From NCBI RefSeq assembly GCF_009725985.1, contig NZ_RCNR01000044.1:1-37999 (forward strand): a stretch of 37,999 nt of DNA. Direction: 5' to 3'. The position numbers and the translations under genes are program-made. Of this stretch, positions 1-37,999 are shown piece after piece; the first letter of the stretch is position 1, and each line of letters starts with the position of its first letter. The notes below the pieces were generated by a model. The model had not been told where the DNA came from. It worked only from the letters and a program-made list of their open reading frames with translations, and searched no databases. The stretch is from Zobellia amurskyensis (GTDB taxonomy: Bacteria > Bacteroidota > Bacteroidia > Flavobacteriales > Flavobacteriaceae).

Positions 1-44
1 CTAGTTGGATAAGGGCTTCTTTTTGACCCTAATTTCAAGACTCC

Positions 45-1511
45 TTAGAGCGTTTTTAAATATTCAATTAAAGCGGTACGTTGCGTTTCGCTTAGGTCGT
101 CACCAAAAGTATGGCCGCCATTTCCATATCCTTTTATAGTGGTGTCATACGTTTCTTTATCTACTTTGGAGCTCTCTTCAGTATAGTTCCATCCCAGATT
201 CTCTTTATCATAATCCGTGCTGCTGAAGTTTCGGCTCCAATATTTAGGACGTTCTGAGCTGTTTAATACTTCGGCTATAGTTGCAACGGAGCCGTTGTGA
301 AAATAAGGGGCAGTTGCCCAAATACCGTCTAGGGGAGGAGCAATATATCCTCCTTCGGCATTAAATTCCAGTCCGGTCGCACCTGTACCGAACCAACCTG
401 TATTGAACCAATCCAGAAAATAATCGTTTAGTTCTGCTGGTTCCGTGTAAAGGTTTGATAATTCTGGGTCGGTCCCTATTGTTGCAAGGGAAACCAAAAG
501 GTTGGGGTATTCTTCATTGTCCCCGTAGGAGCCATGACATTTTACACAATTTTCTTCAAAAACGGGTTTGCCTTGAGCGGCAAGATTTGCATCAATTTCA
601 AAAGGATATTCGGGTGCTTCTATGCTGTAGATATACGCCAGTACATCTGGCATTTTTGGATCTATTTCTTCCGCTTTAGTTTTGTCGTCCAAAGTTAAAA
701 GACTGGAACCGATAAACGATTTGCAAAAATCTTTACGCCCAATAGCGTGGTAGAACATGGCATTTTTCTTTTTCAATAGCCACCAAGCAGGAACATCTGT
801 TGGAATCACTTCATCCGGTACACCAACATTAGGTTCATCTGTCCATTCTAAAGTATTCTTATCCCTGTAGGCTGCTAGAACTCTAGTAATTTTATCGGCT
901 GGATTTGCGCCTCGGGTTTCGGTTAAGGTTTTCGGGCCAATGGCTTCTATACTTTTTCTAAATTGATCAAAAGCCTCCCATTCATCGCTATCTTGTCCGC
1001 CGTAAAGAAATGAAATACCTGAGCTTACCAAACCCATGTTAAGGGCTCTGTTTACCGTAAAATCCGCCGCATGGCTACCCAATCCCACTACAAATTCATC
1101 GTTTACAAAACCGGCATGACAGGACATGCAATTGGGGGATACTATTCTAACCCCATTGGATGCCGTAATTGCCGTATACTCATATGGTATATTGGCATTA
1201 TCTCCGTTTCGTTCCAGTAAGTTTCTGTCATCTGCTCCAAAGCCCTGTATAAATGCATCGTAGGGTACGCCAGAACTCATATAGTCTCCGGCAATTAGAT
1301 ACTCATATCCTTTAGCGGCATCACCAATTCTCTGTGCGGAAGCCGGTATGGCATCTAATTCTAGAATGGGTTCCGGTTCTGGCTCTGGCTCAGGTTGCGG
1401 GGTAGGTGTTTCTTGGTCCGGTACAGGCTCATATTCATTACTGTCACTGGAACAAGCGTAACTTAGTAGCAATAGGCCAACTATCGTAAGGGTTTTAAAG
1501 TGCTTTTTCAA
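45..1511 (-). CDS. RoxA-like di-heme c-type cytochrome lipoprotein
   Basis: This is a probable periplasmic electron-transfer or oxygenase-type haem protein of 488 aa. A lipoprotein signal ends at Cys20 (SYAC), followed by a Pro-Glu-rich spacer (residues 34-48). Two c-type haem sites are visible: CMSCH at 128-132 and CVKCH at 322-326. The stretch PPLDGIWATAPYFHNGSV near 392-409 resembles the C-terminal haem domain of rubber oxygenase RoxA/LatA and related di-heme cytochromes more than the classical MauG/CcpA peroxidases. The apparent start is TTG at 1511, because the nearby ATG is out of frame; the lipoprotein signal starts cleanly there. It stands alone, and the next gene is divergent. The haem-protein call is firm. 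The RoxA-like subgroup is from memory of the motif, and rubber as substrate is not implied. Confidence 0.85.
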   Translation of the reverse strand: MKKHFKTLTIVGLLLLSYACSSDSNEYEPVPDQETPTPQPEPEPEPEPILELDAIPASAQRIGDAAKGYEYLIAGDYMSSGVPYDAFIQGFGADDRNLLERNGDNANIPYEYTAITASNGVRIVSPNCMSCHAGFVNDEFVVGLGSHAADFTVNRALNMGLVSSGISFLYGGQDSDEWEAFDQFRKSIEAIGPKTLTETRGANPADKITRVLAAYRDKNTLEWTDEPNVGVPDEVIPTDVPAWWLLKKKNAMFYHAIGRKDFCKSFIGSSLLTLDDKTKAEEIDPKMPDVLAYIYSIEAPEYPFEIDANLAAQGKPVFEENCVKCHGSYGDNEEYPNLLVSLATIGTDPELSNLYTEPAELNDYFLDWFNTGWFGTGATGLEFNAEGGYIAPPLDGIWATAPYFHNGSVATIAEVLNSSERPKYWSRNFSSTDYDKENLGWNYTEESSKVDKETYDTTIKGYGNGGHTFGDDLSETQRTALIEYLKTL

Positions 1512-1818
1512 AACATAAGATTTTATTCGCCTGTAGGAGAATGATTTAAAATTGAGGTAAGATACTAATAATGGCTTTTAAAGTAATTTTTAGCTTCTAA
1601 AAAATATGGAAACTCGTTTAACCGAAATAAGCAATCTCTAAATCAAATTAAGCTGTTTGCTTTCAAATTGAAACTTCATAATATGACGTCTCTGTCGTCC
1701 TTAATTCAGAATGACCTAGAAATACTTCGGTAAAAGCAAGTAAAAAGTGTGTTTTAAATTAGATAATAACTAGTGTAAAGTAATGTTATGTAGGTTCTTA
1801 CGACTAAGTTATAGAGGT

Positions 1819-1846
1819 AAATGGGCATTGCTTACTTAGCCCATTT
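1819..1846 (+). other. Hairpin upstream of the cold-shock gene
   Basis: The arms AAATGGGC and GCCCATTT form a perfect 8-bp stem around a 12-nt loop. The stem is followed by CTTT and not by a true T-run, and no gene ends just upstream. It may therefore be the 3' end of a small transcript or a regulatory structure instead of a gene terminator. Confidence 0.4.
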
Positions 1847-1853
1847 CTTTACA

Positions 1854-1884
1854 TTGAAACTCGGATAAAATCAAAATAATTTCG
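1854..1884 (+). promoter_or_regulatory. Candidate promoter of the cold-shock gene
   Basis: TTG at 1854-1856 is followed after 20 nt by TAATTTCG at 1877-1884, which matches the Bacteroidota -7 box TAnnTTTG at all but one position. This predicts transcription starting near 1890 and a leader of about 35 nt. Confidence 0.4.
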
Positions 1885-1923
1885 TACCTTATCCTCCTAA
1901 TTTTAAAACAAGAAAAATACCGA

Positions 1924-2379
1924 ATGGCTAAATCGCAGCAAACCTATAATAAGACTGAAAAAGAGAAGAAGCGTTTGAAAAAACGTGAAGAAAAAGCTAA
2001 GAAAAAAAATGCGCGTAAGGCTGCTTCAAAAGACAACGATGAAGGAATTCCTTTCGCTTATGTTGACTTTAACGGCAACCTTGTAGATACTCCACCAGAT
2101 CCATCACAAAAGGTTCAGGTAGATGCTGAAGATATTGTTTTGGGTATTCCTAAAAGAGAAGAGGGAGATCAAGAAGAATTTGATCCGGTTCGCAACGGTA
2201 AAGTGTCTTATTTTGATTTCTCTAAAGGCTTCGGTTTTATTATCGATTCTGAAAATCAAGAAAAATACTTTGTTCACGTAAGTGGCCTTATCGACGAAAT
2301 TAACGAGAACGATAAAGTTTCTTTTGAGCTTGAAAAAGGTATGAAGGGCATGAATGCCGTTCGAGTGAAGAAAATATAG
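1924..2379 (+). CDS. Cold-shock-domain protein with lysine-rich N-terminus
   Basis: This 151-aa cytoplasmic protein probably binds single-stranded RNA or DNA. The C-terminal 65 residues form a cold-shock domain, with RNP1 KGFGFI at 101-106 and RNP2 YFVHVS at 115-120. The first 35 residues are very rich in Lys, Glu and Arg and are likely helical. Residues 36-85 form an acidic linker. Ordinary Csp proteins are about 65-70 aa, so more than half of this one is extension. The architecture is familiar from Bacteroidota, where such proteins are annotated as cold-shock proteins. The ATG start follows an A-rich leader. An RNA-chaperone role is inferred from the family. Confidence 0.9.
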   Translation: MAKSQQTYNKTEKEKKRLKKREEKAKKKNARKAASKDNDEGIPFAYVDFNGNLVDTPPDPSQKVQVDAEDIVLGIPKREEGDQEEFDPVRNGKVSYFDFSKGFGFIIDSENQEKYFVHVSGLIDEINENDKVSFELEKGMKGMNAVRVKKI

Positions 2380-2454
2380 CATTACTACTGCTTATCAATT
2401 TTCGAATTGTATCTTTTTAAATAGGACATAGCGTTTGTCCGTTTTATATAATTT

Positions 2455-3138
2455 ATGAAAAAATTCCTTTTAGTTTTTTCAGTGTCTTTTGTTGCCCTAT
2501 GGTCATGTGCTCCTAAGACAACAAGTCTATTTAACGGTAAAGACTTAAATGGTTGGCATATAGATGTGCCAGCAATGGACAGTACGGACGCAAGAAACCC
2601 TTTCATTATTAGAGATGGCATGTTGGTAAGCTTAGGCACACCAGCAGGCCATATTATTACAGATGCCACATACGAAGACTTTCGTTTGGATATAGAGTAC
2701 CGTTTTGCCGGCAAACCCGGTAATTGTGGGGTGTTGGTTTTTGCTTCTACACCACGTTCCCTTTACAAAATGTTTCCAAAATCTATTGAAGTGCAAATGA
2801 TGCACGAGAACGCAGGAGATTTTTGGTGCATTGTAGAAGATATTAAAGTGGATGATATGGTTGAGCGCCGCGGACCTAAAGAGGAATGGGGCATTACCGA
2901 AGGTAAAAAACGTAGAATCCTAAATCTGACCGACGACTCTGAAAAACCGGTAGGTGAGTGGAACCATATGGTTATTGAGTGCCTAAAGAATGAAATTAAA
3001 GTTTGGGTGAACGGTGATATGGTCAACCATGGTTATGATGCTACAGCTCAAACCGGGCAAATTGCTCTACAAGCTGAAGGCTCGGAAGTAGAGTTTCGTA
3101 AAGTAGAGCTTCTTCCTATTAGCAAGCTAACAGAGTAA
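2455..3138 (+). CDS. DUF1080 (3-keto-disaccharide hydrolase family) lipoprotein
   Basis: This is a 227-aa exported lipoprotein: the signal peptide ends at Cys18 (LWSC). The opening SLFNGKDLNGWHID at about 24-37 is the usual start of DUF1080, a concanavalin/LamG-like fold; the rest (RLDIEYRF, EVQMMHENAGDFW, GEWNHMVIEC) follows the family. Characterised members hydrolyse 3-keto-glycosides in a periplasmic oxidise-then-cleave route. It starts 75 nt after the cold-shock gene and converges on the pseudouridine synthase. The exported isomerase and PQQ-type dehydrogenase at 4.6-6.7 kb would suit the same chemistry, but no operon links them. The family assignment is strong; the substrate is unknown. 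Confidence 0.85.
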   Translation: MKKFLLVFSVSFVALWSCAPKTTSLFNGKDLNGWHIDVPAMDSTDARNPFIIRDGMLVSLGTPAGHIITDATYEDFRLDIEYRFAGKPGNCGVLVFASTPRSLYKMFPKSIEVQMMHENAGDFWCIVEDIKVDDMVERRGPKEEWGITEGKKRRILNLTDDSEKPVGEWNHMVIECLKNEIKVWVNGDMVNHGYDATAQTGQIALQAEGSEVEFRKVELLPISKLTE

Positions 3139-3153
3139 ATTAAGTTTATTTAC

Positions 3154-3747
3154 TTATTCCAAATTCAATTCTGCAGGTAAATTCGGGAAATCAATCACGT
3201 CAGACGGATTCATTCCTTTAAGTGTAACGGTTCCTATACGTACCCGTACCAAGCGTAACGTAGGAAAACCTACTACGGCCGTCATCTTGCGCACTTGTCT
3301 AAACTTCCCTTCTGTTAATGTAACGGACAACCAAGAGTTAGGCCTGTGTGTGCCTACGCGCAGCAAATGATGCGGTTCCGGAAAATTCAGTTCTTCCGTA
3401 ATCAGTTTAGCTTGGCAAGGTTTGGTCAAATACTTTTTTCCTTCAATACCAATTTCAACCCCTTTTTCTAATTTTTCTATGGCTTCGGGGGTAATGACAC
3501 CATCTAATTGGGCGTAATATTCTTTTTCAATTCCCGAGCGGTTAACCGTATCACTCAGTTTTCCATCGGTAGTCATTAAGAGAAGTCCTTCAGACTTTAA
3601 ATCCAATCGCCCTATGGCCATAACGTCATCATCAAAAGGATGTAGCTCACTTATAAAACGCTTAGATCGTTTTTCCTTTATATTATTGGAACCCATTTGA
3701 CTTATGAATCCAAAGGGTTTATACATTTTGTAATGTTGATGGGCCAT
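3154..3747 (-). CDS. rluE: Pseudouridine synthase, RsuA/RluE type
   Basis: This 197-aa enzyme probably isomerises a uridine in 23S rRNA to pseudouridine. The catalytic motif GRLDLKSEGLLLMTTDG places the nucleophilic Asp at about residue 49, and EGKFRQVRKM near 165-175 is the second conserved block. It has no N-terminal S4 RNA-binding domain, which matches RluE more than RsuA, RluB or RluF and fits the length. The gene converges on DUF1080 with a 15-nt gap. A perfect TAnnTTTG box lies 17 nt upstream of the ATG. The superfamily call is certain; the exact rRNA position is not shown by sequence alone. Confidence 0.88.
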   Translation of the reverse strand: MAHQHYKMYKPFGFISQMGSNNIKEKRSKRFISELHPFDDDVMAIGRLDLKSEGLLLMTTDGKLSDTVNRSGIEKEYYAQLDGVITPEAIEKLEKGVEIGIEGKKYLTKPCQAKLITEELNFPEPHHLLRVGTHRPNSWLSVTLTEGKFRQVRKMTAVVGFPTLRLVRVRIGTVTLKGMNPSDVIDFPNLPAELNLE

Positions 3748-3764
3748 TCAAAAAAATTATGCGA

Positions 3765-3772
3765 CAAAGGTA
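3765..3772 (-). promoter_or_regulatory. -7 promoter box of the pseudouridine synthase gene
   Basis: On the minus strand this reads TACCTTTG, an exact match to TAnnTTTG, and it sits 17 nt upstream of the start codon. No clear -33 TTG is visible at the expected distance. Confidence 0.5.
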
Positions 3773-3907
3773 GTGAAGACTCACGCTTAAAACCTAGGTC
3801 TTGTTTGACTATACGCACGGAAACGTTTCTGGGTTAAAAATGAATTATTCTGCATCAAGCTACGGTACGTATTTGCCCTAAATTCGTAGTAACTAAAAAA
3901 TGATGAA

Positions 3908-4537
3908 ATGGAAAATGTATTAGTAGCTGGTGCCAATGGTACTACAGGAAAAAAAATAGTAACACTTTTAAATCAATCTCAATATTTCACGCCTATAGCA
4001 ATGGTTCGTAAAGAATCTCAAAAGGAGCAGTTTGAGAAAGATAATATCACCACGGTTATGGGTGATTTGGAAGAAGACATATCGCATACCGTAAAAAATA
4101 TAGATAAGGTAATTTTTGCTGCAGGTTCCGGTGGCAAAAAAGTTAAGGAAGTAGACCAAGAAGGCGCTAAAAAAATGGTAGATGCTGCAAAAGCCGGTCA
4201 TTTAAAGAAATTTGTAATGCTAAGCTCTATGGGAGCGGACAACCCCGAACAGGCAGGCGATTTAAAGGATTACCTGAAAGCAAAACATAATGCGGATGTC
4301 TATCTAAAGGATAGTAATCTAAACTACGCCATTGTTCGTCCAGGTTCTTTGACCAACGATAAGGGAACGGGAAAAATTAAGGCTGCATGCAGCCTGGAGA
4401 ATTCAGGTACTATTAGTAGGGATGATGTAGCGCAGACTTTAGTACGCTCTTTACATGATGATGCCGTTAAGAACGCTACTTTTGAAATTTTAGAAGGGGA
4501 AACTTTAATTGGTGAAGCCATAGACTCGGTTTCATAA
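3908..4537 (+). CDS. Atypical SDR NAD(P)-binding protein (SDR_a5/YwnB-like)
   Basis: This 209-aa cytosolic Rossmann-fold protein has a dinucleotide-binding motif GANGTTGKK at 8-16. It also carries the signatures of the atypical SDR_a5 group: VIFAAGSGG near 87-95, FVMLSSMGAD near 101-110 and YAIVRPGSLT near 139-148. It lacks the classical YxxxK pair in the usual place, so catalysis is unproven; NAD(P)-dependent oxidoreductase or epimerase activity is possible. The gene is monocistronic: it ends 43 nt before a strong terminator. Confidence 0.85.
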   Translation: MENVLVAGANGTTGKKIVTLLNQSQYFTPIAMVRKESQKEQFEKDNITTVMGDLEEDISHTVKNIDKVIFAAGSGGKKVKEVDQEGAKKMVDAAKAGHLKKFVMLSSMGADNPEQAGDLKDYLKAKHNADVYLKDSNLNYAIVRPGSLTNDKGTGKIKAACSLENSGTISRDDVAQTLVRSLHDDAVKNATFEILEGETLIGEAIDSVS

Positions 4538-4580
4538 ATTGGAGATATTTTCGTTCGTACCAAAAGATTGTAATATCTTA

Positions 4581-4611
4581 GGGTTTGCTTTTAAGCAAAC
4601 CCTTTTTTTTT
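4581..4611 (+). terminator. Strong intrinsic terminator after the SDR gene
   Basis: GGGTTTGCTT at 4581-4590 pairs perfectly with AAGCAAACCC at 4593-4602, followed by nine T residues. It lies inside the TTG-initiated extension of the next reading frame, which argues that the isomerase starts downstream at 4641. Confidence 0.9.
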
Positions 4612-4640
4612 GTCCAATTTTGAAACTTCCGTTAGGATAT

Positions 4641-5534
4641 ATGCATAGAAGAGATTTTATAAAACAGAGTAGTTTGGCTTCGGCTGCAACCTTACTGCCA
4701 GTTACCGGTTTTACTTTAGATAACAAGCCAAAGTTTAAAATGGGACTGCAACTTTTTACCATTCGTGATGCCATGAAAGCGGACCCATTGGGGAGCCTTA
4801 AAAAGGCAAAGGTAATGGGCTATCAAGACCTAGAGATTTATGGTTTTGACCCGGAGACCATTGGCTACTATGGTTATAAGGCAAAAGAATTTAAACTGAT
4901 TTTAGATGATTTAAACCTTACGACTACCAGTGGTCATTATGATTTCTCGTCTTATTTTAATAAGCCGAAAGATGAACTTAGGAGATACCTAGATACCTGT
5001 ATTCAAGGAGCTCATATCCTGAACAAACCTTATATTACTTGGCCTTGGTTGGCACCTGAGTTTAGAACAATTGAAAACTTTAAAGCGCTTAGCGGCAAAC
5101 TGAATTGGATGTCGGAGCAAGTAAATTCCGCTGGACTTGGTTTTGCCTATCACAACCATGATTTTGAATTTACGGACCATAACGGGCAAACCGGGTATGA
5201 TATCATTTTAAAAGAAACCAATCCGGAGTTAGTAAAGCTGCAGATGGACATGTATTGGGTAATGCATTCTTCTAAACAAACCCCTCAAGAACTTATTGCC
5301 GATCAGCCCGGACGTTACGTTATGTGGCATATAAAGGATATGGACAAGGTTACGGGTGATTATACGGAACTAGGTAACGGTTCAATAGATTACGCAGAAA
5401 TGCTTTCTCAAATAGATACGGATGCTCTGCAGTATTATTATATAGAACAAGGAAGTAATTTTGCCCAAGATTCCATGAAAAGCATAGCGGATAGCGCAGA
5501 ATTCTTCAAGAAAAATTTAAGACAATACCTCTAA
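4641..5534 (+). CDS. Tat-exported sugar phosphate isomerase/epimerase-like TIM barrel
   Basis: The protein is 297 aa from the ATG at 4641. This start is chosen because it gives a twin-arginine signal (HRRDFIKQSS) and lies past a strong terminator; the frame is open further up to a TTG at 4539. The mature part belongs to the xylose-isomerase-like/AP-endonuclease-2 TIM-barrel family: MGLQLFTIRDAM opens the barrel, AYHNHDFEF is the conserved metal-site strand, and MWHIKDMD follows. Such proteins isomerise or epimerise sugars or keto-sugars. A Tat signal implies folding in the cytoplasm and action in the periplasm. The PQQ-type dehydrogenase follows after 12 nt, so the two are probably co-transcribed. 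The substrate is unknown. Confidence 0.85.
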   Translation: MHRRDFIKQSSLASAATLLPVTGFTLDNKPKFKMGLQLFTIRDAMKADPLGSLKKAKVMGYQDLEIYGFDPETIGYYGYKAKEFKLILDDLNLTTTSGHYDFSSYFNKPKDELRRYLDTCIQGAHILNKPYITWPWLAPEFRTIENFKALSGKLNWMSEQVNSAGLGFAYHNHDFEFTDHNGQTGYDIILKETNPELVKLQMDMYWVMHSSKQTPQELIADQPGRYVMWHIKDMDKVTGDYTELGNGSIDYAEMLSQIDTDALQYYYIEQGSNFAQDSMKSIADSAEFFKKNLRQYL

Positions 5535-5546
5535 CATAACAAACAC

Positions 5547-6749
5547 ATGAAAAACTATACACTAAAGACATTTTTGATTGCAATGACGCTTGTGGGTTTT
5601 ACGGCCTGTAACGAGAAGAAGCAAAAGGTTGAAGAAAAGGAACCCATGGTTACTTATGACGAACCTGAATCTAAATTGCCCATAGACCGACTGAAATTAC
5701 CGAACGGATTTAAAATTGAAGTTTTTGCGGATAGTATTGATGGCGCTCGTTCCATGGCTATGGGAGATGACGGTACTTTGTTCGTGGGCACTAGAAATGA
5801 GAAGAAAGTATATGCCATTCAAGACCGTGATAAGGATTTTAAAGCGGATAGAGTAATTGAACTAGATACGAGTTTACAGTCTCCAAACGGAATAGCTTTT
5901 AGAAACGGGTCGCTTTACGTGGCAGATGTAAGCACACTTTTTAGATATGATGATATTGAGGCTAATTTGGATAGCGTACCCGAACCTAAGGTGGTGTATG
6001 ACGATTTTCCAGAGGCGTTTCACCATGGGTGGAAATACATTGCTTTTGGCCCTGATGATAAATTATATGTGCCCGTAGGCGCACCTTGTAATATTTGCGA
6101 TTCTACAGTAGTAGATGAGCGTTTTGCCTCTATTTCCCGTATGGACCCAGACGGAAGCAACCGTGAGATTTATGCAAGGGGAGTTCGTAATACCGTAGGT
6201 TTTGATTGGCACCCAGAGACCAAAGAAATGTATTTTACGGATAACGGTAGAGATATGATGGGCGATGATATTCCGCCCTGTGAGTTAAACCGAGTTACGG
6301 AAGCCGGACAACACTTTGGGTACCCGTTTTGCCATGGAGGAACAATCAAGGACCCGGAGTTTGGAGACCAACGTCCTTGCTCAGATTTTGTAGCGCCTGT
6401 TCAGACCTTGGGTGCACATGTGGCTCCCTTGGGAATGAAATTTTATACAGGAAATATGTTTCCAGAAAAATATAAGCAGCAGGCCTTTATAGCCGAGCAT
6501 GGTTCTTGGAACCGTTCAAAAAAATCTGGTTATAGAATTTCTTTGGTTAAAATTGAGAATAATGAAGCAGTGTCTTATGAGACTTTTATAGATGGTTGGT
6601 TAGACGAAGAAAGTCAAGAAGCTTTTGGTAGACCGGTAGATGTACTGTTGCTTAAAGATGGCTCGCTATTAATTTCAGATGATTTTGGTGATGCTATTTA
6701 TAGGGTGAGTTATGATGATGGGGAAAGCCAAGTGGCGAGTGTGGAGTAA
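5547..6749 (+). CDS. PQQ-dependent sugar (sorbosone-type) dehydrogenase-like lipoprotein
   Basis: This is a 400-aa lipoprotein whose signal ends at Cys21 (FTAC). The mature part is a six-bladed beta-propeller of the glucose/sorbosone dehydrogenase family. Landmarks are LPNGFKIEVFAD near 52-63, HHGWKYIAFGPDDKLYVPVG, GVRNTVGFDWHPETKEMYFTDNG, and HGSWNRSKKSGYRI near the C-terminus. It would oxidise a sugar or polyol in the periplasm if it binds PQQ; cofactor use cannot be read from the sequence. A CNIC motif in the middle is conserved in this branch and is not a haem site. It is the second gene of a probable two-gene unit with the isomerase. Confidence 0.82.
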   Translation: MKNYTLKTFLIAMTLVGFTACNEKKQKVEEKEPMVTYDEPESKLPIDRLKLPNGFKIEVFADSIDGARSMAMGDDGTLFVGTRNEKKVYAIQDRDKDFKADRVIELDTSLQSPNGIAFRNGSLYVADVSTLFRYDDIEANLDSVPEPKVVYDDFPEAFHHGWKYIAFGPDDKLYVPVGAPCNICDSTVVDERFASISRMDPDGSNREIYARGVRNTVGFDWHPETKEMYFTDNGRDMMGDDIPPCELNRVTEAGQHFGYPFCHGGTIKDPEFGDQRPCSDFVAPVQTLGAHVAPLGMKFYTGNMFPEKYKQQAFIAEHGSWNRSKKSGYRISLVKIENNEAVSYETFIDGWLDEESQEAFGRPVDVLLLKDGSLLISDDFGDAIYRVSYDDGESQVASVE

Positions 6750-6824
6750 GGAAATAATATTCGAACGATTAAACACAAGCCATGAAAATGTGAAAATCAT
6801 TTACTGTTATTAATAAAAGTAGAA

Positions 6825-7649
6825 ATGGAAAACTTAGAAGATTTAAATGTACTTATCAATTACTATGTTGACGTTGGTAATTCTATTTCTGGAAAAAAAG
6901 TAAAAGGTCAAGAGGGGATAAAATATGCAGAATCTATTTCTAAAAAAACATTTTTACACATTTGTACATCTTACTCATTGTGTCAGCGACAGAAATTTGA
7001 CTTAATAGATGGTTCTTACTTTGAAGTAATTGATTATTCGTCGATTGCAGTTCTAATAAGAGCAGCTTTGGAGTCATATCTAGTGTTTAATCATGTGTTT
7101 GTTGCCCCTGAAGACCATGATGAAAAACTTTATCGATACCATTGTTGGGACTTAGCTGGCTACATAGAAAGACAAGACCTACAAGCCACTTCGCAAGAAT
7201 CTTTGGCAATTAAGAATCAAGAAAAAATTCTAATTGGCAAAAAAATAAGTATTATTAGAGAATTTGAATATCATGTAGCACTTTCAGCTAAGCAGAAGAA
7301 GCAAATGGAGAAAGGTAATTGGAAATCTAATTTAACTTGGACAGATTTAGCTGAAAATGCAGGTTTTGAAAGAGGTTTTTTTGGAGATTTATATTCTTAT
7401 TTATGTAGTTATTCCCATACGGGTAGGTTAAGTGTTCTTCAGATAACGAAATCAAAAAAAATTGAGGAACAAGAAAAATTTGGAAAAGATCTCTTGCAAT
7501 ATGCATTAATTATTTTGTCAAAAAATTTATATGACTATGTCGAATTGATTCCCCAGCTCAAACCTGTTTATGAAAAAGATGTTAGAGGTAAGAGAACAGT
7601 GGAGTTGTGGAAAGAAGTAGGTGAGAAATTAAAAAAACAGGAGAATTAG
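6825..7649 (+). CDS. Uncharacterised AT-rich gene, HEPN/DUF5677-like appearance
   Basis: I do not recognise this 274-aa protein with certainty. It is mostly helical and cytosolic, with no signal peptide. A helix carrying RAALESYLVFNHV (79-91) and a later helix ending YSHTGR (196-201) recall the Arg...Glu and His pattern of HEPN-type and DUF5677-type helical proteins; that is inference only. The gene is visibly more AT-rich and lysine-rich than its neighbours and stands alone between the PQQ-type dehydrogenase and a GNAT. This is typical of acquired cargo, possibly of a defence or toxin type. The ATG start has an A-rich leader. The gene itself is real: the frame is long and the composition protein-like. 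Confidence 0.7.
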   Translation: MENLEDLNVLINYYVDVGNSISGKKVKGQEGIKYAESISKKTFLHICTSYSLCQRQKFDLIDGSYFEVIDYSSIAVLIRAALESYLVFNHVFVAPEDHDEKLYRYHCWDLAGYIERQDLQATSQESLAIKNQEKILIGKKISIIREFEYHVALSAKQKKQMEKGNWKSNLTWTDLAENAGFERGFFGDLYSYLCSYSHTGRLSVLQITKSKKIEEQEKFGKDLLQYALIILSKNLYDYVELIPQLKPVYEKDVRGKRTVELWKEVGEKLKKQEN

Positions 7650-7804
7650 TTTAATTGCGTAATAATAACGAGACCATTGGGAAGAACCTCCAAATGACAG
7701 TTGGGTTTAAGTAATTTCCTTTATACATAACAGGCCAGAATTTAATCAGTCTGTTGTGTCTAAGTATTGTCAGTTTTTATAGTTGTATTTTTCAAAGAAA
7801 ATAT

Positions 7805-8317
7805 ATGAAAATAACCACAAGCACGCTCAACGATATTCCAGAAATATTTAGGCTGTATAAATTAGCTACGGATTTTCAAAAAGTAAAATTCCCCGATAAC
7901 CAATGGCCTGAATTTGACAAAGAATTCATAACAACAGAAGTTCTTGAAAACCGACAATTTAAGCTGTTAATAGATGATAAAATAGCTTGTGTTTGGGCCA
8001 TAACCTATACTGACCCCCAAATTTGGGAAGAGAAAGATAATGATTCATCCATCTACATTCACCGTATAGCCACCAATCCTGAGTTTAGAGGTAAGAATTT
8101 TGTACAAGCCATTGTAGCTTGGTCTAAAGACTTCGCGGCAAAGGAGAGCAAACAGTACGTTAGAATGGATACCTGTGGCAAGAATGATAAGCTAATTAAT
8201 CATTATAAAAACTGTGGTTTTGATTTCTTGGGCATGAAGAAATTAAAAAATACTTCAGATTTGCCATCTCACTATCATAACGCAGATGTGTGCTTTTTTG
8301 AAATCGATTTAAAGTAA
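7805..8317 (+). CDS. GNAT family N-acetyltransferase
   Basis: This 170-aa cytosolic acetyltransferase starts at the ATG at 7805 (MKITTSTLNDIPEIFRLYKLA). The upstream in-frame GTG at 7754 would add 17 hydrophobic residues that do not belong to the fold. Motif A is IHRIATNPEFRGKNF, with the acetyl-CoA loop in the form EFRGKN instead of Q/RxxGxG/A, near residues 91-105. The C-terminal strand-helix is HYKNCGFDFLGMKKL. The substrate cannot be predicted. It is followed after 49 nt by the alpha/beta hydrolase. Confidence 0.85.
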   Translation: MKITTSTLNDIPEIFRLYKLATDFQKVKFPDNQWPEFDKEFITTEVLENRQFKLLIDDKIACVWAITYTDPQIWEEKDNDSSIYIHRIATNPEFRGKNFVQAIVAWSKDFAAKESKQYVRMDTCGKNDKLINHYKNCGFDFLGMKKLKNTSDLPSHYHNADVCFFEIDLK

Positions 8318-8366
8318 AACAAAAGAGTTATACAAACCAGTATACTTATCCTTCAAACTAAACCAA

Positions 8367-9167
8367 ATGAAACAAAGCGCAAACCATATCCTTATTTTGT
8401 TCACCCTTTTTATTTCTATTTCTGCCTTTGCACAGGATTCCGTTTTTTCGGAATACAAGGTAAAAGAATTTGTATTTCAAGGACATGATGCCAAGGTGGT
8501 TTTTCCGAACAAAGCGAACTCCAATAATTATTGGATTTGGAGAGCTCGCTTTTGGGGTGCTGAGCCACAAGTAGATAAAGCCCTTTTGAAAAAAGGTTTT
8601 CATGTGGTGTATGTAGATGTCGCCAATTTATTCGGGAATGATGAAGCGGTGCAGCTATGGAATGACTTTTATAAATTTTGTGTTTCGGAATACGGACTTA
8701 ATCAGAAAGTGGTATTAGAAGGATTGAGCCGTGGCGGATTGATTATTTATAATTGGGCGTCACAAAATACTGATAAGGTTTTCAGTATTTATGCCGATGC
8801 GCCCGTATGTGATATTAAAAGTTGGCCAGGTGGAATGTTCAGGGGAGAGGGAAATCCCAAAGCGTGGAAACTTTGTTTAGCGGCGTATGGGCTGGACTCC
8901 GTTTCGGTTAAAAGCTTTGAGGGGATACCTATTAATACGAGTCTAAAGGTTGCAAAAGCAGGCATTCCTGTAATCCACGTTTATGGCGATGCGGATGTAG
9001 TTGTTCCTTTTGAAGAAAACACGGCATTACTTAAAGAAAACTTTGAAAAAGCGGGAGGCACCATAAAGCTTATCGGTAAAGAAGGAGTGGGGCACCATCC
9101 TCATAGTTTGGAAGATCCTACGCCCATAGTAGACTTTATTTTGAAAAGTGTAAATTATACGGAATAA
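8367..9167 (+). CDS. Exported alpha/beta hydrolase
   Basis: This 266-aa protein has a Sec signal peptide ending at about residue 22 (ISAFA-Q), so it is periplasmic or secreted. The nucleophile elbow is GLSRGG at 119-124 (Ser121). The acid is probably Asp208 or Asp210 in VYGDADVVVPF, and the base His243 or His244 in GVGHHPHS, giving a complete triad. NYWIWRARFWGAEP near 54-67 marks a subgroup often found beside polysaccharide-degradation genes in Bacteroidota. An esterase role on acylated sugars is plausible but unproven. sigZ begins 13 nt after its stop, which suggests co-transcription. Confidence 0.85.
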   Translation: MKQSANHILILFTLFISISAFAQDSVFSEYKVKEFVFQGHDAKVVFPNKANSNNYWIWRARFWGAEPQVDKALLKKGFHVVYVDVANLFGNDEAVQLWNDFYKFCVSEYGLNQKVVLEGLSRGGLIIYNWASQNTDKVFSIYADAPVCDIKSWPGGMFRGEGNPKAWKLCLAAYGLDSVSVKSFEGIPINTSLKVAKAGIPVIHVYGDADVVVPFEENTALLKENFEKAGGTIKLIGKEGVGHHPHSLEDPTPIVDFILKSVNYTE

Positions 9168-9180
9168 CGGGGGTTACTAC

Positions 9181-9741
9181 TTGCGTCCGGTTAAAAACAA
9201 AATCTTGAAAACTGAAATCAATATCATTTGGGAAGACCTCCATGAAGAACTTTTTAAGTTTATTTCAGGGAAAATTAAAGATGAGCATCTAGCTAAAGAT
9301 ATTCATCAAGAAGTTTTTATCAAGATTCAAACAAACATACATCAGCTTAAACACACTTCTAAAATAACCTCCTGGGTATATCAAATTACTAGAAATACCA
9401 TTATTGATTATTTCCGAAAAACGAAAATTAAAAACATAGCCATAGGTGATTTAGATATTCCTGAAACAGAAAGCAACAATTTTGAATATGCGAACTTAAC
9501 CAACTGCATCAATTCAAAAATAGATAGTCTTTCCGCGGAACATAAGGAAGCAATTGTTTTGACTTCTTTTAAAAACTATTCTCAAAAGGAACTTGCTCAA
9601 CATCTAAAAATCTCTTATTCGGGAACAAAGTCCAGAGTTCAAAAAGCCCGGGAAATTTTGAAAGATAATATTTTGGACTGCCCCAATGTTGACTCCGATA
9701 GTTCTGGAAAAATAATCGATTTTGAAAATAACGAAGGTTAG
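9181..9741 (+). CDS. sigZ: ECF RNA polymerase sigma factor, SigZ type
   Basis: This 186-aa protein has sigma-2 (ELFKFISGKIKDEHLAKDIHQEVFIKI...ITSWVYQITRNTIIDYFRK, residues 21-82) and sigma-4 (LSAEHKEAIVLTSFKNYSQKELAQHLKIS...TKSRVQKAREILK). The tail has Cys, acidic residues and GKIIDFE, which matches the C-terminal extension typical of SigZ. No ATG precedes the conserved part; TTG at 9181 is used here and TTG at 9205 is an alternative. No anti-sigma gene is adjacent on either side, unlike FecI/FecR-type ECF pairs. It would redirect RNA polymerase to a small regulon whose signal is unknown. Confidence 0.87.
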   Translation: MRPVKNKILKTEINIIWEDLHEELFKFISGKIKDEHLAKDIHQEVFIKIQTNIHQLKHTSKITSWVYQITRNTIIDYFRKTKIKNIAIGDLDIPETESNNFEYANLTNCINSKIDSLSAEHKEAIVLTSFKNYSQKELAQHLKISYSGTKSRVQKAREILKDNILDCPNVDSDSSGKIIDFENNEG

Positions 9742-9797
9742 CTACGTCTTTTTCTATTTCATTACGTCTATAAGTTGTAACCCAATAAATAGATGCA

Positions 9798-10682
9798 ATG
9801 GAGATTTCAAAAAAGAAAATAACCGTACAGATTCTTAATGCCTTTGCCGAAAATGGAAAAGGAGGAAACCCAGCAGGAGTAGTGCTAAAAGCCGATGCGC
9901 TTACTGCAGAGAATAAACTAGAAATAGCCAAAAAAGTAGGCCTGTCAGAAACCGCATTCGTTTCAAAATCTAAAACAGAAGATTTTAAGTTGGACTTCTT
10001 TACGCCTAACAAGCAAATAGCTCATTGTGGGCACGCCACCGTAGCTACGTTTTCATACTTAAAACAGATAGGTGCTTTGAAGAACAGCAGTTCTTCCAAA
10101 GAAACCATTGATGGAAAACGAAAAATTGAGCTGATTGGAGACCTAGCTTTTATGGAATAATTGGCTCCAAAATATACAGACGTTAGTCACAGAGAAGCTG
10201 TTATTTTAAAATCCCTAGGATTAAATAAGGCTGACCTTTTGCCGAATGCGCCAATACAATTAGTGGACACGGGAAACTCGTTTATACTAATTCCGGTAAG
10301 GAGCAAAGAGATACTAAAAAGCATAGTTCCAGATTTAAATCTTATAGCCGAAGTCAGCAGAGAATTTGATTTGATTGGGTATTACGTGTTTTCAACTGAC
10401 ACAGAAAGTACAGCATATGATGCTACTTCAAGAATGTTCGCTCCCAGTTATGGAATTGAAGAAGAAGCGGGTACAGGAATGGCTGCCGGGCCGCTTGCCG
10501 GTTATCTGTTTGACGTTTTGAAAATGGAGCAGCGCAGTTTTGAAATCCAACAAGGAAAATATATGAAAGTGCCTTCGCCCAGCTTAATTGTCGTAAATCT
10601 ACAGATTGAAAAAGACAAGATAATGGGTTTGATGGCTGGAGGAGTAGGGTTGCTTCAACGTGAAATAGAGATTGATATTTAA
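9798..10682 (+). pseudogene. PhzF-family isomerase, interrupted by an in-frame TAA
   Basis: The two halves together give a full-length PhzF-like protein of about 294 codons. The first half (9798-10160) has GNPAG near 23-27, the LSETAFV motif with the catalytic Glu at residue 51, and HCGHATVAT. The second half (10161-10682) has FAPSYGIEEEAGTGMAAGPLAGY and the C-terminal GGVGLLQREI. They are in the same frame with no gap, separated only by TAA at 10158-10160. The junction reads FME-stop-LAPKY where a Gln would be natural, so one C-to-T change (CAA to TAA) explains it. Family members are diaminopimelate-epimerase-fold isomerases. It is probably inactive unless read through, or a sequencing error. 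Confidence 0.9.
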
Positions 10683-10687
10683 TAACT

Positions 10688-10720
10688 AAACCACCTTACA
10701 TTTCTAGTGTAGGGTGGTTT
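10688..10720. terminator. Hairpin terminator after the PhzF-family gene
   Basis: AAACCACCTTACA at 10688-10700 pairs with TGTAGGGTGGTTT at 10708-10720, a 13-bp stem with one G-U pair and a 7-nt loop. The 3' arm ends in TTT. It lies between convergent transcripts and could serve both. Confidence 0.7.
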
Positions 10721-10739
10721 AATTGTAAATACTCTAAAG

Positions 10740-10783
10740 TTTTACGCGATAGTCGAGATTAAATGCTCCGAGGTAGTTTACTT
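10740..10783. repeat. 44-nt direct repeat, left copy
   Basis: It matches 12655-12698 at 40 of 44 positions; the shared core includes TCGAGATTAAATGC and GAGGTAGTTTACTT. Read on the minus strand it encodes VNYLGAFNLDYRVKL followed by a stop at 10734-10736. This resembles the C-terminal strand of an outer-membrane beta-barrel. The stop codon of the lipoprotein gene (10778-10780) lies inside this copy. Confidence 0.85.
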
Positions 10784-11776
10784 CGTTGTTATTTCGCCCA
10801 TTTGGATGACTTCAAAATTGTTTAGGGTAACATTTCTTAATGCTCTAAGGTCGTCATTATCCCAGTTGTCATCTGGTGCACCGGATATAAACATGTTTGA
10901 CCCAACATCTGCCAGTATCAACCCGTATTTTTTCAATGCTTGAAGAATTATTTTATTTGTTTCAGAAAAATCACTGGTATCAAATGTCGATTTAAGTCTT
11001 AAAACAGCTCCAAAAGGTAATAATTGATCATTTGTATTGCCAGAAACTAAATGACGTGCCGGATGTATATACCCCTCATAGATTTTAGATCTAGGAATGG
11101 TAAACCTAATGGGATGGTCTATTTCTCCTTTTTCAATTTCACTATACCTAACCAATAAAGGGAAAATTGGTAAACCCGCCGCATCTGCTGATGTCCATCC
11201 ATCTGGCCTAAAGGTATTTTCATTTAAATCAAATACAGCTGCACTTGAAACTTCAAAACCAGTACCAACTTGTTTTGAATTGAATAATTCATACAACATA
11301 CCGTTTTCTACATCTACAGAAATAACATGACTATCTCCTTTTCCATTACCTTCAATTGGTGCATCTAGGGGAATAGGAAAAGGCCCCTTATCACTTTCTG
11401 AAGGATAACCGTTTTCATTAAAAGTAATAGGCACATTTGGTTGGCTACCATCAACTACGGTATAAGGTATACCAATGGGAGCATCATTGTATAGACCACT
11501 ACCAAAATCAGCAAAAAGCCCAGAATTTAAACCTATATTTTCTAGTATGATATCTGAATGAGAATCTACAGGGCTATTGGTAACCTCTTTATTTAATGGA
11601 TGATTTGCTGGAAAAATCTGAATATTTTCCGCACTAGACCGTTCAACTGATTCACTAGATAGTTCATTTGATTCACTCTCATCAAGTAGAATAGTATCTG
11701 ACTCCGAAGAACAAGAAGTAGAAAGTATTACTATTGGTACAATAAAAAGACGTTTTAGGTTAAGTAAATTTATCAT
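10778..11776 (-). CDS. Conserved secreted lipoprotein of unknown function
   Basis: This 332-aa lipoprotein has a signal ending at Cys22 (STSC), then a Ser/Glu-rich linker to about residue 50. The mature part starts IFPANHPLNKEV. Highly patterned blocks follow: PIGIPYTVVDGSQPNVPITF, DAPIEGNGKGDSHVISVD, RPDGWTSADAAGLPIFPLLV, HPIRFTIPRSK, and YGLILADVGSNMFISGAPDD with DNDDLRALRNV. I recall a widespread bacterial family with these blocks but know no defined function, and catalytic residues are not evident. The gene shares a 311-nt divergent intergenic region with the Crp gene. Together the two occupy the segment between the direct repeats. Its 3' end runs into the left repeat. Confidence 0.82.
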   Translation of the reverse strand: MINLLNLKRLFIVPIVILSTSCSSESDTILLDESESNELSSESVERSSAENIQIFPANHPLNKEVTNSPVDSHSDIILENIGLNSGLFADFGSGLYNDAPIGIPYTVVDGSQPNVPITFNENGYPSESDKGPFPIPLDAPIEGNGKGDSHVISVDVENGMLYELFNSKQVGTGFEVSSAAVFDLNENTFRPDGWTSADAAGLPIFPLLVRYSEIEKGEIDHPIRFTIPRSKIYEGYIHPARHLVSGNTNDQLLPFGAVLRLKSTFDTSDFSETNKIILQALKKYGLILADVGSNMFISGAPDDNWDNDDLRALRNVTLNNFEVIQMGEITTK

Positions 11777-12087
11777 GATTATGGGTTTTATGTACTACAA
11801 TGAATATGTGGTAATTATTAATAAGGCAACGAGAAATACAAATGTAATTTTGCCAACTAAAAGTCTTTCTCCTTGAATATAACTGGTGATGACGTTAGTT
11901 GAAAACAGTTTTCCTTAATCATTATTGTTATATGATTCAAAAAAATAGAGTAAGCAAAACGTATTTATCCAGTATTAATAGAACTTCTAGAGACCTCATA
12001 TTTTTTGGTGATCTTATTTAGAGAAATCTATTTATAAAAGTTCGTAAATTTTCAGTTCAAAAAAAGCATAGCACAAAAAATCATTAA
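11777..12087. other. 311-nt divergent intergenic region, lipoprotein/Crp
   Basis: It is AT-rich with no open frame of note. It holds a minus-strand -7 box for the lipoprotein gene at 11839-11846. On the plus side TAAATTTT lies near 12043, close to the Crp start, as a weak -7 candidate. No clear Crp-type palindrome was found. Confidence 0.5.
11839..11846 (-). promoter_or_regulatory. -7 promoter box of the lipoprotein gene
   Basis: The minus strand reads TACATTTG, an exact TAnnTTTG match, 62 nt upstream of the ATG at 11776. A clear -33 TTG is not seen at the usual spacing. Confidence 0.45.
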
Positions 12088-12651
12088 ATGGGTAATCAGC
12101 TTAGAAAACATATAGAGGAAGTAGTTGCTTTAAGTGATGATGAATATACCTTTGTCCTGTCTCATTTCTCAAAAGAAGCTTTTGGCAAGAATGATTTTCT
12201 GATTCAAAAAAGAGAATCTGTAAACCATTGCTACTATGTAATCTCCGGACTTTTAAAATTGGTTTATGATGATGCAGATGGAAAGAAACATATAACTTCC
12301 TTTGCTATGGAAAATTGGTGGGAAAGTGATTTTGCTGCTTTTTTCACCCAAACAGAGGCTCAGATGTCATTGCAATGTATTGAGGAAACTCATGTGCTTA
12401 GCATTAGTTTAAATAATTATAACAAACTGGCCGCAAACTTTCCTAAAATGGAATATTTCTTTTTGAAGAAATCCAACGCGGGTCATATAGCTTCCCAGAG
12501 AAGAATTTTATCCTTTTTAACTTCAAGTGCTAAAGAAAGGTATGAACAACTGTTGGAACAATATCCAGTACTATTTCAACGAGTTCCTAAAATGCTTTTG
12601 GCTTCCTACTTGGGTGTATCCCGAGAAACACTCAGTAGGTTATCCCATTAA
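12088..12651 (+). CDS. Crp/Fnr family transcriptional regulator
   Basis: This 187-aa DNA-binding regulator has an N-terminal cyclic-nucleotide-binding-type beta-barrel (about 20-120; INHCYYV-like strand, GLLKLVYDDADGKKH). A dimer helix follows, then a C-terminal helix-turn-helix ending in LLASYLGVSRETLSRL. It is the short Bacteroidota form. The key residues of the cAMP pocket (RxS after the Glu) are not evident, so the ligand is unknown. The HTH runs almost to the stop, so the C-terminus is at the short end for the family. The right direct repeat starts only 4 nt after the stop codon. It may control the divergent lipoprotein gene. Confidence 0.87.
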   Translation: MGNQLRKHIEEVVALSDDEYTFVLSHFSKEAFGKNDFLIQKRESVNHCYYVISGLLKLVYDDADGKKHITSFAMENWWESDFAAFFTQTEAQMSLQCIEETHVLSISLNNYNKLAANFPKMEYFFLKKSNAGHIASQRRILSFLTSSAKERYEQLLEQYPVLFQRVPKMLLASYLGVSRETLSRLSH

Positions 12652-12654
12652 ATA

Positions 12655-12698
12655 TTTTAAGCGATAATCGAGATTAAATGCCCGGAGGTAGTTTACTT
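12655..12698. repeat. 44-nt direct repeat, right copy
   Basis: This is the second copy of the element at 10740-10783, with four mismatches. Its minus-strand reading is VNYLRAFNLDYRLK, so three of the four differences fall in the coding reading (one Gly/Arg, one Val/Leu, one silent Asp) and the reading stays open through the repeat. Confidence 0.85.
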
Positions 12699-12851
12699 TT
12701 TTCATAATTGTGATGTTTGTCACGCAATAGTGAATACCAAAGTTCAAATCTTTGTAAGACACCTAATAATTGAATAGTTGACTTATAAAAAAGGAATTTT
12801 AGTAATCGCGTTAGTGACCGCACGTCGGTATTCGCACAACATCAAAATCAA

Positions 12852-13241
12852 ATGAACAAAAGAATAGTTAACCCATGGAAATGGCAAAACGAAAGGAGTT
12901 ATGTACAAGCTGTTGAAGTGACCAATACAGAAGGAACCCTTTATATATCTGGCCAGACCGCGATTGATGCAGATGGAAAATCTAGCACGGAGGATATGAA
13001 GCCGCAGTTGATAAAGGCTATTGAAAATCTTGAAAAGGTTATAGAAGAAGCCGATTATGAATGTAGAAATATAGTGAGGTTAGACGTCTACACGACATCT
13101 ACCGAAGAATTTTTTAGCTGCTTTGATGTGTTTCAAAATTGGACAAAGGAGAATAACGTGCAACAAGCCAGTACGGTTTTAGAAGTGAAAGGCTTATTTG
13201 AAACTTTAAAAATTGAGTTAGAAGCGATTGTAGTTAAGTAG
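12852..13241 (+). CDS. RidA/YjgF-family protein lacking the catalytic Arg
   Basis: This 129-aa protein is of the YjgF/YER057c/UK114 trimeric fold (TLYISGQTAIDADGK, IENLEKVIEEADYECRNIVRLDVYTT, LKIELEAIVV). In true RidA enamine/imine deaminases an Arg precedes the penultimate strand (TRSCVQV in E. coli). Here the aligned stretch is QASTVLEV, with no Arg. It is therefore probably one of the Rid subfamilies without classical deaminase activity; the role is unknown. It is monocistronic, with a hairpin terminator 34 nt after its stop. Confidence 0.88.
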   Translation: MNKRIVNPWKWQNERSYVQAVEVTNTEGTLYISGQTAIDADGKSSTEDMKPQLIKAIENLEKVIEEADYECRNIVRLDVYTTSTEEFFSCFDVFQNWTKENNVQQASTVLEVKGLFETLKIELEAIVVK

Positions 13242-13275
13242 GGCTGTAATAGCTTCATGAGGAAGATATAAAATA

Positions 13276-13308
13276 AAAAAGCTTACCGGCAAAACCGATA
13301 AGCTTTTT
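13276..13308. terminator. Bidirectional terminator between convergent genes
   Basis: AAAAAGCTTA (13276-13285) plus CGG pairs with CCG and TAAGCTTTTT (13299-13308). There is one internal C-A mismatch and a CAAAA loop. T-runs on both strands fit termination of the RidA gene from the left and the DJ-1 operon from the right. Confidence 0.85.
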
Positions 13309-13329
13309 GAAAAACTGGGGGAACTACAA

Positions 13330-14007
13330 TTAGTTTAAACTAGCCAAAAGCTTTTCGGCTACCAGTTCAGATGAGGCAGGGTTTTGACCTGTAATCAGAT
13401 TGCCGTCCTGCAAAGCATAGGCAGCCCAATCTTCACCTTTAGAGTAGATACCTCCATTTTCTTTCAATGCATTCTCAACTAAGAAAGGAACAACGTCCGT
13501 AAGTTGAACTGCATCTTCTTCTGTATTTGTGAATCCGGTTACTTTTTTACCTTTCACCAAGAATTCTCCGTCTTTTCCTTTTACGCTTTTTAAAGCAGCA
13601 GGAGCGTGACATACAAAAGCAATAGGTTTTTTCTGCTCGTTGAATTTTTCGATCAGCGCTATAGAGTTGGCGTCATTTGCCAAATCCCACAACGGACCGT
13701 GTCCTCCAGGGTAGAAAACCGCATCAAAATCATCGGCGTTCATATCTGCCAATACTTTGGTGTTTTTGATTTTTTCCTGAGCAACGTCGTCTTTTTCAAA
13801 ACGTTCCGTATCTGCAGTACTTGCATCTGGAGTGTTACTACTCGGGTCAATTGGAGCAGCTCCACCTTTTGGTGTCGCTAAAGTAATATCAGCACCTTTG
13901 TCCAACAATGTATAATATGGATTTGCAAATTCTTCTACCCAAAATCCAGTTTTTTTACCTGTATCTCCCAATTTATCATGAGAGGTTAAAACGAATAATA
14001 TTTTCAT
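13330..14007 (-). CDS. DJ-1/PfpI family protein, Hsp31/glyoxalase III type
   Basis: This 225-aa cytosolic protein has the nucleophile elbow AFVCHAPAAL, giving Cys133-His134. The conserved acid is in FWVEEFANP (Glu25 or Glu26) and the PGGHGPLWDL loop lies at 100-109. The insert pattern (PKGGAAPIDPSS, NTEEDAV, GENW-like GEDWAAYAL) matches the class I type 1 glutamine-amidotransferase-like group with HchA/Hsp31. Members convert methylglyoxal to lactate without glutathione or act as deglycase/chaperone; which applies is unproven. It is the last gene of the TetR-controlled operon, 26 nt after yqhD. Confidence 0.9.
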   Translation of the reverse strand: MKILFVLTSHDKLGDTGKKTGFWVEEFANPYYTLLDKGADITLATPKGGAAPIDPSSNTPDASTADTERFEKDDVAQEKIKNTKVLADMNADDFDAVFYPGGHGPLWDLANDANSIALIEKFNEQKKPIAFVCHAPAALKSVKGKDGEFLVKGKKVTGFTNTEEDAVQLTDVVPFLVENALKENGGIYSKGEDWAAYALQDGNLITGQNPASSELVAEKLLASLN

Positions 14008-14033
14008 CTTTTAAGTTTTTAAAGTTCTTATTA

Positions 14034-15194
14034 TTAATACGCCATTTTCACAATCTTCTCAGCATCCTGAGGCGTTAAAGCTTGGCGCTCGCCAAGACCT
14101 TTCCAGCCACGATCGGTAAAACGTTGTGCAATTTTTTCAGCCGTACCTTCGTAATCCGAAGTGTAATCAGAAAGTTTGGTGTCAATACCCAATTCTTTAA
14201 AGAAAGCTTCCGTTCTTTCAATAGCAGCGTATGCCTTATCATCAACATTACCTTCGGTTATGTTCCAAACACGCTCGCCATATTGAGCCAATTTTTCTTT
14301 CTTCGCTTCAAAATTGTATTTGTAATGACTTGGAGCAACTACCGCTAGAGTTCTAGCATGATCAATTCCGTACATTGCCGTTAGCTCATGGCCCATCATA
14401 TGTACTGCCCAGTCTCCAGGAACACCTTGTTGAATAAGTCCGTTTAGTGCCATGGTGCAACTCCACATAAAGTTGGCTGCAGCCTCATAATCACTAGGGT
14501 CTTTAATTACTCTTGGAGCAATCTCAATAAGGGTCTGTAAGATACCTTCGGCAAAACGGTCCTGTAAAAATCCGCCTGCAGGATACGTCATGTACTGTTC
14601 AAGAACATGGGTAAAAGCATCAGTAATACCGTTTACCAATTGTCTTTCTGGAATAGAGGTAATTACCTGTGGATCCAAAACCGAAAACTGTGGGAATAGG
14701 GCAGGACCTCCAAAAGCCAATTTTTCTTGCGTTTCTTTTCTAGAGATAACCGTTCCCGAGTTCATTTCTGAACCTGTTGCCGGTAACGTTAGAACTGTTC
14801 CAAAAGGCATTCCTTTTTTAATAGGTTCTCTCTTTTTTACAAAATCCCACGGCTCATCACCTTCATATACCGCTGCAGCCGATAAAAATTTAGTTCCGTC
14901 AATGACTGAACCACCACCAACAGCTAGTAGATAGGTAATCTTTTCTTCTTTAATAATCTTTAGGGCATCCATTAAAACCGCGTATTCCGGGTTGGCAGGT
15001 ATGCCACCAAACTCAACTAAATCAGCATTTTTCAAAGCCGCTTTTACTTGGTCGTATACACCGTTCTTTTTGATACTTCCGCCACCATATAGCATTAATA
15101 TTTTGGCGTCAGAAGGGATTTCTTCTATTATTTTCTTGATGGTATCTTTCCCAAATATAATTTTGGTAGGATTCTTAAATTCAAAATTTGTCAT
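14034..15194 (-). CDS. yqhD: Iron-containing alcohol dehydrogenase, YqhD type
   Basis: This 386-aa cytosolic protein reduces aldehydes with NADPH in its characterised relatives. It aligns over its full length with E. coli YqhD: FKNPTKIIFGKDTI, LMLYGGGSIKKNGVYDQV, LLAVGGGSVIDGTKF, TLPATGSEMNSG and RVWNITEGN. The metal ligands are Asp and His in GITDAFTHVLEQY and two His in MGHELTAMYGIDHARTLA. YqhD protects E. coli from toxic short aldehydes such as those from lipid peroxidation, which fits the neighbouring DJ-1, enone reductase and nitroreductase genes. Gaps of 26-27 nt on both sides support one operon. The symbol rests on recalled alignment. Confidence 0.92.
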   Translation of the reverse strand: MTNFEFKNPTKIIFGKDTIKKIIEEIPSDAKILMLYGGGSIKKNGVYDQVKAALKNADLVEFGGIPANPEYAVLMDALKIIKEEKITYLLAVGGGSVIDGTKFLSAAAVYEGDEPWDFVKKREPIKKGMPFGTVLTLPATGSEMNSGTVISRKETQEKLAFGGPALFPQFSVLDPQVITSIPERQLVNGITDAFTHVLEQYMTYPAGGFLQDRFAEGILQTLIEIAPRVIKDPSDYEAAANFMWSCTMALNGLIQQGVPGDWAVHMMGHELTAMYGIDHARTLAVVAPSHYKYNFEAKKEKLAQYGERVWNITEGNVDDKAYAAIERTEAFFKELGIDTKLSDYTSDYEGTAEKIAQRFTDRGWKGLGERQALTPQDAEKIVKMAY

Positions 15195-15221
15195 AGTTTC
15201 TTTTCTTTTTTGTTTCGGTCA

Positions 15222-16217
15222 TTAAATTTTAACGACCATTTTTCCTTTGTTTTTTCCATCGAATAAATCGATAAAAGCTTGAGGGATATTTTCAAATCCT
15301 TCAACAACGGTTTCGCTATAGGTTAATTTACCTTCAGCCAACCAAGTGGATAAATGTTTCATTGCTTCAGGGAATTTTTCGCTGTAATTTGAAACAATAA
15401 ATCCTTGCATTAGTGCGCTATTTTTAACCAAAAATGGTTGTACGCTAACACTTTTAGGTAGCTCAGTGTTGTTGTATACTGAAATGGCACCGCAGATAAT
15501 CATCCTTGCAAAGTGATTGATATTGAATAATACCGCATCCGATATAGGACCACCCACGTTATCAAAATAAACATCAACTCCGTTTGGAGCAGCTTTGGCA
15601 ATTGCCGCAGTCATGTCTTCCGTAGTATTGTAATTAATGCCTTCATCAAAACCGAATTTTGATTTAAGCATATCTACTTTTTCATCGCTACCGGCAATAC
15701 CAATAACACGAAGTCCAAGTATTTTACCGATTTGGCCAACCACGCTACCTACCGCACCGGCTGCACCGGAAACTACTAGAGTTTCCCCTTTTTTAGGCTT
15801 CCCAATTTCAGTAAGTCCCAAATAGGCAGTTAAACCGGTCATTCCTAAAATTCCCAGATATGTACTTAAAGGCGCTTTTTCACCATCAACTTTGGTAAGA
15901 CCTTCTCCATTGGAAATCTGTTGAGTACTCCAATCTAACATCCCGGCAAGGTAGTCTCCTTCTTTATGCTCAGTGTGCTTAGATGCTATAACTTTTGCAA
16001 CTATACCTGAATGAACAGGTTTGTCTAACTCAAAGGGAGCTACATATGATTTGGCATCGCTCATTCTTCCTCTTAAATAAGGATCTACAGAAACATAAGT
16101 CGTTTCCAAAAGCAATTCTCCATCTTTAATTTCTAAAGGAGAATCGTTCTCTACAAATTCAAAATCAGAGACTGATGGTCTTCCTTTAGGTCTATTCTTT
16201 AATAATATAGTTTTCAT
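15222..16217 (-). CDS. curA: NADP-dependent MDR oxidoreductase, enone/curcumin reductase type
   Basis: This 331-aa zinc-free medium-chain reductase carries SVDPYLRGRM near 48-57, the nucleotide-binding GAAGAVGSVVGQIGK near 151-165, the tail of the Rossmann fold FDNVGG, and HFARMIICGAIS. It belongs to the leukotriene-B4-dehydrogenase/CurA branch, which reduces the C=C bond of alpha,beta-unsaturated ketones and aldehydes using NADPH. It lies between the nitroreductase and yqhD with short gaps. The operon position suggests detoxification of reactive carbonyls. The symbol denotes the closest characterised relative, not proven orthology. Confidence 0.87.
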   Translation of the reverse strand: MKTILLKNRPKGRPSVSDFEFVENDSPLEIKDGELLLETTYVSVDPYLRGRMSDAKSYVAPFELDKPVHSGIVAKVIASKHTEHKEGDYLAGMLDWSTQQISNGEGLTKVDGEKAPLSTYLGILGMTGLTAYLGLTEIGKPKKGETLVVSGAAGAVGSVVGQIGKILGLRVIGIAGSDEKVDMLKSKFGFDEGINYNTTEDMTAAIAKAAPNGVDVYFDNVGGPISDAVLFNINHFARMIICGAISVYNNTELPKSVSVQPFLVKNSALMQGFIVSNYSEKFPEAMKHLSTWLAEGKLTYSETVVEGFENIPQAFIDLFDGKNKGKMVVKI

Positions 16218-16236
16218 AGTAATTTTCTTTTTGTAA

Positions 16237-16869
16237 TTAGTCCATTACGGTTACTAGGTCTTCAGTGCTTTTTCTCACTTTAACCAAATTTGCCAACCAA
16301 TCCTCTTCTGTTTTTCTGTAGCCAATTGGTAACAATACACAGCTACGCAAACCTTTTGCTCTTAGGCCAAGAATTTCGTCTACTGCATCTGGATCAAAAC
16401 CTTCCATTGGCGTAGAATCTACACCCTCAAAAGCGGCAGCGGTAAGGGCTTCGGCAAATGCTATGTATGCTTGTCTAGCGGCATGCTCAAAGTTTACTTG
16501 TGGGTCACGCTGTGGGTACATTCCCAATAATTGTTGTCTGTAGTTTTCCCAACCTTCGTTTTTAAAACCACGAATTTCATTGGTCAGGTCAAACATTTTA
16601 TTAATACGTTCTTCAGTATAGTTGTCCCAAGCCGCGAAAACCAATAAGTGAGAAGAATCTGTTACCACAGACTGGTTCCAAGCTACAGGCTTAATTTTTT
16701 CCTTTAATTCTTGATTGGTCACCACTATAATTTCAAAAGGCTGCAATCCGCTAGAAGTAGGGGCAAGGCGCGCAGCTTCTAAAATACGGTCCACTTTTTC
16801 CTGTGGTACGGTTTCGCCGTTCATTGCTTTAGTAGCGTATCTCCAATTTAATTTATCAAGTAATTCCAT
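16237..16869 (-). CDS. NAD(P)H-dependent nitroreductase (NfsB-like)
   Basis: This 210-aa flavoprotein of the nitroreductase superfamily binds FMN as a dimer. RYATKAMNG at 10-18 and RLAPTSSGLQPF near 34-45 are the FMN-phosphate region. The block RQAYIAFAEALTAAAFEGVDSTPMEGF and the end LPIGYRKTEEDW follow the NfsB/YfkO pattern. Such enzymes reduce nitroaromatics and quinones with two electrons. It is the first enzyme gene after tetR (28-nt gap). A homologous gene with the same order relative to an MDR gene lies at 27948. Confidence 0.92.
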   Translation of the reverse strand: MELLDKLNWRYATKAMNGETVPQEKVDRILEAARLAPTSSGLQPFEIIVVTNQELKEKIKPVAWNQSVVTDSSHLLVFAAWDNYTEERINKMFDLTNEIRGFKNEGWENYRQQLLGMYPQRDPQVNFEHAARQAYIAFAEALTAAAFEGVDSTPMEGFDPDAVDEILGLRAKGLRSCVLLPIGYRKTEEDWLANLVKVRKSTEDLVTVMD

Positions 16870-16897
16870 TTGTATGTAATATTTAAAATAATTGTGT

Positions 16898-17476
16898 TTA
16901 TATTTTTATACTGCTCCAAGCAGACTGGTATGCTTCCTCAAGGTGATCTTCATTTAATTGAAAACGTCCCCTTTTTTGTGTGATCATTAAAAAAGATAAC
17001 GGGTTGATAGCATAGGCGTATAATATATAATCCGATAGCGGCTTTATCTTACCTTCCTTTTTACCACGCTCCCACAAGTCCAACAAAGGCTGTAAATGCT
17101 TAATGCCTTCTTCTCTGCTTTGTTCGTCAATCATAGGTGTATTATCGCACTGTGCTAAAAACATAGCTTCTTCACATTCCTTTAATTTAAAATCGGCAAT
17201 ACGTTTCCATATAACTTCAAAACCTTCGGCGACTTCCATATTTGGATCGTAAGTAGCAAATGCATATTCCGTAAAAGATGCCTTCACTTCTATATAGACT
17301 TTGTTCACCAAATCCTGTTTATTCTCAAAATACAGATAAATAGTTGCAGGCGATACGTTAGCTATCTTAGCTATTTTCGACATAGGAGCTGCGTGAAAGC
17401 CACTGTTGTTTACCAACTCTATTGTGGCCTTAACCAATGCTCTTCTCTTAATTTGACTCTTTGTTAATTCTGCCAT
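16898..17476 (-). CDS. TetR/AcrR family transcriptional regulator
   Basis: This 192-aa repressor-type protein has a helix-turn-helix at about 31-51 (MSKIAKIANVSPATIYLYFENK), preceded by RRALVKATIELVNNSG. The C-terminal helical domain would bind the inducer; no family-specific ligand is evident. It is the first gene of the operon that continues with nitroreductase, enone reductase, YqhD and DJ-1. A perfect palindrome beside its own -7 box suggests autorepression and control of the whole operon. An electrophile as inducer is inference. Confidence 0.93.
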   Translation of the reverse strand: MAELTKSQIKRRALVKATIELVNNSGFHAAPMSKIAKIANVSPATIYLYFENKQDLVNKVYIEVKASFTEYAFATYDPNMEVAEGFEVIWKRIADFKLKECEEAMFLAQCDNTPMIDEQSREEGIKHLQPLLDLWERGKKEGKIKPLSDYILYAYAINPLSFLMITQKRGRFQLNEDHLEEAYQSAWSSIKI

Positions 17477-17493
17477 GATTTCTAATTCTGGTA

Positions 17494-17501
17494 CAAAGAT
17501 A
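17494..17501 (-). promoter_or_regulatory. -7 promoter box of the tetR operon
   Basis: The minus strand reads TATCTTTG, an exact TAnnTTTG match, 17 nt upstream of the tetR ATG. The predicted operator sits 8 nt further upstream, between the -7 and -33 regions. Confidence 0.6.
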
Positions 17502-17509
17502 TGTATAAA

Positions 17510-17523
17510 AATGAACGTTCATT
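17510..17523. promoter_or_regulatory. Probable TetR operator palindrome
   Basis: AATGAACGTTCATT is a perfect 14-bp palindrome between the tetR operon and the divergent GAF gene. TGAACGTTCA-type palindromes are common binding sites of TetR/AcrR proteins. It lies just upstream of the tetR -7 box, where a bound repressor would block polymerase. No second copy was noticed in the window. Confidence 0.75.
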
Positions 17524-17587
17524 CTTTTTTAACAAAGGTTTAGTTTTTCAGTTGAATCAGGTTAGGAGTAACTATGGAATACTTTAG

Positions 17588-17595
17588 TAAATTTG
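17588..17595 (+). promoter_or_regulatory. -7 promoter box of the GAF gene
   Basis: TAAATTTG exactly matches TAnnTTTG. It predicts transcription starting near 17602, that is downstream of the upstream ATG at 17574, and so supports the ATG at 17667 as the start codon. Confidence 0.5.
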
Positions 17596-17603
17596 TTTGG
17601 AAA

Positions 17604-17626
17604 GACTGCCGTATAATCAGGCAGTC
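17604..17626 (+). other. Leader hairpin of the GAF gene
   Basis: GACTGCC (17604-17610) and GGCAGTC (17620-17626) form a perfect 7-bp stem with a 9-nt loop, right at the predicted 5' end of the transcript. It may stabilise the mRNA; no riboswitch is recognised. Confidence 0.45.
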
Positions 17627-17666
17627 ATTAAGAATTACAAACCATCAATTTAGCAAACATAAAATT

Positions 17667-18143
17667 ATGAGTGATACAAAAGGATTAACTGTAGCTAGCA
17701 TTTTAGCAGAATTGGAACAACCAAATGTAGATTGGCAGCAATTATTGGAAAGTGTTATCACCAGTTTTGATTGTAGCACGGGAACACTTCATTTTTTAAA
17801 CCAAGAAACAGAATTACTACAGATACAAGCTCATAAGGGAATCCCTCCTTTTTTAATCCCAAAACTATCTACAATTCCAATAGGCAAAGGCATGGCAGGT
17901 ATAGCTGCAGAGCGTAAACAGGCCGTGGAAATGTGTAACCTACAAACAGATGATTCTGGAGTGGCCCGCCCTGCTGCCAAAGAAACTAAAGTGGAAGGTT
18001 CTATTGCCGTACCTATGTTGCTGGATGGAAAACTGTACGGAACATTAGGGATAGCTAAACCTGTACCTTATGATTTTACGGAAGAAGAGCGTAGGAACCT
18101 TCTTGAAATTGGCGAGGCTATGAGCAAGGCTTTATTGGCCTAA
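17667..18143 (+). CDS. Stand-alone GAF-domain protein
   Basis: The protein is 158 aa from the ATG at 17667; an upstream in-frame ATG at 17574 adds 31 residues that look non-coding and would span the promoter box and a hairpin. The domain is a single GAF fold: TLHFLNQETELLQIQAHKGIP, IPIGKGMAGIAAERKQAVE, EGSIAVPMLLDGKLYGTLGIA, and a final helix. It has no output domain. The free-methionine-sulfoxide-reductase Cys set is not evident, so this is probably a small-ligand sensor. It is divergent from the TetR operon, so shared control is possible. It converges on the DUF481 gene with a 10-nt gap. Confidence 0.82.
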   Translation: MSDTKGLTVASILAELEQPNVDWQQLLESVITSFDCSTGTLHFLNQETELLQIQAHKGIPPFLIPKLSTIPIGKGMAGIAAERKQAVEMCNLQTDDSGVARPAAKETKVEGSIAVPMLLDGKLYGTLGIAKPVPYDFTEEERRNLLEIGEAMSKALLA

Positions 18144-18153
18144 TTTTCTTTTT

Positions 18154-18915
18154 TTAGAGGGAAAACGTAAGTCCTAGTTTTAAGTTGGAAGAACGGTCAC
18201 TTTCGGTAGAAGTTGAAAAGCTGCTATAGGAATAATTGTACAGCGCAGAAACGCTTAGATGGCCCGTTAACGGCATTTCTGCTTTTAACTGACTTAGTAC
18301 CCGGTGGTTGGCTATATAGCGGTACAACGGTTGAAAATATATAGTTCCCGTAAAATCTAACCGCGTTTTTGGAAAAGCATATGTTGCAGATAGGTAACTA
18401 CTGTTCCTGTGGTTGTTAAACTGTTCTTCCGTGTCTTTTTGTATTTCAATCTCGTACATATAAGCATTACCAAAATAGACCTTTGCATTTTCTTCCGAAA
18501 CCAATTTTAAACGTACGCCGGCACCCACCAGGCTTCTGTTCCGAATAGAAAGTAAGGTGTTGTTCTGGTTTTGAATAAAACCTTCAAATCTAAAAAGGTC
18601 GGTTAGTTTTTGATTGTACCTTAAATGGAAAAAATAGGAGTTTTGAAAGTCTTCGTCCTTACTTCTTATGAGGTTGTAATTACCAATAAAAAAGAAGATT
18701 TTCTTTAAATCTTTGGATTTTATTTGAGTGGTAATGTTTGAGCCAATTTGAAGAATGTAAGCTCCATTGTTATCCGTATAATTAAAAAGTAAGTCGCTTT
18801 TTAAGGCAAAACGCACGGAGTCCTTCTGCATACGTTTGGATTCAATATTCACTAATTGAGCATTCGCATTGTAAAAAAAAATTAAGGTAATAGCAATGGA
18901 TAATAGTAATTTCAT
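18154..18915 (-). CDS. DUF481-like outer-membrane beta-barrel protein
   Basis: This 253-aa protein has a Sec signal peptide ending near residue 19 (YNANA-Q). The rest is a series of alternating hydrophobic/polar beta-strands with aromatic ends (FALKSDLLFNYTDNNG, FFHLRYNQKLTDLFRFEGFIQNQNN, VGAGVRLKLV, SYLSATYAFPKTRLDFTGTIYFQP), closing with LKLGLTFSL. This matches the DUF481/YdiY-type barrel. Its function is unknown; the fold and location are reasonably clear. It is monocistronic on the minus strand. Confidence 0.78.
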   Translation of the reverse strand: MKLLLSIAITLIFFYNANAQLVNIESKRMQKDSVRFALKSDLLFNYTDNNGAYILQIGSNITTQIKSKDLKKIFFFIGNYNLIRSKDEDFQNSYFFHLRYNQKLTDLFRFEGFIQNQNNTLLSIRNRSLVGAGVRLKLVSEENAKVYFGNAYMYEIEIQKDTEEQFNNHRNSSYLSATYAFPKTRLDFTGTIYFQPLYRYIANHRVLSQLKAEMPLTGHLSVSALYNYSYSSFSTSTESDRSSNLKLGLTFSL

Positions 18916-19154
18916 TCAGAAAGCGATTTTAAAACTGCAAAACTATCCAATTTCTTTTTTAAATGGAGTTTTGAGACACAGTAAACTTATTCATGTTCTT
19001 ATTTCTGAAAAAAAAGGGTATCCCTGAAAAAAATAAGAAGTAAAATTGTATTATTGAAGTAATCGGGTTATTATTCAATAATCGTTTGTTCGCCGTAACT
19101 CTTCGTGAGAACCAAGTTAGAGTAATATAAGTTTATTTTTAGAGTAAATATCAC

Positions 19155-20369
19155 ATGGAAATAGTAGGCGTTTTACAGAAAGATATAGAGGATATTCAAT
19201 CCATAAGCATAGTTCCTACCATTTTAGACGTGGTCTGTAGGGCAACGGGTATGGGCTTTGCAGCTATCGCTAGGGTTACGGAAGAAACATGGGTAACATG
19301 TGGCGTTTTAGACGCTATTCCTTTTGGGCTTTCCGTGGGTGATGAGTTAGAAATAGAGACCACTTTTTGCAAACAGGTTCGCGAAAGTGATCGCTTGGTT
19401 GTCATAGACCATGTGGATACAGATAAGGTGTATCACAATCATCCAATACCCCAACAATACGGTTTTCAAAGTTATATTTCTGTACCGATAGTTCGTAAAA
19501 ACGGAGAATTTTTTGGGACACTTTGCGCATTGGACCCAAAGCCTAACAAAGTAAACACCCCGGAAATAGTTGCTATGTTTTCTATGTTTACCGAGTTGAT
19601 AGCATTTCATTTAGATGCTATAGAAACCATGCGTAGGCAAGATACTGCATTGAAAAAGAAAGATATGGAGCTGGCTACTTATGATTTTATTTCAAGTCAT
19701 GATTTGCAGGAGCCATTGCGGAAAATCCAGATTCTTACGAGTGCCTTAGAAAAGAAGGAGGATAAGAACCTTTCCGAAAAGGGTAAGAAGTATTTTAAAT
19801 CTATAAAAAAGGCAGCTACGCGAATGCGTATTATTTTAAATGACCTTCTCACTTATTCCGAAACGGAGTTTACTCCTAAAAATTTTAAAGAGCAGGATCT
19901 AAAGGTTCTTGTTGAACGCGCAAAAATAAGACTTGAGCAACAGTTCAGAAAAAGCAACGCCACTCTAAAAGTAGATGACTTGTGTAAATTGAACATAGTG
20001 CCAATACAAATTGAACAGCTTTTTTATAACCTTTTTACGAACAGTTTAAATTTCAAAAGCGACAAAAGACCTCTTACTATTGAAGTTAGTAGTGTACAAG
20101 GTCTGGGGTCAACCTTTGATTTTCAGAACCTTGATGCTAAGGTTATGTATTGCGAAATTACGGTTAAAGACAACGGAATAGGTTTTGACCCGCAGTACAG
20201 CGAGAAAATATTTGATATTTTTCAGCGCCTGAGAACAGAGGACAGTGATAAGTCTACAGGAATAGGACTGTCTATCGTTAAGCGAATTGTTGAAAATCAT
20301 AGCGGAAAAATCAGGGCCATTGGCAAACCTGACGATTCCGCCACATTTAAAATTTATTTGCCGTCATAA
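19155..20369 (+). CDS. Soluble GAF-domain sensor histidine kinase
   Basis: The protein is 404 aa without signal peptide or membrane segment. Residues 15-155 are a GAF domain (FCKQV, YISVPIVRKNGEFFGTLCALDP). HisKA follows with FISSHDLQEPLRK (phospho-acceptor His182). HATPase_c has an N-box-like NLFTNSLNFKSDKRP, the G1 motif DNGIGFDP and the G2 motif GIGLSIVKRIVENHSG. This layout resembles bacteriophytochrome-like kinases stripped of the chromophore domains; no bilin Cys is visible. No response regulator is adjacent, so its partner is elsewhere. Transcription converges on the decarboxylase gene. Confidence 0.9.
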   Translation: MEIVGVLQKDIEDIQSISIVPTILDVVCRATGMGFAAIARVTEETWVTCGVLDAIPFGLSVGDELEIETTFCKQVRESDRLVVIDHVDTDKVYHNHPIPQQYGFQSYISVPIVRKNGEFFGTLCALDPKPNKVNTPEIVAMFSMFTELIAFHLDAIETMRRQDTALKKKDMELATYDFISSHDLQEPLRKIQILTSALEKKEDKNLSEKGKKYFKSIKKAATRMRIILNDLLTYSETEFTPKNFKEQDLKVLVERAKIRLEQQFRKSNATLKVDDLCKLNIVPIQIEQLFYNLFTNSLNFKSDKRPLTIEVSSVQGLGSTFDFQNLDAKVMYCEITVKDNGIGFDPQYSEKIFDIFQRLRTEDSDKSTGIGLSIVKRIVENHSGKIRAIGKPDDSATFKIYLPS

Positions 20370-20375
20370 GTAAAG

Positions 20376-20395
20376 CTGTTCTTAAGCAAGAACAG
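20376..20395. terminator. Hairpin between convergent kinase and decarboxylase genes
   Basis: CTGTTCTT and AAGAACAG form a perfect 8-bp stem with the loop AAGC. It overlaps the last codons of the decarboxylase gene. No T-run follows, so termination strength is doubtful. Confidence 0.5.
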
Positions 20396-21854
20396 ACGCT
20401 GTACCACGAATTGAAAATGCCAATTTTTCAATTTCATCCAACAGTTCAAGAAAATCGTTTTTTGAGGTCAGCGGGTTCATTATAGAACAGCGCAAGGTAC
20501 GTTTATTGTTTATCGTGGTCTGTACAATGTAGAATTTTCCGGAAGCTATGAGTTGTTTTCGTATTTGACCATTTAACTCGTTCAGCTCGGCGCCATTCAT
20601 ATTAGCATTAGGAATGTATCTAAAATTTACGATGTTGGATTGTGGCTCGTGTACCAGTTCAAATTCTGGTTTAGCTTGGATTAGTTGTGATAAAAGTTGA
20701 GCCGAATCATATAGCTGATCTACATTTTTCTCAAAGATATCACTACCATGGGTCTTTAGAATAAGATACACTTTTGCCGACAAAAAGGGCTTACTACATT
20801 CAAAAGTTCTTTTGGCCGAGTTGTACCATTCTTCAGTCTCAGGTGAATCCCACAAGTATTGCGCTCTTTGGGCAAACGTTCTGTAAATTTTGTTCCCCTG
20901 TTTGAACAATAGGGCAGTACTAAGAACAGGGGTCATCAACATTTTATGAAAATCGATGACTACGGAATCAGCTTTTTCCATTCCTTGGGTAAGCCTTTTA
21001 TACTTCTCGGAAAACACAACGGCACCGCCATGCGCTCCGTCTACGTGCAACCAAATGTTGTTCTCGGTGCTAAATTTTGCCAAGGCCTCCAAATCGTCAT
21101 AAGACCCTGTAGCGGTAGAGCCTGCACAACCAATGATGCAAAAAACATGAAGTCCTTTTTCTTTCGCTTTTTTCAGATAATGGGGAAGTAGATCTGTGCG
21201 TATCTTAAAATTTTCGTCTACAGGTACTTTTATAATTCCATTGTCGCCCAGTCCCAAAATTCGGGCTGCTCGGTCAATACAGTAATGGGCTTCTTCGGAA
21301 ACCAGAACCGCTAGTTTCTCATTATGGCCTTCTTCCCAAACATTTTGCGGAGCCTTATCTTTCCTGGCCGCTAACAAGGCCGTAAGGTTCGCCAAGCTTC
21401 CGCCCGAAGTCATAAGGCCGGATGCCTGCTCTCCGTAACCTATCTTTTTTGCGGTAAAATCTGTTACAACACGTTCCATAGCATTAGAGACAGGGCCCAT
21501 TTCGTATACTCCTGTGCTGTTGTTGACCAAGTCCGTTACCAAGCCAGTTAAGGCAGAAATAGGAGCGGGAACTGCTGTTTGATGTCCCATATATTTTGGA
21601 TGTTGGGTTTGTTGGGATCGGTTAAGTAGGGTTGTTAAAGTTTGTATAGGGTCTGAGTGTTGTTTAAAATCATTTTCCCAGAATTGTAGTTCATCTTCAG
21701 GAGCGTTATTGGGGTAAACTGTTTTGGTTTCCTGACTTTGAAGATTTCCCAAATGATTGGCAAGAACATCGATCAGTTCTTTTCCTATTGCCCTAAATTG
21801 TTCTGCATCGTAAACTTCAGTTAATCTTTGATTATTGGTCATAATGAATCTCAT
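20382..21854 (-). CDS. PLP-dependent group II amino-acid decarboxylase
   Basis: This 490-aa enzyme is of the aspartate/glutamate/diaminobutyrate/aromatic decarboxylase family. The PLP Lys is 304 in SVVIDFHKMLMTP, the cofactor Asp272 is in LHVDGAHGG, and the stacking His190 is in SEEAHYCIDRAARILGLG. HPKYMGHQTAVP near 85-96 matches the L-2,4-diaminobutyrate decarboxylase-like branch, but the substrate is not proven. Two in-frame ATGs (21854 and 21842) compete as start; the second gives MTNNQRLTEV. It is divergent from a LysR gene with a 102-nt gap, the usual setting for LysR control. Confidence 0.9.
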   Translation of the reverse strand: MRFIMTNNQRLTEVYDAEQFRAIGKELIDVLANHLGNLQSQETKTVYPNNAPEDELQFWENDFKQHSDPIQTLTTLLNRSQQTQHPKYMGHQTAVPAPISALTGLVTDLVNNSTGVYEMGPVSNAMERVVTDFTAKKIGYGEQASGLMTSGGSLANLTALLAARKDKAPQNVWEEGHNEKLAVLVSEEAHYCIDRAARILGLGDNGIIKVPVDENFKIRTDLLPHYLKKAKEKGLHVFCIIGCAGSTATGSYDDLEALAKFSTENNIWLHVDGAHGGAVVFSEKYKRLTQGMEKADSVVIDFHKMLMTPVLSTALLFKQGNKIYRTFAQRAQYLWDSPETEEWYNSAKRTFECSKPFLSAKVYLILKTHGSDIFEKNVDQLYDSAQLLSQLIQAKPEFELVHEPQSNIVNFRYIPNANMNGAELNELNGQIRKQLIASGKFYIVQTTINNKRTLRCSIMNPLTSKNDFLELLDEIEKLAFSIRGTASVLA

Positions 21855-21940
21855 TCAGGTTTAACATCATCCTAATTCATCACAAAGCTAGATATCTTTA
21901 CTTATAATAATAAATACTTAATTTTGATAAACTAATAACA

Positions 21941-21950
21941 AATACGTATT
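21941..21950. promoter_or_regulatory. Palindrome in the decarboxylase/LysR divergent promoter
   Basis: AATACGTATT is a perfect 10-bp palindrome located 7 nt before the LysR start codon. It might be part of a LysR site, but LysR boxes are usually T-N11-A and further upstream, so the role is tentative. Confidence 0.3.
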
Positions 21951-21956
21951 ACTGAA

Positions 21957-22841
21957 ATGGATTTACAACACATACGTAGTGCCGTACTACTTTCCAAAAA
22001 ATTAAATTTTACCAAAACGGCAGAGGCGCTGCACATTGTCCAGCCCGCTTTAAGTCGGAAAATTAAACAACTAGAAGAAGCAATTAACACCCCGTTGTTC
22101 AAGAGGAATAAGCGTAATGTGGAGTTGACCAATGCGGGGAACTATTTTATTCCCGAAATGGAAAAACTATTGCTGCAGTATGAATTCATCATTAAACGAA
22201 CCAATCAAATTCATAAGGGAGAAGTGGGAGAACTAAAAATAGGGTTCACTCATTCGGTAATGCAATCCATTTTGCCTGAAATTCTTATTAGTATTCGGGA
22301 AAATCTACCTGGTATGAAGACTATTTTAAAAGAGCTGAACAACCGGGATCAATATGTTCGTTTGCAATCTGGTGAGTTGGATATTGGTTTTGCGACCAAT
22401 CCATTAGTTCCTGTGGGTTTAAAGAGCAAAGTCCTTCATATAGATAATTACGCCGTATTGGTTCCTAAAGGATTTGATATGATTCGGCTACAAAAAGAAG
22501 GGTTCAGTACATTTGCAAAAGAGCCTTTTATATTTCCATCAAAAACAGACGGACCTAATTATGTAAACATCATAGAATCTATTTGTACCAATGCAGGTTT
22601 TATTCCAAATGTGGTTCATGAAACGGATTCGGTGAGTACAAGTATCCGTTTAATCGAGGCAGGAATGGGGGTTTCCTTGGAGCCAATTTCTTCGCTTCGG
22701 GGGTTGAATTTGCCGATTGATTTTTTCGAATTAAAGAATACGCCCCAAAAGGCACAATTAACAATGATCTGGAACCCAAAATTGGAAGTTGAGCACCCAA
22801 AATTATTTACACTTTTGCATAATACCAAGGAGCTTTTATAA
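21957..22841 (+). CDS. LysR family transcriptional regulator
   Basis: This 294-aa regulator has an N-terminal winged helix (residues 1-60; NFTKTAEALHIVQPALSRKIKQLEE). A two-lobed substrate-binding domain follows (GELKIGFTHSVMQSILPEIL, QSGELDIGFATNPLV, EAGMGVSLEPISS). The general fold matches BenM/CatM/CynR-like members, but the effector is not predictable. Divergence from the PLP decarboxylase makes that gene its likeliest target. It is followed by about 700 nt with little coding content. Confidence 0.92.
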   Translation: MDLQHIRSAVLLSKKLNFTKTAEALHIVQPALSRKIKQLEEAINTPLFKRNKRNVELTNAGNYFIPEMEKLLLQYEFIIKRTNQIHKGEVGELKIGFTHSVMQSILPEILISIRENLPGMKTILKELNNRDQYVRLQSGELDIGFATNPLVPVGLKSKVLHIDNYAVLVPKGFDMIRLQKEGFSTFAKEPFIFPSKTDGPNYVNIIESICTNAGFIPNVVHETDSVSTSIRLIEAGMGVSLEPISSLRGLNLPIDFFELKNTPQKAQLTMIWNPKLEVEHPKLFTLLHNTKELL

Positions 22842-22854
22842 GGAAAAACGCTAA

Positions 22855-23055
22855 TTATTCACTCAAACTTGTACGGTTTTTAGTAATTTTTGTGAGAAAA
22901 TATTTGCACAAACTGACGTTTTTATGCAACTTATTGCTCAAATCAATTGGTTGTGGTGTTAAATTATTGTAGGATTCCGCCATTTTGTCACAATATTTTA
23001 TATATTTCTCCTGTATATTGTTATTTCTAACTTCTTTAGCTATTTTAAACTTCAT
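22855..23055 (-). CDS. Possible small protein of 66 aa, doubtful
   Basis: This is a 66-residue basic frame with no recognised domain, rich in Lys and Asn as expected of AT-rich DNA. An ATG at 23055 follows an A-rich leader, and TAAGTTTA (close to TAnnTTTG) lies upstream on the minus strand. It may be real or chance. It stops 13 nt past the LysR gene in convergent orientation. Confidence 0.3.
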   Translation of the reverse strand: MKFKIAKEVRNNNIQEKYIKYCDKMAESYNNLTPQPIDLSNKLHKNVSLCKYFLTKITKNRTSLSE

Positions 23056-23540
23056 AATTTTTTCTAAACTTAGTATTAAAAAAGGATTTTTAAACCTGTT
23101 TTGTTACTATATCAATAAAAAGTATACCATATCTCCTCAATTTACCCTTGTAACATAGCATAGCATACCGAAAAATCTCAGGAAAAACCTCTATTTATAC
23201 ATGAAGTCCCTATAATTATACTTAATTTAATAGTAGAATTTAGCGGTATTTTACTGTTAAAAATAAATCAGTGTAAATGATTTAAGAGTATAATTCATAG
23301 AAATAGAATTAGAAAAGTGGCGGACACATATCAAAATTTAAAATCAATTTTATTTGAGAAAAGGTAAGGTTTATTATTTATGGATTATAGTTAAAGAACT
23401 CTCATTACAAGATTTTGAAGAATTATTTAAAAACTTAATTGAAAAATCTGGCCATATTAAATGCTGGTCCTTTTTTCAGTTTGAGTTTAGGAGTTTTGGA
23501 AATAATACTAACGGATGTCCAGTCCCCTAACAATGAAACC
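23056..23540. other. 485-nt AT-rich region without a secure gene
   Basis: It contains the first copy of the AAAACCT-N7-TACAT element (23184 onward) and a weak -7-like TCAGTTTG at 23476-23483 for the redoxin gene. An open frame without ATG runs from about 23344 to 23530; it reads protein-like in part (ELSLQDFEELFKNLIEKSG) but has no start and no recognised match. It could be a gene remnant. Confidence 0.45.
23184..23209 (+). promoter_or_regulatory. AAAACCT-N7-TACAT element, copy 1
   Basis: AAAACCT at 23184-23190, TACAT at 23198-23202, and CC after 5 nt. The first 21 nt from 23183 match 27841-27861 with one mismatch. No good -7 box stands 62 nt downstream (TATTTTAC at offset 63), and the next gene starts 330 nt away, so this copy may be weak or decayed. 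Confidence 0.55.
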
Positions 23541-24128
23541 ATGGCTTTTGTATTGTCAAGCATGATGGAATTGGGGAAGAAAGCCCCAGACTTTAAATTG
23601 CTCGATACTGTTTCGGGTAAGAGTTTAACATTAAGTCAGTTGAAATCTGACGTGGCAACTGTCATATTTTTTATCTGCAATAATTGTGCGTTTGTACATC
23701 ATATTAATCCAAAACTTGTTGAATTAGCCAATAAGTATCAAGCTCTTGGTATGCAATTCGTAGGGATTAGTAGTAACGACATTAAGCAATTCCCTCAAGA
23801 TGCACCCGTCTTCATGACCCAAATGGCGAAGTATCAAAAATATCCTTTTCCCTATTTATATGATGAATATCAAGAAGCTGCAATTGACTATGGGGCGGAA
23901 TGTAATCTTGACTTTTTTGTTTTTGACAAGAATCTGGCGTGTGTTTACACAGGCCGTTTTGATATGACTAGGCCTAGTATTCAACCGGCTACAGGAACCG
24001 ACCTCTCTGCTGCTTTAGATTCTATATTGGCAGGAGAGAATGTTGATTCAAATCAATACCCCAGTATGGGTTCTAGTATAGCATGGAAACGTGGTGTGCC
24101 TAGAAAGAACTTTGAAATGTATTATTGA
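23541..24128 (+). CDS. Thioredoxin-fold redoxin (AhpC/TSA-like)
   Basis: The protein is 195 aa from the ATG at 23541 (MAFVLSSMMELGKKAPDF). The frame is open up to a TTG at 23439, but family members begin at the position chosen here. APDFKLLDTVSGKSLTLSQL is the usual redoxin opening. The active site is CNNC at 46-49, in a group where the motif is CNxC, followed by FVHHINPKLVELANKY. NLDFFVFDKNLACVYTGRFD completes the fold. There is no signal peptide, so it is cytosolic; peroxide or disulfide reduction is likely but unproven. It converges on the araC gene with 7 nt between stops. Confidence 0.87.
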   Translation: MAFVLSSMMELGKKAPDFKLLDTVSGKSLTLSQLKSDVATVIFFICNNCAFVHHINPKLVELANKYQALGMQFVGISSNDIKQFPQDAPVFMTQMAKYQKYPFPYLYDEYQEAAIDYGAECNLDFFVFDKNLACVYTGRFDMTRPSIQPATGTDLSAALDSILAGENVDSNQYPSMGSSIAWKRGVPRKNFEMYY

Positions 24129-24135
24129 TTGCAGC

Positions 24136-25032
24136 TTAGGCTTCAGCTGTAGTAGTACAAGCACTACGTTTTAATAACATGTATTCTCCATTATTTTTAA
24201 ACTGGCGTAAAGAAATGCCCGAGTAACGTTTAAAGGTTTTGGATAAATGACTTACATCTGTAAAACCCAAGTCGTCTGCTATTTGGGTAAGGGTAAAGTC
24301 CGAATTTAATAATCTAATTTCCACAAGCTTCAACTTTCCTTTAATAATATACTCCCTTAAGGACATGCTAACCTGTTTTTTGAAAAACTCACTTACATAA
24401 GTGGGAGACATCATAAATACTTCAGCTAAATTTTCAACCTTTAATAGATCCGGCTTGTCTATGTGTTCATTAATATAGGTAAGCATTTTAGTAATTCGGT
24501 CATCAGTGTTATTCTGTGGGACTTCGTAAAAGTTTCCTTTCTTTATGTTTCTGATAAGTATTTCCATAATACAGTTCATCAAACTTTTAATAAGTGTAAT
24601 GGACTCATTTCCATAATTTCTGGATTCTTGTAAAATCATAGAAGTCAGGTTAGACAAATGTTCCCTGTCCATTTCATTCTTAATAATATCACCAGGCAAT
24701 TGGTTGTAATTACTAAGGATATACGAAGCTTCTTTAAACCATTCATTTTTTTCCTCTGAGTTACGTTTTTCACTCTTAAAAAATGAATCGGTAAACTTTA
24801 GAAACACGAATTTTGTAGGTTGCTCTATGGTAAATGAATGGCATTTTAATGGAGGCAGTAAGAACATACTACCCTTGCTATAACTATGGTGATTGTAATT
24901 TATACACTGTGTGCCTTCACCATTTTTAATTAAGACCAACTCAAAAAAATTGTTTTTAACAGGGCGTTGTTTCCAATCCGTTAACTCAATTTCTTGTATT
25001 TCAAAAGGTTTGTAAGCTTCCAATATCTGCAT
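24136..25032 (-). CDS. AraC family transcriptional regulator
   Basis: This 298-aa regulator has an N-terminal cupin-like sensing domain (about 1-150). The C-terminal AraC DNA-binding domain has two helix-turn-helix units, about 195-285: NLAEVFMMSPTYVSEFFKKQVSMSLREYI and FTLTQIADDLGFTDVSHLSKTFKRYSGISLRQF. It is divergent from the AKR-SDR-AlkB unit with a 234-nt gap that holds one copy of the shared AAAACCT-N7-TACAT element; other copies lie on its far side and before the nitroreductase gene. It is a candidate activator of these units. The inducer is unknown. Confidence 0.92.
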   Translation of the reverse strand: MQILEAYKPFEIQEIELTDWKQRPVKNNFFELVLIKNGEGTQCINYNHHSYSKGSMFLLPPLKCHSFTIEQPTKFVFLKFTDSFFKSEKRNSEEKNEWFKEASYILSNYNQLPGDIIKNEMDREHLSNLTSMILQESRNYGNESITLIKSLMNCIMEILIRNIKKGNFYEVPQNNTDDRITKMLTYINEHIDKPDLLKVENLAEVFMMSPTYVSEFFKKQVSMSLREYIIKGKLKLVEIRLLNSDFTLTQIADDLGFTDVSHLSKTFKRYSGISLRQFKNNGEYMLLKRSACTTTAEA

Positions 25033-25065
25033 ATCCTAGCGTTTATTATACAATAATACGAAAAT

Positions 25066-25075
25066 TGTGCGCACA
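25066..25075. promoter_or_regulatory. Palindrome in the araC divergent region
   Basis: TGTGCGCACA is a perfect GC-rich palindrome in otherwise AT-rich intergenic DNA, 34 nt upstream of the araC start. It may be an operator for araC itself; no second copy was noticed. Confidence 0.3.
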
Positions 25076-25096
25076 CGATGCTGTTTTGGCACTATT

Positions 25097-25123
25097 AAAA
25101 CCTTGTTAAATACATTAACTTCC
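25097..25123 (+). promoter_or_regulatory. AAAACCT-N7-TACAT element, copy 2
   Basis: AAAACCT at 25097-25103, TACAT at 25111-25115, CC at 25122-25123. A -7-like box begins exactly 62 nt after the start of the element, as for copy 3. Its centre lies about 60 nt upstream of the predicted transcription start, a normal place for an AraC-type activator. Confidence 0.6.
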
Positions 25124-25135
25124 TTCTTATGTACC

Positions 25136-25166
25136 TTGTTTGTGTTGCGTTTTGTTCGGACCTTTG
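25136..25166 (+). promoter_or_regulatory. Candidate promoter of the AKR-SDR-AlkB unit
   Basis: TTG at 25136-25138 is followed after 20 nt by GACCTTTG at 25159-25166, one mismatch from TAnnTTTG. The spacing equals that of the cold-shock gene promoter. It predicts a leader of about 95 nt. Confidence 0.45.
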
Positions 25167-25266
25167 TAATACTTTAAAAGGATTTATTTCTTCAATATAT
25201 ATATAGAACATGGACTATTGGAGAACCTGTTTTTAAAGTGAAAAAGGAACCAAAAAAACTCAGAAA

Positions 25267-26211
25267 ATGAAAAAAGTAAACATAGGAAATACCGATTTAG
25301 AAGTAGCTAGAATCAATTTTGGAGGAAATGTATTTGGATGGACATTAGACGAAAAACAGTCTTTTGAAATCCTAGATGCATTTGTGGATGCAGGTTTTAA
25401 CTTTTTAGATACGGCAGATACCTACAGTTGGTGGGTAAATGGCGTGGGTGGACAGTCTGAAGCTATAATTGGTAAATGGATGAAGTCCCGCAGCAACAGA
25501 AATCAATTGGTTGTTGCTACCAAAGTGGGTTCTGAAACTAAGGAGCACCCAAATGATATTAGCAAAAAGCATATTTTAAAGTCCGTAGATGAGTCGTTGC
25601 AACGATTGCAAACAGACCATATAGATTTATATTACACTCATTTTGATGATGATGTTACGCCTGTAGAGGAAACATTATCTGCTTATGATGAAATTATAAA
25701 AGCGGGTAAGGTGCGTCATATTGCTGTGTCAAACTTATCGCCAGAAAGGTTGTTGGAATCATTTAAAATTTCTGAAGAAAACAATCTGCCTAAATATGTG
25801 GCATTACAGCCGCATTATAATTTGGTTGAGCGTGGTAATTATGAATCGCAATATGCGGATTTGGTAGATAGCCACGGTTTAAGTGTTATGCCGTATTATT
25901 CACTCGCAAGTGGATTTCTAACGGGTAAATATCGTTCTGAGGACGATTTGAATAAAAGTGTACGTGGTGAAGGCGTAAGAAAATATTTGAACGAGAAAGG
26001 ATTCAATATAATTAAGGCATTGGATACCATTTCGGAAAAACATAGCAGCAAACCGGCAACGATATCTTTAGCTTGGTTAATGGCAAAACCACACATTGCG
26101 GCGCCAATTGTAAGTGCTACTAGTAAAAGTCAATTACAAACGTTGTTTGATGCTCCAAAGTTGAATTTAGATAGAGAGGATTTAGAAATATTAGAAATAG
26201 CTAGTAAGTAA
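25267..26211 (+). CDS. Aldo/keto reductase
   Basis: This 314-aa cytosolic (alpha/beta)8-barrel oxidoreductase is NADPH-dependent by family. The catalytic tetrad is Asp48 and Tyr53 in FLDTADTYSWW, Lys86 in VVATKVGSE and His125 in LYYTHFDDD. The cofactor region APIVSATSKSQL is near the C-terminus. It resembles the YajO/Gsp69-type branch that reduces aldehydes and ketones. It is first in a co-directional set; the SDR follows after 19 nt. Confidence 0.92.
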   Translation: MKKVNIGNTDLEVARINFGGNVFGWTLDEKQSFEILDAFVDAGFNFLDTADTYSWWVNGVGGQSEAIIGKWMKSRSNRNQLVVATKVGSETKEHPNDISKKHILKSVDESLQRLQTDHIDLYYTHFDDDVTPVEETLSAYDEIIKAGKVRHIAVSNLSPERLLESFKISEENNLPKYVALQPHYNLVERGNYESQYADLVDSHGLSVMPYYSLASGFLTGKYRSEDDLNKSVRGEGVRKYLNEKGFNIIKALDTISEKHSSKPATISLAWLMAKPHIAAPIVSATSKSQLQTLFDAPKLNLDREDLEILEIASK

Positions 26212-26230
26212 TTTTTAAAAGAAACAAAAC

Positions 26231-27025
26231 ATGGATTTAAGAATTAAAGATAAGATTGCCTTTGTTAGCGGTTCTACCGCGGGCATTGGTTACGCCACTG
26301 CAGAACGTTTTTTAAACGAAGGAGCTACGGTTATTATAAATGGCAGAACAGAGGAAAGTGTAAATGCAGCTGTAGCTAAATTAAAAGAGAGTACTAAAAA
26401 TGAGAATGTTTCTGGTATAGCTGCTGATTTTTCTAAAGTAGAGGATATTAACCGATTACTTAAGGAAGTTCCGCAAGTAGATATTTTAGTAAATAACACC
26501 GGTATTTTTGAACCTAAAGCTTTTGTTGATATTCCAGATGAGGATTGGTTTCGCTTTTTTGAAGTCAATGTCATGAGCGGAATCCGTTTGGCGCGACATT
26601 ATTTTCCTAAAATGCTGAAGAAAAACTGGGGACGCATAATTTTTATTTCCAGTGAATCTGCAGTGTTTATTCCGGATGAAATGATTCATTATGGCATGAC
26701 AAAAACAGCGCAATTGGCAGTTAGTAGAGGATTGGCAGAATTAACTAAAGGCACTAATGTCACTGTAAATTCTATTCTACCAGGACCAACAAAATCAAAA
26801 GGCGTAAGTGGTTTTATTCAAGATTTGGCCAAAGCCGATAATGTTTCTGAGGAAGTCGTGGAAGAGAATTTCTTCAAAAATATGCGTCCGACTTCGTTAA
26901 TCGAACGCTTTGCTTCGGTTGATGAAGTGGCAAATACCATAGTATACTATTCTAGTGAATTGGCATCGGCTACAAACGGAGCGGCTGTTAGAGTGGATGG
27001 GGGATTGATTCGTTCTATTCTATAA
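26231..27025 (+). CDS. Classical SDR family oxidoreductase
   Basis: This 264-aa Rossmann-fold dehydrogenase has the cofactor motif GSTAGIG at 14-20, NNTG in place of NNAG near 88-91, a catalytic Ser in FISSES and the YGMTK (YxxxK) pair, then NSILPGPTKS. The C-terminus RVDGGLIRSIL is typical. The substrate is unknown; a carbonyl or alcohol is expected. It shares the transcript with the AKR; the AlkB gene follows after 78 nt. Confidence 0.92.
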   Translation: MDLRIKDKIAFVSGSTAGIGYATAERFLNEGATVIINGRTEESVNAAVAKLKESTKNENVSGIAADFSKVEDINRLLKEVPQVDILVNNTGIFEPKAFVDIPDEDWFRFFEVNVMSGIRLARHYFPKMLKKNWGRIIFISSESAVFIPDEMIHYGMTKTAQLAVSRGLAELTKGTNVTVNSILPGPTKSKGVSGFIQDLAKADNVSEEVVEENFFKNMRPTSLIERFASVDEVANTIVYYSSELASATNGAAVRVDGGLIRSIL

Positions 27026-27103
27026 AGTATACGGTAACATAAAAGCTGCTGGTGACTTGAGTTTTGGTCCGATTTAAATACTAATGATTAAGAGGAAAAA
27101 GAG

Positions 27104-27733
27104 ATGGATTTATTTAATCAGGCGGACTTATTTTCAACAAACGAAGTCCTTAAAATAGAATTTGATTTACCAGGAGCTGATGTTACTTTATTCGAGAATT
27201 TCTTCAGTTTAGAAGAAAGCAATAAGCTGTATAATAGCTTATTACATAACACCCCATGGCAACAAGAGCAAATTACCATTCACGGTAAAGATGTAGACTT
27301 CCCTAGATTGACAGCTTGGTATGGAGATGTTACCAAGGATATTAAATACACGAATACAAAAAGTAAAATGCATTTATGGAATGCAGATTTACTTTTTATT
27401 AAAGAGCGAATAGAGCAGGAGGTCAATATAAAATTTACACGCTGCTTGCTTAATTATTATAGGGACGGAAAAGACAGTGTAGATTGGCACCAAGACTATA
27501 AAGGTGACCAACGAAAAAATACTGTTATTGCGTCGGTAACTTTTGGAGAGACCAGGCCTTTTCAATTAAAACATACTACCCGGAAAGATTTAAAACGTGT
27601 AGATATTCCCTTAGCTCACGGAAGCCTACTTCTAATGAAAGGCGCTACCCAAGATAACTGGAAACATAAAATACAAAAAACGGCAAAGGAAATTCAACCT
27701 AGAATCAACTTGACTTTTAGATGGGTCGGGTAA
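27104..27733 (+). CDS. alkB: AlkB-type Fe(II)/2-oxoglutarate dioxygenase
   Basis: This 209-aa protein of the AlkB family oxidatively removes alkyl groups from DNA or RNA bases. The iron site has HQD in DSVDWHQDYKGD (near residues 125-136) and a distal His in NWKHKIQKT. The 2-oxoglutarate-binding Arg is in RINLTFR near the C-terminus. PRLTAWYGD is the usual nucleotide-lid motif. It sits between carbonyl reductases and a nitroreductase, where repair of base adducts would complement chemical detoxification. Whether it is read from the AKR promoter through the 78-nt gap is not settled. Confidence 0.92.
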   Translation: MDLFNQADLFSTNEVLKIEFDLPGADVTLFENFFSLEESNKLYNSLLHNTPWQQEQITIHGKDVDFPRLTAWYGDVTKDIKYTNTKSKMHLWNADLLFIKERIEQEVNIKFTRCLLNYYRDGKDSVDWHQDYKGDQRKNTVIASVTFGETRPFQLKHTTRKDLKRVDIPLAHGSLLLMKGATQDNWKHKIQKTAKEIQPRINLTFRWVG

Positions 27734-27841
27734 ATTTATATTGGTAACATTAAAGGATAAATCAATTACTATGGGCTTAATATCCGTTTAAAATTCGGGT
27801 ACAAACCTATTTTTGGTCCTATTCCTATAAGATTCCTCTTA

Positions 27842-27868
27842 AAAACCTCTATTTGTACATGTATCTCC
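27842..27868 (+). promoter_or_regulatory. AAAACCT-N7-TACAT element, copy 3
   Basis: AAAACCT at 27842-27848, TACAT at 27856-27860, CC at 27867-27868. The -7 box of the nitroreductase unit starts exactly 62 nt after the first base. A further inverted repeat (CCTTTTTTTAT and ATAAAAAAGG) overlaps the downstream edge at 27867-27890. Confidence 0.65.
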
Positions 27869-27903
27869 TTTTTTTATACTATAAAAAAGGTATGTACTGG
27901 TTT

Positions 27904-27911
27904 TACATTTG
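27904..27911 (+). promoter_or_regulatory. -7 promoter box of the nitroreductase unit
   Basis: TACATTTG exactly matches TAnnTTTG. There is no TTG at the -33 position, which fits a promoter that depends on an activator. The predicted leader is about 30 nt to the ATG at 27948. Confidence 0.55.
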
Positions 27912-27947
27912 TATCAAATTAATAAAACAACATTTCAAAATATAATA

Positions 27948-28622
27948 ATGAGTACACCAAACATCGCAAAAGAAGAAATCATCAACGCTTTTAACTTTAG
28001 ACATGCTACAAAGGAATTTGATGCTACTAAAACTATCTCTGATGATGACATGAAATTCATCTTAGAAGCAGCACATTTATCACCTAGTTCATTTGGTTTT
28101 GAACCATGGCATTTTATAGTAGTTCAGGATAAAGAATTACGGGAGTTATTAAAACCTGTAGCTTGGGGAGCACCGTTAAAATTAGATACTGCTAGCCATT
28201 TTGTATTAGGTTTAAGTATGAAAGCGCCAATGGTAAAACATGATTCAGAATATATCATGCATATGATGAAAGACGTAAAGCAACTACCTGCTGAAGTAAT
28301 TGAAATGTATTCTAAGTTTTATAGAGAATTTCAAGAGCGTGATTTTGATTTGGATACGGACAAAAAATTGTTCGACTGGTCAGCTAAGCAAACGTACATC
28401 GCTTTAGGGAACATGATGACAGCAGCTGCTTTAACAGGAATTGATTCTTGTCCTATTGAAGGTTTTCATCAAGAAAAAGCAGAAGCTTTATTGAAGGAGA
28501 AATTTGGTGTAGATACAGATAAATATGGTCTATCGTTTATGACTGCTTTCGGTTATAGAAAAGCAAATCCAGAATTTGGTAAATCTAGAAGAAACTTTGA
28601 TGATATCGTTACTTGGAAGTAA
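27948..28622 (+). CDS. Nitroreductase family protein
   Basis: The protein is 224 aa from the ATG at 27948 (MSTPNIAKEEIINAF); an upstream in-frame TTG at 27909 lies inside the -7 box and is rejected. FRHATKEFD and HLSPSSFGFEPWHF form the FMN-binding start. KQTYIALGNMMTAAALTGIDSCPIEGF and FMTAFGYRKANPEF match the NfsB-like pattern of the gene at 16237. It would reduce quinones or nitro compounds with NAD(P)H. It heads a run of five closely spaced genes up to 32129. Confidence 0.92.
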   Translation: MSTPNIAKEEIINAFNFRHATKEFDATKTISDDDMKFILEAAHLSPSSFGFEPWHFIVVQDKELRELLKPVAWGAPLKLDTASHFVLGLSMKAPMVKHDSEYIMHMMKDVKQLPAEVIEMYSKFYREFQERDFDLDTDKKLFDWSAKQTYIALGNMMTAAALTGIDSCPIEGFHQEKAEALLKEKFGVDTDKYGLSFMTAFGYRKANPEFGKSRRNFDDIVTWK

Positions 28623-28649
28623 TCATATCATTCTAAAAAACAACATAAA

Positions 28650-29657
28650 ATGAAAGCAATAGGATACAAGGAGAATCTTCCAATAGAGAATGTAAAATCT
28701 CTACAAGACGTAGAATTAGGAATGCCAAAAGCAATTGGCAAGGACATTTTAGTAGAGATAAAAGCAATTTCTGTAAACCCAGCAGATTATAAAGTAAGAG
28801 CAGGAATGCCTGTTGAAGGCGATGATTGGAAAATTATTGGTTGGGATGCTACTGGGATTGTAAAAGAAGTTGGAGAAGATGTTACGCTTTTTAAAGTTGG
28901 TGACGAAGTTTGGTATGCGGGCGATTTCATAAGACAAGGAAGCTATGCTCAGTATCAAGTGGTGGATGAGCGTATTGTGGGCAAGAAACCATCTAGCTTA
29001 TCTTATGCAGAAGCAGCCGCATTACCGTTAACTTCTCTTACGGCTTGGGAAATGTTGTTTGATAGATTAGAAGTTGCAACCGATGATGCAAGTAAGTCAA
29101 TTCTAGTCATTGGTGCTGCAGGTGGTGTTGGTTCTATTTTGGTACAATTAGCCAAGAAGCTTACAAAACTGAACATTATAGGAACGGCTTCCCGTGAAGA
29201 AACTACAGATTGGTTAAAAGAATTGGGTGTAGACTCGGTTATTAATCACCGAAATATACTGAGTGAGGAATTTGAGAAATATAAGCTTTCTGCTCCTGAT
29301 TATATCGTGAGTTTAAATGCTACCGAGCAACATGCGGATGAGATTGTAAAGGTGATAAAGCCACAAGGTAAATTCGGTTTCATTGATGACCCTCAGTCAT
29401 TTAATGTCATGCCATTTAAAGGTAAAGCTGTGTCTACTCATATTGAGTTGATGTTCACTCGTTCTATGTTCCAAACGGAAGATATGATTGAACAGCACAA
29501 CATATTAAACGAGGTTTCTAAGTTGATAGACAACGGAACAATTAAAACCACTTTAGGGGAAAATTTCGGAACTATTAACGCAGCAAATATGCGTAAAGCC
29601 CATGCTTTCCTAGAAACTGGAAAAGCCAAAGGTAAAATTGTTTTAGAAGGATTTTAG
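28650..29657 (+). CDS. MDR alcohol dehydrogenase/quinone reductase-like protein
   Basis: This 335-aa medium-chain reductase has the N-terminal GroES-like domain ISVNPADYKVRAGMP, the segment GWDATGIVKEVGEDV, and the nucleotide-binding GAAGGVGSILVQLAKKL near 152-168. It ends in KAHAFLETGKAKGKIVLE. Catalytic zinc ligands are absent, so it is of the zinc-independent ZADH/quinone-oxidoreductase type despite the usual family name. It follows the nitroreductase after 27 nt, repeating the nitroreductase-MDR order of the TetR operon. Confidence 0.9.
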   Translation: MKAIGYKENLPIENVKSLQDVELGMPKAIGKDILVEIKAISVNPADYKVRAGMPVEGDDWKIIGWDATGIVKEVGEDVTLFKVGDEVWYAGDFIRQGSYAQYQVVDERIVGKKPSSLSYAEAAALPLTSLTAWEMLFDRLEVATDDASKSILVIGAAGGVGSILVQLAKKLTKLNIIGTASREETTDWLKELGVDSVINHRNILSEEFEKYKLSAPDYIVSLNATEQHADEIVKVIKPQGKFGFIDDPQSFNVMPFKGKAVSTHIELMFTRSMFQTEDMIEQHNILNEVSKLIDNGTIKTTLGENFGTINAANMRKAHAFLETGKAKGKIVLEGF

Positions 29658-29687
29658 ACACAATGAGTCAAATAATTTAAATAGAAA

Positions 29688-30155
29688 ATGAAAACAACAC
29701 TTAAAATATTTCTTATAGCAGCAATTTTTGCTGGCGCTACGGCTAATGCACAGGTAAATACGATTGATTCCGTGGCGACCTCAAAAGTGCAGCATTTCAA
29801 TTTTGATGAAATGGAATCGGAAACTATTGGCGAAGGTATTCAGCGTAAATGGTTTCATGGAGAAAAAGGTCAAATGACCATTTTCAATTTGGAGAAAGGT
29901 GCACATATTCCATGGCATCAACATCCTAATGAGCAGATTACCTATATCATGTCCGGTAAGGTTAAAATCAAGACTATGATTGATGGCAAAGAGGAGTTTG
30001 TTATTGTTTCTGGTGGAGAGGTAATTGTATTTCCAGAAAACATACCTCATGAGTTTTGGGCTTTAGAAAAAACGGTGGATTTAGATGTTCACGTTCCGGT
30101 TCGTCAAGATTGGTTGTCGAAAGAGTTGCCTGATTATTTAAAGAAGAGCGAATAA
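29688..30155 (+). CDS. Exported cupin-domain protein
   Basis: This 155-aa protein has a Sec signal peptide ending near residue 22 (ATANA-Q). The mature part is one cupin barrel: motif 1 is HIPWHQHPNEQITYIMSGKV, with His, His and Glu as metal ligands, and motif 2 is VIVFPENIPHEFWAL. A metal-bound periplasmic enzyme or binding protein is likely; its reaction is unknown. It is placed 30 nt after the MDR gene, the first of three exported proteins in a row. Confidence 0.88.
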   Translation: MKTTLKIFLIAAIFAGATANAQVNTIDSVATSKVQHFNFDEMESETIGEGIQRKWFHGEKGQMTIFNLEKGAHIPWHQHPNEQITYIMSGKVKIKTMIDGKEEFVIVSGGEVIVFPENIPHEFWALEKTVDLDVHVPVRQDWLSKELPDYLKKSE

Positions 30156-30186
30156 ATAGAAAACTAATAGGATGACATCAATCAAA

Positions 30187-31020
30187 ATGAAACATAACTT
30201 TTTAATTGCATTAGCACTAACTGTAAGTATTTTTTTAAATGCACAAACACCAACAACAGACAATATTAAGTCTGTAAACGAAGTAGTTACCGCAGATAAT
30301 GTAGAATGGGGTTGGTTAAATCCATTACGAGGAGATAAGAGTCCGGCTGCAGGTAAACTTTGGGGAGACCGTACAAAAAACGAACCAGCAGGGTTTTTAG
30401 TGAAATTCAAAAAAGGTTTTTCATCACCTCCACACATTCACAACATAACCTATAGAGGTGTTGTAATTAAAGGTTTGTTGCACAATGATGATGAAAATGC
30501 CGAAAAACAATGGCTTCCGGCAGGTTCTTATTGGCAACAGCCAGCAGGCGAAGCACATATTACAGCTGCAGATGGTGAAGATAATATGGCGTTTTTAGAT
30601 ATTCAAGAAGGACCGTATTTAGTAAAATCAACATCTGAAGCTTTTGATAATGGCGAAAGACCTGTAAATGTTGACAAAACAAACTTGGTTTGGTTAAATG
30701 CTAACGACATCCAATGGGTTTCTGAAAAGAGTAAGGTAGAAACTGCATTTTTATGGGGAAGCCATAAAGAAAAGCAACTACGAGCAACGCTTTTAAAATT
30801 ACCAGCAAATTTTAACGGAAGGATTAAAAACCTGAGTCCAAACTTTAGAGCTGTTGTTATTTCTGGTAGCCTAATGCATCAGTTTTCTAAGAAAGAAGCT
30901 AAAAATAAATTAGATGCTCCATCTTATTTTGGAGCCGAAAAAAATGCGACTTCAATAATTTCCACAGCTAAAGAAACAGTTATTTACATTAGAAGTAACG
31001 GTGATTTTGATATCAAGTAA
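30187..31020 (+). CDS. Exported DUF4437 (double cupin) protein
   Basis: The protein is 277 aa from the ATG at 30187, which gives a clean signal peptide ending FLNA-QTP; the ATG at 30172 adds five residues. DUF4437 signatures are [43 protein letters not shown] and [15 protein letters not shown], with a second weaker cupin half ([30 protein letters not shown]). The HIH and HIT residues may hold a metal. No catalytic function is established as far as I know. Its stop is 2 nt before the next start, so translational coupling is likely. Confidence 0.85.
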
Positions 31021-31022
31021 TT

Positions 31023-32129
31023 ATGAAAAGGATAAGTATACTATTGAGTTTAATTACTTCAGTTACGGCAACTCAAGCACAAAAGACCGTAACTAAAGCA
31101 GAAGTTTTTGCAACTGTAGACCAAGCTGTGGGGAATATTGCTTTCACCAATGACGGCGATTTGGTATACAGTCATCATCCATTTTTTGGTCCAGAAATTA
31201 GAGTGGTCAAGTTTGATAAAAAAACAAATACAACCACACCTTTTCCAAATTTGGAATGGAATACACCAAGAGCTACGGATGATAATTATTTGAGTAATGT
31301 TCTAGGTATTCGTAATGATGAAAACGGAATTATCTGGATGCTAGACATGGCACAACGTGATAACGTAACACCAAAAATAGTGGGCTGGAACACTCAAACT
31401 AATTCATTAGAACGTATTTATTACTTACCAAAATCAGTAGTGCCAGCAATCTCACAACCTAATGATATGGTGGTAGATACCAAAAACGGTTATTTTATTA
31501 TAGCGGATGAAGGCATTGGTAATGGAGGTGATGGTAGTAAAGCGGCTTTTGTTATTGTTGATATGAAAACTGGTAAAGCACGTCGTGTTTTAGAAGGCAC
31601 GCGCACTACCTTACCAGAAAACACGCCAACGGTAATTGATGGAAAGCATTTAGCCGTAAACGGTAAAGATTTATTGATTGGTAATGACGGAATTACTGCT
31701 GATGCTAATTTTGAATATATTTATTACGGTCCTTTAAACGGCACTAAAATCTACAGAGTTAAAACATTAGACCTTGTAGACGAGACTATGACCGAAGCAG
31801 TGTTGGACAGCAAAATTGAAACCTATTCAGAAAAACCCAACAATGGCGGAATGTCTATTGATAAAGAGGGCAATCTATATTTAACAGCTTTAGAAACGAA
31901 GAGTGTAGCTGTAGTTCTAGCAAAAGACAGAAGTGTTCACACCATGATAAAAGATGATAACTTGGTCTGGCCCGATGGTGTTAGTTACAACCATGTAGAT
32001 GGGTATATGTATGTGTCTGCCGCACAGCTGAACAGAGGTGCCGCTTTTAACAATGGCAAAAGCATTGCGACTAAACCTTTTTATATTTTCAGATTTAAAC
32101 CTATAGTAGAAGGGGTTTCTTTTAGATAA
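31023..32129 (+). CDS. Exported MRJP/yellow-like (SMP-30-type) beta-propeller
   Basis: This 368-aa protein has a signal peptide ending near residue 19 (ATQA-Q). The propeller repeats include GNIAFTNDGDLVYSHHPFFGPE, GIIWMLDMAQRDNVTPKIVGWN, QPNDMVVDTKNGYFIIADEG, GGMSIDKEGNLYLTALET and LVWPDGVSYNHVDGYMYVSA. This pattern belongs to the major-royal-jelly/yellow family, bacterial members of which are called L-dopachrome-tautomerase-related; SMP-30 lactonases share the fold. It may act on a quinone-like or lactone substrate in the periplasm. It is coupled to the DUF4437 gene and is the last gene of the set. Confidence 0.87.
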   Translation: MKRISILLSLITSVTATQAQKTVTKAEVFATVDQAVGNIAFTNDGDLVYSHHPFFGPEIRVVKFDKKTNTTTPFPNLEWNTPRATDDNYLSNVLGIRNDENGIIWMLDMAQRDNVTPKIVGWNTQTNSLERIYYLPKSVVPAISQPNDMVVDTKNGYFIIADEGIGNGGDGSKAAFVIVDMKTGKARRVLEGTRTTLPENTPTVIDGKHLAVNGKDLLIGNDGITADANFEYIYYGPLNGTKIYRVKTLDLVDETMTEAVLDSKIETYSEKPNNGGMSIDKEGNLYLTALETKSVAVVLAKDRSVHTMIKDDNLVWPDGVSYNHVDGYMYVSAAQLNRGAAFNNGKSIATKPFYIFRFKPIVEGVSFR

Positions 32130-32160
32130 GGCTTAGTTAAATTCTTGATGACATTCTAAA

Positions 32161-32180
32161 AGCCACTTTTTTAAGTGGCT
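32161..32180. terminator. Hairpin after the MRJP-like gene
   Basis: AGCCACTT and AAGTGGCT form a perfect 8-bp stem with a TTTT loop, 31 nt after the stop codon. It is followed by AAAA instead of T, so it may mainly protect the 3' end, or act on the other strand. Confidence 0.6.
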
Positions 32181-32345
32181 AAAACACCCATTACAATTGA
32201 CCAACTTTAGGGTGAAAACATTTTTTTGGAGTAACATATTAATATCTCTGTGAGGAATATCTGGCAAAGGATATCGTTTATGAAAATAGAAAGGAATTGT
32301 TTCGGAAAGCCTTTCTATACATTAGTAATAAATTATTGAAGGTAT

Positions 32346-32353
32346 TACCTTTG
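32346..32353 (+). promoter_or_regulatory. -7 promoter box of the helicase gene
   Basis: TACCTTTG exactly matches TAnnTTTG and lies 21 nt before the ATG at 32375. It places the transcript start downstream of the in-frame TTG at 32297, which decides the start codon. Confidence 0.5.
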
Positions 32354-32374
32354 CAAACTCCAGAAAAAGATATC

Positions 32375-33928
32375 ATGCAAGAGCCCCTATTTGAATTACA
32401 GGAAAAGAAAACGGATAAAGAACTTTATAGCTACCAGCAAGGTGCCATTAATCAAATATTTGAGAAGTTCGATAATGAAAGAGAAGATTACCACCTGTTA
32501 TATCAATTACCTACTGGTGGTGGAAAGACCGTAATATTTTCTGAAATGGTCCGGCAATACCTTAAAAATCACTCAAAAAAGGTCTTGGTCATGACACACC
32601 GTGTAGAGCTCTGCAACCAGACTTCTAAGATGCTCACCAGTTTTGGAGTGGTCAATAAAGTGGTCAATAGCAAAGCCAATTTAGACGATCATGAAAACTA
32701 CAACTGTTATGTAGCCATGGTAGAAACACTGAATAATAGGCTTAATGATGGTGTATTGGATATCTCAGACGTTGGTTTGGTCATTGTAGATGAGGCCCAT
32801 TATAATTCCTTTACAAAATTGTTTAAATTTTTCGAAAATTCTTTTATTCTGGGGGTTACTGCTACGCCTTTAAGTTCCAATAAGGAGCTGCCCATGAACA
32901 GCAACTATGATGAGTTGATTCCTGGTGAATCCATAGAGAATTTAATTGAAAACGATTTTTTGGCCAGAGCCGAAACTTATCAGTATGATATGGGTCTGAC
33001 TTCTTTGGAGGTAGGTTCCAATGGGGATTATACGGTTAAATCTTCCTCGGACTTGTACACGAGTCCGTCCATGTTGAATAAATTACTGGAAGCTTACACG
33101 TTACATTCCAAGGGTAAAAAGACATTGATATTCAATAATGGTATAGAAACTTCGATCCAGGTATATCATACCTTTAGAAATGCGGAGTTGCCCATTATGC
33201 ATTTGGATAATACGGCTACCAAAAAACAACGAAAACAAATATTAAAGTGGTTTCATGAAACTCCGGACGCGATACTAACATCTGTAAGTATTTTAACAAC
33301 TGGTTTTGATGAACCTACTATAGATACTATTATTCTTAACAGGGCTACAAAGTCCTTGACCCTTTACTACCAAATGATTGGTAGGGGTTCTAGGGTGTTG
33401 AACAACAAATCTAAATTTACCGTAATAGATCTTGGCAATAATATCTATCGTTTTGGTCCTTGGGGTGCAGATTTAGATTGGGAGGCCATTTTTAAATCTC
33501 CTAATTTCTACATAGACCGTATCAAGGACGATGAAGATATTGAAAGTACCTTTAAACATGAGTTAGCCGATGACATTCGGTCAGAATTTTCAAAATCAAA
33601 GGAAACTTATCTGGATATTAATGCTGTATATAAGGATGCCACTTTTTCCGGGGAATCCTCTAAAGTGGTGTTGGAGAAATCTATTGAACAGCATGCCTAT
33701 ATCTGTATAGAAAATAGTGAAGATTTGTATGATGCCCTTGCGTTGGCAAAATTACTTAAGGAAGACATTGATAATAGGATTCAAGTTTATGGCAAGTGTA
33801 TAAGTAAAAGCACCTATAATTTCATAAGCTGGCTAAAACTGGATTATCAGAAAAAGCTTAACGCCTATCTTCGTGAAAATTTTGAGGCCGTTTTTGAACA
33901 AATTCATGGTCATCCGCCAGAAGATTAA
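32375..33928 (+). CDS. SF2 DEAD/DEAH-box helicase
   Basis: The protein is 517 aa from the ATG at 32375 (MQEPLFELQEKK); the longer reading from TTG at 32297 is disfavoured by the promoter box. Motifs are LYSYQQGAINQIF (Q-like, motif 0), PTGGGKT (Walker A, near 46-52), VDEAH (Walker B), TATPL (motif III), the start of the second lobe at KKTLIFNNG, TGFDEPTID, and QMIGRGSRV (motif VI). After the two RecA-like lobes is a C-terminal region of about 150 aa with no recognised domain. It resembles stand-alone type III restriction/UvrB-like SF2 ATPases of Bacteroidota. The role (DNA repair or RNA) is unknown. Confidence 0.88.
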   Translation: MQEPLFELQEKKTDKELYSYQQGAINQIFEKFDNEREDYHLLYQLPTGGGKTVIFSEMVRQYLKNHSKKVLVMTHRVELCNQTSKMLTSFGVVNKVVNSKANLDDHENYNCYVAMVETLNNRLNDGVLDISDVGLVIVDEAHYNSFTKLFKFFENSFILGVTATPLSSNKELPMNSNYDELIPGESIENLIENDFLARAETYQYDMGLTSLEVGSNGDYTVKSSSDLYTSPSMLNKLLEAYTLHSKGKKTLIFNNGIETSIQVYHTFRNAELPIMHLDNTATKKQRKQILKWFHETPDAILTSVSILTTGFDEPTIDTIILNRATKSLTLYYQMIGRGSRVLNNKSKFTVIDLGNNIYRFGPWGADLDWEAIFKSPNFYIDRIKDDEDIESTFKHELADDIRSEFSKSKETYLDINAVYKDATFSGESSKVVLEKSIEQHAYICIENSEDLYDALALAKLLKEDIDNRIQVYGKCISKSTYNFISWLKLDYQKKLNAYLRENFEAVFEQIHGHPPED

Positions 33929-33992
33929 TCAAGTCTTATAATCCAGGAATTAGATTGATTTTTTGCAAAGTACTTTCAACTAAATTTGCAAT

Positions 33993-34592
33993 ATGAGAAA
34001 GGTTTTGGTTTTGTTTTCGCATCCTAAGTTTGAAAAATCTAGGGCGAATGCCATTTTAGTTGATAAGATTAAAGATAAAGAAGGGGTAACGTTTCATGAT
34101 TTATATCAGCGTTACCCTGATTTTAATATAGATGTAGATGCTGAAAAAGCATTGATGAGTGCCCATGATATTATTATTTTCCACCACCCATTTTATTGGT
34201 ATAGTTGTCCGCCTTTAATGAAACAGTGGATAGATATGGTGTTGGAGTTTGGTTGGGCCTACGGACCAAACGGAACGGCTTTACATGCTAAAAAATGCTT
34301 AAACGTAATTACTACGGGCGGCTCCAGGGCATTGTACTGTGAGCAAGGAACCAACAGCTTTTCGGTGAAAGAGTTTTTACGCCCCTTTGAGCAAACGGCA
34401 AATTTATGTGGAATGCAATATTTTCCGCCTTTCGCCGTGATGGGGACCCATAAAATTGAGGATAAAGAATTACATGACTATGCGCATCAATATGATAAGC
34501 TGATTGATTTACTTCAACAAGATATAGCTCTTCTTGCGGTTAACGACTTTTCTTTTTTAAATGACATTCCACAACTAAATACAGAGATATGA
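33993..34592 (+). CDS. NAD(P)H oxidoreductase, Kef ancillary subunit (KefF/KefG type)
   Basis: This 199-aa flavodoxin-fold quinone-reductase-like protein has VLVLFSHPKFEKSRAN (FMN-phosphate site, 4-19), IIFHHPFYWYSCPPLMKQWIDMVLEFGWAYG (near 61-91), and TTGGS near 108-112. In enteric bacteria KefF and KefG bind and are needed for full activity of KefC and KefB. The stop codon overlaps the start of the antiporter gene by 4 nt (ATGA), so the two are translationally coupled and probably form the same complex at the inner membrane. Confidence 0.9.
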   Translation: MRKVLVLFSHPKFEKSRANAILVDKIKDKEGVTFHDLYQRYPDFNIDVDAEKALMSAHDIIIFHHPFYWYSCPPLMKQWIDMVLEFGWAYGPNGTALHAKKCLNVITTGGSRALYCEQGTNSFSVKEFLRPFEQTANLCGMQYFPPFAVMGTHKIEDKELHDYAHQYDKLIDLLQQDIALLAVNDFSFLNDIPQLNTEI

Positions 34593-36475
34593 CGGGTAGT
34601 ATTCTTTTTGAAGCCATAGTCTTTTTATTAGGCGCCATTATTTGTGTATCTATTGCCAAACGTCTAGGGTTAAGCTCGGTGTTGGGGTATTTAATTGCTG
34701 GTGTATTAATAGGGCCTTATGTACTAGGTTTTATTGGTAATGAAGGAGAGGATATTCTCCATTTTGCAGAATTTGGCGTAGTTATGATGCTGTTTTTGAT
34801 CGGCTTGGAAATTGAACCTGAAAATTTCTGGAAAATGCGGAAAACCATCGTGGGAATGGGCGGTATTCAGGTTGCCGGCACCGTGTTACTCTCATATTTC
34901 CTATTCATTCTATTTGGTTTTGATTGGAAAGTTGCCTTGACTTTTTCTATGGCAGTGGCATTATCCTCTACGGCAATAGCATTACAGACCATAAAGGAAA
35001 AAGGTTTGTTGAATACCACTTTTGGTCAATCGTCATTTTCCATATTATTGTTTCAGGATACCATTGTTATTTTCATGCTTGGGGCCTTGCCGCTCTTGGC
35101 CTCTACGGATAAACCTACGGTAGAAAATTCTGGTGATCATGTTAATTTACTTCAGAATTTACCATTGGGCTTACAAACCTTAGCTATTTTGGTGTCGGTT
35201 GTCGCTATAGTGGTAGCGGGTAAGTACTTAATAGTTCCCATGTTACGCAAAGTTGCAAAAACCGGGGTAAGGGAATTACTGATTGCTGCGGCTTTGCTTA
35301 TAGTTTTCGGGATTTCATTCTTAATGGAATTGGTAGGCTTAAGCCCTGCTTTGGGAGCTTTCTTAGGAGGTGTGGTTTTATCCAATAGCGAGTTTAAGCA
35401 CGAGTTGGAAAGTACCCTGGAGCCTTTTAAAAATTTACTGTTAGGCTTGTTCTTTATGGCCGTTGGTGCCTCCATAAACTTTATAGTCATTGCTAAGAGT
35501 CCGCTAACTATTGGCGGTATTTTAGTTGCCGTAATTGTATTAAAAGCCCTAATTCTATTTATTACAGGTTCTGTTTTTAAATTAAAATTAAATCAAAAAC
35601 TACTCTTAACGTTTAGTTTGGCACAAGTAGGGGAGTTCGCATTTGTTTTGTTATCATTCGCTTTTTCGCTGAATATTTTAGAGCAAAACCAAATGGATAT
35701 TATGTTGGTGGTAACGGCACTGACCATGACGGTTACTCCCATTATTGGAATGATAAACGAACGTGTTTTATTACCGCGTTTGGGAACCAAAGAATCTATA
35801 AACAGGCCAATGGACCATATTGCTAAAGCACAAAAAGTGATTTTAGTTGGTTTTGGGCATTTTGGAAGTACAATTGGGCGCTTTCTAAGAACACACGGAG
35901 TGGAAGCTACTATTTTGGACCATGATGCAAATCGTGTGGATTTTCTTCGTAAAATGGGCTTTGATGTCTATTATGGAGATGCAACAAGAACGGATTTATT
36001 GGAATCGGCTGGCATAGCGGAGGCAAATATTTTAATTTGTGCTATGGATAATCCTGAAGTCATAAAGCAATTGGCCAAGACGGTAAAAAGTAACTATCCG
36101 CAAGTAAAATTAATGGTCAGGGCCAAAAATAGATATGCGGCCTATGAGTTCTTAAATATGGAAATAGATCATATTTATAGGGAATCTCTTGAAACGTCTT
36201 TAAAATTGGCCAGTGAAGTTCTTAGTCAAATGGGTTTCAGAAAATATACACTACAGCGTCAAGTACAGAACTTTATTAAGTATGACGAGGATAGTTTAAG
36301 ACGTTTGGCAAAAGAGGATAAAATTGGTGATGAAAACTACATCTTTAAAGCGCGTAAAGAACTTGAACAGCAAGAAAAACTTCTTGAGCAAGACTTTAAA
36401 CGGGGAATTGTGGAGTTCGATAGTCATTGGGATAGCGAACAGATAAGGATTGCTCTGGACGACGTAAAATTATAG
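34589..36475 (+). CDS. Kef-type K+/H+ antiporter with RCK domain (CPA2)
   Basis: This 628-aa inner-membrane transporter has about 12 hydrophobic segments in residues 1-390 (Na_H_exchanger fold; GYLIAGVLIGPYVLGF, LFLIGLEIEPENFWKMRK, FSMAVALSSTAIALQTI). A TrkA-N/RCK domain begins near 410 (VILVGFGHFGSTIGRFLRTHG, DGDA-type DATRTDLLESAGI). In enteric bacteria Kef channels open when glutathione adducts of electrophiles bind, and the acidified cytoplasm protects the cell. The glutathione site cannot be judged here. It is coupled to the ancillary subunit. A final KefB/KefC assignment is not possible. Confidence 0.92.
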   Translation: MTGSILFEAIVFLLGAIICVSIAKRLGLSSVLGYLIAGVLIGPYVLGFIGNEGEDILHFAEFGVVMMLFLIGLEIEPENFWKMRKTIVGMGGIQVAGTVLLSYFLFILFGFDWKVALTFSMAVALSSTAIALQTIKEKGLLNTTFGQSSFSILLFQDTIVIFMLGALPLLASTDKPTVENSGDHVNLLQNLPLGLQTLAILVSVVAIVVAGKYLIVPMLRKVAKTGVRELLIAAALLIVFGISFLMELVGLSPALGAFLGGVVLSNSEFKHELESTLEPFKNLLLGLFFMAVGASINFIVIAKSPLTIGGILVAVIVLKALILFITGSVFKLKLNQKLLLTFSLAQVGEFAFVLLSFAFSLNILEQNQMDIMLVVTALTMTVTPIIGMINERVLLPRLGTKESINRPMDHIAKAQKVILVGFGHFGSTIGRFLRTHGVEATILDHDANRVDFLRKMGFDVYYGDATRTDLLESAGIAEANILICAMDNPEVIKQLAKTVKSNYPQVKLMVRAKNRYAAYEFLNMEIDHIYRESLETSLKLASEVLSQMGFRKYTLQRQVQNFIKYDEDSLRRLAKEDKIGDENYIFKARKELEQQEKLLEQDFKRGIVEFDSHWDSEQIRIALDDVKL

Positions 36476-36597
36476 GGGAACATAGGGTTGTGTTAGAAAT
36501 TGTATAGTTGTTTCCTTTGCTTGTCAAGTTTTTGATGTGTTATTTCTAGGTACTCAGCATAGTACAATCTATATCTTGGCGGTACCAAACATAGAAG

Positions 36598-37575
36598 ATG
36601 TACCTCCTGAAAAATCTTATTAAAATAACGGTTATAACCATCTGCTTCTTTTGTATTGCTTGCAAAAGCGAATCACAGTCCGAACCGGAAATAGAACAAA
36701 TAGAAAAGAAACTTCCAAACGAAGAAGAGTTAACGCCGTCCGAACCTTCCGAGGAGGTAAATGGACAAGAGAAAACACCGGACAACGTAATCTATGATTA
36801 CAGTGGAAAAACACCTCCTATTGCACCAGAAGGGATGGAGTGGGAATTGGTTGACGAACTCACGGATGAATTCAATGTGTCTTTTGATACGGATAAATGG
36901 TCAAAATCTCTTTGGAACTACGGTGTGCCAGTGCAAATGAAAGCTGAGAATTCCGGTGTAAACGATGGAAATTTATGGATCAAAGCAACTTTGGCCGAAG
37001 GTGAAGAACGTTGGTTTCAATCGTCTCGCATAATGTCCAAAACGCAAATAAACTACCCCATGTATACGGTTAGCCGCATAAAAGGGGCGCACATATCGGC
37101 ATATAATACATTTTGGTTGAACAACGGTAACATCTCCAACCGAAACGAGATCGATGTGATTGAGAATAATTCCAACCCCTCATGTGATTGCCAGCCAGAC
37201 TTTCCATGGCAAATGAACTCCCAGTATTTTCATGTTGTTGATGATGATACCAAACGTAACAAGGGCAATTTTGATAATAGGAAGTTATCCGATGACAATC
37301 CTCTTAAAGGCGTTTCTTGGAATGAAGAATATCACACCTTTGGAGTATGGTGGAAAGATGCTACCCACATTCAGTTTTACTTAGATGGAGAACCGGCAGG
37401 AAGCGTGGTTTCCGCAAGAGATTTTACGCGTGACCTAAATATTATTTGGGATTTATGGACTGTAGATGCCGACTGGCTAGGTGGACTAGCTAAAAAGGAG
37501 CATCTGCAGGATAATACTATGAACACCATGAAAGTAGATTGGATACATACCTATCAATTAGTGGAAAAGAAATAA
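36598..37575 (+). CDS. GH16 glycoside hydrolase lipoprotein, agarase/porphyranase-like
   Basis: This 325-aa outer-membrane or surface lipoprotein has a signal ending at Cys22 (CIAC), followed by a Glu/Pro/Ser-rich linker to about residue 65. The GH16 jelly-roll runs from ELVDELTDEFN at 83-93 to MKVDWIHTYQLV. The catalytic motif EIDVIE gives the nucleophile Glu184, helper Asp186 and acid/base Glu189, in the beta-bulge form shared by agarases, porphyranases and kappa-carrageenases. The overall look (WFQSSRIMSK, FWLNNGNISNRNEIDVIE, IIWDLWTVD) suggests action on red-algal galactans. It is monocistronic, with a strong terminator; no SusC/SusD pair is in the window. Confidence 0.9.
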   Translation: MYLLKNLIKITVITICFFCIACKSESQSEPEIEQIEKKLPNEEELTPSEPSEEVNGQEKTPDNVIYDYSGKTPPIAPEGMEWELVDELTDEFNVSFDTDKWSKSLWNYGVPVQMKAENSGVNDGNLWIKATLAEGEERWFQSSRIMSKTQINYPMYTVSRIKGAHISAYNTFWLNNGNISNRNEIDVIENNSNPSCDCQPDFPWQMNSQYFHVVDDDTKRNKGNFDNRKLSDDNPLKGVSWNEEYHTFGVWWKDATHIQFYLDGEPAGSVVSARDFTRDLNIIWDLWTVDADWLGGLAKKEHLQDNTMNTMKVDWIHTYQLVEKK

Positions 37576-37605
37576 TTGAAAATGTTGAGTTGTTAGTTTA
37601 GTAGG

Positions 37606-37643
37606 AATAGGGCATAACCACTTGGTTTTTGCCCTATTTTTTT
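37606..37643 (+). terminator. Intrinsic terminator of the GH16 gene
   Basis: AATAGGGC (37606-37613) pairs with GCCCTATT (37631-37638). A smaller stem AACCA/TGGTT lies in the loop, and a run of T continues to 37643. It lies 31 nt after the stop codon. Confidence 0.85.
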
Positions 37644-37951
37644 ATGTATCGCCCAGTATTGTAGTTTGGTGTGTGAAAGAGTTGTTTGTATTGAGTCGCA
37701 TAATTTGGAGTATTTCCTGTTTCAATTTTCAAACTAATAATCGGGAAATATTGAATGTCTTATAGATCCCTTATTTATAAATCCCTTATTTAGAGTGGGG
37801 TGTTAATTAGTGGCACATCACATTTTTCAACCTTTACATATAAGCTAAAATCAATTTTGATTGAAGCATTTAACCCTTTTTGCCTTCCTTAACTTCACGA
37901 ACTAGACTGGTAAAGATGAACAGTCTTACTTAGAATTTTAAAGAAGGAAAT
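37644..37951. other. 308-nt gap before the last, partial gene
   Basis: No reading frame, tRNA or repeat is recognised. It is AT-rich. Just before the next ATG is AAGAAGGAAAT, an unusually good purine-rich ribosome site for this window. No exact -7 box was found. Confidence 0.5.
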
Positions 37952-37999
37952 ATGAAAGAACAAAATATTTTAAAGCCTTATATTTTAGGCAATATAGAA
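37952..37999 (+). CDS. Partial: probable Old Yellow Enzyme (alkene reductase) start
   Basis: Only 16 codons are inside the window: MKEQNILKPYILGNIE. The pattern LxxPYxLGxxE/D at the N-terminus is characteristic of NADH:flavin oxidoreductases of the OYE family, where it is followed by LKNRVVMAPMTR. The ATG has AAGGAA upstream. OYE proteins reduce activated C=C bonds, which would suit the other electrophile-reducing genes here. The call rests on a very short stretch. Confidence 0.5.
   Translation, partial: MKEQNILKPYILGNIE

Follow-up and report, generated by a model that had tools for sequence, protein, structure and literature searches.

The analyzed window (37,999 nt of Zobellia amurskyensis, contig NZ_RCNR01000044.1) contains an AraC-type regulator gene (araC), forward-strand genes headed by an aldo/keto reductase (AKR) and a nitroreductase-family gene, and three copies of a predicted tandem operator, here called A, B, and C. 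The features are as follows, with operator scores from a 40-bp matrix.

23184-23223, forward strand: putative tandem operator A, weak second half, function unsure; 317 nt upstream of the TSA start; 27.1 bits
23541-24128, forward strand: AhpC/TSA-type protein (TSA), convergent with araC; PF00578, E 1.6e-16 over the frame 23439-24128; the start was placed at 23541 by comparison with relatives
24136-25032, reverse strand: AraC-type regulator, 298 aa; HTH_18, E 3.8e-15; HTH_AraC, E 2.8e-14
24994-25011, reverse strand: putative intragenic half-site AAACCTTTTGAAATACAA, araC codons 8-13 (KPFEIQ)
25051-25058, reverse strand: -7-like box TATTATTG of the predicted araC promoter; 5/6 consensus letters; 38 nt from operator B (mostly 36 in relatives)
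25097-25136, forward strand: predicted tandem operator B, two half-sites, located in the araC-AKR interval; 32.7 bits
25159-25166, forward strand: -7-like box GACCTTTG of the predicted AKR promoter; 62 nt from the first base of operator B; 5/6 consensus letters
25267-26211, forward strand: AKR, first gene behind operator B; PF00248, E 1.4e-68
26231-27025, forward strand: SDR oxidoreductase, 19 nt behind AKR; PF00106, E 2.6e-41
27104-27733, forward strand: AlkB-like 2OG-Fe(II) oxygenase, 78 nt behind SDR, candidate member of the unit; PF13532, E 7.6e-33
27842-27881, forward strand: predicted tandem operator C, in front of the nitroreductase operon; 39.1 bits
27904-27911, forward strand: -7 box TACATTTG of the predicted nitroreductase promoter; 62 nt from the first base of operator C
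27948-28622, forward strand: nitroreductase-family protein, first gene behind operator C; PF00881, E 2.6e-27
28650-29657, forward strand: zinc-binding alcohol dehydrogenase (ADH) family protein; TIGR02817, 536 bits (cut-off, 284.05)
29688-30155, forward strand: cupin protein, start signal-peptide-like by eye; PF07883, E 4.7e-12
30172-31020, forward strand: DUF4437 protein; PF14499, E 5.2e-111
31023-32129, forward strand: MRJP-like protein, with which the compact run ends; PF03022, E 2.5e-13

The C-terminal domain of the regulator contains two helix-turn-helix motifs (HTH_18 and HTH_AraC, both above cut-off), and a profile comparison with the PDB matched it to MarA, SoxS, and the DNA-binding domain of AraC. 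At the N terminus, where a cupin-like effector and dimerization domain would be expected, the AraC_binding model scored 20.8 bits (cut-off, 21.1). The AraC arabinose equivalog model scored 67 bits, below its cut-off of 208, and no arabinose gene was named among the 19 window proteins scanned.

The original prediction described a three-copy element, AAAACCT-N7-TACAT, with identical 7-nt internal spacing. A window search returned exact matches at 23184, 25097, and 27842, all on the forward strand, while dinucleotide shuffles of the window gave a mean of 0.00 (n = 100). Sequence comparison enlarges this element, which makes up the first half of a tandem direct repeat of 40 bp with a period of 21 bp. 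Each half-site has the consensus ACCT-N7-TACAT, i.e., two boxes about one helical turn apart, as in the AraC/XylS-family half-sites examined for comparison. The second half-site, which ends in TAC, lies 21 bp downstream in all three copies and is strong at 27842 (19.0 bits), moderate at 25097 (11.5 bits), and weak at 23184 (5.2 bits); the CC noted earlier 5 to 6 nt after TACAT is present in each copy but is in fact part of this second half-site. Over 48 sites, the mean of the half-site matrix was 8.2 bits at +21 and -22.2 bits or less at all other offsets from 10 to 59. The 40-bp matrix was trained on relatives with the window excluded (48 rows; for 2 of them, L035 and L081, the frame used as anchor was wrong or degenerate). 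With this matrix, the three window copies, C, B, and A, ranked first to third, and the best of 6 million simulated positions reached 12.1 bits. Agreement among the araC-upstream sites is partly circular because those of most relatives sit in the training set, and the genomes are related, hence not independent.

A box matching TAnnTTTG starts 60 to 63 nt from the first base of the operator in 63 of 79 operator matches; the 16 without one include strong araC-upstream sites as well as 4 of the 5 operators in front of a transporter-like gene cluster. Among the 49 araC-upstream operators (window included), 35 have a full match to the target -7 box at 61 or 62. The boxes previously placed 62 nt after the first A at 25097 and 27842 are as described, with relatives at 61 or 62. 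The end of the downstream half-site is 22 nt ahead of the -7 box, the place expected for a -33 element, which suggests that a bound dimer would activate a promoter with few recognizable features besides its -7 box. Two directly repeated half-sites (at offset 21 only) beside a promoter box at 61 or 62 are the arrangement of dimeric AraC-type activators; the MarA/SoxS/Rob type, monomeric at a single site, was rejected since the sites are tandem. On the other side of the operator, a -7-like box facing araC (5 or 6 of 6 letters) lies at 36 nt in 33 of 49 cases, some of them tied with another place. Because the spacing of this box is largely constant, the regulator very probably also acts on its own gene.

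Operator A as a promoter-linked site is not supported as fully as B and C. No -7 box was found at +60 to +63 in the window, in L034, or in L060, nor, judged by eye, at the counterpart in L074. At the orthologous positions, five loci from the genus gave 36.5, 26.7, 15.4, and 10.9 bits, with one lacking any score above 0, and the TSA upstream regions of relatives align poorly. The proposal of a local regulon stands for the AKR-SDR and nitroreductase units and less so for the copy at 23184 in front of TSA.

Could the three copies be chance matches or functionless repeat remnants? The 19-bp pattern alone is indeed common, being matched in 206 of 299 family genomes, and by eye over an unsummed table it is no commoner than the reversed control; its frequency in relatives was accordingly rejected as a sign of function, and its clustering in the window is the specific part. 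In the genome of Z. amurskyensis (5,136,021 bases, 120 contigs), the pattern occurs only three times, all in the window (reversed control, 4), and the 40-bp form is likewise restricted to this locus; the element is not scattered. A relaxed scan (two or fewer mismatches) gave 188 places versus 262 for the control; among the 30 scored, no distant regulon member was found, the best of the 27 outside the window's three reaching 12.9 bits. The combination of operator and box is present in 16 of 17 family genomes with an araC orthologue versus 2 of 282 others, both of which have a paralogue (reversed control, 3 matches in 299 genomes). In a class-wide sample of 295 genomes, it was matched only in Z. 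amurskyensis and in G567 (reversed control, 2), where the site is also upstream of an araC, 70% identical. This restriction to relatives with this araC or a paralogue, together with the near-fixed promoter spacing, makes a chance origin highly improbable. The argument applies to sites B and C; site A is less covered by it.

In relatives, the element also precedes orthologous units, and its presence follows that of the araC orthologue, as expected from the original prediction. Outside the window, an operator precedes 48 of 50 distinct araC orthologues. Loss of the element where araC is kept, which would have counted against the link, is rare: L051 and L071 have a degenerate araC-upstream operator, and in L081 the scoring site is 214 nt away. 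The operator is present in all 39 loci of relatives and precedes a nitroreductase-family gene in 34 of them. Close nitroreductase orthologues carry the operator in 15 of 15 genomes having this araC versus 0 of 15 lacking it, although 10 of the 15 positive sites fall in an intergenic region that also borders araC, and the training set included the majority of those 10. In the genomes without this araC, the nitroreductase has an HxlR-type gene close by. The same gene with and without the regulator constitutes a natural experiment tying the operator to its protein, and with both co-occurrence contrasts (16/17 versus 2/282 and 15/15 versus 0/15), the link of the predicted operator to AraC, proposed originally as an inference, is well supported.

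Ownership by another regulator is improbable. One candidate is a LysR-type protein (21957-22841), whose gene adjoins site A, but it was detected in only 4 of 39 loci within 9-kb flanks while all 39 hold the operator, and it was rejected. The other is a second AraC-type protein of the relatives: paralogous genes (36 to 37% identical) are located in the same clusters in several of them, with a related tandem operator nearby. The paralogue-type operator nevertheless differs (TTTACTA ... TACTACCA), and G173 and G294, in which only the paralogue was found at an E value below 1e-40, hold only that type.

A further half-site, new relative to the original prediction, is read within araC itself. Codons 8 to 13 form the best half-site of the araC coding sequence in 51 of 51 orthologues and are also its top six-codon window of synonymous conservation. 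Its center is about 104 bp from the first half-site of the operator; no partner half-site 21 bp from it was seen by eye. In 13 distant AraC homologues (32 to 38%), the best half-site in the first 200 nt scored 3.9 bits, and the best tandem site scored 10.7. Operator-to-ATG offsets, which bear on the helical phase of a possible loop, are 52, 59 to 64, or 72 to 73 in 47 of 49 cases (exceptions, 91 and 214); on the tree, these classes require 14 changes by parsimony, of which 5 in the 62 class and 2 in the 72 class are unavoidable given the supported branches.

The match might instead involve no operator and stem from selection on translation, on codon usage, or on the peptide KPFEIQ. This peptide is nearly invariant, and the first codons show elevated synonymous conservation in general (0.95 and 0.75 bits at codons 3 and 4), with another stretch, up to 0.77 bits, from codon 149-150. 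The Lys, Phe, and Gln codons say little, because AAA, TTT, and CAA make up 89, 91, and 97% of these codons in the first codons of neighboring genes. However, the Pro codon is CCT in 49 of 51 orthologues, whereas only 25% of 61 Pro codons are CCT in codons 2 to 20 of neighboring genes, CCA prevailing; the Ile codon is ATA in 49 of 49 versus 46% of 299. Moreover, the DNA motif survives amino acid changes: Ile to Val in L072 and L078 gives GTACAA, and in L088, where two residues changed, the half-site score rises to 19.3. Constraint on translation, codon use, or peptide appears the less likely reading, though it keeps some weight, and an araO2-like autoregulation through the codon 8-13 half-site is suggested.

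As a whole, we consider the best explanation (probability of roughly 0.85) to be that the neighboring AraC-type protein has the 40-bp element as its operator and that the regulon here comprises the AKR-SDR unit and the nitroreductase-ADH-cupin-DUF4437-MRJP operon. A dimer of this protein would bind the two head-to-tail half-sites and activate the adjoining promoter, with operator B serving the AKR promoter on one side and the araC promoter on the other; the intragenic half-site would probably contribute autoregulation, perhaps via a DNA loop. The regulon genes look suited to detoxifying reactive chemicals, such as electrophiles or quinones. Cys43 and Cys64 are present in 51 of 51 orthologues and a C-terminal Cys in 47 of 51, and these three conserved residues could sense a reactive electrophile, quinone, or similar compound, which is probably the signal. 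At the family level, AraC and HxlR regulators are among those reported as up-regulated on polysaccharides in Zobellia galactanivorans (PMC5613140). The predicted operator is widely conserved, and the regulator very probably switches on such detoxification-like genes in marine flavobacteria.

We also put forward, tentatively and at somewhat less than even odds, a more elaborate scenario: an AraC-type thiol- or electrophile-responsive switch of marine flavobacteria, in which a half-site in the regulator's own codons 8 to 13, with a dual protein and DNA role, loops to a tandem operator that two divergent promoters have in common. This switch would have taken over a nitroreductase regulon that in relatives is under an HxlR-type redox regulator. 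The putative coding-embedded half-site allows a direct test of dual codon constraint, and the regulon gives access to the question of how flavobacteria associated with algae may deal with reactive chemicals.

The titles and abstract openings found by literature searches gave no account of this operator or regulon, and we found little on AraC-type operators in Bacteroidota beyond sugar regulons; here, a predicted operator of this type is defined to the base, with its spacing to two promoters. The half-sites of Escherichia coli AraC likewise consist of two boxes seven bases apart and are spaced by 21 bp, and araO2, placed in the araC leader, is likewise an extra half-site on the araC side. The present system differs in half-site sequence, targets, and promoter type (-7 TAnnTTTG), and its putative extra half-site is within the coding sequence. 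The adjacent half-sites araI1 and araI2, the second of which is described as recruiting RNA polymerase, provide a further parallel (PMC4760080). Consecutive sites are also reported for the dimeric AraC/XylS activators MtlR, XylS, and MekR, those of MtlR preceding the -35 sequence, the downstream half-site being the weaker one (PMC4514859); however, MtlR answers to mannitol, arabitol, and glucitol, and the half-site sequences of all three differ and their promoters are proteobacterial. In function, there is a likeness to the HxlR/DUF24 redox regulators YodB, CatR, and HypR of Bacillus subtilis, which are reported to control a nitroreductase and related genes in response to stress by quinones, diamide, and HOCl (PMC6943732), although through an unrelated protein family and operator.

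The three-copy element of the original prediction, AAAACCT-N7-TACAT, was recovered at three places around the gene for an AraC-type regulator (sites A to C), all on the plus strand. In a check for genome-wide scatter, no further match was found elsewhere in the 5.14-Mb genome of Zobellia amurskyensis, which holds the core pattern without mismatch at these window places only. The features concerned are as follows.

23184, plus strand: site A, upstream of an AhpC/TSA-type gene (TSA; 23541-24128, plus strand)
24136-25032, minus strand: araC, AraC-type regulator, 298 aa
24994-25011, minus strand: putative half-site within araC (AAACCTTTTGAAATACAA or close variants), codons KPFEIQ
25097, plus strand: site B, before the AKR-SDR unit
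27842, plus strand: site C, before the nitroreductase-ADH-cupin-DUF4437-MRJP operon
33993-36475, behind the cluster: KefF (score 212.2, cut-off 210) and KefC-like (593.6, below its cut-off of 752) pair

From the GTDB collection, we compared 39 loci that hold an araC orthologue (74-87% identical). The araC upstream regions of these relatives contain a tandem repeat, AAACCTTTWWWWRTACAT, followed by CC plus TAC recurring 21 bases on; the predicted element is thus the first half of a 40-bp putative operator. Of 50 distinct araC upstream regions, the window excluded, 48 match the core at 11 or more of its 14 letters (exceptions, L051 and L071); L081, one of the 48, reaches 11 letters, but the site that scores highly there is 214 nt away from the ATG. 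A half-site matrix averaged 8.2 bits at offset 21 in the 48 sites (>5 bits in 37), and its means at all other offsets from 10 to 59 were -22.2 or less. A 40-column matrix was trained on the 48 nonwindow sites, including two (L035 and L081) for which the anchoring frame was wrong or degenerate. Only three places in the window scored above 4, namely, sites C (39.1), B (32.7), and A (27.1); the best score in 6 million simulated positions was 12.1.

The operator also tracks the regulator. A 68-bp pattern (operator plus TTTG) was present in 18 of 299 family genomes. Sixteen of these are among the 17 with an araC orthologue at E below 1e-130 (G164 is the sole exception); the other two, G173 and G294, have a 36% identical paralogue together with an operator of the paralogue type. 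None of the 263 genomes lacking an AraC match at 1e-40 contained the pattern, and the reversed control gave 3 matches in the 299 genomes (Fisher p 2e-23 for the association, kinship ignored). In a class-wide sample, the pattern occurred in 2 of 295 genomes (reversed control, 2 matches): Z. amurskyensis itself and G567, where the site lies upstream of a 70% identical araC. Between the window and Zobellia barbeyronii (L034), seven neighbors are 93-97% identical, compared with 90% for LysR, 87% for AraC, and 75% for TSA. Comparison across genomes supports the predicted link to AraC, for sites B and C so strongly that chance is an unlikely explanation.

Operator matches of at least 14 bits numbered 79 in the 39 loci (training sites included). 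The box TAnnTTTG, reported as the sigma A -7 consensus of Flavobacterium psychrophilum promoters (PMC9723704), starts at +62 in 46 of them, +61 in 15, and +60 and +63 in one each. It is absent at 60-63 in the remaining 16, of which one is truncated by the locus end (L035:20) and three overlap a better match (L035:8910, L037:8910, and L061:8868). The -7-like box of araC itself, matching 5 or 6 of 6 letters, is found on the operator's other flank; the distance is 36 nt for 33 of 49 operators, some of them tied with a second position, and 38 nt in the window. Given this spacing on both sides, it seems that two promoters use a common operator, each at a set distance. At L053:3222, L053:5291, L045:3173, L064:2448, L072:2376, and L052:536, a related operator of tandem form (AACCTTRTTTTTTACTAAAACNACCATTTTTACTACCA and variants) likewise has the box at +62; these loci also carry a 36-37% identical AraC paralogue, and the genes behind this operator encode proteins resembling OGFOD2 (score below the cut-off), enoyl-CoA hydratase, and bestrophin.

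Site A has a weak second half and no -7 box at 60-63. At the orthologous place in five genus loci with TSA beside araC, scores were 36.5, 26.7, 15.4, 10.9, and none above 0; site A may be in decay or play an auxiliary role. It lies 317 nt from the TSA start, compared with about 125 nt in L034; the intervening stretch (23224-23540) is about 190 nt longer than its L034 counterpart.

When the araC coding sequence is scanned for half-sites, the highest-scoring match falls at nucleotide 22 of the sense strand in all 51 distinct orthologues, the window included. Its codons form the top six-codon window of synonymous conservation in araC (0.89 bits per codon; overall mean 0.29, sd 0.17; next separate peak 0.77 at codon 150). 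CCT is used in 49/51 and ATA for 49/49 Ile, against 25% and 46% in codons 2-20 of neighboring genes, where AAA, TTT, and CAA are frequent anyway. The motif is kept despite amino acid changes in L072, L078, and L088, and 13 distant AraC homologues have neither site (half-site at most 3.9 bits, tandem at most 10.7). Operator-to-ATG offsets are 52 (2 cases), 59-64 (26), 72-73 (19), 91 (1), and 214 (1). By parsimony, the tree requires 14 changes between these classes, and supported branches force fewer; the bootstrap had not converged. The classes fit helical phasing, as for a loop; phase relative to the araC promoter may be a partial cause.

The operator precedes a nitroreductase-family gene in 34 of the 39 loci (35 matches), ending 64-72 nt from the ORF start in 29. 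Other genes preceded by it encode ABM monooxygenase, MRJP-like, TSA, AKR, ADH, and transporter-like proteins (the ABM, MRJP-like, and transporter clusters were named from one scanned member each, the last a BCCT). The 40-column matrix found no operator upstream of the KefF/KefC-like pair in the window; KefFC guards against electrophiles. Several of the 39 loci also have relatives of one or both members of the pair close to araC, and a DEAD-type helicase (RadD-like, below cut-off; window 32297-33928) is likewise found near araC in several related genomes. AraC Cys43 and Cys64 are conserved in 51/51 orthologues and a C-terminal Cys in 47/51; Cys43 and Cys64 are not present in the four paralogues aligned. 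The gene set, the role of KefFC, and these residues together suggest an electrophile or quinone response.

A close nitroreductase orthologue occurs in 34 of 299 family genomes, from which 30 loci were scored. All 15 loci with this araC have the operator (32.0 to 47.6 bits); in 10, the nitroreductase gene adjoins araC and most sites belong to the training set, and the other five have sites outside it (33.8 to 40.3 bits). None of the 15 loci without this araC has the operator (best score anywhere, 8.4), and all 15 (L162, L165, L170, L173-L177, L179, L182, L183, L185, L187, L188, and L190) contain an HxlR-type gene inside the 3.7-kb locus, which none of the araC-bearing loci does (E 1e-8). This gene in the place of araC goes beyond the original prediction, as do the tandem arrangement, the spacing to two promoters, and the putative half-site, read from sequence, within araC. 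By eye, L162 (about 2180-2410) shows an HxlR-type protein with an N-terminal CC pair and a palindrome-like ACTATAA/TTATAGT sequence between the nitroreductase and HxlR-type genes. A regulator swap, this araC versus an HxlR-type gene, over one nitroreductase gene is possible. The HxlR-type regulators YodB, CatR, and HypR are described as responding to quinones, diamide, and HOCl, with regulons that include a nitroreductase gene (PMC6943732).
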